Assembly (NCBI RefSeq): GCF_018618415.1
Contig: NZ_JACSMA010000003.1
Span: 248,001-312,000 of the forward strand
Direction of reading: 5' to 3'
DNA length: 64,000 nucleotides
From: Exiguobacterium sp. s146
GTDB taxonomy: Bacteria; Bacillota; Bacilli; Exiguobacteriales; Exiguobacteriaceae
This document shows positions 1-64,000 of the stretch, one piece after another. The notes below the pieces were generated by a model. It had not been told where the DNA came from, made no database searches, and saw only the letters and a program-made list of their open reading frames with translations. The translations under genes were made by a program, and so were the position numbers. Numbering within the stretch: position 1 is the first letter of the stretch; every line of letters starts with the position of its first letter.

Positions 1-1
1 C

Positions 2-502
2 CCTCTCTTCGAAGGCAAGCGCGTCGCGGTCATCGGTGGCGGTAACTCCGGGATTGAAGCAGCGATCGACCTCGCTGGAATCGTCAAACACGTGACGGTG
101 CTCGAGTTCGCTGCCGAACTCAAGGCCGACCAAGTGCTTCAAGACCGTCTACACAGCCTCCCGAACGTGACCGTCGTCACGAACGCGCAGACGACAGAAA
201 TCACGGGTACGGACAAAGTGAACGGCATCTCGTACTTGTCACGTGAGACGAACGAGACGCATCACGTCGAACTCGAAGGCGTCTTCGTCCAAATCGGCCT
301 CGTCCCGAACACGGACTGGCTCGACTCGGTCGAACGCAACAACTTCGGTGAGATCGTCGTCGACCGTCACGGCGCGACGAACGTTCCAGGTGTGTTCGCA
401 GCAGGCGACTGCACGAACAGCGCCTACAAACAAATCATCATCTCGATGGGTTCTGGTGCGACTGCCGCACTCGGTGCTTTCGATTATATGATTCGCAACT
501 AA
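2..502 (+). CDS. ahpF: Alkyl hydroperoxide reductase subunit F, C-terminal part (5' end outside window)
   Basis: Flavoprotein that passes electrons from NADH to the peroxiredoxin AhpC for peroxide detoxification in the cytoplasm. The reading frame is open from base 2. It starts with PLFEGKR and then the dinucleotide-binding motif [10 protein letters not shown]. In this family the redox-active CPHC pair lies just before this point, so it falls outside the window. The C-terminus has the FAD-binding [10 protein letters not shown] segment and the usual family ending. The gene is complete at its 3' end and is followed at once by a strong terminator. ahpC would be expected upstream, which cannot be checked. 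Confidence 0.93.
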
Positions 503-507
503 ACAGG

Positions 508-537
508 AAACGCGTCCTCACATTGGAGGACGCGTTT
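508..537. terminator. Bidirectional terminator between ahpF and the facing gene
   Basis: A 12-bp perfect stem (508-519 with 526-537) and a 6-nt loop, with A-rich and T-rich flanks so it can work in both directions. It overlaps the last codons of the convergent minus-strand gene. Confidence 0.85.
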
Positions 538-931
538 TTATGATTTCTCCGGAATCTGGTAGAAACAAGACGCGGTCCCCAGAATCGATTTCAAATAAAT
601 AGACACGGTTCGGCTGGAACGGATTCCAGCCCTCGTTCACTACCCCGACAGCTTCCACATAGTTCACGTTCTCATGTACTTGTTGTAGGCGATGCTCCGC
701 TTCATCGACCGAATAATTCGGCAACCCCAAATAGATGGCTCCCGCAATCAACAGTGAGATAAAGCCCCCTCGTCGAATCCGATGATGTTGCTCCACCTGT
801 TTCATGCCAATCAATGTCACGACAATCATGCTGATCGCCATTCCGAACGCCGCCGAATTCCCATACCAAGCTTCATTGACGAACATCATTCCTCCAATCG
901 TCAAGATCCCGAGCATCCACCACCACTTCAT
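518..931 (-). CDS. Unrecognised small membrane protein, 137 aa
   Basis: Function not recognised. There are three hydrophobic segments: the N-terminal Trp-rich stretch, one around residues 28-45, and one around 60-75. A soluble C-terminal domain of about 60 residues follows. I prefer the third possible start (ATG at 931) because AGAGAGG sits 8 nt upstream; the GTG at 940 and ATG at 937 overlap or crowd that ribosome site. The gene faces ahpF and shares its terminator. It is a single gene with no obvious operon partner. Confidence 0.7.
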   Translation of the reverse strand: MKWWWMLGILTIGGMMFVNEAWYGNSAAFGMAISMIVVTLIGMKQVEQHHRIRRGGFISLLIAGAIYLGLPNYSVDEAEHRLQQVHENVNYVEAVGVVNEGWNPFQPNRVYLFEIDSGDRVLFLPDSGEIIKTRPPM

Positions 932-1018
932 CCCCATCACCTCTCTCCAATTATCCCAAAAACAGGAAACGATTCAACATCTTTATCATATGATTAACTA
1001 CATTGATGTATGATAACT

Positions 1019-1041
1019 TATAGTGTATTATATACAGTATA
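1019..1041. promoter_or_regulatory. Candidate PadR operator/promoter region
   Basis: A 23-bp imperfect palindrome with arms TATAnTGTAT and ATACAnTATA and a 3-bp centre, ending 28 bp before the padR start codon. TGTAT...ATACA dyads are typical of PadR-family operators, so autoregulation is inferred. TATA-rich sequence inside it probably overlaps the promoter. Confidence 0.6.
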
Positions 1042-1069
1042 AAAATGAACGAATGAAGGAGGCGAAAAA

Positions 1070-1417
1070 ATGTCTGATGTAAAAGCCTCGTTGGTGACGG
1101 AGTTGCGGCGCGGTACATTGACAATTGCGGTGCTCAGTCAGTTAAAAACGCCACAGTATGGTTACTCTCTCGTCCAGGCGTTGCTTAATGCCGATATCAA
1201 CATTGATCAAAGTACGCTCTACCCGCTCTTGCGCCGACTTGAGAAACAAGGACTCGTCACAAGCTCCTGGGACACAACGGAAAGCCGACCTCGCAAGTAC
1301 TATGTGCTCAGTTCGGATGGAATGGATCTTTTAAATGAGTTGTACGTGGAATGGATGAATATGTCAAAGACATTAACCCGTTTAATCGAAGGAGGAAATA
1401 ATCATGAATCTTCGTGA
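1070..1417 (+). CDS. PadR-family transcriptional regulator
   Basis: Winged-helix repressor of 115 aa, the short PadR type. Visible features are the N-terminal helix LRRGTLTIAVLSQLK, the recognition region YGYSLVQAL, and the wing segment STLYPLLRRLEKQGLV...RPRKYYVLSSDG, all family hallmarks. The start is set by GAAGGAGG about 6 nt upstream. The 3' end overlaps the next gene by 14 nt, so the two are translationally coupled. PadR genes paired with HAAS-domain membrane proteins are common in Firmicutes, where the pair usually answers envelope stress or small molecules; the ligand here is unknown. Confidence 0.92.
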   Translation: MSDVKASLVTELRRGTLTIAVLSQLKTPQYGYSLVQALLNADINIDQSTLYPLLRRLEKQGLVTSSWDTTESRPRKYYVLSSDGMDLLNELYVEWMNMSKTLTRLIEGGNNHESS

Positions 1418-2366
1418 TGTGTATATCGATGAAGTCACTTCTCGAATCCCTGAGTCAATGCGGCAAGATGTCGCACTGGAATTGGAGTCGACCATCGATG
1501 ACATGACTGGGAGTGACCCGTCTGAAACTACTTTGTTTGAAGCGTTGCGCCAACTCGGAGATCCCCATGTTCTCGCCGCTCGTTATGCGAATCGACCACT
1601 CTATCTCATCGGACCAGCTCTCTTCACACAGTACGTAAACATCATCAAAACCGTCTTACCGATTGCCGTCACAGTCGCCACGATTCTCTCAATCATCGGT
1701 TATTTGACCACCCCGATTGACGACACGTCTTGGAGTCAATTCTTGATTCAAGCATTCCTTCAAACCGGGGCTGCCATCTTCAACGTCGTCGTCCAAACGC
1801 TATTCTGGATCACCCTCACATTTTTCGTCATCGAACGTGCTGTACCTGAAGGCGAAATTCCCTTCTCTAATTGGAAGCCTGAACAACTAAAAAAAGTGAA
1901 GCCTCGTTCGACCACGATTTCTCTTGGTTCTATCTTATTTGACGTTGTCGTCACGGTGCTAATGGTCGTATTGTACGTGAACGCCGAACAATTGATTCGC
2001 GTCGTCACGGATGGCGAATCCTATCCGCTGTTAAACTCGTCTGTCTTGAATCAATTTTTCCCATTTGTCATTGCTTTGGCCGTTTTCGGAATCGCAATCG
2101 CCATTTATAAATGGACGGTTCGACATTGGACGAAGCCGCTAGCCTTATGGAACGCCCTCTTCAATTTAGTTTGGATTGTCGTCACGGCAATCATTTTACT
2201 GCAACCTAATTTGATGTCATCTGATGCCCTCTCATTGATTGCTGAGCAAATCAATATCGACATCGAAATGATTAGTCGTTGGGGCGTATGGAGTATTCTG
2301 TTCACGGTAATCATCGTGTGTATCCTCGATTTAGCAGAGGGGTTGATCAAAGCGTTTCGTCGCTGA
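1404..2366 (+). CDS. HAAS-domain multi-pass membrane protein
   Basis: The N-terminal 60-70 residues (YIDEVTSRIPESMRQDV..., then ALRQLGDPHVLAARYANR) match the HAAS signalling domain found in partners of PadR regulators. About six hydrophobic segments follow to residue 320. GAAGGAGG lies 8 nt before the ATG, inside the end of padR. Role inferred: membrane component controlled by or signalling to the upstream PadR regulator. It does not carry ABC-transporter motifs, so it is not itself an ATPase. Confidence 0.8.
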   Translation: MNLRDVYIDEVTSRIPESMRQDVALELESTIDDMTGSDPSETTLFEALRQLGDPHVLAARYANRPLYLIGPALFTQYVNIIKTVLPIAVTVATILSIIGYLTTPIDDTSWSQFLIQAFLQTGAAIFNVVVQTLFWITLTFFVIERAVPEGEIPFSNWKPEQLKKVKPRSTTISLGSILFDVVVTVLMVVLYVNAEQLIRVVTDGESYPLLNSSVLNQFFPFVIALAVFGIAIAIYKWTVRHWTKPLALWNALFNLVWIVVTAIILLQPNLMSSDALSLIAEQINIDIEMISRWGVWSILFTVIIVCILDLAEGLIKAFRR

Positions 2367-2444
2367 CCTCACATTCAAACGTTTGATTCCCCGGGAAAGT
2401 GGAATATCGGACAAGAGAACAGATTTTGAACGAGGAGGAATTTT

Positions 2445-3281
2445 ATGAACATCCCAACCATCAAACTACATGACGGCTACGAGATTCCGGCCATCGGACT
2501 AGGTACCGTTTATTTACGAGGCGAACCTGGTGTCGACGCCATCACATGCGCCATCCGCAACGGGTATCGCTTAATCGACTCAGCGATTCGTTATGACAAT
2601 GAAGGTGCCGTCGGCGAAGCCGTCCGCCAATCTGGCATCCCGCGGGATCAGCTGTTCTTGACGTCGAAGCTGCGGGCTCAATATTTTAATTATGACGATG
2701 CACTCGAGATGATCCGCGAGTCGCTCTACCGGGCGAACCTCGACTATTGGGATTTGTTCCTGTTGCACTGGCCGAACCCGAAACAAGACAAATACGTCGA
2801 GGCGTGGCGCGCGCTCATCCAAGCGAAAGAGAACGGATGGATCCGCTCAATCGGCGTCTCGAACTTCATGCCCGAGCACCTCGACCGTTTGATCCAGGAG
2901 ACGGGTGAGACACCGGTCATTAACCAAATCGAGATGCACCCGTACTTCTCGCAAGTCGAGCAACGTCAGGCCGACAAAGAACGAGGAATCATCACCGAGG
3001 CGTGGAGCCCGTTGAGCCGAGCCCGTACCGTCACGCATGACGAGACGATCGCCGAGCTGGCAAGGCAGAAAGGCAAGACCGTATCCCAAGTCATTCTGCG
3101 TTGGCACGTCCAACTCGGTGTCATCCCGCTCCCGCGTTCGTCGAGCGAGTTGCACCAAAAAGAGAATCTCGACGTCTTCAACTTCGAATTGACCGAGGAC
3201 GAGATGGCGACGCTTAACGGCCTGACGAAACCGGACGGCCGCATCGATAATCAAGACCCGAGAGAGTACGAGGAGTACTAA
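2445..3281 (+). CDS. Aldo/keto reductase
   Basis: NADPH-dependent oxidoreductase of the AKR superfamily, 278 aa, a TIM barrel acting in the cytoplasm. It shows the signature steps in order: GLGTVYLRG near residue 20, the catalytic Asp and Tyr in LIDSAIRYDNEGAVGEAV, LLHWPNP with the catalytic His, IGVSNFMPEHL, and the cofactor loop IPLPRSSS near the C-terminus. The conserved Lys is in LTSKLRAQYF. GAGGAGG lies before the ATG. It is monocistronic with its own terminator. The substrate cannot be told; the family includes 2,5-diketo-gluconate and methylglyoxal reductases. Confidence 0.93.
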   Translation: MNIPTIKLHDGYEIPAIGLGTVYLRGEPGVDAITCAIRNGYRLIDSAIRYDNEGAVGEAVRQSGIPRDQLFLTSKLRAQYFNYDDALEMIRESLYRANLDYWDLFLLHWPNPKQDKYVEAWRALIQAKENGWIRSIGVSNFMPEHLDRLIQETGETPVINQIEMHPYFSQVEQRQADKERGIITEAWSPLSRARTVTHDETIAELARQKGKTVSQVILRWHVQLGVIPLPRSSSELHQKENLDVFNFELTEDEMATLNGLTKPDGRIDNQDPREYEEY

Positions 3282-3313
3282 AAAAGATTGAGCCGCCTGG
3301 GCTCAATCTTTTT
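3281..3313. terminator. Bidirectional terminator between the AKR gene and metQ
   Basis: A 14-bp perfect stem (3281-3294 with 3300-3313), a 5-nt loop, and A/T tracts on both sides. It separates two convergent genes. Confidence 0.88.
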
Positions 3314-3315
3314 CG

Positions 3316-4134
3316 TTAAAACGCCGGAATCGCTGTTTCGTCGTAGTTCTCTTCCAAAAACGCACGGACTTCGTCGCTCGTGAGCGCTTCGCCGAGTTTC
3401 TGAATCGCTTCTTCATCTTTGTTGTCTTCACGGGCCACGAGCGTGATGGCGAAGTCGTTCTCGACACCTTCCGTCAAGAGGGCATCGCTCTTCGGCGTCA
3501 AGCCGAGTGGCGCCGCGTAAGCTGGCGTCATGAGGACCGCATCGACGTCATCATACGCACGCGCGAGCATGAGCAAATCGACTTCCTCGAACTTGAGGTT
3601 CTTCGGGTTCTCGGTGATATCGGCTTGCGTGTAATACGAACCGTTCTTCTCACCGAGCTTGATCACATCGTGTTGCGCGAGCAATGAGAGCGAGCGGTCG
3701 ATGTTCGAGACGTCATTGGCGATGGCGATTGTCGCGCCTTCCGGGATGTCGTCCATGTTGTCATACTCTTTCGAGTAGACTCCGTAGTTGGCGAAGTAAA
3801 TCGGTTCAATCGGGACGAGGTTCGCGTCATTGCTGCGGTTGAACTCTTCCATGTACGGGACGTGTTGGAAGAAGTTCGCATCGACTTCTTTCGCCGCGAG
3901 CGCCGTGTTCGGTTGGACGTTGTCACCGAGGACGACGATTTCGAGCTCGATGTTGTCTTCGGCGAGTTGTTCTTTCGCGATTTCAAGCATATCCGTCATC
4001 GGTGGGATGAGCGATGCGACTTTGAGCGTCTGCGGCTCGTTTGACGGGGCTTCCGTCGTGTTCGTTTCGGTATCGTTCCCGCACGCCGCGAGGACGAGTG
4101 TGAGTGAGGCGAAAAGCGCCATTAATTTTTTCAT
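3316..4134 (-). CDS. metQ: Methionine ABC transporter substrate-binding lipoprotein
   Basis: Extracytoplasmic solute-binding protein of the NlpA/MetQ family, 272 aa. It has a lipoprotein signal peptide ending in the lipobox LAAC near residue 18, followed by an Asn/Thr-rich linker. Family motifs include HVPYMEEFNR, the YG.YSKEYD stretch and IAIANDVSNIDRSL. The start at 4134 is chosen because AAGGAGAACTT precedes it and it puts the signal peptide at the N-terminus; upstream codons in the frame have no ribosome site. It is the last gene of metN-metI-metQ. Confidence 0.93.
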   Translation of the reverse strand: MKKLMALFASLTLVLAACGNDTETNTTEAPSNEPQTLKVASLIPPMTDMLEIAKEQLAEDNIELEIVVLGDNVQPNTALAAKEVDANFFQHVPYMEEFNRSNDANLVPIEPIYFANYGVYSKEYDNMDDIPEGATIAIANDVSNIDRSLSLLAQHDVIKLGEKNGSYYTQADITENPKNLKFEEVDLLMLARAYDDVDAVLMTPAYAAPLGLTPKSDALLTEGVENDFAITLVAREDNKDEEAIQKLGEALTSDEVRAFLEENYDETAIPAF

Positions 4135-4159
4135 AAGTTCTCCTTCTTTCTGTAGATGA

Positions 4160-4822
4160 TTAGCGTTTGTCAATGAGCCGGGCCACCGTCGTACCGGTGA
4201 ACTGAATCATCTGGACGAAGACGAGCATGATCAAAATCATGTACATCATCAGCTCTGTCTTGAACTGTTGATAACCATAGCGGATGGCAAAGTCGCCGAT
4301 GCCACCGCCCCCGACCACCCCCATGATGGTCGAGTACGAGATGAAGCTGATAATCGACGTCGTCAGTCCGAGGACGAGACCAGAACGGGCCTCGACGTAT
4401 AGGAACTTGAAGATGACGTCTTTGATGGACGCCCCCATCGACACGGCCGCTTCGACGACGCCACGTGGTACGTCAAGGAGTGACTGCTCGACGAGTCGCG
4501 AGTAATGGGCGATGGCGATGATGGCGAGCGGCACGGTTGCCGCTGCCGTCCCGATGGCCGTTCCGATGATGAGCCGCGTAAATGGAATCAAAAACACGAC
4601 GAGTAACAGGAACGGGAACGAGCGGACGATATTGACGACCAGGTTGAGCACGGAGAAGACGGCCCGATTCTCGAGCAACTGCCCTTTCCGTGACAAATAG
4701 AGCCACGTCCCGAGCGGCAGACCGAGCAGGACGGCCGCGAGAATCGAGACGCCGACCATGATGAACGTCTCGCCGATCGATTGCCAAATCTCGGTCTGAT
4801 ATTGCAGGAGAACCTCAGGCAT
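4160..4822 (-). CDS. metI: Methionine ABC transporter permease
   Basis: Inner-membrane permease with about five transmembrane segments. It carries the EAA loop (GVVEAAVSMGASIKDVIFKFLYVEAR) that docks onto the ATPase. It fits MetI in length (220 aa) and context. ATG at 4822 has AGGTGG just upstream and overlaps the end of metN by 8 nt; a GTG three codons earlier is the alternative. Translational coupling with metN is likely. Confidence 0.93.
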   Translation of the reverse strand: MPEVLLQYQTEIWQSIGETFIMVGVSILAAVLLGLPLGTWLYLSRKGQLLENRAVFSVLNLVVNIVRSFPFLLLVVFLIPFTRLIIGTAIGTAAATVPLAIIAIAHYSRLVEQSLLDVPRGVVEAAVSMGASIKDVIFKFLYVEARSGLVLGLTTSIISFISYSTIMGVVGGGGIGDFAIRYGYQQFKTELMMYMILIMLVFVQMIQFTGTTVARLIDKR

Positions 4823-5561
4823 GTGGTCCACCTGCCTTTTTCAGTTGGTCGACGAACCAGGACGGATTGTCGTCGATGTCTGCGACCCCGCTCGGCATGA
4901 CGTCAATCGTCTCATACACCGAACCGTCCGTCATGACGGTCACGCGGTCGCACACTTGTTTGATGACGTCCATCTCGTGCGTCACGATGACGATGGTGAC
5001 GCCGAGCCGCTCGTTAATCGACTTCAACACGCCGAGCACTTCGGCCGTCGTGTTCGGGTCGAGCGACGACGTAGGCTCATCACACAATAAGACGTGCGGT
5101 TCGTTCGCGAGCGCCCGCGCGATGGCGACGCGCTGTTTCTGCCCGCCGCTTAACTGCGCCGGATACTTGTCTTTAAACGACTCGAGCCCGACGAAACGAA
5201 GGCACTCGAGCACCCGGGCCTCATGCGTCGCGCGCGGCCGGCCGGCCAGTTTCAGCGACGCGGCCACGTTGTCATAGACGGTCTTGTTCGCGACGAGATT
5301 GAACTGTTGGAAAATCATGCCGATGACGTGACGCTTTTCGCGTAGCTGTCGACTCGATAGGCTCGTCAACTCGTCGCCATCGACCGTGACTTGCCCGGTA
5401 TCCGGTGTCTCGAGCAGGTTCATCAGCCGGAGCAGCGTCGATTTGCCGGCCCCGCTCGCGCCGATGATGCCGTAGACCTCACCCCGTTCGATATGAAGCG
5501 AGACGTCACGGACGGCTGCGTCGCGGCCGAACTGTTTGCTGACATTCGTTAACGTAATCAT
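4815..5561 (-). CDS. metN: Methionine ABC transporter ATPase, short form
   Basis: ATP-binding subunit: Walker A GASGAGKST at residues 34-42, Q-loop in MIFQQFNLV, signature LSGGQKQR, Walker B VLLCDEPTS, and switch His in VTHEMD. It is 248 aa, while classical MetN is about 340 aa because of a C-terminal ACT-like NIL domain that senses methionine. That domain is absent here. First gene of the operon, with its own promoter about 50 bp upstream and no room for a SAM riboswitch. Substrate (methionine or a relative) is inferred from metI and metQ. Confidence 0.9.
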   Translation of the reverse strand: MITLTNVSKQFGRDAAVRDVSLHIERGEVYGIIGASGAGKSTLLRLMNLLETPDTGQVTVDGDELTSLSSRQLREKRHVIGMIFQQFNLVANKTVYDNVAASLKLAGRPRATHEARVLECLRFVGLESFKDKYPAQLSGGQKQRVAIARALANEPHVLLCDEPTSSLDPNTTAEVLGVLKSINERLGVTIVIVTHEMDVIKQVCDRVTVMTDGSVYETIDVMPSGVADIDDNPSWFVDQLKKAGGPHA

Positions 5562-5608
5562 AGACGGTTCCTTTCTCTCATGGGAAAACTAGGTCAACCT
5601 CGTACCTT

Positions 5609-5637
5609 ATTTTAGCGAACTAAAGCAAACTTGTCAG
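5609..5637 (-). promoter_or_regulatory. Sigma-A type promoter of metNIQ
   Basis: On the minus strand: -35 CTGACA (5637-5632), a 17-bp spacer, and -10 TAAAAT (5614-5609). The predicted leader is only about 40 nt, so no S-box or T-box fits before metN. Confidence 0.65.
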
Positions 5638-5651
5638 GTGAGGTGCTTCAC

Positions 5652-5677
5652 AAAAAAGAACCGCACAGTGGCGGTTC
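5652..5677 (-). terminator. Terminator of the UDG-like gene
   Basis: Stem GAACCGC/GCGGTTC (5658-5664 with 5671-5677), a 6-nt loop, and on the minus strand a run of six T after the stem. Confidence 0.8.
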
Positions 5678-6422
5678 ACGTCAGCGGATGCTGTTTGAAA
5701 TGGTCGGCGATATGACGTCGCATCGATTCACGGTTCTCGGCGAAGATGCGATGCCGATGCCCGTTCCCTCCCGATGGATGAGGAAATCCACTCACGACGC
5801 GTTCCGGCGCGATGATACCTTTGTCGACGAGCGTCTCGACGGCCCGACGCACGTTAATCCCCATCGGCAAGATAAGCGCGTCTTCAAGGACACCCATCTC
5901 ATCGGCGAAACCACCCTCGACGTAAGATTGGAACAAAGCCGTCCTCAAGATATCCGGACTCGACCCGTTATAGTTCTTCCCTTTATAGAAGACCGGATAC
6001 GGCAATACCGCCGTGTTCTGCACGAGATGGTTCGCCTCGCCGAACAAGTCGAGCGTCGTCGGGATGCCCAGGTGGTGATGCAAGTCCAAGTCGTCGAGCA
6101 TCGTCACGAGATTCTTTCGGATTGGTCCCGAGAAGCTGCCCCGCTGTTTGACGGCTCGGAGCGCTTCTTCATCGGGCGCGTCCGCCAAATCACGAATCGC
6201 CTCGAACGATTGCCGCATTTGATACAGTCCCGGCGTGATTCCGGCGATGACGACTTTAGCATTCGGATTGATGTATTCGAACGGCGCGTAATAAATCGTG
6301 AGTTGTTTGTTCGGGTCCTCCTCGAGTAAGAACGGTTCACTCTTCAGTGTCGTCTCCTCCAAATCGGGTAGCTCAAGAATATGTTGTTTATAACTTTGAA
6401 ATAAATCGGTACGTGTCGGCAT
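5676..6422 (-). CDS. Uracil-DNA glycosylase superfamily-like protein
   Basis: 248 aa. The stretch VVIAGITPGLYQ (residues 56-67) resembles motif 1 of the UDG superfamily (G.nPG...), and GFPHPSGGNGHR near the C-terminus resembles motif 2 (HPSG). Between them are NLVTMLDDLDL and YPVFYKGKNYNG, which I do not tie to a named family. The ATG has GAGGAGGGACTTGC upstream. The gene stands alone between the met operon and a divergent MarR gene. Base-excision repair activity is only inferred from the two motifs, and the first lacks a clear catalytic acid. Confidence 0.65.
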   Translation of the reverse strand: MPTRTDLFQSYKQHILELPDLEETTLKSEPFLLEEDPNKQLTIYYAPFEYINPNAKVVIAGITPGLYQMRQSFEAIRDLADAPDEEALRAVKQRGSFSGPIRKNLVTMLDDLDLHHHLGIPTTLDLFGEANHLVQNTAVLPYPVFYKGKNYNGSSPDILRTALFQSYVEGGFADEMGVLEDALILPMGINVRRAVETLVDKGIIAPERVVSGFPHPSGGNGHRHRIFAENRESMRRHIADHFKQHPLT

Positions 6423-6558
6423 GCAAGTCCCTCCTCTGTTTTGCTGTTCCCTAAATCGCTAAATCTTATTGGATGATGCTGAACTCGTCTCGCGCATTGA
6501 CGCGACACATCCGCTTTTGTATAGTTAGGAACGACAAAAACGAATAGGAGTGACCAAT

Positions 6559-6987
6559 TTGACTCCAACAGAACCGACGACACGACTCCTCGATCTCCTC
6601 AGTGAGCGACATGACCAAATTCGCCGCATCAGCGAGCGGGCTTGGAACGAGCAACACGATATCTATATCTCCAACTCCGAATGGTACGTGCTCGCCCGGA
6701 TTTATCAAACGAAACCGACCATCGCCGAAGTGACGCGCAACGTCCACATCTCCCGTCAAGCAATCCATAAGCTCATCAAGAACTTGAAAGCGAAAGAACT
6801 CGTCACGGTGACCGATCACCCGACGAGTCGAAAAGATAAATGTATCGAGCTGACCGAGCTCGGGGTCCGTTGCTACGAACAGAACGAGGCACTGAAGGCC
6901 GAACTCGAACAAAAGATAGCCGATTCACTCGGGGACGACGCGTTCCAACAACTGAAAACGTTGTTGAAAGCCGACTGGAATCTGTAA
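6559..6987 (+). CDS. MarR-family transcriptional regulator
   Basis: Winged-helix regulator of 142 aa. It has the dimerisation helices at both ends, the HTH PTIAEVTRNVHISRQAIHKLIKNL, and the wing VTVTDHPTSRKDKCIELTELG (the D.R....LT signature). I place the start at TTG 6559 because AGGAG lies 8 nt upstream; the GTG at 6550 overlaps that ribosome site. A strong terminator follows. Ligand and targets are unknown, and no neighbour suggests a regulon. Confidence 0.88.
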   Translation: MTPTEPTTRLLDLLSERHDQIRRISERAWNEQHDIYISNSEWYVLARIYQTKPTIAEVTRNVHISRQAIHKLIKNLKAKELVTVTDHPTSRKDKCIELTELGVRCYEQNEALKAELEQKIADSLGDDAFQQLKTLLKADWNL

Positions 6988-7017
6988 TCTCTCCTAACGA
7001 TTGGGAGGGATTTTTTT
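6986..7017 (+). terminator. Terminator of the marR-like gene
   Basis: A 9-bp stem (6986-6994 with 7004-7012) with one G-U pair, followed by T7. Confidence 0.82.
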
Positions 7018-7102
7018 ATGTCATATCTCACCTCAAATGTCAACCGAGTTGACATTTCGTGTCATGAACTACTATACTTGATGAAAGGAAGAGGTGATCG
7101 AT

Positions 7103-7618
7103 TTGTTCAAAACTGGTGATTTAATCATCTATTCGACCCACGGAGTTTGCCGCATTGACGACATTTCCGACATGACGGTCGCGGGTGAGACGAAGTCGTA
7201 CTACACGCTCCATCCCATCAATAACGCACAGAAGTTGCAAATCAGTATCCCCGTCGATAGTGATAAAGTGATGATGTTGACGCTCCTTGAAGCGAAAGAA
7301 GCAAAAGAGATCCTCGAATCGTTCCGCTCGCCGGGTGTCGAATGGAACCCCCATCCGAACAACCGCAATCGCGAATTCTTGAACGTCGTGCACTCGGGTA
7401 ACCGTCACGAAATTGCTCAAGTCATCAACACGCTTGCTCGCCGCCAAAGCGAAGCGCTCTTGTTGAACAAAAAGTTATATGAACAGGACCGTAAGATTCT
7501 AGAGAACGCTAAAACGATCCTCGTGAAAGAACTTTCGCTCGCGCTTGAATTATCGGAAGAAATCATCGATCAACAAATTGCTGCTTATTTGAGCGAAGAA
7601 CCTGTCGCCACTACTTGA
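7103..7618 (+). CDS. CarD-family RNA polymerase-binding regulator
   Basis: 171 aa. The N-terminus FKTGDLIIYSTHGVCRIDDI is the CarD/TRCF RNA-polymerase interaction domain (Tudor-like), and the C-terminal half is helical (HEIAQVINTLARRQSEALLLNKK...), as in CarD proteins that contact promoter DNA. TTG at 7103 is preferred over GTG at 7094: AGAGG lies 8 nt before the TTG and the protein then begins MFKTGD, the usual family start. Expected to stabilise open complexes at many promoters. A stand-alone gene. Confidence 0.85.
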   Translation: MFKTGDLIIYSTHGVCRIDDISDMTVAGETKSYYTLHPINNAQKLQISIPVDSDKVMMLTLLEAKEAKEILESFRSPGVEWNPHPNNRNREFLNVVHSGNRHEIAQVINTLARRQSEALLLNKKLYEQDRKILENAKTILVKELSLALELSEEIIDQQIAAYLSEEPVATT

Positions 7619-7620
7619 TT

Positions 7621-7650
7621 GGCCCCTTCCGTGCGAAGAGGTCTTTTTTT
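7621..7650 (+). terminator. Terminator of the carD-like gene
   Basis: A 9-bp stem with one mismatch and one G-U pair (7621-7629 with 7635-7643), then T7. Confidence 0.65.
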
Positions 7651-7672
7651 ATGCAAAAATCGAAAAGAAAAA

Positions 7673-7696
7673 GCGAGAATATGAACATATTCTCGC
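7673..7696 (-). terminator. Terminator of mqo
   Basis: An 11-bp perfect stem GCGAGAATATG/CATATTCTCGC with a 2-nt spacer at the tip (effective loop larger), followed on the minus strand by TTTTTCTTTTC. Confidence 0.85.
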
Positions 7697-7707
7697 CTGT
7701 ACATCGT

Positions 7708-9207
7708 TCAAATGTGGACGACGCCTTTCTCTTTCAAGCCGAGCGCCATCGCTGTCGATTCGTGAATCGTTTTGAACAGTTCCGGATGATCCGAGAGCGA
7801 GAGGCCGTAAGATGGCACCATCTCTTTGATTTTGTCTTCCCATTCCGGCATCCGGTTCGGGAAGCACTGCTCGAGCACTTTCAACATGACGTGGACCGCT
7901 GTCGATGCTCCCGGTGACGCACCGAGCAACGCTGCGACCGATCCGTCTTCGGCGCTGACGACTTCCGTCCCGAACTGAAGCGTGCCTTTGCCGTCCGGTG
8001 TGTCTTTGATGACTTGGACACGTTGGCCGGCGACGACAATTTCCCAATCCTCGTTCTTCGCGGTCGGAATGAACTCGCGGAGCTCGTCCATCCGTTTGTT
8101 ATGCGACAAGAGCACCTGTTCAATCAAATATTTCGTGAGCGGCATCTCTTTCGCCCCGGCCGCAAGCATCGTCACGACGTTGTACGGTTTGACCGATTGG
8201 ATGAGGTCGAGGTTCGAGCCCGTCTTCAAGAACTTCGGCGTAAAGCCAGCGAACGGTCCGAACAACAACTCTTTGCGTCCTTCGATGAAGCGCGTGTCGA
8301 GGTGCGGCACCGACATCGGCGGCGCGCCGACTTTCGCTTTCCCGTATACTTTCGCATTGTGCTGTTCGATGACGTCACGGTTCTTGCAGACGAGGAACAG
8401 GCCGCTCACCGGGAAGCCGCCGATATGCTTCGACTCCGGGATGCCCGTCTTTTGAAGGAGCGGCAGACTGCCTCCACCGCCGCCGATAAACAGGAACGGC
8501 GCCGTGTGCGTCTCAATCGTGTTCGCCTCGATGTCTTTCACTTTCACTTCCCACAATCCGTTCGCCAGCCGTTTCACGTCCTCGACGCTATGCTTGTAAT
8601 TGACCTCGACGCCTTGACCGGTCAAATGGTCAAACAGCATCCGTGTGAGCGCACCGAAGTTGACGTCGGTACCTGAATCGATTTTCGTCGCCGCGATCGG
8701 CTCATCGACGGAACGTCCTTCCATGACAATCGGCATCCAGTCACGGAGCTGTTCCGGGTCATCCGATAACACCATGCCTTCGAACAACGGATTTTTTGTG
8801 AGCGCTTCCAAACGTTTTTTCAAGAATTCGATATCTTTCTCACCTTGAACCATGCTCATATGTGGAATCGAACGGATGAACGCTTCCGGGTTTCGAATCA
8901 AGCCTTTATTGACGAGATGCGCCCAAAACTGACGCGAGATTTGGAACTGCTCGTTGACGTTGATCGCTTTCGAGATATCGAGCGTGCCATCCGGCTTCTC
9001 GGTCGTATAGTTCAACTCGCAGAGGGCGGCATGTCCCGTCCCGGCGTTGTTCCATTCGTTCGAACTCTCTTCCCCTGCACTTTCGAGCTTCTCAAACACT
9101 TTGACTTCCCACTCTGGTACGAGCTCTTTAAAGAGCGACCCGAGCGTCGCACTCATGATGCCTGCACCAATCAAAATGACGTCTGTTCTCTTTTGAACAC
9201 TGCTCAT
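7708..9207 (-). CDS. mqo: Malate:quinone oxidoreductase
   Basis: Membrane-associated FAD enzyme that oxidises malate to oxaloacetate and reduces quinone, a TCA-cycle and respiratory-chain step. 499 aa from the chosen start. Visible features are the Rossmann motif [18 protein letters not shown], the family stretch [20 protein letters not shown], and near the C-terminus [24 protein letters not shown]. The start at 9207 gives [10 protein letters not shown], and AAGGATGGGG lies just upstream; the longer frame to 9264 has no ribosome site. Monocistronic. Confidence 0.95.
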
Positions 9208-9378
9208 GAAAACCCCATCCTTCTCCCCTGGATTTGTATATGAGACAATTCGGTAAATCCCCATTCGCCGACTCGCCCCGTTTATAATTGTTATATTGAT
9301 TATAACGCTTTTGTGATGTTTGATAAGGGTTAAGTACGGATTTCATCTATGAAACTTTTGAAGGGAGGAATGTAATCC

Positions 9379-9840
9379 GTGAAGCGCGGCATCCGTTTTA
9401 ACATCCCGAATACATATGGACGCTTTCTGACCGACATGTTAAGTCCCATCGATATCGCAGCTTACAGCTGGTTCGTCGGGGGTGAGGAATCGTATCGTGT
9501 TAAGAATGGCAATCTCGATCAACCGTTGTTTCCTGAAGCGACCGAGATGGATGGCGAAACATTTTCTGATTTGATTCATCAGGATGAGCACTATCTCATC
9601 TTCGTGAATGTAAAAGCCTTTTCGAAAGAACCGGTGAAAGACATTGAGACGTACGAGGCGTTTCGTGATAGCAATTGTGAGCTAACCCTGCTCATCGTCG
9701 ACTCCACGTTCGTCGATATCTACTGCAAGGATGAGACTTTGCTTGAATCGTTTTATCAGCATGCTCTCGCGTGCGGATATGAGGACGTCGCCTATTTGAC
9801 CGATGCCAACGATACGAGAACGAGTTTGACTGTCTGGTAA
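9379..9840 (+). CDS. DUF2691-type protein
   Basis: 153 aa starting at GTG, with GGGAGGAATGTAATCC upstream. The opening (MKRGIRFNIPNTYGRFL...LSPIDIAAYSWFVGGEESY) fits DUF2691, a small cytoplasmic family of Bacillales with no known function. No membrane segment or catalytic motif stands out; the C-terminal half is acidic. The next gene follows after 32 nt with its own ribosome site, so co-transcription is possible. Confidence 0.7.
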   Translation: MKRGIRFNIPNTYGRFLTDMLSPIDIAAYSWFVGGEESYRVKNGNLDQPLFPEATEMDGETFSDLIHQDEHYLIFVNVKAFSKEPVKDIETYEAFRDSNCELTLLIVDSTFVDIYCKDETLLESFYQHALACGYEDVAYLTDANDTRTSLTVW

Positions 9841-9872
9841 GCATTTAACCTTATAATGAAGGAGAATCTATT

Positions 9873-10424
9873 ATGCCTACGTTCTATCTCATCCGCCATT
9901 GCTCCGCCGCCGGCCAAGAGCCGGAGGCGCCGCTCACCGAAGCCGGCGAACAGCAGGCACTCGCACTCGCTGACTTCTTTCAAGATGTTCCCGTCGACCG
10001 CATCATCTCGAGCGACTATACGCGAGCCATCGCCTCGATTGCACCGCTCGCCGCATCCAAGCAGCTGACCATCGAGACAGAGCCGAAGTTGCGCGAGCGT
10101 ATCCTCTCGCTCGAACCGCGCGACGATTGGTTCGAGCTGCTCCGTCATTCGTTCACCGATGCCTCGTTTCGTCTGCCCGGTGCCGAGTCGGGGCAAGATG
10201 CGACGGACCGAATCCTAAGCGTCATCAATCATCTCAACGACGTAACCGGTGCGACCATCCTCGTGACGCATGGCAATCTGCTCGCGCTGCTGCTCCAACA
10301 TGTGGATAACTGCTTCGATTTCGACACGTGGCGCACACTCAGCAATCCCGACGTTTATCGCCTCGACATTGTGGATAACTCTTGGTCTGTGAAACGCGTC
10401 TGGACTGTCCCTGCCTGTGGATAA
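9873..10424 (+). CDS. Histidine phosphatase family protein (phosphoglycerate mutase-like)
   Basis: 183 aa. Catalytic motif LIRHCSAAG at residues 6-14 (phospho-His9), the SSDYTRAIASIAPL helix, the acid in EPKLRER, and the second His in ILVTHGNLLALLL. The substrate is unknown; many such enzymes are broad phosphatases. The ATG has AAGGAG 8 nt upstream. Odd feature: the 3' end holds perfect DnaA boxes that encode Val-Asp-Asn twice, and the stop codon lies inside a third box (TGT GGA TAA). Confidence 0.88.
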   Translation: MPTFYLIRHCSAAGQEPEAPLTEAGEQQALALADFFQDVPVDRIISSDYTRAIASIAPLAASKQLTIETEPKLRERILSLEPRDDWFELLRHSFTDASFRLPGAESGQDATDRILSVINHLNDVTGATILVTHGNLLALLLQHVDNCFDFDTWRTLSNPDVYRLDIVDNSWSVKRVWTVPACG

Positions 10425-10435
10425 CGTTATCCACA
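10301..10435. promoter_or_regulatory. DnaA-box cluster far from oriC
   Basis: Four perfect DnaA boxes in 135 bp: TGTGGATAA at 10301, 10370 and 10416, and TTATCCACA at 10427. The last two form the 20-bp palindrome TGTGGATAACGTTATCCACA (10416-10435), the same as one in oriC at 60672-60691. Likely a DnaA-binding or titration site; no promoter lies within it. Confidence 0.8.
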
Positions 10436-10438
10436 GAA

Positions 10439-10466
10439 AAAGCCGTCTCGCAAATGAGACGGCTTT
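10439..10466. terminator. Bidirectional terminator between the phosphatase gene and degV
   Basis: An 11-bp perfect stem (10439-10449 with 10456-10466) and a 6-nt loop, A-rich on the left and T-rich on the right, between convergent genes. Confidence 0.85.
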
Positions 10467-10470
10467 CGTT

Positions 10471-11334
10471 TTATTTTTCTACGAAGAACATGGAGATGGC
10501 TCCGAGCCCGACGTGCGTCCCGACCGAGACACCCATCTGCATGAGATAAATCTCACCTTTGAAGTCGGATTCAGCTTGAATCTTCAACTTCAAGTTCTCG
10601 GCAATCTTTTGATCCGATGTATAGCCGATGATGACGAAGTTCGTAATATCCTTGTCGCAGCGTTTGATGAACTCGTCCGTATAGTGCTTGAGCACTTTAC
10701 GCGTCCCCCGTTCTTTGGCGACGATGGCACCTTTTCCGTTCTTCATGCTCATAATCGGCTTGACCATCAACAGCTTCCCGATGATGGCACTCGCGTTCGA
10801 GATTCGTCCGCTCTTAATCAAGTGGTCCAAATCATCAACCGACAAGAAGTGTTTCACTTTCATCTTATACGTCTCGTTGAACTCGACGAGCTCTTCGAAC
10901 GTCGCCTCGGCTTCGCGCATCTGGGCACTCTTCATCAAGAGCCAACCGCTCCCGTGGCTCATTGAGCGTGAGTCGACGATATGAATCTTCACCGTCGAAT
11001 CCGGATGCGCCTCTTCGAAGTATTCTTTTCCGAGCACGGCCGATTGATACGATCCGCTCGTCCCGCTCGACATACAGATACATAAAATCTCATCATGTCC
11101 GCTCTCGACGGACTCTTCCATCAGTTTCATAAATGTTGCTGGGCTCGGCATCCCCGTCGTCGGGAATTCCGGTAGCGCTTCCAACATTCCGTAAAACTCA
11201 TCGGGCTGGATGTCGACGCGGTCCTCATACGATTTGTTGTCAATCGTGATGATCAGCGGCGCGACGCCGATGTCATATTTCGCTAAAATCTCATCAGATA
11301 AATCACAAGTTGAATCTGCCAATAATCTAATCAT
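10471..11334 (-). CDS. DegV family fatty-acid-binding protein
   Basis: 287 aa. The N-terminus IRLLADSTCDLSDEIL and the TTGMPSPATFMKLMEES, SGTSGSYQSA and VDSRSMSHGSG motifs are the DegV fold, in which Ser and Thr residues hold the carboxylate of a bound fatty acid. The family (FakB in staphylococci) presents exogenous fatty acids to the kinase FakA. ATG at 11334 has GGAGGG 5 nt upstream; a TTG four codons earlier overlaps that site. No fakA lies nearby, so the kinase would be elsewhere. Monocistronic. Confidence 0.9.
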   Translation of the reverse strand: MIRLLADSTCDLSDEILAKYDIGVAPLIITIDNKSYEDRVDIQPDEFYGMLEALPEFPTTGMPSPATFMKLMEESVESGHDEILCICMSSGTSGSYQSAVLGKEYFEEAHPDSTVKIHIVDSRSMSHGSGWLLMKSAQMREAEATFEELVEFNETYKMKVKHFLSVDDLDHLIKSGRISNASAIIGKLLMVKPIMSMKNGKGAIVAKERGTRKVLKHYTDEFIKRCDKDITNFVIIGYTSDQKIAENLKLKIQAESDFKGEIYLMQMGVSVGTHVGLGAISMFFVEK

Positions 11335-11423
11335 AGTACCCTCCAAAAATCGCTCCTGAGTGACGAGAATCGCCCTAGACCACTACGTCGATTCAGACGT
11401 CACGATAGGACTTCTCCATTGTA

Positions 11424-11936
11424 TCAGATATGGAGGGGTAGATGTTTTTTTGCCAGGCTTGGATATGCGACTTTCTGTTCGTGTCGCAACAACCATTCCT
11501 TACGCCACAGTCCGCCCGCATAGCCCGTCAACGTCCCGTTCGATCCGATGACGCGATGACACGGAATGACAATGCTCAATCGGTTGCGTCCGTTGGCGCT
11601 ACCGACGGCCCGCACGGCGCGATCCCGTCCGAGTTTCATGGCCAATTCGCGATAGGACGTCGTCTTGGCGTATGGAATGGTCGCCAGCTGCCGCCACACA
11701 TCTTGCTGAAAAGGCGTGCCCTCGACTTCATACGGGAACGTGAACGATTGGCGGTGTCCGTTGAAGTACTCCTCGATTTCTCGGTGGCACGTTTTCAACA
11801 CGTCCGGCGTCGTCTCATCTGGTTCAAAGCGAACATCATCGCGTTCGACGAACAAGATGGAGCGGATGGCCGTCTCAGTCCCGACGATCTCTAAAATTCC
11901 AATCGGACTCATATAGTCTAATCTATACGTCTTCAT
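11424..11936 (-). CDS. ogt: Methylated-DNA--[protein]-cysteine S-methyltransferase
   Basis: Suicide repair protein that takes the methyl group from O6-methylguanine onto its own cysteine. 170 aa with the active-site motif IPCHRV, preceded by [24 protein letters not shown] (DNA-binding helix with the arginine finger). ATG at 11936 has TGGAGG upstream and overlaps the end of alkA by 14 nt. Third gene of an adaptive-response operon; the counterpart in B. subtilis is adaB. Confidence 0.93.
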
Positions 11937-12822
11937 ACAATGACCTCCATAGATAGAATGTGGCGTACGCTTGCCATCCGGCAAAGCGCTCCCCATACTG
12001 TCGCACTTCGTCTGCCGTCAATTTTTCACTTCGCCCGAGGTGATACTTCAACGCCTGATGCAGACCGGCGTCCGCGGCCGGGAACGCCGTCGGGTCTTGG
12101 AAACACTTCATTCGGACATATGCGGCCGTCCATTCCCCGACGCCGCGTAAGCTTAGCAACCGTTGATGGATCACGTCGGAAGACTCGCGGCACAACTGAC
12201 GTTTCGACAATCGTCCGTCCGTCATTTCCCGGGCGATGCCGATGATATATTCCGCTTTCCGGATGCTGAACTGAAGCTGTCTCAGATCGCTCGGCTCAAG
12301 CAGCGCGATCGTCTCAGGGGTTGGGAAGGCCCAGTACGTTACACCGTCCACCTCCCGGGATGGTCCATACTGCTCGACGAACCGTCGTTTCAGCGTGTAA
12401 GCGAACGACAGCGTGATTTGTTGACCGATGACGGCCCACGTGAGCGCCTCGAACAAATCGGGGAAGCCGATCAGCCGAAGCCCCGCATACTCTCGGACGA
12501 GCGGTCGCAGGAGTTCATCCGCCTCAGCCTTTCGCACGAACGCCGCGACGTCTTGGTCGAGGTCGAACCAGTCGCGGACGAATCGCTCCACGTGTTCCTG
12601 TTCCGCGCTCGTGATGGTATCCTCGGGGAACACGATGCCGAGGCCTTGAGACGTCTCCGAGATGTCTCCTAGCAGCAAGCGGCCGTCCACATCGAACAGC
12701 TTGGAGACGGACGTTTCCCGAGCGACATGCATCACTTCATCGTCGGAGCGTCTTAAAAATTGCAGACATTGCTGAAAATCAAACGGAGCGGTGACGTGAA
12801 TCTCGAACGATGAGCGGCTCAT
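11923..12822 (-). CDS. alkA: DNA-3-methyladenine glycosylase II (AlkA-like)
   Basis: 299 aa base-excision enzyme for alkylated purines. An N-terminal AlkA-type domain precedes the HhH-GPD core: [20 protein letters not shown], the hairpin [17 protein letters not shown], and the catalytic Asp in FPAADAGL. The ATG has a GGGGGGAG ribosome site and overlaps the end of adaA by 44 nt, an unusually long overlap. It sits between adaA and ogt, which points to induction by methylated AdaA. Confidence 0.92.
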
Positions 12823-13366
12823 CGGCTCCCCCCTTTCGATACATGCTCGGTGAACAGCCCTTCAAGCGCCGGAAGACACGATAAAAGTTGGATGGGGTTT
12901 GAAAGCCGACCTCATAACAGATGGCGAGATTGCTCATGTCCGTCGTCCGCAACAGATGGGCCGCCTTGTCGATGCGAACCTTTTCGAGCAGACGGCGCGG
13001 CGTCTCACCCGTCGCTTGGGTGAACGTCCGCTCGACATAGAACGGGCTCAAATTGACGTGCTCGGCAATGTTCTCGAGCTTGAGCGGTCGTTTGTAATTC
13101 GTGAGAACGAACGCCGTCACGTCATGGACGAGCGCGCTCGCCGGGCTACGGTCGACCTCAGGCTGACATCGTTTGCACGGTCGAAAGCCGGACGACTCCG
13201 CTTCCGCTTTCGTCTCATAAAAATCGACATTCTCCCGCTTCGGCTTCCGCGAACGGCACGAGGGCCGACAGTAAATCCCGGTCGTCTTGACCGCGGTATA
13301 GAACTGTCCGTCATATGTCGCGTCACATGCGAGTACTTTCTCCCACTTCTCTTCAAACGTCAGCAT
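12779..13366 (-). CDS. adaA: Methylphosphotriester-DNA methyltransferase and AraC-type activator AdaA
   Basis: 195 aa, two domains. Residues 1-75 are the Ada zinc domain with Cys33, Cys37, Cys64 and Cys67 (CRPSC and CKRC), matching the four zinc ligands of E. coli Ada, one of which accepts the methyl group. Residues 85-185 are an AraC helix-turn-helix pair (LENIAEHVNLSPFYVERTF, LAICYEVGFQTPSNFYRVFRR). Start 13366 has GGGGGTG upstream; the longer frame lacks a site. When methylated it should switch on this operon. Confidence 0.94.
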   Translation of the reverse strand: MLTFEEKWEKVLACDATYDGQFYTAVKTTGIYCRPSCRSRKPKRENVDFYETKAEAESSGFRPCKRCQPEVDRSPASALVHDVTAFVLTNYKRPLKLENIAEHVNLSPFYVERTFTQATGETPRRLLEKVRIDKAAHLLRTTDMSNLAICYEVGFQTPSNFYRVFRRLKGCSPSMYRKGGADEPLIVRDSRHRSV

Positions 13367-13574
13367 CTCGGTCACCCCCTTTGTTCCACTGTAGCAGATT
13401 GATTTTTGTTCACTCGTCCTGTTTCTTGCGCTTACAATCTTCAATCCCGCGATTCACGAATCTCATTTATTTTGAATCCGTCTTCCCCTCTGACTCGTAC
13501 TATGATTACACGACTCAATTGAGTACACTTTAGCTAATCAAGATTTCGATAGTTTGTCAGAAGGAGCACATACG

Positions 13575-16073
13575 ATGCACAAGCGATTTTCCTGGAAACA
13601 ACTGAAATGGTTGCTTCCATTCCTATTGATTGGATTGATTCTTTATCAGAGCGGCCAAGAGCTCCAAAACCTGTCGCTCGCCGCGGCGTTTCAAACGTTA
13701 GAGGCGTTGACGGGCTTCGAACAGATTGCCTTGATCGGACTCGGGCTCGTCGCCGTGTTGACGATGACCGGCTACGATTACTTTTTACTGCGCTCGCTCG
13801 ACGTCCAGCTCCCGCTCGCGAAGCTGCTTCGCGCCGCATGGATCACCAACGCGATGAACGGCATGATCGGGTTCGGCGGCGTCATCGGCATCGCGCTCCG
13901 AACGTCGCTGTATCGACCGTATACGGACACGAAACGATTGCTCCGGGCCATCGGCTGGATGACCCCGACACTCATCAGCGGCTTGTCGCTACTTGCCGCA
14001 GGGGTGCTGCTCGGGCTCTTCCCGGCCGGTGCGCTCACCGCAACGAAACAATGGATTTGGCCAGTGCTCCTCGCGACACTCGCCGTCCTGCCGCTCTACA
14101 TATACGTGACGCGGAAGCGGTCGAACTTGGATTGGCCGACCTTGGTCGGCTATATCGCGACGTCACTCGCCGAATGGGTAACGGCCGGACTCGTCGCCTT
14201 GTATGCCCTGCATCTACTCGGAGGCGAAGCGCCACTCCCGGCCATGATGGGTGTCTTCATCGTCGCAACCATCGTCGGGGTCGTCTCGCTCGTCCCGGGC
14301 GGTGTCGGTTCGTTTGATTTATTATACCTCGTCGGGATGACCCAGCTCGGCATCGACCAAGAGATTGTCTTATCTTCCTTGATTGTCTATCGCTTCGTCT
14401 ATTTCATCGTCCCATTCATGATCAGCCTGTTTTTGGCGGCCCTCGTCTTCGGAGACCAGGTCGTCAAACAGATCGAGTATAAACCGATCATCGGGTCGTC
14501 CTATGAGATCGGGACCGTCGTCTGGCGCATCGTGTCGCGCACACTCGTCAAGACCGGACGGCTCGCCGGAAGCCTGATCGCATTGATGACGAGCCTCGTC
14601 CTTTGGTTCCAGACGCTGTTACCGAGTGTGTCACCGCTCTATTCGACCGCCCTCTGGGTACAGTGGGTCGGTACGCTCGCGCTGTTCACGGCCGGTCTGT
14701 TGACGTTACTGACCACGTTCGGGATGTACATCCGGACGAAACGTGTGCTCTGGCTCGTCGGGGTCGCCTGTGTCGTCGCCAGCATCGGTGTCATCGCGCG
14801 CGGCTTCAATCTGTTCGAGGCGTTCGTCGTCGGCGGGTTCGCCCTATTCGTCTGGTTGACCCGGACCCAGCATCAACGCTATCGCTCCATCGTGACCGTC
14901 AGCCGCTTTGTCCGCAACGTCTTCTATGTCAGCCTCTATGTCGGCACGCACGCGTTCCTGCTGCAATCGTTCAGTCAGTCCGACACGATTTTCTTTGACC
15001 CGGAAGCTGCCGCCGGGTTGAGCATCGCCGCCGTCGTCTTGTCCGGACTGCTGTTAATTGGGATGTTTATTCTGTTCAACCGATTGAAACGTCCAAAGCT
15101 CGGCACGTCGTTCGAGCCGTCCCGTTTCGCGGCGTTTCAAGCCACGCATGCGACAACGAGCACGTTCGATTTGGCCTATATGAACGACAAGCTCGTCTAT
15201 TATGGGCCGGACGACGAGGCGTGTCTCTTGTTCGCCGTATCCGGCAATCACGCCATCGTTCTCGGGGATGTGCAAGGCGCGCGCGACGCCGCGTCACACC
15301 TGTTGCTCGCCTTTATCGAAGAGACGGATCGCCTCGGCTATATCCCACTCTTTTATCAAGTCACCCCGGATTGGATGCCGCGCCTGCACGACGCCGGGTT
15401 CACGTTCTTCAAGCTCGGTGAAGAGGCGACGGTCGACGTCGCCACGTTCTCGCTCACCGGCAAAAAGCGCGCCAACATGCGCTCGCTCCATAACCAATTC
15501 ACGAAGCGGGGCTACACGGCCGATATCGTCATCGACCCGTCGCCCGAGCTGATTGCGTCACTGCGCGGCATCTCGGATGACTGGCTCGGCAATCGAAGCG
15601 AGAAAGGATTCTCGCTCGGCTTTTTCAATGAGCAGGCCTTGCCCCACTATCCGGTCGTCCTCCTGCGTGACGAGACGGGACAAGTCGTCGCCTTCATCAC
15701 CTTGCTCCGTGGCCATGACACCGTCTCCATCGATTTGATGCGCTCTCACGGTGAGGCCCTGCCCGGGTCGATTGAAGTGCTGATTCTGCACGTGATCGAG
15801 TGGGCACGGGACAATGATTATGCCTATGTCGGCCTCGGCATGGCCCCGCTCGCCTCAGTCGGGGAGCAACCGTTCGCGTACTGGCCGGAACGGATTGCGG
15901 CCGACATCTTCGAGAACATCAGTTACATCTATCCGTTCAGCGGGCTGCGTCAATTCAAACGCAAGTTCACACCGACGTGGGACGCGAGATATTTGGCCAT
16001 CCGGAAGCGTCGAAAGCTGCTTCCGTCCTTACTGCGGACGGCACGATTGATTAGCCGAAAAAAAGTTCAATGA
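13575..16073 (+). CDS. mprF: Phosphatidylglycerol lysyltransferase/flippase
   Basis: 832 aa. Adds lysine (or alanine) from aminoacyl-tRNA to phosphatidylglycerol and flips the product outward, lowering membrane negative charge and giving resistance to cationic peptides. The N-terminal ~500 residues form many transmembrane helices with the lysyl-transferase flippase pattern (GVVSLVPGGVGSFD). The C-terminal ~300 residues are the GNAT-like synthase (DUF2156), including GDVQGARD and YVGLGMAPLA. ATG 13575 has AAGGAG 9 nt upstream, better than TTG 13554. Divergent from the ada operon, with its own terminator. Confidence 0.95.
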   Translation: MHKRFSWKQLKWLLPFLLIGLILYQSGQELQNLSLAAAFQTLEALTGFEQIALIGLGLVAVLTMTGYDYFLLRSLDVQLPLAKLLRAAWITNAMNGMIGFGGVIGIALRTSLYRPYTDTKRLLRAIGWMTPTLISGLSLLAAGVLLGLFPAGALTATKQWIWPVLLATLAVLPLYIYVTRKRSNLDWPTLVGYIATSLAEWVTAGLVALYALHLLGGEAPLPAMMGVFIVATIVGVVSLVPGGVGSFDLLYLVGMTQLGIDQEIVLSSLIVYRFVYFIVPFMISLFLAALVFGDQVVKQIEYKPIIGSSYEIGTVVWRIVSRTLVKTGRLAGSLIALMTSLVLWFQTLLPSVSPLYSTALWVQWVGTLALFTAGLLTLLTTFGMYIRTKRVLWLVGVACVVASIGVIARGFNLFEAFVVGGFALFVWLTRTQHQRYRSIVTVSRFVRNVFYVSLYVGTHAFLLQSFSQSDTIFFDPEAAAGLSIAAVVLSGLLLIGMFILFNRLKRPKLGTSFEPSRFAAFQATHATTSTFDLAYMNDKLVYYGPDDEACLLFAVSGNHAIVLGDVQGARDAASHLLLAFIEETDRLGYIPLFYQVTPDWMPRLHDAGFTFFKLGEEATVDVATFSLTGKKRANMRSLHNQFTKRGYTADIVIDPSPELIASLRGISDDWLGNRSEKGFSLGFFNEQALPHYPVVLLRDETGQVVAFITLLRGHDTVSIDLMRSHGEALPGSIEVLILHVIEWARDNDYAYVGLGMAPLASVGEQPFAYWPERIAADIFENISYIYPFSGLRQFKRKFTPTWDARYLAIRKRRKLLPSLLRTARLISRKKVQ

Positions 16074-16077
16074 CAGG

Positions 16078-16114
16078 AAAAGGAGCGTCTCGACATCATT
16101 GAGGCGCTCCTTTT
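16078..16114. terminator. Bidirectional terminator after mprF
   Basis: A 14-bp stem with one mismatch (16078-16091 with 16101-16114), a 9-nt loop, and A4/T4 ends. It separates mprF from the facing GH16 pseudogene. Confidence 0.82.
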
Positions 16115-16120
16115 GTTCTG

Positions 16121-17722
16121 TTATTTCGTTGTCACGCTGACGTTATCGATTGTCACATCGTGCGCACCGATCGGCGAGCCGTCCGTGCGGCCGAGCAAGA
16201 ATTTCAATGCTGTCATGTCCGTCTGGCCCATCGTGAGCTCGAACTCGTACGACTTCGCCTCAGGAGTGACTTGGACAATCTCGCTCAAGTAACGTGTGTA
16301 CGCCGCGTTCTCGATTGTCACTTCCATGTTGCGGGCCACTGTCGACGAAGCATCGAAACGCACGACATACGTTTGACCGGCATGCAACTCGAGGCCGCCC
16401 TGCTCCATGAGCACGCTCCACGGCTCTTGTCCTTCTTGCGTGATTGACAGTTGAGCCGCCTTGTTCACCGCTTCGACCGCCGCTTGGGCGTCAAAGTGGA
16501 CGTATGAGCCCCATTGCGTCAATCCTTCTGTGAACGAACCGTTCTTGAGCGGTGACAGGTCAACCTCGACCGGTGTCACATCCAACAACTGCACATCGTC
16601 GAGCGTGATTTCACCTTTCGCTGAACCGAGGACGAATTGGAGTTGGCTAAACAAGTCCGTCTCTTGGCCCATCGTGAACGGGATTTCAATTGATTGGAAG
16701 TCGCGCGTCAACCCCACGTCTTGGAGCGGGAGATACGCGTCCCCATCCAGGCTGTTCAAGCCGACTTGAAGCGATTTGATGCGTTCCGATTTCGCTTTGA
16801 AACGAAGCACGTACTCACGGCCTTCCGACAATTGAATGCCGTTATAGACGTGGTTCCCGTCTCCGAGCGTTGGTTTCGTCGCATTCGGGTCGAGCGCTTC
16901 ACGCGGCGTCTGTTCGACGCGGACGTTCCCGATTTGAACACCTGCCGTGCTGAGGCCGACGTTGAACTCGAGGCGTGCCGCGAGGTCCGTATCTTCCGTC
17001 ATGTCGAACGTCATCGAATACGTCTGCACGTCGGTCGTCAAATCGAACGAACCTTCATCCGAATATTTGGCGTAGCCGCGGTCTGGTCCGCCGCCGACTT
17101 TGACAGCGATCGAGCGGGCCTAGTCGGCACTCGCGTCGAACGTCACTTTGTAGTGACCGCCTTTACCGAGCGACACGTTTTTAATCAATTGGTGCGAGTA
17201 AGGCTGGCTGCCCCATGCTTCCATGATGTCGATTTCACCAGACGCGGCCCAGGCGCCGTAGCGGTCCTGTTCCGGCAACATCCAGAACGCTGGCCATAGC
17301 CCCTTGCCGGTCGGGAGTTTAGCGCGCATCTCATAACGGCCATACGTTTGACTGAACATGCCTTTGGTCGTCAACTTCGCTGACGTGAAGTCGTATGACC
17401 CGAGCTCGTCTGTCACTTGTTCTTTTTTCGCACGGCTGACGAGGTTCCCGTCTTCTACAAAAGCGTTTTCGTTTTTGTTCGTGTAAAATTGCTTCTCATT
17501 GTTTCCCTACCCTGGTGTGACCGGTGTGCCTTCGGCGTCTTTCAACCGGTTCCCCGTATCAAAGTTCCATTTGGTCTGGTCGATCTCTGATTTGCTGAAC
17601 TCGTCCGACCAGACGAGTTTCCATTTCGTCTTGTCTTTCTTCTCCGGATTTTCGGCAGATGCGCCTTGTGCGGCAGATAAGACAAGCCCAGTCCCGAGTG
17701 CAAGTGCGACCCATTTCTTCAT
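16121..17722 (-). pseudogene. Secreted GH16 beta-glucanase with carbohydrate-binding modules, disrupted
   Basis: One reading frame from 17722 to 16121 interrupted by two amber codons: one where Trp is expected (TPG*GNNEKQFYTN, near 17505) and one near 17118 (ASAD*ARSIAV). It has a GGAGG-preceded ATG, a Sec signal peptide (AQGASA), then GH16 sequence (WSDEF, WPAFWMLPEQD, catalytic GEIDIMEAWGSQP). The frame then jumps straight into a CBM-like module (YSHQLIKNVSLGKGG), so the second half of the catalytic domain is missing. Two further CBM-like repeats end the gene. Probable original role: laminarin or lichenan hydrolysis. Not functional as read. Confidence 0.88.
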
Positions 17723-17794
17723 TACATTTCCTCCCTTGGTGTGAATGAAGGCAGGGACGACGCGATCGACCTTGCCTATTCTAGTAACGTACAG

Positions 17795-17812
17795 ATCGAA
17801 ATCGCTTTCCAA
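17795..17812. promoter_or_regulatory. LacI/CcpA-like operator upstream of the GH16 pseudogene
   Basis: ATCGAAATCGCTTTCCAA, a partial palindrome about 75 bp before the pseudogene ATG. It matches 14 of 18 positions of the perfect dyad at 26874-26891. It has two differences from the Bacillus cre consensus, so it may belong to a local LacI-type regulator. It would overlap the promoter. Confidence 0.5.
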
Positions 17813-17898
17813 AAGCACTTTCGGTAACGTCGTTATAAATTTTTTCCATGCCTTGATTCAACCATTTTCTTGAAGTGAAATAAAAATGACACATAAAA

Positions 17899-17928
17899 AA
17901 GCATCGACGATGAATCAAGTCGATGCTT
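17899..17928 (-). terminator. Terminator of the DUF1349 gene
   Basis: A 10-bp perfect stem AAGCATCGAC/GTCGATGCTT with a 10-nt loop, then T6 on the minus strand. It overlaps the last codons of the gene. Confidence 0.82.
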
Positions 17929-18487
17929 CCGTAACAGTCCAATTTGAAATCGTGACTTTAAATCCAGGCGCCTCCGTATCCGGACTACAGGCGTACGGTC
18001 CGACGCGTAACGTCGACACGTCATGGAGATGGGCAATCCGCAACTGCTCACGCCTGCCGTCCCCATATTCGAAAAACACCTCGACATCACCGCCCGTGTA
18101 GACGAGCTCGAACGTCAACGGTCCGCTCACTTCTTCGTTCGAAAAGTCCCGCGTCGACCAATCCGAGTAGCCAAAGGATGTGACGACGGCCCCGAGGTGT
18201 GATGGTCCGTCCGGAATATATTCGACAGACGTCTTGAGCCAATGGTCGTCGTTGATGTACAACAGGATACCGGCCTGGTCGTATGTATGGCTCGGCTCCA
18301 TCTCAATCGTCGCCCGGCATGTGAACCGCTCGGCCGACACGTCCGTCACGAAGGCGTGCGCCGTCATCCGGTTGAAGCCGTAATGGGTGTTCCGCCAAAA
18401 GTCGGTGTCTGGTGCCGTCTGGAACGTCAGGCGTTCATTTGCATTTACTTCGTCTGGTTCATTGATCCACGTGTACGGCTGCCACAT
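17915..18487 (-). CDS. DUF1349 domain protein (concanavalin-like fold)
   Basis: 190 aa. The sequence WRNTHYGFNRMTAHAF..., EPSHTYDQAGILLYINDDHWLKTSVEY, and GHL-like middle plus RVGPYACSPDTEAPGFKVTISNW at the end match DUF1349 proteins, predicted jelly-roll folds like those in glycan-active or glycan-binding proteins. No signal peptide is visible, so it is cytoplasmic. Its ATG has GGGGAGGAATCAATC upstream and overlaps the NUDIX gene by 29 nt, so the two are coupled. Function not known. Confidence 0.78.
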   Translation of the reverse strand: MWQPYTWINEPDEVNANERLTFQTAPDTDFWRNTHYGFNRMTAHAFVTDVSAERFTCRATIEMEPSHTYDQAGILLYINDDHWLKTSVEYIPDGPSHLGAVVTSFGYSDWSTRDFSNEEVSGPLTFELVYTGGDVEVFFEYGDGRREQLRIAHLHDVSTLRVGPYACSPDTEAPGFKVTISNWTVTEAST

Positions 18488-19001
18488 GATTGATTCCTCC
18501 CCACTGTCCTCGCATCGCGAACAATAATGGAATCATCCCCTCGTGATACGGGATGAATGCGCCTGAACGGATCATGTCGAGGATGGTCGCCTCATCCGCC
18601 CACTGCACGGCCTGCACTTCCGATTCCTGAAGCGTCAGGCTATCCAAATCGACTTCTGTCTCGACAAGGTAGATGTCGTCGAAGCCTTCGTCAAAATTGA
18701 CCGTTAAATGCGGTCGCGTCTCTGATAAATCTAGTCTTAGCCCAATCTCTTCTTCGAGCTCGCGCATCGCCGCCTGTTGGCTCGTATCACCGACCGTCGC
18801 GCTGCCCCCGACGGTGATGTCCCACATGTTCGCCCAACCGTCCTTGAACGGCTGGCGTTGCTGAATCAACATTTGTCCGTCCTTGTTGAAAATACAGACG
18901 TGGATGACGAGGTGATAATCACCTGTCTCGAGGCGCGTTCCCCGTTGCCACGTCCGCCCCGTCTTCTTACGGTCCACATCATACACATCCCAAAACTCCA
19001 T
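18459..19001 (-). CDS. NUDIX hydrolase
   Basis: 180 aa. The Nudix box is clear: GGSATVGDTSQQAAMRELEEEIGL (G5xE7REUxEEXGU pattern, with GG start and REL.EE core). The N-terminus EFWDVYDVDRKKTGRTWQRG resembles the isopentenyl-diphosphate isomerase-like branch common in Bacillales, but the substrate cannot be named. The start at 19001 has AAGGGGATGGAACG upstream; the longer frame overlaps the previous gene. It lies 13 nt after a LURP-one-like gene and overlaps the DUF1349 gene, so a three-gene transcript is likely. Confidence 0.9.
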   Translation of the reverse strand: MEFWDVYDVDRKKTGRTWQRGTRLETGDYHLVIHVCIFNKDGQMLIQQRQPFKDGWANMWDITVGGSATVGDTSQQAAMRELEEEIGLRLDLSETRPHLTVNFDEGFDDIYLVETEVDLDSLTLQESEVQAVQWADEATILDMIRSGAFIPYHEGMIPLLFAMRGQWGGINHVAAVHVDQ

Positions 19002-19014
19002 CGTTCCATCCCCT

Positions 19015-19506
19015 TTATGTTGCTGCACTCGCTGCTGCTTGATCTGATTTGACGCAATCGATGGCGACGACGATTGAGATGAGCAGGTGCTCCATCATCT
19101 CGTCCATCACTTGAATCTCGTAACTGTCACCCCAAGACAGCCATTTCTTTTGGACGCTGCCGATGACTTGGCCGTTTTGCATCACTTGGAAGTCCATGTC
19201 CCACCAGTTACCTTGCACATCGATGCCGGCCGCATCAATCGTATAACGAGGTTTAAAGAACGTGAACTCTTTCGAAATCGTGACCGTCTCCTGCCCTTCG
19301 ACGTCGACATAGAACTTCGGCAAGAAACTGAACGTCTTTTTCGTGATTGTCGTAATCTCGTGACCATCTTTGTCTGAGATTGTGAACGATTTCGGCAGCT
19401 TCATGAAGCTCCCTTCGACGAAGTACCGATCGTTCTCGTCCGCATCTTTGATAGTGAAGCGTCCGCGCAAGCTAAATACCTTCTGTTTCATGTAGAGCGT
19501 GTTCAT
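19015..19506 (-). CDS. LURP-one-related family protein (YxjI-like)
   Basis: 163 aa with the tubby-like LURP-one fold: repeated strand pairs such as KQKVFSLRGRFTIKDADENDRYFVEGSFM, FTISDKDGHEITTITKKTF, and IDVQGNWWDMDFQV. The Bacillus relative is YxjI, of unknown function; membrane-associated scaffold roles have been proposed for the fold. ATG 19506 has GGAGG 7 nt upstream. First gene of a probable transcript with the NUDIX and DUF1349 genes. Confidence 0.82.
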   Translation of the reverse strand: MNTLYMKQKVFSLRGRFTIKDADENDRYFVEGSFMKLPKSFTISDKDGHEITTITKKTFSFLPKFYVDVEGQETVTISKEFTFFKPRYTIDAAGIDVQGNWWDMDFQVMQNGQVIGSVQKKWLSWGDSYEIQVMDEMMEHLLISIVVAIDCVKSDQAAASAAT

Positions 19507-19573
19507 CGTCATTCCTCCGATTGTGTGTTGTATCCTACTATACGGAACAATACCCAAATCGATTCATTCCCCT

Positions 19574-20239
19574 TCACAGGAGGACACGTCGTGTGGCAAC
19601 AATCTCCGGAATATCTACCAGTTGATTGACGACATAATCCGCCTGCTGTAATTCCTCTTCTTGGGAAAAATCTAACCGACACCCGATGGATACGAGGCCG
19701 TTCGCTTTCGCCGCTGCAATATCAGAAAGTCGATCACCGACGACGAATCCGTCTTGAATGTTATGGGTTGTCAAGATGTGAGCGACCAAATCACTTTTAT
19801 TCAACGTTTCGATTTGCTCGATGCTGTATGTTGCTGTAATCCAGTGGTGCAAGCCATAGTGCGACACAATCGCCTCTAAATAGGGGATTAAGCCGTTGCT
19901 CGCAATATACAGGGTACAATTCATGGATATTAGTTTTTCAAACAAAGCAACCACCCCTGGATAGAGTTCCCCGTTGCCACTTCGAATATTTTCGATTAAG
20001 CGGTTCAAGAAATAATCGTCTGTTATGGCTCGAACAGACATCGAATAATTAGGGAGCAACGTTTCCCACACGACAGGCAAAGGAACTCCCATAATCTCAC
20101 GATATTGTTCAATCGGTGCATCACCTTCCCATCCCTCATTTTTGCATAAAAAATGAAACGTTTCGTCAAGTGCCTTCTCTAAGACGGTCTCTGTCCGAAA
20201 CAAGGTACCGTCCATATCAAAAATAATGGAAGTGTTCAT
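19574..20239 (-). CDS. HAD-superfamily hydrolase (phosphoglycolate phosphatase-like)
   Basis: 221 aa. HAD motif I IIFDMDGTLF (nucleophile Asp8), motif II LYIASNG, a lysine in LNKSDLV, and motif IV VVGDRLSDIAAAKANG. The helical cap lies between motif I and II. Substrate not evident; relatives dephosphorylate phosphoglycolate, pyrophosphate or nucleotides. By eye the gene and its neighbours to 22.0 kb look more AT-rich than the genes on either side, suggesting an accessory segment. Confidence 0.88.
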   Translation of the reverse strand: MNTSIIFDMDGTLFRTETVLEKALDETFHFLCKNEGWEGDAPIEQYREIMGVPLPVVWETLLPNYSMSVRAITDDYFLNRLIENIRSGNGELYPGVVALFEKLISMNCTLYIASNGLIPYLEAIVSHYGLHHWITATYSIEQIETLNKSDLVAHILTTHNIQDGFVVGDRLSDIAAAKANGLVSIGCRLDFSQEEELQQADYVVNQLVDIPEIVATRRVLL

Positions 20240-20358
20240 ACATGTTCCCCCTACAATGAAATGACATTTAATGGTTTATTTATCATACAACTTTTTGTTC
20301 AACATGCACTACAATCAGTCACCATTCATCTGACATCATTCATTAAGGAGGAGCGTAC

Positions 20359-20793
20359 TTGCTAAATCACATTTCAATCGAACTTGATGTACATTCGTTA
20401 ACATACTCGAATCAAATCGTTGGTAACATCGCCTTTGTCATCGATTTTCATGATTATTTCCCGGGACAAGACTGGTCGGATTTCGTCGCCATCGTCTTGA
20501 ACTGGTGGGTCGACAATTACCGTGCCCTCTTATTCGCCCCGTTGCGGGAGACATACTCGTTTCAATTTATGGACGGTCCAATCCAGATAGCGGCTAAAAA
20601 AGTGACCGCCACAGATGTCGAACTCACATTCGTAGAAGATAGTCATCCTAAGACGCCTATGGGAATTGTATCGCTTGAGGAATTGAAAGATGCACTCATC
20701 AAAACCAGTCATCAGTTACTCAATGCTGTGGACCGAAATGGCTGGGAAAACGAGGAAATCGAACAACTCCGTTATGGGATCAAAACGCTTTAA
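20359..20793 (+). CDS. Unrecognised protein, 144 aa
   Basis: Not recognised. It starts at TTG with AAGGAGGAGCG 5-8 nt upstream, a strong site. It is acidic, without signal peptide or membrane helix. Strand-rich N-terminus (ISIELDVHSLTYSNQIVGNIAFVIDF) and a Trp-containing middle (DWSDFVAIVLNWWVDNY). It resembles in pattern the small single-gene proteins of Bacillales that are often immunity-like, but no family could be assigned. Divergent from the HAD gene. Confidence 0.7.
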   Translation: MLNHISIELDVHSLTYSNQIVGNIAFVIDFHDYFPGQDWSDFVAIVLNWWVDNYRALLFAPLRETYSFQFMDGPIQIAAKKVTATDVELTFVEDSHPKTPMGIVSLEELKDALIKTSHQLLNAVDRNGWENEEIEQLRYGIKTL

Positions 20794-20883
20794 ACATACT
20801 AAAGCGCCATCTCGTTTCACATCCGAAGTGAATATAAATCAAATCAGCATCGCTGTATATCTTTGATGTTTTAAAGCCAAAAA

Positions 20884-20906
20884 AGAATCGACGCACGGTC
20901 GATTCT
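20884..20906 (-). terminator. Terminator of the FusB/C-like gene
   Basis: A 9-bp perfect stem AGAATCGAC/GTCGATTCT with a 5-nt loop, then T6 on the minus strand. It is just before the gene's stop codon on the plus strand map. Confidence 0.85.
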
Positions 20907-20910
20907 CTGT

Positions 20911-21561
20911 TCACTCTTTTAACGCCGTTTCGACGAACGTCATCAAGGCGTCCAAATTGGTCATGTTCTCGTTGCATGAGGCACTGTCTGTACAAATATA
21001 CGTCCCAATCGCTTTATAATAGTCAGGATTTTTCGCTTGTTTCGCTTTTGTGATGGTGACACAGTACGAGACTTCTGCAAACTGGTTACAGAAGGCGCAA
21101 ATATTTTTCTTCGCGTTCGAGCTTGCCTTGAGCTCGATTCCCATAAGCTGATGATCCTTCTCGCAAACGATATATTTCCGATTGGAACGTAAGTCGTTCC
21201 AGCTCATGTAGGACATCCGATTCACATTAAAACTCGTTGCGTCCGGAAGCCTTAGCTTTTTCTGTTTGGGAAACATTTTTTTCACTTGTGGTTCCGTAAC
21301 TTGAGGGAATGACCGGACATGAGGTCTTAACCCTTCTATGAAAACGTCATACGATTCATCTGTTTTTAAAGTCGATACGTCCATCATCGCAAGCTGAGAT
21401 GGCGTCGCATCTGGAAACAGATATGCGATTTTAGCATTAGCCAAATCGATGACGGCTTGTAATACGGAAGCCGGTAAGCTTTTCTTTCGACTATCTCGAA
21501 TGATCTCGACTTGTTCTCGAATGAAGTTGAATTGGTGGTTTTCCATAAAACGCTCTGACAT
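20911..21561 (-). CDS. EF-G-binding protein of the FusB/FusC type
   Basis: 216 aa. The C-terminal treble-clef zinc finger is clear: ICAFCNQFAEVSYCVTITK and YKAIGTYICTDSASCNENM, with Cys ligands in two pairs. The N-terminal helical part fits the FBP domain. Family members bind elongation factor G and free stalled EF-G from the ribosome; FusB and FusC do this against fusidic acid. Many environmental Firmicutes carry chromosomal relatives, so resistance is possible but not shown. The ATG has AAAGGATGACGGAAC upstream. Monocistronic. Confidence 0.85.
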   Translation of the reverse strand: MSERFMENHQFNFIREQVEIIRDSRKKSLPASVLQAVIDLANAKIAYLFPDATPSQLAMMDVSTLKTDESYDVFIEGLRPHVRSFPQVTEPQVKKMFPKQKKLRLPDATSFNVNRMSYMSWNDLRSNRKYIVCEKDHQLMGIELKASSNAKKNICAFCNQFAEVSYCVTITKAKQAKNPDYYKAIGTYICTDSASCNENMTNLDALMTFVETALKE

Positions 21562-21658
21562 GTTCCGTCATCCTTTCTCCATCCTGACTTCTTTTAGTGT
21601 AAAGGATTTTGCACTGCCTGATTGCACCGACTTCAAGTTAGAACTGTTTTATATAAAA

Positions 21659-21692
21659 AACGGCACAATCGCAACTATGCGTTGTGCCGTTG
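21659..21692 (-). terminator. Terminator of the CD3324-like gene
   Basis: A long stem (AACGGCACAA with TTGTGCCGTT, extended inward by CGC/GCG), then T6 on the minus strand. Confidence 0.85.
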
Positions 21693-21693
21693 A

Positions 21694-21960
21694 TTAATTT
21701 GAAGAGTAAACGATTTTTCGAATGGTTGTGACGGCCAAATGATATTCAGCCGCCAACTGGTCAACCCGAGACCCCTTCGCATAGGATGTTCGAATCGCTT
21801 CATTCCGTTGTTCAAGCAGCTGTTTGCCACCACTGACTGTTCCCCAGCGCTTCTTTTCTTGACCGGTCCGGGGGACGTAAAGCGTTTCCCCTTGGACGTA
21901 TCGTTGAACTTCCTGAAGCAACTTCTCTGGAAGAACCTGTTGCGCATTTACGTACTTCAT
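21694..21960 (-). CDS. CD3324-family helix-turn-helix protein
   Basis: 88 aa. KYVNAQQVLPEKLLQEVQRYVQGETLYVP followed by KRWGTVSGGKQLLEQRNEAIRTSY and a C-terminal HTH (SRVDQLAAEYHLAVTTIRKIVYS) is the CD3324 family pattern, related to the Mor/C phage activators. Regulatory role inferred; targets unknown. ATG 21960 has GGAGCG upstream. The frame runs on to 22002 without a ribosome site. Confidence 0.82.
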   Translation of the reverse strand: MKYVNAQQVLPEKLLQEVQRYVQGETLYVPRTGQEKKRWGTVSGGKQLLEQRNEAIRTSYAKGSRVDQLAAEYHLAVTTIRKIVYSSN

Positions 21961-22226
21961 ATCTGCTCGCTCCTTATAGAAAATCCGACAATAAGGAAGC
22001 AAAGCCGTTGTTGTAAAAGATTACCTAGCGATCAAATGAACCGTTCTGCCCCATGCAAACGATCGCCCTTGTGACAACTGGCTTTGCATGAGTGATTGAA
22101 GACTTAGAAAATCTCAAACGATTTTCCACGTATATGCGCCCCCCTTTCAAATCACAAGATGTTGACCTCATTATACAAAATTTCTCGTCATTTTTGAAAA
22201 GAATGCAGACGCACGCGTTTGAACGT

Positions 22227-22840
22227 TTATCCGTTTTTCATGCTGAACAAGTCGACGAGCGTGAACGTGATGTCTTTCACGTCGAGACCGCCGAGCGCGA
22301 AGTAGAGTTGCAAGTAGTTGTGCTGGTTCAAGAAGAACACTTGCTTCGTCTGCGTCACCCATTCCCCGTCCGTGCCGTTGAACGTGAACGTCGGGCCTGG
22401 GATGTTGTTGGCGAACAACGTGACCGGCATCTGGGCAAGTTCGCCCGCGTCCGACTTCGCCGTGATCATCACGTCGTATGTGCCCGTCTCATCGACCGAG
22501 ACAGCGAAGACGTGTGTGCTCCCCGTCGATGTGTCGGCGTCACTCAGACTGAACAGCTTCACCGCTCTCAAGGTGGCGATACGTCACATCGAAATCGATG
22601 GCTTGTCCGGCCTCTTCGTCGAGCCCGACCACCTCGACCGTGCCGTCATGAATGCCGAGCTCGCGCTCCATCGCCGGAGACTGCAAAACGAAACGACAGA
22701 TGTTCGCCGCACTCCGGAGCAGTTCACCGCGCGTCAATGTCCCAGCAGCGAGCGCCGCGCCCGTATTGTCATCGAACGAGTTCGTGTCCGGACGGTCGAC
22801 GACCATATACAAGTCGTTTTGCGACTGGACCATCGCCGCC
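22227..22840 (-). pseudogene. C-terminal remnant of a GH3 beta-glucosidase
   Basis: Only the last ~200 codons remain. AAMVQSQNDLYMVV, GTLTRGELLRSAANICRFVLQSPAMER and the C-terminal fibronectin-like stretch ending FTLVDLFS match GH3 beta-glucosidases. A second frameshift near 22,565 splits it (frames ending ...ESGEAV and resuming AVKLFSLSDADT). It has no start codon of its own. Its 5' part is gone and is replaced by the head of another gene. Together with the dead GH16 gene it suggests a lost beta-glucan pathway. Confidence 0.85.
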
Positions 22841-23185
22841 GTGAAAGAACACGATGGCCGGTAGCATCTCTTCCGTGCGTGGCCGATAGAGACGCGCCGG
22901 GATGTCGCCGTCCGGGCTCGGAATCGTGACGTGGTCTGTCGTGATGTCCGTCGTCGTCACATCCCGGTTCGGCCAACCCATGCTGGCACGCGCCGATGCC
23001 AAATCGAATGTCGGCTCCGACTCGGCTGCGGCATAGTCTTTGATGACGGCCAACACGCGCGAATCCAAATCCCCGCTGACATCCGAATCGGGAATCGGTT
23101 TGGTGATTGTCTCGACGCCGTCCTCATGATTTCGATTTTGCGACTGGCTTAAGTAATCTACGAGTTGTGCATAAGTTTGTTCCAT
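22831..23185 (-). pseudogene. N-terminal remnant of an alpha/beta hydrolase (esterase/lipase)
   Basis: The first ~118 codons look intact, with GGAGGATGAAGTG before the ATG. PSPDGDIPARLYRP and LPAIVFFHGG are the start of an acetyl-esterase-like (HGGG, hormone-sensitive-lipase type) enzyme. The frame then runs into the GH3 remnant out of frame, and no Ser-nucleophile elbow or catalytic triad remains. The junction lies in GGCGGCGATG (minus strand, 22840-22831), a stretch that fits both genes. Confidence 0.85.
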
Positions 23186-23269
23186 CACTTCATCCTCCTG
23201 ACATGTTTAAAGGGTTCGTCCTCGATTGGTAGAATAAGGATGTATCATCTACGAAAACGAGGTCTTGTT

Positions 23270-24043
23270 ATGTACAGTACAGTCGAAAGAGATACACACT
23301 TCCAACACGTGCTTCACCATCTACAAACCGACACAGGTGTTCAAGGTGTCGTTCAGCTCGGCTCCGGTGCCGCAGGCTATCAGGACCAATACTCTGATAT
23401 CGATTTAATGGTCGCTGCCCGTACTGGCGTTGACCCCCAATCCATCAAGCAGCATCTAGCCGGCTACTTTCTCCAGTTATCCCCGGTTTTCATCAAAGAG
23501 AAGCGGTTCGGACCGGATATCTTTTTATTGATCGTCCTACTTGAGAATCAATTGGAATTTAACATCTCCATCGCCCCGTTTGAAATCCTACCGGTCCGTT
23601 CCCCGCTTTGGAAGGTCGTCGCCGATCGAGACGGGCAACTCCTTCAACGAATGGAGGCTGAACATGAGCGGTTCATCGCGAGTCCTACCCAGTATGAGAC
23701 CGGTGACGTTCCTTTCGAGTTCATTTATGCCTCGCTGGCTCTTGAGAAAGAGTTGAAGCGAGACAATCCCATCTATGCTTTGAAAATGCTCGAGACGTTG
23801 CGAGAGTTGACATTGACGGCTCAGGCGCTAAAAGAAGGACTGAAGGTCCATCAATTCAAGGCGTATCATACGTTGAACCGCTCGTTCATCGAAGGCTATT
23901 TACAGACGTACCCGGCCTCCATCGACGCAGTGTCAATCCGACGTGCCAAACAATCACTTCACGCCTTGTTTGCGAGCAGTTTGAAAGACCATCCACAATT
24001 CAAACTTGAACCGTATATGGAGCGCTTGCTTCAAGAACGATAA
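23270..24043 (+). CDS. Nucleotidyltransferase-domain protein (aminoglycoside adenylyltransferase-like)
   Basis: 257 aa. The minimal nucleotidyltransferase motif LGSGAAGYQDQYSDIDLMV (GS...D.D) is at residues 30-48, with a third acid in LEFNISI. The C-terminal half is helical (ALEKELKRDNPIYALKMLETLRE), as in the ANT(6)/LinB-like group. Some members modify aminoglycosides or lincosamides; most chromosomal ones have no known substrate. ATG 23270 is preceded by AACGAGG. A second gene of the same general class lies at 56973-57725. Confidence 0.8.
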   Translation: MYSTVERDTHFQHVLHHLQTDTGVQGVVQLGSGAAGYQDQYSDIDLMVAARTGVDPQSIKQHLAGYFLQLSPVFIKEKRFGPDIFLLIVLLENQLEFNISIAPFEILPVRSPLWKVVADRDGQLLQRMEAEHERFIASPTQYETGDVPFEFIYASLALEKELKRDNPIYALKMLETLRELTLTAQALKEGLKVHQFKAYHTLNRSFIEGYLQTYPASIDAVSIRRAKQSLHALFASSLKDHPQFKLEPYMERLLQER

Positions 24044-24120
24044 AACTTTCAAAAATTGACAATCTTCCTCTAGTTCCATACCATTCTACTAATACATAAA
24101 CAGAAAGGTAGGAGGATTCT

Positions 24121-25260
24121 ATGTCACAGCCAGTACGATACGACGTCGCCGTCATCGGGGCCGGCACGATGGGCATGTCAGCCGCCTCGTTTTTGACGGA
24201 ACGCGGTGCCCATACGCTCGTTATCGATGCGTTCGACCCGCCTCACAACAAAGGTAGCCATCACGGAGACACCCGGATGATTCGCCACGCTTACGGGGAA
24301 GGTCGAGCCTATGTCTCACTCGTCAAACGGGCCCAAACGCTATGGGAAGAGCTCGACCGTGAAGCCCCGTATCCGATTTTTCAAAAGACGGGCGTGCTCG
24401 GTCTCGGGCCACGCGACTCGGCGTTTTTAGGTGAGACAATCGCCTCGGCCGAAAAGTATGAGTTGCCGCTCCAATTGTTATCGAAACAAGATGTCGAGGC
24501 GCGTTGGCCTGGGATTTCAATCCCCGACGACTATATCGGTTGCTATGAGACCGAGTCGGGACTGCTCTATAGTGAGAACGCGATTCGAGCATATCGTGAG
24601 CGGGCCGCCGCAAATGGCGCCGAGCTCGTCATGAACACACCGGTCGAGTTACTCGAGTTCCATGAGGACGGCGTCACCATCGTCACGTCTGAAGCAACGT
24701 TTTACGCGAAGAACGTAATCGTCACCGTCGGCGCATGGGCGAAGCAGCTCCTTCCCGACATATCGCTCCCGCTTCAACCGACTCGTAAAGTCGTCGGCTG
24801 GTTCGATGCGGACGAGATACTGTATTCAGACGCGACGCTCCCCTCATTCTTCGTCGAGGACGGTGACCGGATGTTCTACGGTTTCCCAAGTCTTGACGGG
24901 GCCGGACTCAAAGTCGGACAGACCGACGGCGGTCAGGCCATCGACCCGAACCTACATACGCAAGACTTCGGTCGCTATGAAACCGACGAGGGAGATTTGC
25001 GCCACTTCCTCGCGACGTATATGCCAAAGGCGAACGGAGACTTGAAGCAAGGGAAGACGTGCCTGTACACGATGTCGGACGATCATGATTTCATCGTCGA
25101 TGTTCATCCCGAACATCCCAATGTTCTCATCGCCTGTGGCTTCTCCGGTCACGGCTTCAAGTTCGGCAGTGTCATGGGTGAAGTGTTGAGCCAGCTCACG
25201 CTAGACGGACAGACACCGTTCGATTTAAGCGGCTTTCGTCTTGACCGTTTTCGTGCATGA
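24121..25260 (+). CDS. solA: N-methyl-amino-acid oxidase (SolA/monomeric sarcosine oxidase type)
   Basis: 379 aa FAD enzyme that demethylates N-methyl-L-tryptophan or sarcosine, giving formaldehyde and peroxide. Rossmann motif DVAVIGAGTMGMSAASFLTERG at the N-terminus, the family HHGDTRMIRHAYGEG, Cys314 in KTCLYTMSDDHDF (the position that binds FAD covalently in this family), and CGFSGHGFKFGSVMG at the end. The ATG has GTAGGAGG upstream. The best substrate (sarcosine, N-methyltryptophan, pipecolate) cannot be told from sequence alone. Confidence 0.9.
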   Translation: MSQPVRYDVAVIGAGTMGMSAASFLTERGAHTLVIDAFDPPHNKGSHHGDTRMIRHAYGEGRAYVSLVKRAQTLWEELDREAPYPIFQKTGVLGLGPRDSAFLGETIASAEKYELPLQLLSKQDVEARWPGISIPDDYIGCYETESGLLYSENAIRAYRERAAANGAELVMNTPVELLEFHEDGVTIVTSEATFYAKNVIVTVGAWAKQLLPDISLPLQPTRKVVGWFDADEILYSDATLPSFFVEDGDRMFYGFPSLDGAGLKVGQTDGGQAIDPNLHTQDFGRYETDEGDLRHFLATYMPKANGDLKQGKTCLYTMSDDHDFIVDVHPEHPNVLIACGFSGHGFKFGSVMGEVLSQLTLDGQTPFDLSGFRLDRFRA

Positions 25261-25283
25261 ACGACGAACCGCTTCGTTTCGTG

Positions 25284-25289
25284 TATAAT
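25284..25289 (+). promoter_or_regulatory. -10 element upstream of dbpA
   Basis: TATAAT preceded directly by TG, 70 bp before the dbpA ATG. A matching -35 is poor at 17-bp spacing, so only the -10 is called. Confidence 0.45.
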
Positions 25290-25359
25290 GAAGCGTAATC
25301 CAAATTGCTAATGAAAATTTCTCGAATAGAAGTTTCTTACACGAAAAAGAGGTAACCCT

Positions 25360-26805
25360 ATGAATCAACCACGCTTTTCAGACTATCGCCTGAGCGAAGA
25401 CATCCAGCGCGCGCTCGGCATCATGAAATACGAATCACCGACCGAAGTCCAACAGAAAGTCATCCCGCTCGCCCTCGAGCGTCAAGACTTGGTCGTCAAA
25501 GCCCAAACCGGAAGCGGGAAGACTGCCGCATTCGGCATCCCGGTCACCGAACTCATCGAATGGGAAGAGAATAAGCCGCAAGTGCTGATTCTCACACCGA
25601 CGCGCGAACTCGCCGTCCAAGTCCGTGAGGATATGACGAACATCGGTCGTTTCAAACGCATCAAGGCGACCGCCGTTTACGGAAAAGAACCGTTCTCGAA
25701 ACAACGTGAAGAATTGAAGCAGAAGACGCACGTCGTCGTCGGGACACCAGGACGCGTCATGGACCACATCGAACGGGAGACGCTCGTCCTCGATCAAATC
25801 GATTACTTGATTATCGATGAGGCCGACGAGATGTTGAACCGTGGCTTCCTCGCTGACGTCGAGGCGATTCTTCAAGAATTGCCGCGCGACCGTGTGACGA
25901 TGGTATTCTCGGCGACGTTCCCGAACGACATCGAGCGCCTGTGCCAGAAGCACATGAACGAACCAATTCGTGTCGCCATCGAATCGAGCGGGGTCACTGC
26001 TTCGACGATTGAACACGGCTTGATTGAAGTGCGCCGCGAAGACAAGCTCGCCGTGCTAAAAGATGTGACGGTCGTCGAGAATCCGGACAGCTGCCTCATC
26101 TTCTGTCGGACGAAAGAACACGTCGACACGGTGTACACCGAGCTCGACCAAGCCGGTTACTCGTGCGAACGCCTCCACGGCGGCCTCGAGCAAGAGGACC
26201 GCTTCGCCGTCATGGAAGGGTTCAAGATGGGCAACTTCCGTTATCTCGTCGCTACCGACGTCGCGGCACGCGGCATCGATGTTGATAACGTCAACCTCGT
26301 CATCAACTATGACGTGCCGATGGAAAAAGAGAGCTACGTGCACCGGACCGGTCGTACAGGTCGTGCCGGTAACGCCGGGAAAGCGATCACGCTCGCGACG
26401 CCGTATGAAGGCAAGTTCGTACGCGCCATCGAAGCGTTCATCAAGTTCGACATCCCGGAGATGGATGCACCGACTGAACGAGAAGTCGCACGCAACCAAG
26501 CCGCGTTCGAAGAAAAGTTGAGCGGTCGACGTGTCGTTCGTAACAACAAGACGGCCCGCATCAACCAAGACATCATGAAGCTTCACTTCAGCGGCGGGAA
26601 GAAGAAAAAACTCCGCGCCATCGACTTCGTCGGGACAATCGCCAAAATTCCTGGCGTGTCGGCTGACGATATCGGCATCATCACAATCAACGACCAGATG
26701 ACGTACGTCGACATTTTGAACGGAAAAGGTTCACTCGTCCTTCAGGCGATGGAATCGACACCAGTCAAAGGCAAGAAGTTGAAAGTGAGCAAGGCGAAAA
26801 AATAA
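25360..26805 (+). CDS. dbpA: ATP-dependent RNA helicase DbpA (YxiN-like)
   Basis: 481 aa DEAD-box helicase acting in 50S ribosome assembly. All motifs are seen: the Q motif, [37 protein letters not shown], and [10 protein letters not shown]. The C-terminal RNA-binding domain ([27 protein letters not shown]... with KLKVSKAKK tail) is the DbpA type that binds hairpin 92 of 23S rRNA. This separates it from CshA. GAGGTAACCCT lies before the ATG. Monocistronic, with a terminator downstream. Confidence 0.93.
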
Positions 26806-26817
26806 TCATTACTCTAG

Positions 26818-26858
26818 CCTCGACACCTCTCCACGCGGAACAGGGTTGAGGTTTTTTT
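26818..26858 (+). terminator. Terminator of dbpA
   Basis: Stem CCTCGACaCC with GGGTTGAGG (26818-26827 with 26843-26851), one bulge and one G-U pair, then T7. Confidence 0.75.
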
Positions 26859-26873
26859 GATTTATCCGCTATC

Positions 26874-26891
26874 ATCGAAAGCGCTTTCGAT
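26874..26891. promoter_or_regulatory. Perfect LacI-type operator with no adjacent gene
   Basis: ATCGAAAGCGCTTTCGAT is an 18-bp perfect palindrome of the LacI/CcpA class with the central CG. It lies in a ~300-bp stretch without any gene, after the dbpA terminator and before the terminator of the facing DUF4317 gene, so neither gene can be its target. Confidence 0.65.
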
Positions 26892-26917
26892 AAATGTTAA
26901 AAAAATAAGCACTACCG

Positions 26918-26932
26918 AGAGAACGCTTTCAA
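26918..26932 (-). promoter_or_regulatory. cre-like site (CcpA binding)
   Basis: TTGAAAGCGTTCTCT on the minus strand fits the Bacillus cre consensus WTGNAANCGNWNNCW at every position. It lies 27 bp from the palindrome at 26874-26891 in the same gene-free stretch. Confidence 0.55.
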
Positions 26933-26991
26933 GAGCATCATACCGATAACCGTTCCGAAATTCAACCATCCTTACGCGATTGTCAAAAAAA

Positions 26992-27013
26992 GGCTCAGAC
27001 ACATGTCTGAACC
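26992..27013 (-). terminator. Terminator downstream of the DUF4317 gene
   Basis: A 9-bp stem GGTTCAGAC/GTCTGAGCC on the minus strand with a 4-nt loop, followed by T7. It lies about 90 bp after the stop codon. Confidence 0.8.
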
Positions 27014-27101
27014 TCAGTCTTTTTGATGAAGAAAATCAAGCTTGTCCTCTCGAGGCAAACGAGGACTCGACTGGATAGCAAGGGCGGTCCTCCGCTTAGC
27101 A

Positions 27102-28295
27102 TCAGTCCAACAGTTCTTCCGAGATCAGCTTGAATCCTTCGATTTCCGTGTCTTCTTCTAGTTCGATTAACAAACAGCGTTTCCCTTTCACGTTCACTTG
27201 TCTCACGTACTTCAAGTCTTGAGGACTGATTGAGATGTTGGCGACTTTCGTATTGATTTTAATCGATTTCGACGTATATTTCGGGACGACGCTACTCGCC
27301 TTCATCTCATATTGTCGGTCGTCGACGACTTGTTGGAACGCCGCCTCGACTTTCTCCGTCGTCACGTCCTCGACTCCGCTCGCCTTCAAGACGATTTCGA
27401 CTGTGCGGGCATCAATCATCGGCACGGTCTCTTCCTCGTCCTCGCGTTCCGCTTCGGCGAGAATCATCTGGTTGATTTCATCGTAAACGGTAGCGAGCGT
27501 CCCCACGTTCACCTCTTCGCCGATGACAGTTTTGACGACTTCCTCGAACATCGCCTTCTCTTCGACCGCCGTCACAATCTCGGTACCGTTCAAGACGTTC
27601 TCGATGAAGCCGAAATCTGGTTGGTGCGCTTTCTGAGCTGCATATAAGATGTGGTTGACGTCGGCCGCGTTGTCCGTGAAGCACGGGAACATAAAGCCGC
27701 CGATTGGTGCATCGAGCTTGATGACGGGATTGATGAAGATGTTCGACTTGAACTCCCGCTCAATATAATCGAACACGAGCGACTGTTTCGGGAGCTCGGT
27801 CTGATTGATGCTGCATAGGATGAATCGTGACGTCCACACCTCATCACGCATGTCGATCTCCGTCTCCTCGGAATGACGACGCGTCGGCTTATTGTATTTG
27901 AAGCGGATGAACGTGACGACCATATCTTTCTCGAACGGAGCCTCCTGGACCATCTTGAGCGCAATCCGCTGCATCATACCGGCCCACTCCTCAATCTCGT
28001 CGGTCCGGAGCGCCTCATAGAGCAGTGTCTGCGTGTGGTCGGTCTGCCCGGCTTCCGGGTGCTGGAACTTCACTTCGAACAGCTTCTCGTCGATTTTACC
28101 ACCGAGTACTTTCTTGAAGTTGGCGAGGAACAACTCTTGGTGCTCCTGCTCGACGAACGGGAACGAGCGTAACTCCTCGTAAAAAATCTCGTTGCTGTCC
28201 TGGCGAATATAAATATTATAAATGTCAGCGATTTTGACCGCTTCCGCATTCAATTTGAAATGCTTGCGAATCGCCGCGATGTCTTTTTGATTCAT
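27102..28295 (-). CDS. DUF4317 family protein
   Basis: 397 aa, cytoplasmic, acidic. The opening MNQKDIAAIRKHFKLNAEAVKI.DIYNIYI and the later TSRFILCSINQTELPKQ and IGGFMFPCFTDNAADVNHILY are typical of DUF4317, a Firmicutes family without known function. The C-terminal ~100 residues (YEMKASSVVPKYTSKSIKINTKVANISISPQDL) form a separate conserved part. It is monocistronic. The ATG follows GGAGTGGGAATGA. Confidence 0.85.
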   Translation of the reverse strand: MNQKDIAAIRKHFKLNAEAVKIADIYNIYIRQDSNEIFYEELRSFPFVEQEHQELFLANFKKVLGGKIDEKLFEVKFQHPEAGQTDHTQTLLYEALRTDEIEEWAGMMQRIALKMVQEAPFEKDMVVTFIRFKYNKPTRRHSEETEIDMRDEVWTSRFILCSINQTELPKQSLVFDYIEREFKSNIFINPVIKLDAPIGGFMFPCFTDNAADVNHILYAAQKAHQPDFGFIENVLNGTEIVTAVEEKAMFEEVVKTVIGEEVNVGTLATVYDEINQMILAEAEREDEEETVPMIDARTVEIVLKASGVEDVTTEKVEAAFQQVVDDRQYEMKASSVVPKYTSKSIKINTKVANISISPQDLKYVRQVNVKGKRCLLIELEEDTEIEGFKLISEELLD

Positions 28296-28550
28296 TCATT
28301 CCCACTCCTTCGTCCTTTGCTACAAACCGACTTCATTATACCAATAGTTAGGGTCGGCGCGTATGTCAGTAGTGCTAAAGCCGGGACGTCTGATGTCATG
28401 TATCATGCCCCTGACCTCAACTTTTATAATCGTTGGATTCATTTTTTGTAAATTTGCGTATTTCTCACTTCCTTGCCATGTATAGTCGATGTGCATCGTG
28501 CGTTTACGATGCGCGTCGTTCAGTCGTCATACATAATAGGAGGCACAAAC

Positions 28551-29183
28551 ATGTTCAAAAAATGCATCAGTTCGTTATTCGCCATCATCTTAGTCGCCAC
28601 AACGCTCCACTTCACGACCTCACCCGCTTCGGCACTTCCCCCAAATATTCCGTCTAAAGCGGATGCACTCACCAAATTAAATGCGTTGACGGTGAAAACT
28701 GAAGGGGCGATGACCGGCTATAGCCGTGACTTGTTCCCGCACTGGAGTAGCCAAGGAAATGGTTGTAACACACGTCACGTCGTCTTGAAGCGCGACGCCG
28801 ACTCTGTCGTCAATGAGTGCCCGGTCACAACCGGCACGTGGTACAGTTACTATGACGGCATCACGTTCACGTCTCCGTCAGATATCGATATCGATCATGT
28901 CGTTCCGCTGGCTGAAGCTTGGCGTTCAGGCGCAAGCAGTTGGACGACAACGAAACGTCAAAGCTTCGCCAACGATTTGAACGGCCCACAGTTGATTGCC
29001 GTCTCGGCCAGCTCGAACCGTTCAAAAGGAGACCAAGACCCGTCGACGTGGCAACCTCCGCGCACCGGTGCGCGTTGTGCCTATGCGAAGATGTGGGTCG
29101 AGACGAAGAGCCGTTGGGGACTCAGCCTTCAGTCAACAGAAAAGACGGCCCTCCAGACGGCGATCAACGCGTGCAGCTATTGA
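28551..29183 (+). CDS. Secreted HNH endonuclease (DUF1524/GmrSD C-terminal type)
   Basis: 210 aa with a Sec signal peptide (KKCISSLFAIILVATTLHF..., cleavage after ASA). The nuclease core has DIDHVVPLAEAW (catalytic HNH His with the preceding Asp) and NDLNGPQLIAVSASSNRSKGDQDPSTW (metal- and DNA-binding Asn, Lys), then RCAYAKMWVETKSRWGL. Four Cys residues in the mature part could form disulphides. GGAGG lies 7 nt before ATG 28551. Expected to degrade extracellular DNA for nutrition or competition. A small companion gene follows after 18 nt. Confidence 0.88.
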   Translation: MFKKCISSLFAIILVATTLHFTTSPASALPPNIPSKADALTKLNALTVKTEGAMTGYSRDLFPHWSSQGNGCNTRHVVLKRDADSVVNECPVTTGTWYSYYDGITFTSPSDIDIDHVVPLAEAWRSGASSWTTTKRQSFANDLNGPQLIAVSASSNRSKGDQDPSTWQPPRTGARCAYAKMWVETKSRWGLSLQSTEKTALQTAINACSY

Positions 29184-29201
29184 TAGTGAAAGGAGTCTGT
29201 C

Positions 29202-29444
29202 ATGAGTCAGCAATCTTCCATCTTTAAAGCATCCCACGGTGTCATGACCGAAGAAGTTGGTGTCATCAGCGGGGAACTCGAACTGAAGACGACGTGCCGC
29301 GAGGACGGCACGCTCGAACTCGCCATCACGTACGTCGGGGCGGCCGAGTGGTACACATTGCCCGGGAAAGATTACAAACTTCACGACGTGCGCGACCACG
29401 AAGTCGTACATCAACTACTGGTGAACGTCCTCGAACGGGCGTGA
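29202..29444 (+). CDS. Unrecognised 80-aa protein, companion of the secreted nuclease
   Basis: No family recognised. No signal peptide or membrane helix, acidic, mostly predicted strands (EVGVISGELELKTTCREDGTLELAITYVGAAEWYTLPG) and a C-terminal helix. GAAAGGAG lies 7 nt before the ATG. It is 18 nt after the nuclease stop and shares its transcript and terminator. A cytoplasmic partner of a secreted nuclease could be an inhibitor or a simple neighbour; nothing in the sequence settles this. Confidence 0.75.
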   Translation: MSQQSSIFKASHGVMTEEVGVISGELELKTTCREDGTLELAITYVGAAEWYTLPGKDYKLHDVRDHEVVHQLLVNVLERA

Positions 29445-29449
29445 TGTAG

Positions 29450-29490
29450 AAAGGAGTCTCGACACCTAGTTCCGGTGACGAGACTCCTTT
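29450..29490. terminator. Bidirectional terminator between the 80-aa gene and a small minus-strand gene
   Basis: A 12-bp perfect stem (29450-29461 with 29479-29490), an inner 4-bp extension, and T6 downstream on the plus strand. Confidence 0.88.
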
Positions 29491-29500
29491 TTTGGCGTGC

Positions 29501-29605
29501 TTACTTCACCATTTTGACGATGGCACGAATGACAAGGAAACTAACCACGATCACGATTCCAGCCAATAACAAACTGGCGCCACCGATGATGCCGAGTGTG
29601 AACAT
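29501..29605 (-). CDS. Small single-span membrane protein, 34 aa
   Basis: Translates to MFTLGIIGGASLLLAGIVIV followed by VSFLVIRAIVKMVK: one hydrophobic segment of about 25 residues with a basic C-terminus. CGGAGGACC lies 4-8 nt before the ATG and the shared terminator lies 10 nt after the stop, so it looks like a real, complete gene. Function unknown. Such short proteins are often regulators of membrane complexes or stress peptides. Confidence 0.6.
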   Translation of the reverse strand: MFTLGIIGGASLLLAGIVIVVSFLVIRAIVKMVK

Positions 29606-29714
29606 AATGGTCCTCCGTGATGACATGATTATGGTTTACCTTGACCACTATATCATCTGCCGCACCATCACATAAGCTAGGTTTATTTTTTCGTTACTGC
29701 CCGATTCAACATCT

Positions 29715-30200
29715 CTATTTATGCGCGGCCCGCTTATATTTCTCGAGCAACGCTTGCGGGATGTGGCAGTAATCGTCCGGGCATCGCGCGAGCCGGTCTT
29801 GATGCTCGTCCGCGCTCCGGACGTAGTTCGTGAGCGGACACACCTCGACCGCGATTCGGTCCGCGTCGCTGCGACTATCGATAAACGTGCGCGCGGCTTC
29901 CAAATGGCGCGGGTCTGTACTGTAGACGCCGGTCCGATACTTTTCACCGACATCCTCGCCTTGCCGATTGACGCTGTACGGGTCGATGATTTCGAACAAA
30001 TAACGCATCAAGTCATGGACCGTGACCACATTCGGATTGAACGTCGTTTTGACGCACTCGGCGTACCCATCATAGTCCCCGTCAAGTGTATCCGTCGTCC
30101 CGTTCGCCCGTCCGGCCTCTGTTTCGATGACACCGGGCAATGTTTTGATGAACGCTTGGACGCCCCATAGGCATCCGCCTGCTAGATAAATGATTTGCAT
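29715..30200 (-). CDS. msrA: Peptide-methionine (S)-S-oxide reductase MsrA
   Basis: 161 aa enzyme that repairs S-form methionine sulphoxide. Active site GGCLWGVQ with catalytic Cys10 (a Leu replaces the Phe of the classical GCFWG), then TEAGRANG, YDGYAECVK and the C-terminal SADEHQDRLARCPDDYCHIP that forms part of the active site. Later Cys residues could act as resolving cysteines. ATG 30200 has AAGGAGGACC upstream. No msrB is adjacent. Confidence 0.92.
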   Translation of the reverse strand: MQIIYLAGGCLWGVQAFIKTLPGVIETEAGRANGTTDTLDGDYDGYAECVKTTFNPNVVTVHDLMRYLFEIIDPYSVNRQGEDVGEKYRTGVYSTDPRHLEAARTFIDSRSDADRIAVEVCPLTNYVRSADEHQDRLARCPDDYCHIPQALLEKYKRAAHK

Positions 30201-30306
30201 TGGATGGTCCTCCTTCAAATTTTAGTCAATACCTCCCACGATTCGGATTAAATGCGATACGATAAAATCAAAACTTCAATCACTGCAAAGATGCGGAGGT
30301 CTCCTT

Positions 30307-30825
30307 TTGAAAAAACTCATGCTGACCACATTTTGTACGATCACGCTCGTCTCAGGCGTCTATCACACGGCGACAGGAGAATCGTTCGTCACGATGAGCC
30401 AATCCGTCTCCGTTGACCATAGCGAAATCGAGCGCTATTTAACGTCCGAGGTGATGAATCCGAATTTCGGTGGCGAGGTGTGGACGACGTATCAAATCCT
30501 CGACACGAACAGCACGAAGAATGAGGTGTACGTCTGGGCGCTCATTCAAGAGTACGTACAAGAAGGAGATCGCTTTGAGCAGGGTTCGGGCATGTCCGCT
30601 CCCCTTGTATTATACCTTGACGACGATGACGAATCCTTTACGATTCAAGGTCATCGGTTGCCGCGGGACGGTTCATATTATCCGACCGATTTATGGGCGA
30701 TGTTCCCGGTCCATGTCCAACTCGCGATTTCTCCGCATCCAGACGGGATCGTCACCAAACTACACGCACAAATGGAAGAAAAAATTTTGCTGCACCAGCA
30801 AGCGAAACATGGAAAGGAAGATTGA
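30307..30825 (+). CDS. Unrecognised exported protein, 172 aa
   Basis: Starts at TTG with GGAGG about 7 nt upstream. The N-terminus KKLMLTTFCTITLVSGVYHTATG is a signal peptide. The rest is mixed strand/helix and acidic (IEIERYLTSEV..., YLDDDDESFTIQGHRLPRDG). No domain recognised. The following gene for a two-span membrane protein starts 1 nt after the stop, so the pair is co-translated. Confidence 0.75.
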   Translation: MKKLMLTTFCTITLVSGVYHTATGESFVTMSQSVSVDHSEIERYLTSEVMNPNFGGEVWTTYQILDTNSTKNEVYVWALIQEYVQEGDRFEQGSGMSAPLVLYLDDDDESFTIQGHRLPRDGSYYPTDLWAMFPVHVQLAISPHPDGIVTKLHAQMEEKILLHQQAKHGKED

Positions 30826-30826
30826 C

Positions 30827-31090
30827 TTGAAGATCACGAAACGAGCGATGCTCCTCTCAACCGCGCTTCACCTGTTGTATTTCGTCGCCACGTTCGGGGT
30901 CGGATTCATCCGCACACTCAATTATGAACCTGATATCATCGCCGAGGCGGGCAACGTCACCACGCTTCACAACGAGGTGGCCATCGGGACGACCGGGTCC
31001 CCGTTCATCTACGTCTTCACATGGATCGGTCTCGGCATCGTCCTGGCGCTAGGAATGTTGACGGTCCAACGGATTCGCCAAACGCGTTAA
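30827..31090 (+). CDS. Unrecognised two-span membrane protein, 87 aa
   Basis: TTG start one base after the stop of the upstream gene; AAGGAAG lies 6 nt before it. Hydrophobic segments at residues 8-29 and 61-80 with about 30 polar residues between (YEPDIIAEAGNVTTLHNEVAIGTTG), probably outside the cell. The frame is open far upstream but only as a shadow of the previous gene. Function unknown; coupling suggests it acts with the exported 172-aa protein. Confidence 0.7.
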   Translation: MKITKRAMLLSTALHLLYFVATFGVGFIRTLNYEPDIIAEAGNVTTLHNEVAIGTTGSPFIYVFTWIGLGIVLALGMLTVQRIRQTR

Positions 31091-31146
31091 ACAAGGAATA
31101 CATGCACCACACACGTAACAGACGCTATGTTTAGGAGGGATATCGG

Positions 31147-31518
31147 TTGAATCTTATTCAGCAAATCAGACAAATCTATGTGCCGGTGCACGATTTGGAT
31201 CGCGCGGTCCGTTTCTACCGGGACACGCTTCAACTTCCACTCTTATTCCAAGCTGGCCAGCTCGCCTTTTTAGAATGCAGCAGTGTACGGCTCATGTTGT
31301 CGCGTCCTGAGAATGAAGACTTTGCGAAAGCGAGCTCCGTGCTGTATCTCCAAGTGAACAATCTCACTGAGGCGTATGAACAGCTTTTGGCGAAAGGCGT
31401 TCAGTTTATCGACGAGCCGCATCTCGTCGCGAAAATGGAGACCCTCGAGACGTGGATGGCTTTCTTCAAGGACTCGGAGGGCAATACGCATGCGTTGATG
31501 AGCGAGCTTCGCACGTGA
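31147..31518 (+). CDS. VOC (glyoxalase/bleomycin-resistance) family protein
   Basis: 123 aa, two beta-alpha-beta-beta-beta units. IYVPVHDLDRAVRFYRDTLQLPLLFQ and LAFLECSSVRLMLSRP, then AYEQLLAKGVQFIDEPHLV and AFFKDSEGNTHALMSE. The C-terminal Glu fits a metal ligand, but the first His is not obvious in the usual place. TTG start with TAGGAGGGATATCGG upstream. Substrate unknown. Confidence 0.88.
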   Translation: MNLIQQIRQIYVPVHDLDRAVRFYRDTLQLPLLFQAGQLAFLECSSVRLMLSRPENEDFAKASSVLYLQVNNLTEAYEQLLAKGVQFIDEPHLVAKMETLETWMAFFKDSEGNTHALMSELRT

Positions 31519-31532
31519 TGCGCGACCATACA

Positions 31533-31566
31533 AAAAGGAAATCTACGCGATTGTAGATTTCCTTTT
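31533..31566. terminator. Bidirectional terminator after the VOC gene
   Basis: A 14-bp perfect stem (31533-31546 with 31553-31566), a 6-nt loop, and A/T ends. It also serves the small minus-strand gene that ends at 31568. Confidence 0.88.
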
Positions 31567-31567
31567 C

Positions 31568-31729
31568 TTATAGATAGCCGAGCCGTTTCAAATCCTCATA
31601 GACGAGAGACGATAGGAGCGTTCTCCCTTTCCCGTTCAAATGGTCCGGATTATGGAAGTAGTCGCGCTGATTCACGAACCGTTCATCCGTCATATAGTTC
31701 AAGAACGGGACCAGTTTTTTCTGCTCCAT
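31568..31729 (-). CDS. Small cytoplasmic protein, 53 aa
   Basis: Translates to MEQKKLVPFLNYMTDERFVN, then QRDYFHNPDHLNGKGRTLLS, then SLVYEDLKRLGYL. AAGGAG lies 8 nt before the ATG and the gene starts 3 nt after the stop of the coiled-coil membrane gene, so they form one transcript. It has no membrane segment and is rich in aromatic and charged residues. No family recognised; the short length and aromatic pattern recall small helical binding proteins, but that is only an impression. Confidence 0.65.
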   Translation of the reverse strand: MEQKKLVPFLNYMTDERFVNQRDYFHNPDHLNGKGRTLLSSLVYEDLKRLGYL

Positions 31730-31732
31730 GTC

Positions 31733-32674
31733 TCAATCTCCTTGTATCACTTCAGCCATTCTTATGACTTGAAGCTCTGTTTTCACTTCATTGATAGATG
31801 AAATCGTCTTTTTCGAACGTTCGGCCATTTCATCAGGCAAATCCTTTAGACGTTCCCTTGAATCTGCAAGCTCTTTTTCAATTTGCTCATATTTTTCCTG
31901 ATCGATTTTGTTTTTGTCCTTTTCTTCTTTCCAAAATTGTAATGTCTCCAGGGCTTTTCCACCCGTATTTTTGGCCTTTTGGTAAATAGAGATGGTGTTG
32001 TTCGTCGCCGTTACGACGCCAGCAGATGATTCGAGTACTTCCCTCGCTTCAATCGTGGAGGTGCGAACGTCTTCAATTTGATAGACAAGTTCCGTATCCA
32101 ATTCGTGCTCCATTTCCAATAGTAATGCCGGATTATTCTCAGTTTGGTATTTCTTATACAACTCACTGATTTGTTTACGCGTCGCACCCATCTCTTGTTT
32201 GACACTCGATAAGTGCTCCAACCGAAATAGAAAGGCGTCTACTTCATTTAACGTACTGTTGGCAGAGCTTAAAGAAGAGCTCATTTTACCTAAAATCGGA
32301 TTACTGACCACACTGTTGACCCCCGAAATAACAAGCGTCGCTCCATTGATATAGTCCAATCCGTCACGGACAGGAATCATATTTCGCTTCAACCAATCGA
32401 CTTGTTTGACGAGCTGGGCTAAGTCTTGGTCGTACTCCTCTAAATCGTCGATAATTTGTGGTATCTCTTTTTCAATGGCGGCCACAGACTCTTCTTGCAT
32501 GTCGTCGACACGAGATTGCATCTCCGCTTGCGCAATCGATTCTTTCGTGTTGAAGTGGCTGACAAAGTATCCGACCGTACCAGATACAATGACAGACGAA
32601 GCGATTGTGATTGGGATCAAATATCTTTGAAAAAATGATGTCCGTCGGCTCGTTCGTTCTCGTTTCGATTCCAT
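31733..32674 (-). CDS. Membrane-anchored coiled-coil protein, 313 aa
   Basis: One transmembrane segment near residues 18-40 (YLIPITIASSVIVSGTVGYFV) after a basic N-terminus, so the C-terminal ~270 residues lie outside. They are almost all helix, with heptad-like runs (MQSRVDDMQEESVAAIEKEIPQ; EKDKNKIDQEKYEQIEKELADSR), Glu/Lys/Gln-rich. No enzyme motif. ATG 32674 has GAGGAGC upstream. By eye the base composition looks AT-rich compared with flanking core genes. Possible roles: adhesion, envelope spacing, or colicin/toxin-like partner; not assignable. Confidence 0.75.
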   Translation of the reverse strand: MESKRERTSRRTSFFQRYLIPITIASSVIVSGTVGYFVSHFNTKESIAQAEMQSRVDDMQEESVAAIEKEIPQIIDDLEEYDQDLAQLVKQVDWLKRNMIPVRDGLDYINGATLVISGVNSVVSNPILGKMSSSLSSANSTLNEVDAFLFRLEHLSSVKQEMGATRKQISELYKKYQTENNPALLLEMEHELDTELVYQIEDVRTSTIEAREVLESSAGVVTATNNTISIYQKAKNTGGKALETLQFWKEEKDKNKIDQEKYEQIEKELADSRERLKDLPDEMAERSKKTISSINEVKTELQVIRMAEVIQGD

Positions 32675-32791
32675 TATGAAAAGCTCCTCTACTATTTTTA
32701 TAAAAATTACCATTTTATGATTATTTTTATCTATATTGTAAATCTGAAACTAAGTATCAACAATCTTTTTTAACATTAGACTCAATAAAAA

Positions 32792-32822
32792 ACAGCGAGT
32801 TGAACGATGTTCAACTCGCTGT
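32792..32822 (-). terminator. Terminator of the four-cysteine protein gene
   Basis: A 14-bp perfect stem with a 3-nt loop and T6 on the minus strand. Confidence 0.88.
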
Positions 32823-32870
32823 CTGCGGGAGACGTAATAAACTACCTCCGCTTATTTTGTGAGTGCCACT

Positions 32871-33209
32871 TTAAAATGACCACCTGTGATTTTCTGGTAA
32901 ACAGTCATCACACCGCAGTTCTCCTTCGAAAGTTGCTCCATTAGACAACTGTAATAACACATTATTCTTTTCTCTATCTGTTGTCCAGCGCCCACAAGTT
33001 GAGCATCGTCCACAATTCATTGCACCTGGGTCCAAGACAACCGTGGAGCAACTTTCCCATTCCACATTCACTTCATTCATACCGATTTGGATTGTCTGAC
33101 CCTGACACAACTCGTTTGTGACTTGATCAATTATTCCAAAATCCTTATATATTTCTGTTTCTTCGATGTCGACCAAAAAAGATGCATTAATTAAAATGGT
33201 TTTTTTCAA
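32871..33209 (-). CDS. Unrecognised protein with a four-cysteine zinc-ribbon-like motif, 112 aa
   Basis: TTG start with AAAGGAGG 6 nt upstream. The N-terminal half is strand-rich (ILINASFLVDIEETEIYKD). The C-terminal half has NCGRCSTCGRW and LRCDDCLPENHRW, a likely zinc site. No known family. It lies alone between the coiled-coil locus and rlmH, and looks AT-rich by eye, as expected for an acquired gene. Confidence 0.72.
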   Translation of the reverse strand: MKKTILINASFLVDIEETEIYKDFGIIDQVTNELCQGQTIQIGMNEVNVEWESCSTVVLDPGAMNCGRCSTCGRWTTDREKNNVLLQLSNGATFEGELRCDDCLPENHRWSF

Positions 33210-33339
33210 AGTGAAGCCTCCTTTCAACTATTCAATCTCTGCGAATTTTAATTAAAACAGGTGCTTGATGTTCAACGCCATAAAATCTTTTCAATAGGAC
33301 TAGCATTCGGTGACCAAAGATTTTCACCTGCAAAAAAAA

Positions 33340-33370
33340 ACGTCAAAGACAGTGAGCTGCCTCTGACGCT
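33340..33370 (-). terminator. Terminator of rlmH
   Basis: An interrupted stem (CGTCA/TGACG, AG/CT, CAG/CTG with mismatches between) and T9 on the minus strand. Confidence 0.75.
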
Positions 33371-33388
33371 AAAAGAATGTATGCGCGG

Positions 33389-33868
33389 TTACTTATGGTA
33401 CGGCTCATTCCGGTTGATTCGATACGCCCGATAAATCTGTTCGCACAAGATGAGCTTCATCAATTGATGCGGGAACGTCATCTTCGAGAAGGAGATCGTA
33501 TCATCCGAGCGTTTCATGACATCATCCGATAAACCGAGCGAGCCACCGATGACGAACGCGATTTTGCTCTTGCCGTACGTCGCGAGTTGATCGAGCTCGC
33601 GGGCAAACTCTTCGCTCGTCCGCTGCTTTGCGTTGATGGCCAACGCGATGACATGCGTATCCGGACTGATTTTCGCTAAAATTCGCTCGCCTTCTTTTTG
33701 TTTTACTAGAAACATGTCCGCTTCGCTCAAATGCTCGGGTGCTTTCTCGTCCGGGACCTCGATTTCCTGCACTTTTGCGTAGGCCGAGAGCCGTTTCGTG
33801 TACTCGGCAATCCCTAGTTTCAAATACTTCTCTTTTAGTTTGCCGACCGTGATAATTGAAATATTCAT
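33389..33868 (-). CDS. rlmH: 23S rRNA (pseudouridine1915-N3)-methyltransferase
   Basis: 159 aa SPOUT enzyme that methylates pseudouridine 1915 in helix 69 of 23S rRNA. It has the N-terminal [17 protein letters not shown], the cofactor knot [30 protein letters not shown] and the strongly conserved C-terminus [25 protein letters not shown]. Homologue of B. subtilis YydA, in the same place after walRKHIJ-htrA. Five DnaA-box-like sequences lie between 13 and 83 bp upstream of its start. Confidence 0.96.
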
Positions 33869-33880
33869 CCAATTCTTCCT

Positions 33881-33951
33881 TTTTCCACAGTTTTTTTGGA
33901 GTTATCCATAGGGTTATCCACAGAGTTATCCACAAATCCACATGTTGATAA
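33881..33951. promoter_or_regulatory. DnaA-box cluster before rlmH
   Basis: TTTTCCACA at 33881, TTATCCATA at 33902, perfect TTATCCACA at 33914 and 33926, and the inverse of TTATCAACA at 33943. The three middle boxes are spaced exactly 12 bp apart in the same direction. A further variant (TGTGGATAG) lies at 34018 inside the next gene. Probable DnaA-binding site that could also regulate rlmH. Confidence 0.75.
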
Positions 33952-34113
33952 TCATTTTTTGCTTGACACAACATATGTTGCGTCGGCATCGCAGAACTCA
34001 CATGTCACTTGTCCACTTGTGGATAGTTCCTCGAGCAACGGGTATTCCCCCGTCTCGTCCACAATGATATCTAAAGCGATTTCAACATGTTCCTTGCATA
34101 CTTTTTTTTCCAC
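33952..34113 (-). CDS. CxxH/CxxC family protein, 53 aa
   Basis: GTG start with AAGGAGG 7 nt upstream; the protein begins MEKKVCKEHVEIALDIIVDE and ends with VTCEFCDADATYVVSSKK. The two pairs (CKEH and CEFC) make a small zinc site. Bacillales carry this little gene between htrA and rlmH, and the position here is the same. Function unknown. Its last bases overlap the DnaA-box cluster. Confidence 0.88.
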   Translation of the reverse strand: MEKKVCKEHVEIALDIIVDETGEYPLLEELSTSGQVTCEFCDADATYVVSSKK

Positions 34114-34130
34114 AATGTTTCCTCCTTAAA

Positions 34131-34161
34131 AAAGAAGCGTCGCAGCTCCTTTAGGTTGCTT
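34131..34161 (-). terminator. Weak terminator after htrA
   Basis: GAAGC...GCTTC pairing around a 19-nt loop, then T6 on the minus strand. The stem is short. Confidence 0.4.
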
Positions 34162-35419
34162 CAGTTAATGTGGCCTCGGTCTTGCCGATCTTGCCGCGTC
34201 GCGTATATTCGATCGTGACGTTATCCCCGACCGTGGCGTCCCGGTACAGCGCGTCCCTCAAATCGACGTAGCGTTTGATGTCGCGGTCGCCGATTTTGAT
34301 GATGACGTCACCGACGCGAAGGCCTGCCTCTTCGGCTGGACTGCCGGGCGTGATTGCCTCGACAAACACCCCGTCCTCGTTGTCAAAACTAATCCCGTAC
34401 TCTTCCCGGACGTTACCGGGTACGGCGATGACTTCTTGAATCGTGACGCCAAGCTGGGCCCGCGTCACTTTCCCGTCCCGCTCGAGCATATCGATGACCG
34501 GCAGCGCGACGTTGACGGGAATCGAGAAGCCAACCCCTTCGACGCTCGCCTCGGCGATTTTCATCGAGTTGATGCCGACGAGCTCGCCGCGGATGTTGAT
34601 CAGTGCCCCGCCGGAGTTCCCCGGGTTGATGGCGGCATCGGTCTGGATGACCTCGGCGTTATAATCCATGAGACCGTCACTGTTCGTATCGACCGGTACG
34701 GTGCGTTCGACACCACTGACGATACCACGGGTGACCGAGTTTGAAAAGACACCGAGCGGATTCCCGATCGCCATGACGGTCTCGCCCGCCTGAAGCACGG
34801 TCGAGTCGCCGAGCGCGATCGGCGCAACATCGATATTGGCCGGCAGCTCGACCGATGCGACGGCCAAATCGTTGAGCGGGTCTTCGCCGAGAATCGTCGC
34901 CGTCGCGACTTGTCCGTCCGCGAACGCCACGTTAATCTCGTCCGCTTCCTCGATGACGTGGAAGTTCGTCACGATATACGCCGTGTCGCCGTCGAGCTTA
35001 TAAATGACACCAGAGCCCGCTCCGGCCTCCCACTGCGAGTCGGAGGTGAAGGCGCGCTGGATGTTCGTGATGCTGACGACGGACGTCTTCGCGCCCGTCA
35101 CAGCGCTCGTGATGTCAGATTCCGTGACGGTGACCGCTTGTTCCGTCCGAATGAGTTCATTCGTCACAAAACGAGAGGTTGGGGAATCCCAGAGCATCAT
35201 CGCCAAAAAGAACAAAGCCGCTCCTAAGAATCCGCCAACCCCTCCGAGTAACAACGGTTTTAAATTCAATCGCGGCTTATGGCGCACATGTTCTTCTTGT
35301 TTCGGGCGCCATTCGCTGCGAGATGGGTACGTCGGTTTTACATCGTTCATTGTATCTGCTTCGCGCGTTAAAGGTTCGACGTCTTGAGGTTCATACTCAT
35401 GGTGTCTCTCTTCATTCAC
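34151..35419 (-). CDS. htrA: HtrA-type membrane-anchored serine protease
   Basis: 422 aa envelope quality-control protease. A charged N-terminus (~55 residues) is followed by a transmembrane segment LLLGGVGGFLGAALFFLAMMLW. Then comes the trypsin-like domain with His in VTNFHVI, Asp in PLNDLAVA and Ser in NPGNSGGALIN, and a C-terminal PDZ domain (GSPAEEAGLRVGDVIIKIGD). GTG 35419 is chosen because AAGGGGGG lies upstream. It follows walJ in the same direction, as YycK/HtrC does in Bacillus. Confidence 0.93.
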   Translation of the reverse strand: MNEERHHEYEPQDVEPLTREADTMNDVKPTYPSRSEWRPKQEEHVRHKPRLNLKPLLLGGVGGFLGAALFFLAMMLWDSPTSRFVTNELIRTEQAVTVTESDITSAVTGAKTSVVSITNIQRAFTSDSQWEAGAGSGVIYKLDGDTAYIVTNFHVIEEADEINVAFADGQVATATILGEDPLNDLAVASVELPANIDVAPIALGDSTVLQAGETVMAIGNPLGVFSNSVTRGIVSGVERTVPVDTNSDGLMDYNAEVIQTDAAINPGNSGGALINIRGELVGINSMKIAEASVEGVGFSIPVNVALPVIDMLERDGKVTRAQLGVTIQEVIAVPGNVREEYGISFDNEDGVFVEAITPGSPAEEAGLRVGDVIIKIGDRDIKRYVDLRDALYRDATVGDNVTIEYTRRGKIGKTEATLTEAT

Positions 35420-35470
35420 GACGCGTCCCCCCTTCAAGACAGTGTGTTACCTGTCTTTTCCCAAGTTCGC

Positions 35471-36262
35471 TTATAAAGAAACGAGCGAAGTGGGGGTCGA
35501 TGGGTCAGTATCGCACAATTTGATGCGACCGAGGTCGACATCGCGCATCCCGAGTGTTTGCGAGACGCTCATTTGAGCGAGTTCTTTCATGTTGTTGTCT
35601 TTACTCAGGTGAGCCAAATAAATCCGTTTCGTCTGGTCCCCGATGACCTCGCTCATCGCGATGGCCGCGTCTTCGTTCGAGACGTGCCCGTAGTCCCCGA
35701 GGATGCGTCGCTTGACGCTCCACGGATAACGGCCCATCTGCAGCATCGAGACGTCGTGGTTCGACTCGAAAATAAAATCGTCGGCGCCGCGGATGACACC
35801 TTTCATCCGGTCGGACACATAGCCCGTGTCCGTGATGTGGGCGAGGCGCCTGCCGTCATGGGCGAACTGATAGAACATCGGGTCGGCCGCGTCATGGCTG
35901 ACGTTGAACGACTCGATCTCGATATCCCCGAACTGTTTAATCTCGCCTACCTCAAAGTGAAATTTCAAGGCCGGGTCGACCTTCCCGATCAAGGATTCCA
36001 TCGCGTCCCACGTCTTCGCGTTCGCGTAAATCGGTAAATTGTATTTTCGAGCGAGAATCCCGACACCTTTAATATGGTCGGAGTGCTCATGCGTGACGAG
36101 CAGTGCATCGATACCATCAAACGATCGGCCGATTTCGGTGATGCGTTGTTGCATCGCCTTCCCGGTCAATCCGGCGTCGACGAGCAATTTCGCCCGTTCC
36201 GTCTCAATGTAGAGGGCGTTCCCGGTCGAACCGCTCGCAAGCACACTATAGCGTAAAGTCAC
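35471..36262 (-). CDS. walJ: WalJ (YycJ) metallo-beta-lactamase-fold nuclease-like protein
   Basis: 263 aa. The metal motif THEHSDH and later His/Asp residues ([23 protein letters not shown]) define the MBL fold; [16 protein letters not shown] is the usual opening. Homologues act as 5'-to-3' exonucleases linked with DNA repair and cell division. GTG 36262 has AAGGAGTGATCGA upstream, so the longer frame is not used. Last gene of the wal operon proper. Confidence 0.92.
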
Positions 36263-36275
36263 TCGATCACTCCTT

Positions 36276-37100
36276 TCATTCTTCTGAATCAAATTCGACC
36301 CGTTCGACGGTCCCATCGATCGCATTGACGAAATAGACAGACTCGTCAATCGTAATCGACCAGAGCGGCGGCATAATAATCAAACTGCCGGTACTGTCGA
36401 GCGGCAGGCTATAGAAGCCTGTGTTGATGGCCCGCATCTCTTGATTCGGCTGGAAGTACTTCCGGGCCGCGAGTTGCGAGATAGCCTCGCTCGCCGTCAA
36501 GACGAGGTCGTCTTGCGACTTCGAGGTCAAATTCGTCAAATGACGTTGTTTATAGTCGGTCACTTCGAACGCTTCGTTCAATTGAAGCAACAGCAGCGAC
36601 GGACCGATGTACTTCTCGGTTTCCCCGTCGATTTCGGGATTCGAGAAAATCTTATTGTTCTCATACGTCTGTACGAAAGCGACTTGACGCGTCTCGGCGT
36701 CATAGCGCCAGTACGCATACTCGGAACCGAACGGGACGTACTCCGAGACGAACGTCGACGCGGTCGTCCGCAAATCGTTTTGATCGAGCGGGACGGGTTG
36801 TTTCAGCTCGACTTCGAGCTGCATGTTGTCGAGCGTCGTCGCCAGCTGGACTTCTCGATTCTGCGTGATCATCGAGGCCGACATCTGTTCTGACGATCCC
36901 GTCAAATAACCGATGTCTCGGCCCATCCGTGGCAACTTCGACGCATCGACGTTGCGCTGGTCCAAGATCTGCGCGATGGACGTATTGTCGTTCGTCACGA
37001 CCTCCGTCGCCCACGTTTCCGTCAAGAGCTGGAACAATAGATAGATGTTCAGCGCGAGGAAGGCGAAGAGGAGAATCGTTTTCGCTTTACTCCAGTCCAC
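36276..37100 (-). CDS. walI: WalI (YycI), membrane regulator of WalK
   Basis: 274 aa with one N-terminal transmembrane segment ([19 protein letters not shown]) and an extracellular YycI domain ending RVEFDSEE. Together with WalH it contacts WalK in the membrane and sets its activity. Its start overlaps the end of walH by 14 nt. In B. subtilis the deletion raises WalR signalling; the same is assumed here. Confidence 0.9.
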
Positions 37101-38472
37101 GATACATCATCCTTTCTGTCCAGTCCTCTGGTTGATCGAACGGGATCCATCTCCCGGCTTCCCGAACGAACCAGTTCGGGGAGAACGTGACGTAACGGCT
37201 CGTGTCTTCATTGTATTCAATCTCATAGCCGAGACGAATCTCGGTCACGTTTTCAAATCGTCCGGCGTTGACGAGCGTATCGACCACGTCTTGTCCATCC
37301 GCGAGTTGCGTCGTCCCGACCGAAATCAAACGATCGATCTCGAGATGGTGCCGGGTGATCGACCGGACTTGCGTCCCATCGTTCTCGACCCGGAGCGTCG
37401 ACAAGTCGACAGCGTCGTTGTTAATGAACGCCTCCCGTTGACTGAACACCGGGAAACCGTTCACGTGAAACCGGAACACGGTCGTCTCAAAGCCTTTATT
37501 GGCCGGGGTGACCGCATCGAAACGAAGCGACAAGCCTTGGCTCTCCGACGTCTCATCGACCCAACCGCCGTGGAAGTTGACGAATTCGACGATCGTGTCG
37601 AGCCCGATGACCGATTCTTGTTCCGTGCTGTTGCGCGACAAGTTCCGATAACGGCTCGCGTTCAGCTTCGCATCGTACTCGGCGACACTAATCCCGTTCG
37701 TGAGGGCGCCGACGGAGCTGGCCGGGTCGACTTCCTGTACGTTCGGGTCACCTGGGAAGAACGTATCGCGCATCCAATCGAGACGGGCCGAGATTTGAAT
37801 TTGAGACACGTCATAGGCGAACAGCTCGTTCATCGCCGGTCCGACGACCGGGATGTAGTTGACGCGTTCATCCGTATACGTGACACGTCGCATCGACCGG
37901 TCCGAATCTTTCAAGAACAGGCTGTTGACGTCCCCTTGGCCGACTTTCGACAAGCGGCCTTCCCAGAGCGATTGGTCGCTCATGATGGTACGGATGCGCC
38001 ACGTGTCGTCCTTCATGAAGATGAGGGCCCGCTGCGGCACTTTCCCGGACAGGCTGTACGAGCCCGGGAGCATGTAGCTGAGCGTGTCCGCATAATAGGC
38101 TTCCGGTAGAATCAGCTCGACGGCCTCATCGACGCCCGCATACAGACTCGGGACGTTCTTGACGGCGAGCGGTTTGAACTCACTCGCTTCGAACGACTCC
38201 CGGATGACGCGCATAATCTGCTTCGGCGTGTTCTTCGTGGCAAAGACGGCGTTGTTCTCATGGACGACCGTTTGGGCCGGCACGATGACTTGGCGCGCCT
38301 GGCGCTGCAACGACTCATCCACCGTCGCGACTTGCGTCTCCGATTGGACCGACTGATACTTCGGATGGTAATCCCACAGGATGACCGTTTGGACGATGGA
38401 CGTGACGATCAAGGTGAGCAAGACGAGCGATTTCACTAGTTCTGGCTTCGCCAAGAAGCGTGGTCGTTCCAT
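37087..38472 (-). CDS. walH: WalH (YycH), membrane regulator of WalK
   Basis: 461 aa, one N-terminal transmembrane segment (LVKSLVLLTLIVTSIVQTVILW) and a large extracellular YycH domain. The last base of walK and the start of walH coincide (1-nt overlap), so the operon is tightly packed. Role: restrains or tunes the WalK kinase together with WalI. An open frame of 354 codons on the other strand here is a codon-bias shadow. Confidence 0.9.
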   Translation of the reverse strand: MERPRFLAKPELVKSLVLLTLIVTSIVQTVILWDYHPKYQSVQSETQVATVDESLQRQARQVIVPAQTVVHENNAVFATKNTPKQIMRVIRESFEASEFKPLAVKNVPSLYAGVDEAVELILPEAYYADTLSYMLPGSYSLSGKVPQRALIFMKDDTWRIRTIMSDQSLWEGRLSKVGQGDVNSLFLKDSDRSMRRVTYTDERVNYIPVVGPAMNELFAYDVSQIQISARLDWMRDTFFPGDPNVQEVDPASSVGALTNGISVAEYDAKLNASRYRNLSRNSTEQESVIGLDTIVEFVNFHGGWVDETSESQGLSLRFDAVTPANKGFETTVFRFHVNGFPVFSQREAFINNDAVDLSTLRVENDGTQVRSITRHHLEIDRLISVGTTQLADGQDVVDTLVNAGRFENVTEIRLGYEIEYNEDTSRYVTFSPNWFVREAGRWIPFDQPEDWTERMMYRGLE

Positions 38473-40313
38473 CAGTCATTCACCTCCACGATTGTATCGA
38501 ACGGAATGGTGAAGTAAATCGTCGTGCCTCGTCCGAACTCACTCTCCGCCCAGATGTCGCCGCCATGGGCCGACACGACTTCTTTGGCAATCGATAGACC
38601 GAGTCCGGTCCCACCGATATTACGGGCCCGGGCCTTGTCGACCCGATAGAACCGTTCAAAGATTTTTTTCAAGTTCGATTTCGGGATACCGACCCCTTCA
38701 TCTTTGATGCCGATGACGAGGCGTTTGGCCCGGAGCATCGTCCGGAACGTGATCGTCCCGCCTTCCGGTGAGAACTTGATCGCGTTCGTGATGATGTTGT
38801 CGATGACCTGCGTCATCTTGTCTTGATCGGCATGGACGTACACACGGCGCTTCATAAGCTTACGGCGGAACTGGATCGTCTCGCCTTTCGTCATCTCATG
38901 CCGCTCAATGATATCGTTGAAGAACTGGATAAAGTCGAACTTCACTTTTTGCATCGTATACTCTTTGCTGTCCATCTTCGACAGTTGTAACAAATCGTTG
39001 ACGAGGCGAATCATCCGCTCCGTCTCGTTTTGCGTCGTCTCGAGGAAGCGTGGGGCGAGCTCGTCGTCCTTATACGCGCCTTCCGCGAGCACTTCGAGGT
39101 AACTCCGCATCGTCGTGAGCGGCGTCCGTAGCTCATGGCTAACGTTCGCGACGAACTCACGGCGGTCTTGCTCGACTTGTTCTTGCTCGGTCACGTCGTG
39201 CAAGACGACGATCAGACCGGTGATCGGACCGCTATGCTTTTGAATCGGCGAGAAGTAGGCACGGACGAGGAACAGCTCTTCGTCCGTACTGAGGTCGATG
39301 AGTTTCGGCGGCATCGTCCCATCTTCCGGGATGACGATCTCGTCATCAAACTCGAGCAAATTCTGCAGGTTCGCCCCCATCGCCTCTTCTTCGGCGAGTC
39401 CGATCATATCTCGGGCCTGGTCGTTCATCAAGATGACCCGGAGCGAGCGGTCGGTCGCGACGACCCCGTCCGACATGTTCTCGAGGACGCTCGTCAAGCG
39501 ACGTCGTTCGGCCTCGGTCGTGGCATTCGCCTCCATCAGCTCATCAGTCAATTCGTTGAAGGCGTAGGCGAGTTGGCCGACCTCATCGTCGGAATAGACT
39601 TTAACTTTCCGCGAGAAGTTCCCTTTTCGCATCTCGACGGCTTGTCGACGCATATCCGCAATCGGTCGCGTAATCGTCCGTGACAGCAAGATTCCGAGAA
39701 TCGATGTGATGATGAGGGCGATCAGCGTCCCGGTCGCAAGGATGCGGGTCACTTGCTCCATCTGGTTATAGATGGACTGCATCGATGCCTCGATATAGAT
39801 CATCCCCGTCGTCGTCCCATCGACCTCGGACTTGACCGGAACGGCGACGACGCGCATGCGCTCGTTCGAGTCTTCATAGACGAGCGTCTCTTGCGCCCCG
39901 CTCGTCGCGAATGATTTTTGAATGAACGAGTTCGCCGTCCGTTGTCCGACGAGACTCTGGTTGTTCGGATTCGACGTCGCCCGGACGACACTGTTCGTGT
40001 CGATAATCTGGACTTCGCGAATGTCGTCAGCTAGCGTCGTGCTCTCCGTAAACTCAGACAGCAGTTGATCCAGTACCTGGTTCAACTGCTGGTCCGAGGT
40101 CGAGTCACCGCCGTTCGATGCGATCCCTTCACTGACGTTATAGCTCAGTAGGTTGGCCCGATCGACGAGCGACTGCGAGAAGTTGTTGATGTATTGTCGT
40201 TCGAGGGAGCGTACGAAGTACACTCCGATGACTTGCATCGCAACAAGAATGAGCAGCGCATAGATGACGACGAGCTTCCACTGGATAGATTTAAAGAAGT
40301 TCGTCCGTTTCAT
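38472..40313 (-). CDS. walK: WalK sensor histidine kinase
   Basis: 613 aa. Two transmembrane segments flank an extracellular PAS-like sensor. Then come HAMP (RPIADMRRQAVEMRKGNF), a cytoplasmic PAS domain (VLENMSDGVVATDRSLRVILMN), the H-box SHELRTPL with His393 as phosphorylation site, and the ATP-binding N, G1 and G2 boxes (DNIITNAIKFSPEGG; DEGVGIP; GGTGLGLSIAKEVVSAHGG). It senses cell-wall status and phosphorylates WalR; essential in Bacillales. Confidence 0.97.
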   Translation of the reverse strand: MKRTNFFKSIQWKLVVIYALLILVAMQVIGVYFVRSLERQYINNFSQSLVDRANLLSYNVSEGIASNGGDSTSDQQLNQVLDQLLSEFTESTTLADDIREVQIIDTNSVVRATSNPNNQSLVGQRTANSFIQKSFATSGAQETLVYEDSNERMRVVAVPVKSEVDGTTTGMIYIEASMQSIYNQMEQVTRILATGTLIALIITSILGILLSRTITRPIADMRRQAVEMRKGNFSRKVKVYSDDEVGQLAYAFNELTDELMEANATTEAERRRLTSVLENMSDGVVATDRSLRVILMNDQARDMIGLAEEEAMGANLQNLLEFDDEIVIPEDGTMPPKLIDLSTDEELFLVRAYFSPIQKHSGPITGLIVVLHDVTEQEQVEQDRREFVANVSHELRTPLTTMRSYLEVLAEGAYKDDELAPRFLETTQNETERMIRLVNDLLQLSKMDSKEYTMQKVKFDFIQFFNDIIERHEMTKGETIQFRRKLMKRRVYVHADQDKMTQVIDNIITNAIKFSPEGGTITFRTMLRAKRLVIGIKDEGVGIPKSNLKKIFERFYRVDKARARNIGGTGLGLSIAKEVVSAHGGDIWAESEFGRGTTIYFTIPFDTIVEVND

Positions 40314-40316
40314 CGT

Positions 40317-41027
40317 TTAGTCTTCTTCTCCTGCTTTTAAATAGTAGCCGACACCACGACGCGTGATGATATACGTCGGTGTCGATGGGTTGTCTTCGAC
40401 TTTCTCACGCAAGCGGCGGACCGTCACGTCGACCGTACGGACGTCGCCGAAGTAGTCATAGCCCCACACCGTCTGGAGCAAGTGCTCGCGCGTCATGACT
40501 TGCCCGATGTTTTGGGCGAGGTAATGGATGAGCTCGAACTCACGGTGCGTCAGTTCGATTTTCTCTTCCCGTTTCGTGACCATGTACGAATCCGGATGAA
40601 TCGTCAAATCACCGATTACGATATCGTTCTCGTTGGCACCTTTCGTCTCTGGGGCCGGGGCCGTTGCGTGACGGCGCATGTTCGCCTTGACGCGGGCCAA
40701 GAGCTCGCGTGAGCTGAACGGCTTCGTGACGTAATCGTCAGCACCGAGCTCAAGTCCGAGCACTTTATCGATCTCAGAGTCTTTCGCTGTCAACATAATG
40801 ATCGGCATGTCGTACTTCTTACGGACTTCCCGACACACTTCCATGCCGTCTTTGAGTGGCAGCATGATGTCGAGCAAAATCAAATCCGGTTTGACTTCTT
40901 CGACTTTCACGAGCGCCTCTTCCCCGTCATACGCGACGTGGACTTGGTATCCTTCTTTTTCGAGCTTAAACTTCAATATATCTGCGATTGGTTGTTCGTC
41001 ATCTACCACTAAAATCGTACGATCCAT
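40317..41027 (-). CDS. walR: WalR response regulator
   Basis: 236 aa OmpR-type regulator. Receiver domain with acidic pocket Asp9/Asp10, phosphoacceptor Asp53 in LILLDIMLP, Thr in TAKDSE and Lys in YVTKPFS. C-terminal winged helix ([27 protein letters not shown]...[15 protein letters not shown]). Controls cell-wall hydrolases and metabolism and is essential. First gene of walRKHIJ. GAGGAGGACTC lies before the ATG. Confidence 0.97.
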
Positions 41028-41123
41028 TCAGTGAGTCCTCCTCTTATCGTTAAACGTACATGTCTACATTGTAACTCTTTTTCTATAGGTTAGAAAGCGT
41101 AGTCCATTTCCGTGGAAATGAAA

Positions 41124-41144
41124 AGAGAGCCACGAGGGCTCTCT
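41124..41144 (-). terminator. Terminator of purA
   Basis: An 8-bp perfect stem AGAGAGCC/GGCTCTCT with a 5-nt loop, then TTTTC on the minus strand; it lies immediately beyond the stop codon. Confidence 0.75.
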
Positions 41145-41147
41145 ATC

Positions 41148-42437
41148 TTATGCTTCGTAAATGTCACGCAAGATGACCGTCTGCTCACGTGCCGGTCCGA
41201 CCGAGAACGTCAACAATTCGATGCCTGTCAACGCTTCGATGCGTTTGACATAGTTCTGTGCGTTCACCGGCAAGTCTTCAAACTTGCGGATGCCTGTAAT
41301 GTCTTCTGTCCAGCCTGGGAGCTCTTCGTACACCGGCTTGCACTGCTCGAGCACGCGGAAGTTCGGCGGGTACTCGTCGAGGAGCTTGCCTTCGAACTCG
41401 TATGCCGTACAAATCTTGAGCGTCTCAAGACCCGTCAACACGTCAATCGAGTTGAGGCAAAGGTCTGTGATGCCGCTGACGCGACGTGAGTGGCGGACGA
41501 CGACCGAGTCGAACCAACCGACACGGCGCGGGCGTCCTGTCGTTGTACCGTACTCTTTTCCGACTTCACGGATCGTGTGACCGATCTCATCGTCAAGCTG
41601 GGTCGGGAACGGGCCGTCTCCGACACGTGACGTGTACGCCTTACAGACGCCGACGACGTGGTGGATCTTCGATGGACCGATACCGGCACCGCTCGATACG
41701 CCGCCTGAGGCCGCGTTCGATGATGTGACGAACGGGTATGTTCCGTGGTCGATATCTAGCAACACACCTTGCGCGCCTTCGAAGAGGACTTTCTGTTCTT
41801 CGTCGAGCGCGTTGTTCAACACGACCGATGTATCACATACGTACTTGGCGAACTGTTGGCCGTACGCATAGTATTCTTCGAAGATGTCATCGAATTCGAT
41901 CGCATCGACTTCGTACATCTTCACGAACATGCGGTTTTTAATCGCGAGGACCGTCTTGAGCTTCTCGGCGAACACTTCTTTGTCGAGCAGGTCGGCGATG
42001 CGAATCCCGATGCGCGCCGCTTTGTCCATGTAGCAAGGACCGATCCCTTTGAGTGTCGTCCCGACTTTGGCGTCGCCTTTCGCGTCCTCTTCGAGCTTGT
42101 CTTGCAACTGATGGTACGGCAAGATGACGTGGGCCCGGTTCGAGATGCGGAGGTTATCCGTGCTCACACCGCGCTCGTGCAAATACGCGAGCTCCGTGAC
42201 GAGCGATTTCGGATTGACGACCATCCCGTTCCCGATGACACATGTTTTGTCCGAGTAGAAGATCCCCGATGGAATCAAGTGAAGTTTATACTTCGTATCG
42301 TTGAAGACGATCGTATGACCAGCGTTGTCTCCCCCTTGATAACGCGCGACGACCTCGGCCTGCTTCGATAAGAAGTCCGTGATTTTTCCTTTACCTTCAT
42401 CGCCCCACTGCGTTCCCACTACGACTACTGATGACAT
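41148..42437 (-). CDS. purA: Adenylosuccinate synthetase
   Basis: 429 aa. Makes adenylosuccinate from IMP and aspartate with GTP, the first committed step to AMP. GTP P-loop variant GDEGKGK at residues 11-17 (with catalytic Asp12), the GDNAGHT loop, [18 protein letters not shown], the [14 protein letters not shown] stretch, and [12 protein letters not shown]. Full length. AAGGAGGATTC precedes the ATG. Promoter and a PurR-like site lie upstream. Between dnaC and walR, as in Bacillus. Confidence 0.97.
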
Positions 42438-42482
42438 AATGAATCCTCCTTGTAGATAAACGTTCTATTCAAACCATCCGTA

Positions 42483-42511
42483 AGTGTACACTTGCTCCTG
42501 TTGAAAGTCAA
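42483..42511 (-). promoter_or_regulatory. Promoter of purA
   Basis: Minus strand: -35 TTGACT (42511-42506), 17-bp spacer, -10 TACACT (42488-42483). Confidence 0.65.
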
Positions 42512-42514
42512 CCT

Positions 42515-42527
42515 AATACCGAACGTT
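42515..42527 (+). promoter_or_regulatory. PurBox-like PurR site upstream of purA
   Basis: AATACCGAACGTT matches the PurBox AWWWCCGAACWWT at 12 of 13 positions, immediately upstream of the -35. A second, inverted candidate TTTGTTCGTTATT lies at 42548-42560, though the spacing is wider than in B. subtilis. Confidence 0.55.
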
Positions 42528-42631
42528 TTTTTTGAGTTGTAACCCTTTGTTCGTTATTGACTCAATTTTTTTCGTTCACTTCTCGCATTCTTGAATTTCC
42601 GAAGGCATTTGGGTCGAAAGTCGGACAAAAA

Positions 42632-42656
42632 AAGCGACGTCTTGTCGACGTCGCTT
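42632..42656 (-). terminator. Terminator of the gdpP-rplI-dnaC operon
   Basis: A 10-bp perfect stem AAGCGACGTC/GACGTCGCTT with a 5-nt loop, followed by T7 on the minus strand. Confidence 0.85.
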
Positions 42657-42666
42657 GATTTCGTCT

Positions 42667-44019
42667 CTACATCGGCGGCGCAAAGGCTTGCGTCTCCATG
42701 TTGACGAACTTGTTGTATTCTTTTCGGAACGAGAGTTTGACCGTTCCGGTCGGACCGTTACGCTGCTTGGCGATGATGATCTCGATCGTGTTGGCGTCTT
42801 CACTCTCTTTGTCGTAATAGTCATCCCGGTATAAGAAGGCGACGATATCGGCATCTTGCTCGATTGCCCCGGATTCCCGGATATCTGACATCATCGGCCG
42901 CTTGTCTTGACGGCTCTCAACACCACGTGAGAGCTGCGACAAGGCGATGACCGGCACTTGAAGCTCACGCGCGATCGCTTTGAGCGTACGCGAGATCTCC
43001 GAAACTTCTTGTTGCCGGTTCTCGCCCGGCTTGCCGTTCCCGACGATGAGCTGCAAGTAGTCAATCATGATCATGCCAAGACCGTGCTCTTGTTTTAAGC
43101 GGCGGCACTTGGCCCGAATCTCGTTGACACGAAGACCCGGTGTATCATCGATATAGATACCGGCTTGTGACAGCGACGACATGGCAAGCGAGAGCCGCCC
43201 CCAGTCCTCGGCCTCGAGCCGTCCCGTCCGTAGACGCTGGGCGTCGATATTGCCTTCCGCACAGAGCATCCGCATGACGAGCTGTTCGGCACCCATCTCC
43301 AAACTGAAGATGGCGACGTTCTCGCCGGTACGGACGGCAACGTTTTGCGAGATGTTCAGCGCAAACGCGGTTTTACCAACCGAAGGACGGGCTGCGACGA
43401 TGATGAGGTCGTTTCGTTGGAAACCGGCCGTCATCTTGTCGAGATCGCTGAACCCGGTCGCGATACCGGTAATTTCACCGCTCGATTGGTGCAGTTTTTC
43501 AATCGTCGAGTAGGCGTCCGATAAGACGGAGCCGATCGGATGGAAGCTTGACTGCCCTTTCCGTTGCGAGACTTTTAAAATGTTCCGCTCGGCGTCTGAC
43601 AGGACGGCATCGACCTCGTCTTGGCGTTCATAGCCGTCCGAGACGATGTTCGTCGCAGTCCGAATCAAACGGCGAAGCGCCGCCTTTTGGTCGACGACGT
43701 TCAAATAATATCCGATGTTCCCGATGGCTGGAACCGCTTCGGCGATTTCCGCCAAATAGGTCAACCCACCGATTTCATCGAGAATGCCTTGGGCTTGAAG
43801 CTCCGAACTGAGCGTGACCAAATCGACAAGTTCGCCGCGGTCGTTAATCTTCAGCATCGCCTCAAAAATCCGTTGATGGCTGACACGATAAAAGTCGTCC
43901 GGGTCGACCCGCTCCGAGGCCGTAATCAGCCGATCGGAATCGAGGATGACGGCCCCAAGGACAGCTTGTTCCGCTTCGACGCTATGTGGCGGGGTGTTGA
44001 CTTGAATCGCATCACTCAT
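42667..44019 (-). CDS. dnaC: Replicative DNA helicase (DnaB family; dnaC in Bacillus naming)
   Basis: 450 aa hexameric 5'-3' helicase at the fork. N-terminal domain (VEAEQAVLGAVILDSDRL...) and C-terminal RecA-like motor with Walker A ARPSVGKTAFALNIS, Walker B MIMIDYLQLI, and the arginine-finger region after LSQLSRGVESRQDKRPMMSDIRESGAIEQDAD. Downstream of gdpP and rplI in one operon. In the Gram-positive naming this protein is DnaC, and it needs the DnaI-type loader. Confidence 0.97.
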   Translation of the reverse strand: MSDAIQVNTPPHSVEAEQAVLGAVILDSDRLITASERVDPDDFYRVSHQRIFEAMLKINDRGELVDLVTLSSELQAQGILDEIGGLTYLAEIAEAVPAIGNIGYYLNVVDQKAALRRLIRTATNIVSDGYERQDEVDAVLSDAERNILKVSQRKGQSSFHPIGSVLSDAYSTIEKLHQSSGEITGIATGFSDLDKMTAGFQRNDLIIVAARPSVGKTAFALNISQNVAVRTGENVAIFSLEMGAEQLVMRMLCAEGNIDAQRLRTGRLEAEDWGRLSLAMSSLSQAGIYIDDTPGLRVNEIRAKCRRLKQEHGLGMIMIDYLQLIVGNGKPGENRQQEVSEISRTLKAIARELQVPVIALSQLSRGVESRQDKRPMMSDIRESGAIEQDADIVAFLYRDDYYDKESEDANTIEIIIAKQRNGPTGTVKLSFRKEYNKFVNMETQAFAPPM

Positions 44020-44037
44020 ACGTTGTCTACCTCACCT

Positions 44038-44481
44038 TCACGCTTCTTGAACATGAACGTTTAACGTGGCCGTGACGTCGTGATGCAACTTCACCGGCAC
44101 TTTTGTGAATCCGAGTGCCTTGATCGGATGCTCGAGCTCGATTTTGCGCTTGTCGATCTTATAGCCCATCGCCTTGAGCGCTTCACCGATTTGTTTGCTC
44201 GTGACCGATCCGAAGACGCGACCGCCTTCGCCCGACTTCGTCTTGACGACGATCGTCTCTTTTTCAAGCTTGTCCTTCAACTGTTGGGCTTGCTTCAATT
44301 CCTCTTCGGCCGCTTCTTCAGCGCGTCGCTCCTTCGCGGCAAAAGCCTTCAAGTTGCCCGGTGTCGCTTCAACTGCCAAGTTCTTTTTGAAGAGTACGTT
44401 CTTCGCATACGCATCCGCGACGTCTTTGACGTCACCTGCTTTCCCTTGACCTTTTACATCTACTTTTAAAATGACTTTCAT
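44038..44481 (-). CDS. rplI: Ribosomal protein bL9
   Basis: 147 aa. N-terminal [39 protein letters not shown] is the L9 signature. A long connecting helix ([22 protein letters not shown]) leads to the C-terminal domain with the [16 protein letters not shown] motif. The start overlaps gdpP's stop by 4 nt (ATGA). Structural part of the 50S subunit. Confidence 0.97.
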
Positions 44482-46469
44482 TCAGAATCCTCTCCCTCTG
44501 TTTCATCTGTCATATAATGATCAATCGCTTCTTGTAATAACGTCTTCGCCTGTTCCCGGCTCACATCCAATTGCGTCGCCGCGTTCGTCAAATGGCCGCC
44601 CCCGTCGAGCATCTCCATGATGACTTGAACGTTGACGTCGCCGAGCGAACGGGCACTGATACCGGTCCGACCGTCTGGCAAGATCGCGATGACGAACGAC
44701 GCTTTGACACCCTCCATGTTGAGGAGTTGATCAGCCGATTGGGCAATCAACACTTGATGATGCGCCTCGTCGTCCGTAGCGACGGCGATGGCCATGCCAT
44801 CGGAATAGATTTCTGTATTCTCGAGGATGCGTGACTGCTCGATGTAGGAATCGAGGTCTTGACGCATGAAATGCTGGACGAGCACGGTGTCCGCCCCTTG
44901 AATCCGAAGGAAGGAAGCAGCGTCGAACGTCCGTGACCCCGTCCTCAAGGTAAACCCTTTTGTATCGACCATGATGCCCGCGAGGAGCGACGTCGCCTCT
45001 AAAATCGACAGTTTGCGCGTGCCGGCTTGATACTCGATCAGCTCGGTCACGAGTTCACACGTCGAGGAGGCGTACGGCTCCATATAGACGAGGACCGGGT
45101 CCTCGATGAACTCTTCGCCGCGACGATGGTGATCGATGACGACGACCTGTTCCGCCCGGTCCAAAATGTCACGCGAGATGACGAGCGACGGCCGGTGCGT
45201 ATCGACGACGACAAGGAGCGTCTGCTCGTCGATGAGCGGCTGAGCTTCAAACTCCGTCAAGAAACGGCTATACAGGTCTTCATCGTTCTCGACTTCATGG
45301 ACGAGCCGTTGAATGCCGACACTCGTCTCACCGGCCGGAATGACGACGTACGCTTCGCGTCCGACGAATTCAGCCAGTTTCATGATGCCAATCGAGGCGC
45401 CGAGTGAGTCCATATCTGGGTTTTTATGACCCATGATGAGGACGCGACTCGACTCACGAATCAAGTCACGCATCGAGTTCGAGATGACGCGAGCCCGCAC
45501 CCGGGTCCGTTTCTCGGTCGGGTTCGTCTTGCCGCCGAAAAAGCGGACTTTCCCGTTATGACGTTTGACGACGACTTGGTCCCCGCCGCGCCCGAGCCCT
45601 AAATCGAGACTCGATTGCGACAAGTTCCCGAGTTCCGTCAACGTCGTCTCTCCGCAGCCGATGCCGATGGAGAGTGTGAGCGGGATTTTATGCTCTTTCG
45701 TCGCCTCGCGCACCTCGTCGAGAATCGAGAAGCGATTGTTCTCGAGCTCGGAGAGCGTCCGTTCGTTCATGACGAGGAAGAAGCGGTCCGCCGCCGTCCG
45801 GCGCATATAGATGTGATATTTCTGTGCCCATTGGTTCAGGAGGACGGTGACACGTCGATTGATTTCGCTTCGAACTTGCTCATCGACGGCGGTCGACATC
45901 TCGTCATAGTTATCTAAATACAAGACGCCAATCACGGTTTGCGTTTCCGAGTATTTTTGTTCAATCTCTGCCTCGTCCGTCATATCAAACAAATAAAGCG
46001 TCTGATATTCCTGATTGTAAAGGACGCGATACACGCGGTCCCCGACTTCAATCGTCGCCTCGTCCTCTTCTTCCTCGACCAGCTCGGTGAATGCCGAGTG
46101 AATCGAATCGAGCGGGATGCCGAGTTCCATCTCGAGCTCGAAGATGAGCCGAGACTGTTCATTGAACCAGCTGATGCGACGTGCTTCGTCGAATACGAGA
46201 ATCCCGATCGGCATGCCGGTGAGTGCCTCTTTGCCGACCTCCTCAATCCGATGCGACAAAGAATGGACATACTGTTCCCATGCCTTCCGCTCTCGTCGAA
46301 TCGTCACTTGCTGATAGATGAAAAAGATCAGCGTGCCCACGAACAGGGTGATTGCCGCCACAATGCTGTAGAACGCCAATCCTAACGCAACGAGCATCCC
46401 AATCACATATGGAATCGCGTGACGCGCGTACTGGTTCTTCACTGATGTTATTGCTTCACCACTGTGCAT
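44478..46469 (-). CDS. gdpP: Cyclic-di-AMP phosphodiesterase GdpP
   Basis: 663 aa membrane enzyme that cleaves c-di-AMP to pApA. Two N-terminal transmembrane helices, a PAS domain ([26 protein letters not shown]), and a degenerate GGDEF domain ([32 protein letters not shown]). Then comes the DHH/DHHA1 catalytic part with [18 protein letters not shown] and [11 protein letters not shown], and [12 protein letters not shown] near the end. Controls potassium and wall homeostasis. First gene of gdpP-rplI-dnaC. Confidence 0.96.
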
Positions 46470-46583
46470 GTGTGCCTCCTAAAATGAGTGGTGCGCCACC
46501 CATGAGATCTAAATGGTTTCTGCTCTATCATACCATATCCGTCCGTTTCACTTACACTCCTACATCGGCTCTAAAAACAAAAA

Positions 46584-46609
46584 ACGACTTATCCCGAGGG
46601 ATAAGCCGT
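46584..46609 (-). terminator. Terminator of rpsF-ssb-rpsR
   Basis: Stem ACGACTTATCC/GGATAAGCCGT with one mismatch, then T6GT5 on the minus strand. Confidence 0.82.
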
Positions 46610-46619
46610 CTGTCAAAAA

Positions 46620-46850
46620 TTACTCTGCAACGTATGGAAGCAAAGCCATTTGACGTGAACGCTTGATAGCGACAGTAAGTGGACGTTGGTATTTCGCTGA
46701 AGTACCAGTCACACGACGTGGAAGAATTTTACCACGCTCCGAAACGAAGCGTTTGAGCAATTCTACGTCTTTATAATCGATATGAGTGATGTTGTTCGAC
46801 GTAAAGAAACATACTTTACGACGACGACGACCTCCTGGACGACGTGCCAT
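46620..46850 (-). CDS. rpsR: Ribosomal protein bS18
   Basis: 76 aa. [58 protein letters not shown] contains the S18 signature. Forms a heterodimer with S6 on the 30S platform. Third gene of the rpsF-ssb-rpsR operon, whose leader carries a likely S6:S18 binding hairpin. GGAGG lies before the ATG. Confidence 0.97.
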
Positions 46851-46890
46851 GTGAAGACCTCCTTTTTAGTTTAGTTTCGAATCGGCGCGA

Positions 46891-47403
46891 TCAGAATGGT
46901 AGATCGTCATCCGATAAGTCGATTTTTCCGCCACCCGAGAACGGATCGGCTTCAAAACCTTTGTTTGAGTTCGAGGACTGAGATGAAGTCGAAGAAGAGG
47001 CTGCGCCCCATCCTGACCCACTTGACTCACCACCACCGAAGACATCTCCAGCCGGTGCTGTATCACGTTGCCCTGAGGCACCGCGTGGTTCAAGGAAGCG
47101 TACGCTATCGGCTACGACTTCTGCCCGGTAACGACGTTGGCCATCTTGACCTTCGTAACTACTGATTTGAAGGCGACCGTCTACACCGGCCATGCTGCCT
47201 TTTTTCAAATATTGTGCCACGTTCTCTGCTTGTTTGCGCCAAACGACACAATCAATAAAGTCCGCCTCGCGCTTCCCATCTTGTCCAGTGAATGGACGAT
47301 CGCAAGCGAGAGTAAAGCGAGTTACGGCAATCCCGCTCTGCGTGTAACGCATTTCTGGATCGCGTGTCAATCGACCAACTAACACAACTCGGTTAATCAT
47401 CTC
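46891..47403 (-). CDS. ssb: Single-stranded DNA-binding protein
   Basis: 170 aa. OB-fold residues 1-105 ([37 protein letters not shown]...), a Gly/Ser-rich flexible linker, and the acidic tip DLSDDDLPF that recruits replication and repair proteins. Start 47403 has GGGGAGCTTTGAG upstream; six codons further up lack a site. Works at the fork with DnaC and the polymerase. Confidence 0.97.
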
Positions 47404-47437
47404 AAAGCTCCCCTTTCGCAATATGAAGCGTTAAGAA

Positions 47438-47725
47438 TTAACGCTCGTCTTTAGTTGTCATTTGACGGACAACGTCATCAGAGATCTTCATGAGACGCTC
47501 TGTTTCTTGAATCGCTTTAGGCTCAGCAGTGATGTTGAGAAGAACGTAGTGTCCTTCGCGCATCTTGTTAATTTCGTAAGCGAGACGACGTTTACCCATG
47601 TCTGTTGTTTTATCAACAGTACCACCGTTTTCAGTGATGACGTTGTTGAAGCGTTCGATTAAAGCTTTCTTAGCTTCCTCATCAACTGATGGACGGATAA
47701 TGTAAAGAAGTTCGTATTTACGCAT
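47438..47725 (-). CDS. rpsF: Ribosomal protein bS6
   Basis: 95 aa. MRKYELLYIIRPSVDEE and GKRRLAYEINKMREGHYVLLNITAEP are the S6 signature parts. First gene of the operon with ssb and rpsR. AGAGGAGGTGAAAGAT precedes the ATG. Probably regulated by the S6:S18 complex through the leader hairpin just upstream. Confidence 0.97.
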   Translation of the reverse strand: MRKYELLYIIRPSVDEEAKKALIERFNNVITENGGTVDKTTDMGKRRLAYEINKMREGHYVLLNITAEPKAIQETERLMKISDDVVRQMTTKDER

Positions 47726-47752
47726 TATCTTTCACCTCCTCTTGGACTAACG

Positions 47753-47773
47753 GCTCCTACCGGTTGTAGGAGC
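47753..47773 (-). promoter_or_regulatory. S6:S18-binding leader hairpin of rpsF
   Basis: Minus strand: 8-bp perfect stem GCTCCTAC/GTAGGAGC with loop AACCG, 27 nt before the rpsF ATG. The CCG in the loop is the feature by which the known S6:S18 leader motif mimics the S18-binding part of 16S rRNA. Confidence 0.7.
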
Positions 47774-47855
47774 AAGGAGCAAACAATTGTTTTACTCACG
47801 TCATAATATACTATCAAACTTCTGTTCGTTTTACAACACGTTTCCGGAAAATGCC

Positions 47856-48956
47856 TTACACGTTGAAGCGGAACGTGACAACGTCGCCATCTTGGAAGAC
47901 GTATTCTTTTCCTTCTGAGCGAAGCTTGCCTTGCTCTTTGACCGTCGCCATGTTGCCGGCAGCCGATAGGTCTTCATACGAGACGACTTCGGCCCGGATG
48001 AATCCGCGCTCAAAGTCAGAGTGGATGACACCGGCACATTGCGGGGCCTTCATCCCTTGCTTGAACGTCCAGGCGCGGACTTCTTTCTCACCGGCCGTGA
48101 AGTATGTGGCGAGACCGAGCGTCGAGTAGGCGGCACGAATCAATTGATCGAGGCCTGACTCTTCGATGCCGAGGTCTTGCAAGAACTCCAATCGCTCTTC
48201 TGGCTCGAGCTCTGAGATCTCTTCTTCGATCCGGGCACAGATGACGATCACTTGCGCCCCTTCCGTCGCGGCATGCTCACGCACGGCTTGAACGTATGGG
48301 TTTTGGTCGGCATCCGCCACTTCATCTTCACTCACGTTCGCGACGTAAAGCATCGGCTTCATCGTGAGCAATTGGAAGTGTTTGACGATGGCGAGCTGAT
48401 CTTCTGTCAACTCGGCAACGCGCGCCGGACGCTCTGACTCGAGGATCGCTTGAACGATTTCAAGCGCTTCGAGTTCTTGCGCGGCACCTTTATCTTTTGA
48501 CTTCACCATTTTTTGGACGCGCGTGATGCGTTTCTCGACCAATTCAAGGTCGGCCAAAATCAATTCGAGGTTGATCGTCGTGATGTCATCGATCGGCGAT
48601 ACTTTTCCGGCCACGTGCGTGATGTTGTCGTCTTCAAAACAACGGACGACTTGGCAAATCGCGTCGACTTCACGGATGTTGGCGAGGAATTTGTTTCCTA
48701 ACCCTTCTCCTTTTGACGCGCCTTTCACGATTCCGGCGATATCTGTAAACTCAAATGCGGTCGGTACGGTCTTCTTCGGTTTGACGAGTTCTGTCAATCG
48801 ATCGAGACGCGCGTCCGGTACTTCGACGACCCCAACGTTCGGGTCGATTGTCGCGAACGGATAGTTGGCTGCTTCTACACCGGCTTGCGTGATGGCGTTA
48901 AATAATGTCGATTTCCCGACGTTCGGTAATCCGACGATTCCTGCTGTTAATCCCAC
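47856..48956 (-). CDS. ychF: Ribosome-binding ATPase YchF (YyaF)
   Basis: 366 aa Obg-related NTPase that prefers ATP. G1 GLPNVGKSTLFNAIT, switch region FTDIAGIVKGASKGEGLGNKFLANIREVDA, NVSEDE in place of NKxD (the ATP-specificity change), then the TGS domain ending FQDGDVVTFRFNV. Binds ribosomes and is linked with oxidative stress. A Noc-binding-like site lies 22 bp upstream of its start. Confidence 0.96.
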   Translation of the reverse strand: MGLTAGIVGLPNVGKSTLFNAITQAGVEAANYPFATIDPNVGVVEVPDARLDRLTELVKPKKTVPTAFEFTDIAGIVKGASKGEGLGNKFLANIREVDAICQVVRCFEDDNITHVAGKVSPIDDITTINLELILADLELVEKRITRVQKMVKSKDKGAAQELEALEIVQAILESERPARVAELTEDQLAIVKHFQLLTMKPMLYVANVSEDEVADADQNPYVQAVREHAATEGAQVIVICARIEEEISELEPEERLEFLQDLGIEESGLDQLIRAAYSTLGLATYFTAGEKEVRAWTFKQGMKAPQCAGVIHSDFERGFIRAEVVSYEDLSAAGNMATVKEQGKLRSEGKEYVFQDGDVVTFRFNV

Positions 48957-48977
48957 TTGTATGTCCTCCTCATCCGG

Positions 48978-48991
48978 CTTTCCCGGGAAAT
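48978..48991. promoter_or_regulatory. Noc-binding site (NBS) candidate
   Basis: CTTTCCCGGGAAAT matches the Noc consensus ATTTCCCGGGAAAT at 13 of 14 positions and lies between ychF and the DUF951 gene. Weaker 12/14 matches lie at 2386, 12224, 20456 and 29357. Confidence 0.6.
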
Positions 48992-49108
48992 GTTGATCCG
49001 TCTGTGGAGTGGGTACGTTCAGTACACCACACCGTCACATCCTTCACAATTATAGTTAGTCCTCGATTAAACCGCAACTCACGGTTGCAACATAGAGAAG
49101 AACGCCAC

Positions 49109-49312
49109 TTATTCAGCGGCGTTCTCTTGTTTAAGCACTTTTTTCAATCGCTTATCAAAGTCACGGCGCGGCATGAGCACGCTTGCCCCGCATCCTTGAC
49201 ACTTGATGCGAATGTCCATCCCGACCCGCGTCACTTGCCAACGGTTCGTCTGACAAGCGTGCGGTTTCTTCATTTCTACAAAATCGTTCAACTCATACGA
49301 TTTAGCCTGCAT
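49109..49312 (-). CDS. DUF951 family protein (YyzM-like)
   Basis: 67 aa. YELNDFVEMKKPHACQTNRWQVTRVGMDIRIKCQGCGASVLMPRRDFDKRLKKVL is the DUF951 pattern with a CxxC and another Cys/His pair (MKKPHAC), so a small zinc or RNA-binding protein is likely. Usually next to mscS and ychF in Bacillales, as here. Start overlaps the mscS stop by 11 nt. Function unknown. Confidence 0.9.
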   Translation of the reverse strand: MQAKSYELNDFVEMKKPHACQTNRWQVTRVGMDIRIKCQGCGASVLMPRRDFDKRLKKVLKQENAAE

Positions 49313-50240
49313 TTTCGGGCGCTCCTTTAGTCGATGTGGTTGGCGGCATCATGACGGTCCGCGGATACGGAATCTCGATTCCGCGCTCATCTAATCCGGC
49401 CTTCAACTCTTTATGCAAAATCCGACCGGCCGCAAAGTGTTGCGTCGGCGGAACTTCAGCCATGAGACGATAGACGACTTCCGACGGTCCGAGCGACTGG
49501 ACCCCAGCGAGCGTGATTGGTTCGATGAACAAGTCGTGATACTTCTCTTCGACCGTCTTCGCAATCTCTTTCAACGCCTGCTCGACTTTCGCCATGTCTT
49601 CTTCATAGGCGACACCGATATCGACGACCGCGACGCTGTTTTCAAGCGAGTAGTTCGTCACTTGCATGATTTGTCCGTTCGGGATGATTGTCACTTGCCC
49701 GTTCAACCCTTTCAACTTCGTCGTCCGAATCCCGACTTCGATGACAGTCCCGTCGACTTGTTGATTTAAATTGACGTAATCCCCGTTCTTATATTGGTTC
49801 TCGAAGATGATAAAGGCGCCGGTGATGACGTCCTTCACCAAGTTTTGCGCGCCGAACGAGATGGCCAGACCGGCGACCCCAGCCGATGCGATCAAACCGG
49901 CGATATTGACGCCGAACTGTCCGAGCACCGTCAAAATCATGATCAGACCGAGCACATAGCGAATCGTGTTTTGGGCCAATTTTGACAGCGTCTCATTTTG
50001 TCGTTGCGTCACAATATCGTGCTCTTTAATTTTACGCAGGGCGAACACGCGTTGTACCATTGACGTCAAAATACGTGACGCCACATAAATGGCCAAGATG
50101 ATAAGTGCGACACCGGTCAATTTGATGCCGAGACCGATCCACATCTCCGTATCCTGGAAATAGGCGACGAAGCGATTGACACTATCCATCGTTTCATCGG
50201 CCACCGTGCTTAAGTTTGTATCTGTATTTTGTGAAGCCAT
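49302..50240 (-). CDS. Small-conductance mechanosensitive channel (MscS family)
   Basis: 312 aa. Three N-terminal transmembrane helices; the pore helix and beta domain show GLIASAGVAGLAISFGAQNLVKDVITGAFIIFENQYKNGDYVNLN, the MscS signature. The C-terminal cytoplasmic vestibule includes EIPYPRTVMM. Opens under membrane tension and releases solutes after osmotic downshock. Located between yyaC and the DUF951 gene, as in Bacillus. The ATG is preceded by AGAGGTGACTAC. Confidence 0.92.
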   Translation of the reverse strand: MASQNTDTNLSTVADETMDSVNRFVAYFQDTEMWIGLGIKLTGVALIILAIYVASRILTSMVQRVFALRKIKEHDIVTQRQNETLSKLAQNTIRYVLGLIMILTVLGQFGVNIAGLIASAGVAGLAISFGAQNLVKDVITGAFIIFENQYKNGDYVNLNQQVDGTVIEVGIRTTKLKGLNGQVTIIPNGQIMQVTNYSLENSVAVVDIGVAYEEDMAKVEQALKEIAKTVEEKYHDLFIEPITLAGVQSLGPSEVVYRLMAEVPPTQHFAAGRILHKELKAGLDERGIEIPYPRTVMMPPTTSTKGAPENAG

Positions 50241-50410
50241 GTAGTCACCTCTAGCATTATAGATTTCTAACCCATCAAACCATAATTGACGACTTTTCTC
50301 AAACCCTACATCCGGACGTTATAAGTTTCGGTGTTCCGGGAATGGGATAATACGGTTTCATTCCGCAATTGCAACTAGACGCAGGCAGCTTAGAAGAGAG
50401 GATGAGATTC

Positions 50411-51037
50411 ATGCCGTTTCGCCTAAAACCTCATAAACCATACTCTTTCTTCATCGAACATACCGAACGGAGTGGATCCAAGCTCTTTGCCGATCAACTG
50501 CACGAGCAGTTGGCGCAAGAGACACATCGTCCGATCGTCCTCGTGTGCATCGGCTCTGACCGTTCTACCGGCGACTCGCTCGGACCGCTCGTCGGCACAT
50601 TCCTTGAAGAACGCTTCGTCCGCAATATCTATGTCTACGGGACGTTGACGAAACCGGTCCATGCGCTAAATCTCGTCGAGACGCTCCATGAGATTCAGAC
50701 ACGGTTCCATCGTCCGCTCATCATCGCCATCGACGCTTGTCTCGGTCGCTTGTCGAGTGTCGGCTATATCTTCTTCTCAGAAGGACCGCTCGCGCCCGGT
50801 GCCGGTGTCCAAAAAGAGCTCCCTTCGGTCGGCGAGTATAACATCAAAGCCGTCGTCAACGTGAGCGGCTTCATGGAGATGATGATTTTGCAAAATACGC
50901 GTCTCCACCTCGTCTATGAGCTGGCTCGTTTCATCACCGACGGGTTCGTCGAGTTCGACGTACGCATCGGACGGCTCCATCAAGAAGAGGCGGCCATCAC
51001 CCGGCTTCGTCAATCCCGCGACGAATCGAAATCTTGA
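50411..51037 (+). CDS. yyaC: YyaC-like protein (DUF1256, spore-protease-like fold)
   Basis: 208 aa. VLVCIGSDRSTGDSLGPLVGTFLEE and IIAIDACLGRLSSVGYIFFSEGPLAPGAGVQKELPSVGEYNIKAVVNVSGFMEM match YyaC, related in fold to the germination protease GPR. Found in sporulating and some non-sporulating Bacilli; activity unknown. ATG 50411 has AGAGAGG 9 nt upstream. Its last 28 bases overlap the 3' end of the convergent parB gene. Plus-strand, unlike its neighbours. Confidence 0.88.
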   Translation: MPFRLKPHKPYSFFIEHTERSGSKLFADQLHEQLAQETHRPIVLVCIGSDRSTGDSLGPLVGTFLEERFVRNIYVYGTLTKPVHALNLVETLHEIQTRFHRPLIIAIDACLGRLSSVGYIFFSEGPLAPGAGVQKELPSVGEYNIKAVVNVSGFMEMMILQNTRLHLVYELARFITDGFVEFDVRIGRLHQEEAAITRLRQSRDESKS

Positions 51038-51795
51038 GGCGAAAGGAGCGTCAACAGATGCTCTAAATCGTCCTGTGAGAAATACTTCAGCTCGAGGACG
51101 CCCCCTTTTCGACGCGGGCGAATCGATACATCCATTTGAAGACGTTCCGCTAGTACCGCCTCGACGGCTTCGACGTCGGCGTTCGAGCGTTTGAGCGTCT
51201 TTTTTTCGATGCGTTCTTTTTGTAAATAACGTTCGAGCCGGCGGACCGTCCATTGCTCGGCGATGACACGACGCGCAATCTGTTCCATCGCCTGAATGGA
51301 TTTCATCCCTGTGATGGCACGGGCGTGGCCCATCGTCAGCTCGCCGACCATGACCGCATGCTGGACCGCGCTCGGCAACCGGAGCAGTCTCAGGCTGTTC
51401 GTGACATGGCTCCGACTCTTGCCGACGCGTTCGGCCAGCTGTTGCTGGGTCAATCCGAGCGTCTGCATTAACTGTTCGTAGGCGAGCGCCTCTTCGATCG
51501 CGTTTAAGTCGGCCCGTTGAATGTTCTCAATCAAGGCAAGCTCCATGACGCGGTCCGAATCGGCCGTGACGATCAACGCCGGGATATCCGTCTTGCCGGC
51601 CAACTGCGCGGCTTGAAAGCGGCGTTCCCCGGCGATGATTTCATAAAACCCACTCGCTTTGCGAACGACAATCGGTTGCAACACGCCATACCGTTCAATC
51701 GACTGCCGGAGTTCGTCTAGCTTTTCGGGTTCGAACTGTTTGCGGGGCTGGTTCGGGTTCGGGCGAATGTGTTTAATCGGTAACCGTTCCATCAT
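51010..51795 (-). CDS. parB: Chromosome-partitioning protein ParB (Spo0J-like), N-terminally short
   Basis: 261 aa CTP-dependent DNA clamp that loads at parS and recruits SMC. ParB/Srx domain begins at once (LPIKHIRPNPNQPRKQF), CTP-binding GERRFQAAQ, ENIQR motif, HTH (LTQQQLAERVGKSRSHVTNSLRLLRLP), C-terminal dimer domain. The ~25-residue N-terminal tail (KGLGKGINALF in B. subtilis) that activates the ParA ATPase Soj is absent. The start is fixed by GGAGGAAGC. No soj lies between it and noc. Confidence 0.93.
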   Translation of the reverse strand: MMERLPIKHIRPNPNQPRKQFEPEKLDELRQSIERYGVLQPIVVRKASGFYEIIAGERRFQAAQLAGKTDIPALIVTADSDRVMELALIENIQRADLNAIEEALAYEQLMQTLGLTQQQLAERVGKSRSHVTNSLRLLRLPSAVQHAVMVGELTMGHARAITGMKSIQAMEQIARRVIAEQWTVRRLERYLQKERIEKKTLKRSNADVEAVEAVLAERLQMDVSIRPRRKGGVLELKYFSQDDLEHLLTLLSPQDFDSSRD

Positions 51796-51831
51796 GCTTC
51801 CTCCATTCCATCTGCCTGATTGCTACAAAAA

Positions 51832-51861
51832 AAGCACAGGCTCACTTTTGTGGCCGTGCTT
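51832..51861 (-). terminator. Terminator after noc
   Basis: Bulged stem AAGCAC...GTGCTT with inner GGC/GCC and CAC/GTG, then T7 on the minus strand. It overlaps the last codons of noc and separates it from parB. Confidence 0.75.
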
Positions 51862-52720
51862 TCGGGATTCGAATCCGAATCTCAACAAATTCGTCTTCTT
51901 CGACTTCCTCGGTCTGGACTTCAATGCCGGTTTTGCCGATCAAACTGACGGAATCCCGGATTGTATTGAGGGCGATGCGCGTGTCACGCGCAAAACTTTT
52001 CGTCCGACGGCGTTGTTTTTTCGGTTTCCGCTTTTCTTCTTCAATCGGTGTCGTCAAGAAGGCGACACGCTCTTCCGTTTCTTTGACGTTAAAGTCCTGT
52101 TCCAAGATTTCTAGCAAGACTTGGAGTTGCAGTCCTTCCTCTTTGAGCGGCAAGAGCGCCCGAGCGTGACGTTCATTGATTTGGCGGTCACGCAAACATT
52201 GCTTGACGTCATTCGGCAACTTCAATAACCGGAGTTTATTGGCGATTGTCGACTGGCTTTTCCCAAGACTCTTCGCAAGCGCGGCTTGTGTCATGCCGTT
52301 CATGGCCAGCAGACGATCATACGCCTCCGCCTCTTCGATCGGACTGAGCTGTTCCCGCTGCAAGTTCTCAATCAAAGCCAACGCAGCGGTCGTATCGTCA
52401 TCCATGTCCCGGACGATGGCCGGAATGACAGACCAACCGAGCGACTTGGCGGCCCGGAAGCGACGTTCCCCAGCGATAATCTCGTAACGGTCCCCGTCCG
52501 CTTTGCGAACGACGATCGGCTGCAAGAGACCATGCTCGTCAATCGTGACGGCCAATTCTTCAATTTTAGCCGGCTCGAATACTTTACGCGGTTGATAACG
52601 GTTCGGGAGAAGCAACGATAACGGGATTTCTTGGACCGCATCATTCGGTTTGACTTCTGCGATTTCTGTAACCGCCACTTCTGGACGACTTCCGAACAGT
52701 TTAGCAAATGTTTTCTTCAA
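51842..52720 (-). CDS. noc: Nucleoid occlusion protein Noc
   Basis: 292 aa ParB paralogue that binds NBS DNA and the membrane and blocks Z-ring assembly over the nucleoid. TTG 52720 (AGGGGTG upstream) gives KKTFAKLFGSRP, a basic amphipathic N-terminal helix like the membrane anchor of B. subtilis Noc. Then VPNRYQPRKVFEP-like ParB domain, GERRFRAAK, LTQ-type HTH (MTQAALAKSLGKSQSTIANKLRLLKLP) and the Noc-specific FARDTRIALNTIRDSV. The next gene upstream is rsmG, as in Bacillus. Confidence 0.93.
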   Translation of the reverse strand: MKKTFAKLFGSRPEVAVTEIAEVKPNDAVQEIPLSLLLPNRYQPRKVFEPAKIEELAVTIDEHGLLQPIVVRKADGDRYEIIAGERRFRAAKSLGWSVIPAIVRDMDDDTTAALALIENLQREQLSPIEEAEAYDRLLAMNGMTQAALAKSLGKSQSTIANKLRLLKLPNDVKQCLRDRQINERHARALLPLKEEGLQLQVLLEILEQDFNVKETEERVAFLTTPIEEEKRKPKKQRRRTKSFARDTRIALNTIRDSVSLIGKTGIEVQTEEVEEDEFVEIRIRIPKARPQK

Positions 52721-52746
52721 CGTCGGCACCCCTCTATGTAAAAAAT

Positions 52747-52774
52747 AAGCAGATTCCACTACCGGAATCTGCTT
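52747..52774 (-). terminator. Terminator of the mnmE-mnmG-rsmG genes
   Basis: An 11-bp perfect stem AAGCAGATTCC/GGAATCTGCTT, then ATTTTTT on the minus strand. Confidence 0.85.
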
Positions 52775-52777
52775 TTA

Positions 52778-52791
52778 GTTTCACGTGAAAC
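52778..52791. promoter_or_regulatory. parS site
   Basis: GTTTCACGTGAAAC, a 14-bp perfect palindrome; with flanking bases it fits the 16-bp parS TGTTTCACGTGAAACA at 15 positions. It lies between rsmG and noc, 8 bp beyond the rsmG stop. Loading site for ParB. Confidence 0.9.
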
Positions 52792-52799
52792 ACTATTGC

Positions 52800-53516
52800 T
52801 CAGATTAGCGGCTCTTTCGCCGGGGTACCCGCTTTACGTGGATATTTCCCAGGCGTTTTTCGTAATTTATCTACAACTACGATATTACGCTCACTCATCT
52901 CTCCTGGCAATAGGAACTGGTGTGTCGTTTTTACTTTCCCACCGAGCACGGCCAAGGCGTTTTTCGCATCGACAAGTTCGTCGGAAACCTTCGCTGCTTT
53001 GAGCGCTACGAACGTTCCACCGACTTTTGCGAGCGGTAAACAGTACTCGGCGAGCACCGTCATTCGGGCAACCGCACGGGCGGTTACGACATCAAATTGC
53101 TCACGAAATTTTTTATTTTTTCCAAACTCTTCGGCGCGTCCGTGATGGAACGCCACACCTTCTAACCCGAGCGCGAGAGCGAGTTCGTTCAAGAACGTGA
53201 TTCGCTTGTTGAGCGAGTCGATAATCGTCACGTGGAGATGCGGGAAGAGGATTTTGAGCGGCAAGCTCGGGAATCCAGCCCCGGCACCGACGTCACAGAC
53301 GGTTTCGACGTTTGAGAAATCGAAATGGAACGCCGCACTGAGCGAGTCATAGAAATGCTTCAAATACACTTCTTCCTTGTCTGTGATGGCCGTCAAATTC
53401 ATCTTCTCGTTCCACTCGACGAGCATCTCGAAATACAGTTCGAACTGAGCGAGTTGTTTCTCGCTCAATTCGAATCCTTCTGCCTGCAACGCCTCAATAA
53501 ATTGGGATTGGTTCAT
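52800..53516 (-). CDS. rsmG: 16S rRNA (guanine527-N7)-methyltransferase
   Basis: 238 aa. SAM-binding motif [20 protein letters not shown] and [13 protein letters not shown], preceded by the [10 protein letters not shown] segment; VTARAVARM near the middle. Methylates G527 in the 530 loop of 16S rRNA; loss gives low-level streptomycin resistance. 4 nt downstream of mnmG, same operon. Confidence 0.96.
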
Positions 53517-53520
53517 CGTT

Positions 53521-55407
53521 TCACTCCACTGTCGCGTATTGTCCTTGCTCGATATAGACCAACAGGATCGAGACGTCCGCCGGGTTTACCCCGGAAATAC
53601 GTGACGCTTGTCCAATCGAGAGCGGACGAACTTGTTTTAGTTTTTGTTTCGCTTCCGTCGCCAGACCACCGATTGCATCGTAATCGAGCTTCTCCGGAAT
53701 CCGTTTTTCTTCCATCCGACGCATTTTCTCGACTTGCTCGAGTTGCTTCGAGATGTACCCTTCGTATTTCACTTGAATCTCGACTTGCTCGGCCACTTCG
53801 AATGGCACTTCGATTGGTGCCGGTGCAAAACGAGCGAGCGTCGCGTACGTCACTTCAGGACGTTTCAAGAGCGTACTGGCGTGTGTCGCTTCTTTGAGCG
53901 GGTTCGCCCCGACTTCTTCGAGGATCGCGTTCACGTCCGCTGACGGTTTGATGACGAGTCCGTTGAGACGTTTCACCTCTGCCGCGATGGCGACACGTTT
54001 GTCTTCAAGATGAACATGACGCTCTGGTGACAATAGGCCGACTTCATGGCCGATGTCGCTCAAACGAAGGTCCGCATTATCGTGACGCAAGAGCAACCGA
54101 TACTCGGCGCGCGATGTGAGCAAGCGGTACGGCTCGTTCGTCCCTTTCGTCACGAGGTCGTCAATCAAGACACCGATATACGCCTGTGAGCGGTCCAAGA
54201 TGACCGGGTCTTTGCCGAGCACTTTACAGGCGGCGTTGATTCCAGCCATGATGCCTTGTCCGGCCGCTTCTTCGTAGCCGCTCGTTCCGTTGATTTGACC
54301 CGCCGTGAACAGTCCCTCGACCGTCTTCGTCTCGAGCGTCGGCCAAAGTTGTGTCGGTACGACCGCATCGTATTCGATCGCATAACCCGGACGCATCATC
54401 TCTGAGTTCTCAAGCCCTGGAATCGTGCGGAGCATTTGATGCTGAACGTCTTCCGGCATACTCGTCGAGAAACCTTGGACATAGATTTCTTCCGTGTCGC
54501 GACCTTCTGGCTCGAGGAAGATTTGATGACGCGGTTTATCGTTGAACCGGACGACTTTATCTTCAATCGATGGGCAATAACGCGGGCCTGTCCCTTTGAT
54601 AGCACCCGAATACATCGGCGAACGATGCAAGTTCTCATCAATCAACTGGTGCGTCCGCTCACTCGTATACGTGAGCCAGCACGGGATTTGCTCGATCGGG
54701 TTGAGATCCGTCGACGTGTATGAGAAGAGCGACGGATTGTCGTCCCCTGGTTGAATCTCCGTCTTCGAGTAATCGATCGTCTTCCCGTCGATGCGTGGCG
54801 GTGTCCCCGTTTTGAAACGGACGAGTTCGAGCCCGAGTTCTTCTAAATGCTTCGACAATTCGACCGAAGGCATCTGGTTGTTCGGACCGCTCTCATACGA
54901 CAATTCACCGATGATGATTTGTCCGCGCATGAATGTACCGGTCGTGACGATGACCGCTTTCGAGCGATATTCCGAACCGGTATTCGTGACGACGCCGGCG
55001 ACTTTCCCATCTTCGATGAGAAGTCGTTCGACGAGCGCTTGACGAAGCAATAGGTTCGGTTCGTCCTCGAGCACTTTCTTCATATGGTTTTGGTATTGGA
55101 ATTTATCTGCTTGCGCCCGTAATGCACGCACCGCTGGACCTTTCGATGTGTTGAGCATCTTCATTTGAATGTACGTCGCATCGATCGCTTTCGCCATTTC
55201 GCCGCCGAGGGCGTCGATTTCGCGAACGACGATCCCTTTCGCGGGACCACCAATCGATGGGTTGCAGTACATGAATCCGACCATATCCGGATTCATCGTG
55301 AGCATCGCCGTTTTCGCGCCCATGCGCGCCGAAGCCAGTGCGGCCTCGATGCCCGCATGACCGGCTCCGATGACGATGACATCAAACTCGCCTGCCGTGT
55401 AAGCCAT
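53521..55407 (-). CDS. mnmG: tRNA U34 carboxymethylaminomethyl-modifying enzyme MnmG (GidA)
   Basis: 628 aa FAD enzyme. N-terminal [23 protein letters not shown] (FAD Rossmann), the two conserved Cys regions ([26 protein letters not shown]), [17 protein letters not shown]-binding middle, and helical C-terminus ending in [11 protein letters not shown]. Forms a complex with MnmE to modify wobble U34 in several tRNAs. Follows mnmE. Confidence 0.97.
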
Positions 55408-55422
55408 AGTTGTTCCTCCTTA

Positions 55423-56805
55423 TTATTTCCCAAGACAAAACTGTGAAAAGAGTTGATCAATCAAACTTTCTTGAACGGTGTCCCCGTTGATTTCACCGAG
55501 CGTATCCCACGCCCGTCGTAAATCGATTTGGACCATATCAATCGGTAAATTCATGGCGGCACTTCCGAGCGCCTCCTCGATTTGTTCAATCGTCCGTTTG
55601 ATGAGTTGAATGTGTCGTGCGTTCGAGATATATGTCATATCCTGTGATTCGACGCCTTTAGCGAAGAACAAGTTCGAAATCGCCTTCTCCAATGCGTCGA
55701 TTCCCTCTTCTAATAAGAGAGACGTCGCCACAATCGGGCGACCTGCCGCTAGTTTCTCCAGCTTAGAAGAATCCATGTTTTGTGGCAAGTCCGTCTTATT
55801 GATGATGACGATGGCGTTCATACCAGCGATCGCCTCGAATAAGGCCTCATCCTCGACAGTCAAACCTTCATGCCCGTTTAAGACGAGCAAAATCAAGTCA
55901 GCGCCCATGAGCGCTTTGCGCGATTTCTCGACACCGATCCGTTCGACGATATCTTCCGTCTCTCGAATCCCTGCCGTATCAATCAATTTGAGCGGAACGC
56001 CTTTGACGTTCACATACTCTTCAATCGTATCGCGCGTCGTTCCGGCAATTTCCGTAACGATTGCTTTCGTCTCTTGCACGAGCGTGTTCATGAGCGAAGA
56101 TTTGCCGACGTTCGGCCGACCGATAATCGCCGTCGCGAGCCCTTCACGTAAAATCTTGCCTTGTCGCGCCGTCTCAAGCAACTGCTCGAGCACACGTTTG
56201 ACTTCACCCGCCTTGTCTTCGACGATGGCTTGTGTCATCTCTTCGGCGTCGTATTCCGGATAGTCGATATTGACCTCGACGGCCGCAATCGTCTCAAGCA
56301 ACAGTTGACGCAACTCGCGGACGAGCCGTGACAAACGTCCTTCCATCTGTGACATGGCGACATTCATGGCCCGATCCGTTTTGGCACGAATCAAATCCAT
56401 GACGGCCTCGGCTTGCGACAAGTCGATCCGTCCGTTCAAAAAGGCGCGTTTCGTGAACTCGCCCGGTTCTGCCAAGCGGATGTCCGGTTGTTCAAGAATC
56501 AGTTCGAGGACACGATTGACCGCAACGATTCCCCCGTGGCAATTGATTTCGACGACGTCTTCTCGCGTGAACGTCTTCGGTGCGCGCATGATGCTCACCA
56601 TGACTTCATCGACGACCTCGTCCGTGCCAGGACGTTTCAATTTTCCGTAATGGATCGTATGTGATTCCACTTCCGTCAAATCTTTTCCAGAAAACACACG
56701 GGCCACCGTCTCGACGGCGCGGTCACCGGACAAGCGGACGATTCCGATTGCCCCTTCACCCATCGGCGTCGAAATCGCCGTAATCGTGTCAAACTCTAGC
56801 ATCAT
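55423..56805 (-). CDS. mnmE: tRNA modification GTPase MnmE (TrmE)
   Basis: 460 aa. N-terminal folate-binding domain ([21 protein letters not shown]), helical middle with inserted G domain: G1 [13 protein letters not shown]3 [21 protein letters not shown]4 NKTD; C-terminal CLGK, the Cys-containing C-x-G-K signature. Works with MnmG. First gene of mnmE-mnmG-rsmG; ATG with GGGAGGGAAAG upstream. In Bacillus, jag precedes it; here it does not. Confidence 0.97.
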
Positions 56806-56972
56806 CTTTCCCTCCCATACTTCTTACTACTTCCTCTATCTTATGCATAACGCACCTACTATACACGATATTTGTCTCGAACGAAAGCGTCCGACCTCTC
56901 GAGCCACGCTTGCATTTCAGAGAATTACTTTAGTACAATAAAGGAATAAATTTCCAAAGAGGATGGGATAAA

Positions 56973-57725
56973 ATGCGACAATACGACGCGATGACCGCAC
57001 TGACCGAAAGCTTACGGACCGACACTGACGTTCAAGCGATTTTTTTGAAAGGATCATTCGGACGCGGAGAAGGCGACGCATATTCTGACGTCGACTTATA
57101 CGTCATGGTCGCTCCGGAGAAACTGGAGACATTCTTATCCCGCCGCCGTGACCACTTGACCACCTATCGCCCGATTCTACTCGAGGACGAAATCAACATC
57201 GTGGCCCCTCAACTAATCGTCGTCTATGATGATTTCTTGCATCTCGACTTCTTCACGGTGACAGCGGACACGCTGAACCATCAAGACACAATCACGGTGC
57301 TGCACGATCCAGAACATCGGCTCCAACATCACGCGAGCTCGCTCGCTTTATCGGCCCCAGACTTGAGCGGACACGTGTTCGATGCGATTTGGTTCTTTTT
57401 CCAATATACGAAAACACGCGACCGAGGCAATGCCATTTGGGCGGTCGAGATGCTTCGGCAAGGGATGAGCCATTTCGCTTACGCGCTCGCTGCCCATCAT
57501 GAACCGGAGCGGGCCGCACTCGGATTGAAAGACGTGGCCGCCCGGCAGCGAATCGAGCTCGATTCGTTCTACGATTCATTGACCCCGAGCCATCACGCGA
57601 CAGCCGCGCGTTGGTATGTCACCCGTCTCGAGGCCGAACGCCCCTTCTTCGAGACGACCGTTGCGTTCGAAGTGATTCGTCCGTTTTTCGAAAGCCTCGT
57701 CGCACGCGAAAAAAGCCGCTCCTAA
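56973..57725 (+). CDS. Nucleotidyltransferase-domain protein
   Basis: 250 aa. LKGSFGRGEGDAYSDVDLYVMV is the nucleotidyltransferase motif (GS, then D.D), with a third acid in LHLDFFTV. The helical C-terminal half (DAIWFFFQYTKTRDRGNAIWAVEMLRQG) is like aminoglycoside-type adenylyltransferases. Substrate unknown. On the plus strand, against its neighbours, in the place where Bacillus has jag. GAGGATGGGATAAA precedes the ATG. Distant relative of the gene at 23270-24043. Confidence 0.82.
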   Translation: MRQYDAMTALTESLRTDTDVQAIFLKGSFGRGEGDAYSDVDLYVMVAPEKLETFLSRRRDHLTTYRPILLEDEINIVAPQLIVVYDDFLHLDFFTVTADTLNHQDTITVLHDPEHRLQHHASSLALSAPDLSGHVFDAIWFFFQYTKTRDRGNAIWAVEMLRQGMSHFAYALAAHHEPERAALGLKDVAARQRIELDSFYDSLTPSHHATAARWYVTRLEAERPFFETTVAFEVIRPFFESLVAREKSRS

Positions 57726-57738
57726 TGTGAGCGGCTTT
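57712..57738. terminator. Bidirectional terminator between the nucleotidyltransferase and DUF308 genes
   Basis: A 10-bp perfect stem AAAGCCGCTC/GAGCGGCTTT with a 7-nt loop, between convergent genes. Confidence 0.85.
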
Positions 57739-57741
57739 CAT

Positions 57742-58284
57742 TTATGCTCGCTGACGTCTCGAGGAGCGGAGCGTGAAGTAAAGAATCCATTCGACTATCC
57801 CGACAGCGATGAGAAAACCGCCGAACAATTGGAACAAGACGAGCAGGCTGTCAAACGGGTTCGCCAACATGAGTAGCCCGATTCCAATCCATAATAGGCT
57901 GCTCAGCATGAAATACATCCACCGATTGGCGATGGTCCGGCGAAATCCGACGGCTTGAATCAACCGGATGATGCCCCCGAACAAGAACAGGACGCCGATA
58001 AAAATCGGGAGCAGACTGGCCAACGTTTCAGCGAAGAAAAAGACGATCAAAGCAATCAAGATATAGATGATGCCCATAAAGAAGCCGGCTGGGAGACCGT
58101 CCCGTTTCTGTCGCAATCCTTGAACGATGGCGACGAGACCGATGATGGCAAGATAAGCTGCGACCAAATAGACAATCGCATCAAAAAAGACCCGTGGATA
58201 CAAGATGATGAGTAACCCGATCACCACGTAGAGCGCCGCTTGAATGAACGTCGACCGCTCCAATCGTTTGATGAGCGTCTCCAT
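57742..58284 (-). CDS. HdeD-like DUF308 membrane protein
   Basis: 180 aa with six hydrophobic segments in pairs, DUF308 repeats such as AALYVVIGLLIILYPRVFFDAIVYLVAAYLAIIGLVAIVQGL and SLLWIGIGLLMLANPFDSLLVLFQLFGGFLIAVGIVEW. Relatives are HdeD (acid resistance in enterobacteria) and many uncharacterised proteins of Bacilli. Ends in a basic tail (RSSRRQRA). Single gene; role unknown. GAAAGGGG lies before the ATG. Confidence 0.88.
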   Translation of the reverse strand: METLIKRLERSTFIQAALYVVIGLLIILYPRVFFDAIVYLVAAYLAIIGLVAIVQGLRQKRDGLPAGFFMGIIYILIALIVFFFAETLASLLPIFIGVLFLFGGIIRLIQAVGFRRTIANRWMYFMLSSLLWIGIGLLMLANPFDSLLVLFQLFGGFLIAVGIVEWILYFTLRSSRRQRA

Positions 58285-58370
58285 CTGAAAGACCCCTTTC
58301 TGATTCGACGATGTTGACCACTACTTGGATTATTCCCAGATTTCGGTTCAATTCATCTCGAACGACAAAA

Positions 58371-58399
58371 AAGGCTGTGGATTGGTTATCCACAGCCTT
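58371..58399 (-). terminator. Terminator of yidC with embedded DnaA boxes
   Basis: A 12-bp perfect stem AAGGCTGTGGAT/ATCCACAGCCTT with a 5-nt loop, then T6 on the minus strand. The arms hold a perfect DnaA box (TTATCCACA, 58386-58394) and a near one (TGTGGATTG, 58376-58384). Confidence 0.85.
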
Positions 58400-58404
58400 A
58401 ACAT

Positions 58405-59265
58405 TTATTTACGTTTTTTCTTTTTTGTCTTTTTCTCTTCTTCTGCGAGGGCGGCACGTTCTGCTTCTTTCGCCGCGATTTTCGCTTCAGCTTGGACTTT
58501 CATCTTCTCGCGCATCGGAAGCATGATTGCCATCGTCACGATAATCGAGATGATGTAACCGACGACCCAGTACATCGAAAGGGCGGCTGGAAGCGTGATC
58601 GACATGACGAAGATCATCACTGGGAAGATGTAGAGCATCATTTTCAATTGCGGGTTCTGTTCTTGGCCCGCCATTGAGATTTTTTGTTGTGCATACGTCA
58701 AGATTGCCGCGAGAATCGGCAAGATGAACGTTGGATCTGGTGCCCCGAGGTCGAACCAGAGGAACTGCGCTTCGAAGATTTCAGGTGTCCGACGGATCGC
58801 ATCGTAGAACGCGAACAAAATCGGCATTTGAATCAAGATTGGCAAGCAGCCCGCGAGCGGGTTGATTTGGTACTCTTGATACATCTTCATCATTTCTTCT
58901 TGCAGTTTGCGTTGCGTCTCTTGGTCTTTCGAGCTGTATTTCTCACGCAGCTTGAGCATCTCTGGCTGCAACACTTGCATCGCACCCATACTCTTCGTCT
59001 GCTTGATCATAAGCGGTAAAATCAAGAGGCGGACGATAATCGTTGCGACGATAATCGAGTAACCGTACTGCCACGTCCCACCGATCAAGTAGGCCGCTTC
59101 TTTCAATAACCATGCCAATGGCCAAACAAAGTATTTCGACCAGAAGCCTTCTGTCTCAGCCGTAATTGGCTCACCTTGGATTGTCGATGGGTCGACACAG
59201 CCAGCCATCAACATGATGACGCCGGTCATGACGGCCAACAATCCTAATTTTAGCTTTTTGCTCAT
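58405..59265 (-). CDS. yidC: Membrane protein insertase YidC (SpoIIIJ/OxaA-like)
   Basis: 286 aa. Lipoprotein signal peptide with lipobox LMAGC, five transmembrane helices, the conserved hydrophilic-groove Arg in IIVRLLILPLMIKQTKSM, and the coiled loop between TM2 and TM3 (EMLKLREKYSSKDQETQRKLQEEMMKMYQEYQINPLAGCLPILIQMP). Basic C-terminal tail (EEEKKTKKKKRK), expected to bind ribosomes. Inserts Sec-dependent and small membrane proteins. No jag follows it. Confidence 0.96.
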   Translation of the reverse strand: MSKKLKLGLLAVMTGVIMLMAGCVDPSTIQGEPITAETEGFWSKYFVWPLAWLLKEAAYLIGGTWQYGYSIIVATIIVRLLILPLMIKQTKSMGAMQVLQPEMLKLREKYSSKDQETQRKLQEEMMKMYQEYQINPLAGCLPILIQMPILFAFYDAIRRTPEIFEAQFLWFDLGAPDPTFILPILAAILTYAQQKISMAGQEQNPQLKMMLYIFPVMIFVMSITLPAALSMYWVVGYIISIIVTMAIMLPMREKMKVQAEAKIAAKEAERAALAEEEKKTKKKKRK

Positions 59266-59367
59266 AGTTCCTCCTACGCTTTCTTTATCGATTCTTTTGT
59301 TCCATCACACGTCTATCGGTCAATCCTAATTAGTTCGCGTTATATATGAAAGAACGAGCTCGGATTG

Positions 59368-59721
59368 TTATGATCGATCGACTTGTCTCTGCTTCCAAAC
59401 TTTAGCCCGTTTGAATGCATGTTTCAAGCTTTCCGTCACTTCATCTTGTGTCAGCGACGTCGCTGGTTTGCGCGCAATGATGACATAATTGTGCGGAGCC
59501 ACGTTCGGTTCGAGCAAGCGAAGCGATTCACGCATCAATCGTTTCATCCGGTTTCGTTCCACGGCATTCCCCAGCTTTTTGCTGACCGAAAGTCCGACCC
59601 GGAAGTGCGCTTGATCCGCTTTCTGTGTGTAGACGACAAACTGACGATTGGCCACGGAGCGTCCTTCACGAAACACCGCTTGGAACTCTTCATTCTTTTG
59701 CAGGCGGTATTCTTTTTTCAA
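59368..59721 (-). CDS. rnpA: Ribonuclease P protein component
   Basis: 117 aa. KKEYRLQKNEEFQAVFREGRSVANRQFVVY and the RNR signature NAVERNRMKRLMRESLR, ending in a basic tail. Binds RNase P RNA for tRNA 5' maturation. TTG 59721 is chosen: GGAG lies 8 nt upstream and the protein then aligns with other RnpA starts; the longer frame to 59757 has no site. Has its own promoter upstream, separated from rpmH by a terminator. Confidence 0.93.
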   Translation of the reverse strand: MKKEYRLQKNEEFQAVFREGRSVANRQFVVYTQKADQAHFRVGLSVSKKLGNAVERNRMKRLMRESLRLLEPNVAPHNYVIIARKPATSLTQDEVTESLKHAFKRAKVWKQRQVDRS

Positions 59722-59762
59722 AATTCTCACTCCATCCTTCACTTCAAAAATCGTCAACTAAC

Positions 59763-59771
59763 ATCATACCA
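59763..59771 (-). promoter_or_regulatory. Extended -10 promoter element of rnpA
   Basis: Minus strand TGGTATGAT (TGn plus TATGAT), ~42 nt before the chosen rnpA start. No strong -35 is needed for an extended -10. Confidence 0.5.
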
Positions 59772-59845
59772 TATCCCATTCGTTTCAACGAGGGAGAATC
59801 AGTTTTTTCAAGTCGATTGTGTGAGTTGTGTGACGATACAAAAAA

Positions 59846-59873
59846 ATTGCCCAAGGAGGATTCCTCGGGCAAT
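59846..59873 (-). terminator. Terminator between rpmH and rnpA
   Basis: Stem ATTGCCC/GGGCAAT extended by GAGG/CCTC after a 3-nt bulge, followed by T6 or more on the minus strand, 13 nt beyond the rpmH stop. Confidence 0.82.
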
Positions 59874-59886
59874 CTCGTGATCTGTA

Positions 59887-60021
59887 TTAGACAGTCAAGG
59901 CTTTGCGGCCTTTACGACGGCGAGCTGCAAGAATGTTGCGGCCGTTTTTAGTCGCCATGCGTGCACGGAATCCGTGGACTTTCTTACGCTTACGATTGTT
60001 AGGGTTGAAAGTTGGTTTCAT
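59887..60021 (-). CDS. rpmH: Ribosomal protein bL34
   Basis: 44 aa: [20 protein letters not shown], then [20 protein letters not shown], then ALTV, the standard L34. Very basic. GAGGAGG lies 7 nt before the ATG. It has a perfect consensus promoter and its own terminator. Marks the oriC-proximal edge of the minus-strand block. Confidence 0.98.
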
Positions 60022-60090
60022 TGTTAAAGCACCTCCTCAAGGTTAACGCTCTATTAGCAAGTTATAGTTTCATTTAAGGCAGTCTTTAAG

Positions 60091-60119
60091 ATTATATAAA
60101 CTGTTGTCTAGATTGTCAA
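60091..60119 (-). promoter_or_regulatory. Consensus sigma-A promoter of rpmH
   Basis: Minus strand: -35 TTGACA (60119-60114), 17-bp spacer, -10 TATAAT (60096-60091), all consensus. Leader of about 65 nt. Confidence 0.88.
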
Positions 60120-60269
60120 TGAGTTTTCGCCAGGTTTTCAATTGGAGTGAAATCCTTCGAGCGGGGAGGGGACGATCGCCTCGTATTGGCATGAATTTGA
60201 AGAAACGAGAGCAATCAGTAACACCGAGATTTAACAATCCGCCAGTGACTTTTTTACAAATAGCTGTCT

Positions 60270-60720
60270 AAAGCCATTTTATCCACATATCCCGAAAGTT
60301 ATCCACACTTATATGTGAATAACTCCTCTTTTTTTCAACAATTTTATGAGTCCGATTTTCAATTTTTCATTTTCTTCTCTTAAAAAAATATTCTTCACAA
60401 TTCCTTCTTCCTCTTTTGTATATAACTTTTCTGTCTCTCTGTTTCCTCACTTCTAATTATCCACAACATATCCACAGTTTATCCACACTATACACAGCAT
60501 GTGGATAACTACCTGTGGATTCTTTTTGCGGTCTGTGGATAAATATCGAAAACCGTTGCCACGTCTATTTTATTTTGATAAACTGAATGTGCACAAACTT
60601 GTGGATGAACTTTTAGCAATTCCAAGATATACACAGGCTGTGGATAACTGTTATCCCCAACATCAACACCATGTGGATAACGTTATCCACAGTTTTTGTT
60701 CTCTGGGGATAACCCTAGTA
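60270..60720. other. oriC: oriC, upstream DnaA-box region (incA/incB-like)
   Basis: Nine perfect DnaA boxes: TTATCCACA at 60280, 60300, 60457, 60479 and 60683; TGTGGATAA at 60500, 60534, 60639 and 60672. Several one-mismatch boxes lie at 60315, 60468, 60514, 60600, 60651 and 60704. An AT-rich stretch occupies 60330-60456. Two boxes form the palindrome TGTGGATAACGTTATCCACA (60672-60691). The rest of the 60022-60793 gap holds the rpmH promoter and probably the dnaA promoter, not assigned with confidence. Confidence 0.92.
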
Positions 60721-60793
60721 TCTACTATAGAATAGTGTATGTGTATATCGTGTGAATAAGTTTCGCCAACATGTGAGTAAAGGAGGTCTTTCA

Positions 60794-62167
60794 TTGAAGA
60801 ATGCTCGCGAGATTTGGAGAAATGTTTTATCTCTGATTGAAGAAGAGGAACGAACACCAAAAGCCAGCTTTGATATGTGGTTGAAATCAACAGAAGGAAT
60901 TTCGTTGATGGGGACGACACTCGTCGTGTCCGCGCCAGCCAGTTTCATCGTGACTTGGCTTGAGCGTCAGTACTTGTCATTGTTACAAGATACGATTGAA
61001 GAAGTGACGAACAACAAACTTGAGATTCATTTCATCGAGGAATCACAAGCACACAAGTATGCACCTGCGGATGGATCGAAAGAGACGATTGCTGCCACAG
61101 AAATGAAAGAACAGCCACTTCCAGTACTTCCAAAAGAGGAAGGGAACCTTGGACAGTTGAATGACAAGTACATTTTTGAGACGTTTGTCATCGGGTCGGG
61201 GAACCGATTTGCTCACGCAGCCTCGCTCGCCGTGGCAGAAGCTCCGGCGCGTGCCTACAATCCGCTCTTCATTTATGGAGGAGTCGGGCTCGGCAAGACG
61301 CATTTGATGCATGCGATTGGTCATTATGTGAAAGGGCAGAAGCCTGGCGCACGTATCGCTTACGTATCATCTGAAAAGTTCACGAATGAGTTCATCAACT
61401 CGATTCGTGACAATAAGACCGAAGAATTCCGTAACCGCTATCGGAATATCGATGTTCTCTTAATTGATGACATTCAGTTCCTAGCTGGGAAAGAACAGAC
61501 ACAGGAAGAGTTTTTCCACACGTTCAATGCGCTTCATAACGATCAGAAACAGATTGTGATCTCAAGTGACCGACCGCCTAAAGAGATTCCGACGCTCGAA
61601 GATCGTCTTCGTTCGCGGTTCGAATGGGGTCTTATCACAGACATCACACCGCCTGACCTCGAAACGCGAATCGCCATCTTACGTAAGAAAGCGACGGCAG
61701 AAGGGCTTGATATCGCGAACGATGTCATGTTGTATATCGCCAATCAAATCGACACGAACATCCGTGAACTCGAAGGGGCATTGACGCGCGTCGTGGCCTA
61801 CGCCAAACTCGTCGGTCGTCCGATTGATCCGGATGTCGCTGCTGAAGCGTTGCACAACATCATGCCGGTCCAAGAAGCGAAGAAAATCGTCATTCGGGAC
61901 ATTCAAGAAATCGTGGGGCGTCACTTCAATATTGAAGTCGATGAACTGAAAGCGAAGAAACGGACGAAGACGCTCGCATTCCCACGTCAAATCGCGATGT
62001 ACCTATCGCGTGAGATGACGGAAAGCTCGCTTCCTAAAATCGGGGAAGAGTTCGGAGGACGCGATCACACGACCGTGATTCACGCCCATGAGAAAATTAG
62101 TACGCTGCTCAAACACGATCCGGAGATGCAAGAGACGATTCAGACGTTGAAGAAGGCATTGTTATAA
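60794..62167 (+). CDS. dnaA: Chromosomal replication initiator protein DnaA
   Basis: 457 aa. Domain I ([28 protein letters not shown]) binds helicase-loading partners; domain III AAA+ with Walker [10 protein letters not shown], Walker [13 protein letters not shown], arginine finger in LRSRFEWGL; domain IV with the DNA-binding [12 protein letters not shown] and [18 protein letters not shown] 60794 has AAAGGAGG 7 nt upstream; the GTG at 60752 has no site. Binds the boxes on both sides of its own gene and represses itself. Confidence 0.98.
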
Positions 62168-62182
62168 ACGCCTCCGTTTCGC

Positions 62183-62364
62183 TGTGGATATCCTGTGGAT
62201 AAACCCACATAGTTATCCACAAGTTATTCACAGGCAGAATGGCTCAATACGAGTGGTTAAAGTGACTTATCCCCAGTATCCACAGCCCTTATTACTATTA
62301 TGACTTAAATAATACTATTATTATTAACTATATGACTCAGTTCACTTAGGAGGAATTATCCACA
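62183..62364. other. oriC: oriC, dnaA-dnaN intergenic part (incC-like) with unwinding element
   Basis: Perfect DnaA boxes at 62194 (TGTGGATAA), 62213 and 62356; variants at 62183, 62224, 62267 and 62276. After the last variant and GCCC comes the AT-rich stretch 62289-62336, starting TTATTACTATTA, whose lower strand reads as DnaA-trio repeats. The box at 62356-62364 reaches into the A of the dnaN start codon. Confidence 0.9.
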
Positions 62365-63503
62365 TGCATTTAACGATTCAGCGAGACGTATTCATGCAAG
62401 CCGTACAAGATGTATCAAAAGCTGTTGCTTCCCGAACAACGATTCCAATCCTCACAGGATTAAAGCTTGAAGCCCATGCCGATGGGTTGACACTAACAGG
62501 TAGCGATACGGAAATTTCAATCGAACGCTTAATCCCGATTGAAGAAGGCGGAATCGAACTCATTCAAATTCAACGAGCCGGTAGCGTCGTGCTCAATGCA
62601 CGTTTCCTCGGTGAGATTGTTAAAAAGTTGCCGACGAATGAAGTGACACTCGAAGTGTCTCCGAACTTCATGACACGAATCGAATCGGGACAAGCCGAGT
62701 TCCATTTGAACGGACTCGATCCAGATGAGTACCCACGCCTGCCTGAACTATCAAGCGAACGCCGTTTCTACTTGCCGGCCGATCTCTTGAAGACGATTAT
62801 CCGTCAAACGAGCTTCGCTGTTTCGGCACAAGAGACACGTCCTGTTTTGACAGGGGTTAACTTCTCGGCTGAAAAAGGATTTTTGACGTGTGTCGCCACG
62901 GATAGCCACCGTCTGGCACTTCGCCGGGCACGGTTTGAGACCGACAACGATTTGACGTTCCAAAACGTCGTCGTCCCGGGCCGTTCATTGAACGAACTCG
63001 CAAAATTGCTTGATCGGGAAGAGTTGCCAGTCGAAATCGTGTTGACGGACCAACAAATCTTGTTCCGTTTGAAAAACATCTCGTTCTTCTCGCGTCTACT
63101 CGACGGGGCATACCCAGATACATCACGCTTGATTCCGGAAGAATACCGGACAGCTGTCCGTATGAACGCGAAGGACTTCCTCCAGGCCATCGATCGTGCG
63201 TCATTGCTTGCACGTGCTGACCGGAATAACGTCATCAAGTTTGTCGCTGAAGAGGCGACGACGGTTGAAGTCTCATCTCATTCTCCAGAAGTCGGGAAAG
63301 TGTCAGAACGCGTCAGCATCTTGTCGCTCGAAGGAGAAGAGTTAAAAATTTCATTCAACTCGAAATTTGTCATGGATGCGCTTCGTGCGCTCGATGCTTC
63401 AGAAATCGAAATCCAGTTCACGGGTTCGATGCGTCCGTTCATCTTGCGTCCGGTCGAGCAGGATAGCGTCCTACAGTTGATCTTGCCAGTCCGCACGTCT
63501 TAA
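62364..63503 (+). CDS. dnaN: DNA polymerase III beta sliding clamp
   Basis: 379 aa. Three clamp domains: MHLTIQRDVFMQAVQDVSKAVASRTTIPILTGLKLEA at the start, FAVSAQETRPVLTGVNF in domain 2, and FNSKFVMDALRALDASEIEIQFTGSMRPFILRPV...LILPVRTS at the end. Holds the polymerase on DNA and recruits repair proteins. GGAGG lies 9 nt before the ATG, and a DnaA box lies between them. A strong terminator follows. Confidence 0.98.
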   Translation: MHLTIQRDVFMQAVQDVSKAVASRTTIPILTGLKLEAHADGLTLTGSDTEISIERLIPIEEGGIELIQIQRAGSVVLNARFLGEIVKKLPTNEVTLEVSPNFMTRIESGQAEFHLNGLDPDEYPRLPELSSERRFYLPADLLKTIIRQTSFAVSAQETRPVLTGVNFSAEKGFLTCVATDSHRLALRRARFETDNDLTFQNVVVPGRSLNELAKLLDREELPVEIVLTDQQILFRLKNISFFSRLLDGAYPDTSRLIPEEYRTAVRMNAKDFLQAIDRASLLARADRNNVIKFVAEEATTVEVSSHSPEVGKVSERVSILSLEGEELKISFNSKFVMDALRALDASEIEIQFTGSMRPFILRPVEQDSVLQLILPVRTS

Positions 63504-63521
63504 GTCAGACTGAGCAGATTC

Positions 63522-63559
63522 GGGGATGATGAGGTGTTTCACCTTGTCATCCCCATTTT
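63522..63559 (+). terminator. Terminator of dnaN
   Basis: Stem GGGGATGA/TCATCCCC, 2-nt internal loop each side, inner AGGTG/CACCT, then ATTTTT. Ends the dnaA-dnaN transcript. Confidence 0.88.
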
Positions 63560-63638
63560 TGCCTTATTCGACGTTTTTCGATAAACTAATAAGTATGGCG
63601 ATTTTTTGTACTAAGTATGAAAGAAAGGAAGTGACGAC

Positions 63639-63854
63639 ATGAAAAAAGTGTCGATTACAACCGAGTATGTAACGCTCGGACAATTTTTGAAGTTGGCTGA
63701 TATTATTTCAAGTGGAGGCCAAGCGAAGTTTTTCTTAGAGGACATTCAAGTAAAAGTGAACGGTGAGGTTGATCAACGTCGCGGACGGAAACTACGGGAC
63801 GGGGACAAAATCGAAGTCGAAGGCTTCGGGGATTTCCAAATCGAGGGGAACTAA
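63639..63854 (+). CDS. yaaA: S4-domain RNA-binding protein YaaA (RlbA-like)
   Basis: 71 aa. [55 protein letters not shown] is the S4-like RNA-binding fold found between dnaN and recF in Bacillales. Its role is not settled. AAAGGAAG precedes the ATG. recF starts 1 nt after the stop, so the two are coupled. Confidence 0.95.
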
Positions 63855-63855
63855 C

Positions 63856-64000
63856 GTGCATTTAAAGTCGATCCGATTGCAAAACTACCGCAACTACGAA
63901 ACCCTCGAGCTAGATTTTTCAGAACAGACGAACGTTCTCATCGGCGAGAATGCCCAAGGGAAAACGAATCTGCTCGAATCGATTTACGTACTTGCGCTCG
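63856..64000 (+). CDS. recF: DNA replication and repair protein RecF, N-terminal part (cut by window end)
   Basis: GTG start one base after yaaA. The first 48 codons read [20 protein letters not shown], then the Walker A loop [20 protein letters not shown]. This is the RecF ABC-type ATPase, which loads RecA at gaps with RecO and RecR. The rest lies beyond base 64000. Confidence 0.95.

Follow-up and report, generated by a model that had tools for sequence, protein, structure and literature searches.

The 3' end of a histidine phosphatase gene in Exiguobacterium sp. s146 carries four perfect DnaA boxes, a new oriC-proximal cluster of the Bacillus subtilis kind that, unusually, extends over coding sequence and a stop codon. 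Judged from its sequence and by analogy, this cluster is probably bound by DnaA and serves chiefly as a sink that helps to delay the next initiation of replication. In the window (the whole 64,000-nucleotide stretch analysed here), each perfect box is the 9-mer TTATCCACA, and the four fall within 135 bp (10301–10435), among the following features:

9873–10424, plus strand: histidine phosphatase superfamily (branch 1) gene, 183 aa (open reading frame; PF00300, E 3.7e-25)
10301–10309, minus strand: DnaA box 1, perfect, in coding sequence (His-Val-Asp-Asn)
10370–10378, minus strand: DnaA box 2, perfect, in coding sequence (Ile-Val-Asp-Asn)
10416–10424, minus strand: DnaA box 3, perfect, including the TAA stop; left palindrome half
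10427–10435, plus strand: DnaA box 4, perfect, entirely beyond the stop; right palindrome half
10416–10435: head-to-head box pair TGTGGATAACGTTATCCACA, 20 bp, formed by boxes 3 and 4; the same 20-mer occurs in oriC
10439–10466, plus strand: terminator between the convergent genes, distinct from the boxes
10471–11346, minus strand: DegV-family gene, convergent with the phosphatase gene (open reading frame; PF02645, E 3.2e-74)

A sequence-only reading had described four perfect 9-mers in 135 bp about 50 kb from oriC, two of them encoding Val-Asp-Asn, a third containing the stop codon and the last two forming a 20-bp palindrome that recurs in oriC at 60672–60691. All of these positions are correct: in the open reading frame 9873–10424, boxes 1 and 2 are read as ..T GTG GAT AA.. 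(Val-Asp-Asn) and the TAA stop is the end of box 3, the palindrome is found exactly at the oriC site, and 49.8 kb separate 10435 from the first box of oriC at 60279. No further box with at most two mismatches was found between 10200 and 10520. The phosphatase itself scores below the cut-off of every NCBIfam equivalog listed, and in the nearest named relatives, which are Exiguobacterium strains, the protein is 88–89% identical. As in B. subtilis DBCs, the cluster lies outside oriC on the origin-proximal chromosome, and its exact boxes are set closer together than chance allows; boxes 1 and 2 are inside and box 3 partly inside coding sequence, and we regard an intergenic position as usual for the B. 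subtilis clusters but not as part of their definition. The origin with which it is compared is laid out as follows:

60279–60759: oriC part 1, upstream of dnaA, with nine perfect boxes; palindrome at 60672–60691
60794–62167, plus strand: dnaA, 457 aa, with the DNA-binding domain (PF00308, PF08299, PF11638)
62183–62364: oriC part 2, the dnaA–dnaN interval, with three perfect boxes

The window holds 19 perfect boxes versus a mean of 0.34 in 100 shuffles, and the 2.85-Mb genome (G000, 22 contigs) holds 26 versus a single match to the reversed pattern. Across 19 genomes of the genus, this reversed control gave 98 matches (5.2 each), compared with 25 to 32 perfect boxes each. Nine of the 26 are upstream of dnaA, three between dnaA and dnaN, four at the phosphatase end, two at rlmH, three at C13:119446–119516 and five single, such that 21 are clustered at oriC or at most about 190 kb from it. 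Since single boxes occur near the chance level, it is the clusters that constitute the signal. Sets of at least four boxes within 135 bp have a per-genome expectation of about 1e-11 if the control rate is used and of 7e-9 if the full rate of 26 boxes is used, and a chance origin of the four-box cluster is rejected by the shuffles, the reversed pattern and these expectations together; the genome-wide count and clustering check thereby agree with the earlier judgement that four perfect boxes so close together are very unlikely to arise by chance.

The genus survey covered two clades, clade I (12 genomes: G000, G004–G009, G011, G012, G015, G016 and G018) and its sister clade (seven genomes: G001, G002, G003, G010, G013, G014 and G017). 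Comparison of the phosphatase 3' end across these relatives, which the sequence-only reading had proposed as a check, found the cluster in 12 of 12 genomes of its own clade, a result that leaves the earlier reading unrefuted, although none of the seven of the sister clade has it. Ten clade I genomes have all four boxes in identical register and two have three: G009 carries one substitution in box 1, and G018 an in-frame deletion of 69 bp, exactly the spacing of boxes 1 and 2, which leaves one box of the two; direct-repeat boxes seem, from this case, to cause deletions. In 10 of the 12 clade I genomes the cluster and oriC share a contig, and there they are 46–65 kb apart (hand subtraction). Five sister-clade genomes have the phosphatase gene, at 61–65% identity and boxless, and in G003 and G014 a close phosphatase was not found. 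Among related-gene loci of the sister genus (42–48% identity), 0 of 16 have a perfect box, a count that covers 16 of 19 genomes and leaves out G021, G024 and G029, whose phosphatases are more distant (33–36%); a single 1-mismatch box lies near the end of the phosphatase gene in sister-genus G028. At the one sister-genus locus checked for neighbours (G019 locus L137), degV, mqo and DUF2691 were not found beside the phosphatase, so orthology there rests on similarity and closeness to oriC.

Evolutionarily, the cluster-bearing genomes make up one side of a single branch in the DnaA gene tree (30 of 38 genomes), with moderate support (74/88). The likeliest and simplest history to be drawn from this distribution is one gain, on the stem of one Exiguobacterium clade, and an older gain followed by loss in the sister clade is a less likely alternative. 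Being absent from seven of 19 genus genomes, the cluster is dispensable, and since clustered perfect boxes outside oriC number 2–6 in cluster-less genomes versus 7–10 in clade I (hand tally), its lack is not made up elsewhere.

Other clusters around the origin differ in their apparent age. The nearest, on which the sequence-only reading of the phosphatase end is silent, is in the window:

33881–34114: second oriC-proximal DnaA-box cluster, upstream of rlmH; perfect boxes at 33914 and 33926 and five with one mismatch

The identity of RlmH is given by an NCBIfam match (E 5.3e-77), and the pair of boxes 12 bp apart is present in 19 of 19 genus genomes, with rlmH beside the 12-bp-spaced pair checked in the window, in G001, G002 and G003, and in sister-genus G019. 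We take the B. subtilis gene yydA to be rlmH; on this identity, the B. subtilis yydA region is at the same gene as the cluster neighbouring the phosphatase one, and one cluster position is therefore common to Exiguobacterium and B. subtilis. A strong DnaA region upstream of yydA is described in a section of PMC4447404. Farther out, about 190 kb from oriC, a third cluster of three boxes (L038:2947–3017, equal to G000:C13:119446–119516) is flanked by a gene for a MarR/HxlR-type regulator and a muramoyltetrapeptide-carboxypeptidase-like gene (ldcA, a weak NCBIfam match below cut-off), and its third box occupies codons 3–6 of the latter, which makes it another box placed within a coding sequence; two boxes of this cluster are present in G004, G005, G009 and G018 and one in G003. 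Sister-genus G019 has clusters at two other places, L134:2752–2872 and L135:3437–3489, about 104 and 127 kb from oriC. All clusters outside oriC are on the dnaA-upstream side in G005, G007, G010, G012 and G013, each with one large chromosome contig (hand reading). Thus one of the cluster positions is old, and other positions turn over.

Evidence that the phosphatase boxes are maintained as DNA comes from the columns of the clade I alignment. In the 12 genomes, 35 of 36 box columns are invariant versus 187 of 359 other columns of the region (Fisher, 8.6e-9), and the coding boxes taken alone have 17 of 18 invariant columns versus 149 of 302 (p 9e-5). Third bases are invariant in all 8 box positions and in 30 of 180 across the gene overall (p 2.5e-7, 12 genomes), and of the 98 codon columns in which a single degenerate amino acid is invariant, 15 also keep the same codon throughout, among them every one of the 7 testable codons of the boxes (p 4.7e-7); these p-values are too small, because related genomes and neighbouring columns were taken as independent. 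In the rest of the phosphatase gene, pairwise third-base identity has a mean of 0.68 and a minimum of 0.49 (10 genomes). The sister-clade proteins have LDP at the box 1 site and unrelated residues at the box 2 site and, because they differ at both boxes, the phosphatase has no need for Val-Asp-Asn. Taken together, these comparisons support the view that the 9-mers are under selection as DNA rather than arising as a side effect of the protein, and the earlier suggestion that the site has shaped a coding region is borne out by the frozen box columns and third bases and by related proteins that lack Val-Asp-Asn. We consider it very unlikely that the boxes are neutral relics or reflect the protein's own requirement for Val-Asp-Asn: shared ancestry, and the invariance of the V-D amino acids in clade I where present, are what such an account would predict, yet third positions are free across the gene and frozen in the boxes, these residues are lacking in the sister clade and the sister genus, and boxes 3 and 4 lie at and past the stop. 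Protein constraint was rejected on the third-base and codon tests in 12 genomes and on the absence of the residues in relatives.

The fate of the host gene points the same way. G005 has an in-frame TGA at codon 120 (possibly a sequencing error), upstream of all boxes, and retains all four boxes; its closest relative in the DnaA tree is G018. The TGA in G005 and the 69-bp deletion in G018 both suggest that this lineage can do without the phosphatase but not without the boxes.

The head-to-head pair is the part of the cluster with the closest tie to the origin. TGTGGATAACGTTATCCACA occurs in genome G000 at only two places, the phosphatase end and oriC, and is present at the phosphatase end in 12 of 12 clade I genomes; among 299 sampled Bacilli genomes, the exact 20-mer was found in 21, all of Exiguobacterium and the sister genus (2 of 118 genera). 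In oriC, each of the 19 genus genomes has a head-to-head pair whose two boxes are 2 bp apart. Seven of the 12 clade I genomes have CG as this oriC gap, and the remaining five, like all seven of the sister clade, have CT (AG if read from the opposite strand); the gap of the phosphatase copy is CG in 12 of 12. The gaps of the two copies thus change separately, which argues against strict matching of both. We think it unlikely, though worth weighing, that the pair is a copied oriC module which would assemble the same paired DnaA complex as its oriC counterpart and either compete with that counterpart as a decoy or bridge to it by handcuffing, with selection on the module outweighing the phosphatase, the gene of which would be decaying in G005 and G018.

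The palindrome common to the cluster and oriC could also be taken to mark a second origin or helicase-loading site, the least probable of all the readings weighed here. The phosphatase cluster has 51% GC versus 34% and 36% in the two parts of oriC, it has four boxes only, and an AT-rich unwinding stretch was not found next to them, apart from the tail of the terminator (minimum GC over 30 bp, 0.30 at 10452); a second origin was rejected on GC content. Nearer to oriC, a perfect box at 58386–58394 forms one arm of a terminator-like hairpin (58369–58403), and a box about 1.9 kb from the first oriC box, as at 58386, is present in 7 of 12 clade I genomes (hand reading). As for parS, the window contains no exact match to the consensus, and a single site with two mismatches lies at 52777–52792.

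Two further readings start from the position of the boxes between convergent genes. In one, bound DnaA would act as a roadblock and, jointly with the terminator, keep the converging phosphatase and degV transcripts apart, any role in replication control being incidental. The boxes are indeed exactly at the convergent ends and adjoin the terminator, but the sister clade keeps both the convergent genes and the terminator without boxes (5 of 5 loci, read by eye), box 1 is 115 bp before the stop where a roadblock would not need it, and the rlmH and ldcA clusters are at gene starts; we give this reading only a slight probability. In the other, the palindrome would matter as an RNA hairpin for 3'-end stability or termination, with boxes 1 and 2 as leftovers or chance matches. 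The palindrome folds on both strands into a 9–10 bp stem that adjoins the stem of the terminator, and taken jointly the two stems have z values of about −6.6 and −6.9. However, boxes 1 and 2 are non-palindromic and are as frozen as boxes 3 and 4, the same 20-mer is found in oriC, and the terminator alone suffices in the sister clade; moreover, no compensated changes that keep the stem and break the 9-mers were found in the 12 clade I genomes. This reading is highly doubtful, and the terminator or hairpin as the whole story was rejected, the terminator being separate and kept where the boxes are missing.

We attach equally little probability to control of phosphatase or degV transcription by DnaA at this site. 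In PMC4447404, several of the clusters in B. subtilis are described as lying in promoters under repression or activation by DnaA, but no promoter-like site was found in 10200–10700, and the two gene starts are about 430 and 910 bp from the boxes. The convergent 3' ends and the lack of a promoter-like site in this interval argue against a gene-regulatory role, and promoter control was rejected on the latter ground.

Mechanistically, the sink that we favour would work as follows. DnaA would bind the four boxes; the cluster, lying near oriC, would be copied soon after initiation, which would double the number of boxes; and the doubled cluster would take up free DnaA, which would contribute to delaying the next initiation. 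The cluster would have been built once, in the phosphatase 3' end and the gap to the convergent neighbour, and purifying selection on DNA letters would have held it since its gain. We infer the occupancy by DnaA, the sink effect and the size of that effect, and the sink would be modest, with four boxes versus 12 perfect ones at oriC. This genome also encodes YabA, a B. subtilis-type regulator that acts on DnaA in B. subtilis. According to passages in PMC5295017 and PMC13220808, deletion of six B. subtilis clusters outside oriC causes early initiation, which is partly relieved by one restored cluster; this effect in B. subtilis is modest, however, and its importance is questioned in a review. 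According to PMC4447404, DnaA bound a site within the B. subtilis rplB gene in vitro and not detectably in vivo, perhaps owing to transcription, and by analogy a similar loss of in vivo binding could apply to boxes 1 and 2. Among open-licence papers on Exiguobacterium DnaA boxes or oriC, we found nothing on these sites.

If this reading is correct, the phosphatase 3' end would be a clear example of protein-coding DNA into which a replication-control element has been carved, in a cluster with a gain dated to one clade, natural partial losses (G009 and G018) and a decaying host gene (G005 and G018). Together with the rlmH cluster and the clade- and genus-specific clusters, it could provide a comparative test of selection on near-origin DnaA titration in Firmicutes, where the weight of DnaA titration is disputed.

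Compared with known systems, the cluster most resembles the B. subtilis DBCs, chiefly gcp/ydiF, which likewise have several exact boxes outside oriC in an origin-proximal position, and gcp/ydiF too is between two convergent gene ends (downstream of both genes, with 10 sites and a Kd of 0.15 uM for ATP-DnaA, in the section of PMC4447404 that describes it). The eight strongest B. subtilis regions are named by their flanking genes, and are thus intergenic, whereas here two boxes are wholly and one partly coding; the present cluster also differs in being at another locus, in being restricted to a clade and in using the oriC palindrome. The sequence-only reading had proposed a titration or control site resembling either E. 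coli datA or the B. subtilis clusters, and it is the match to B. subtilis-type clusters near oriC that stands. The likeness to datA, also a box cluster outside oriC and thought to lower initiation, is weak: PMC5295017 describes datA as requiring IHF and stimulating the hydrolysis of DnaA-ATP, and B. subtilis is described in part of PMC13220808 as having neither IHF nor datA. A further E. coli parallel is the origin-proximal enrichment of boxes that titrate DnaA, as presented in part of PMC12371093; there hundreds of motifs are counted by looser patterns, compared with 26 perfect boxes here, and in both organisms the boxes crowd near oriC in an arrangement suited to titration.
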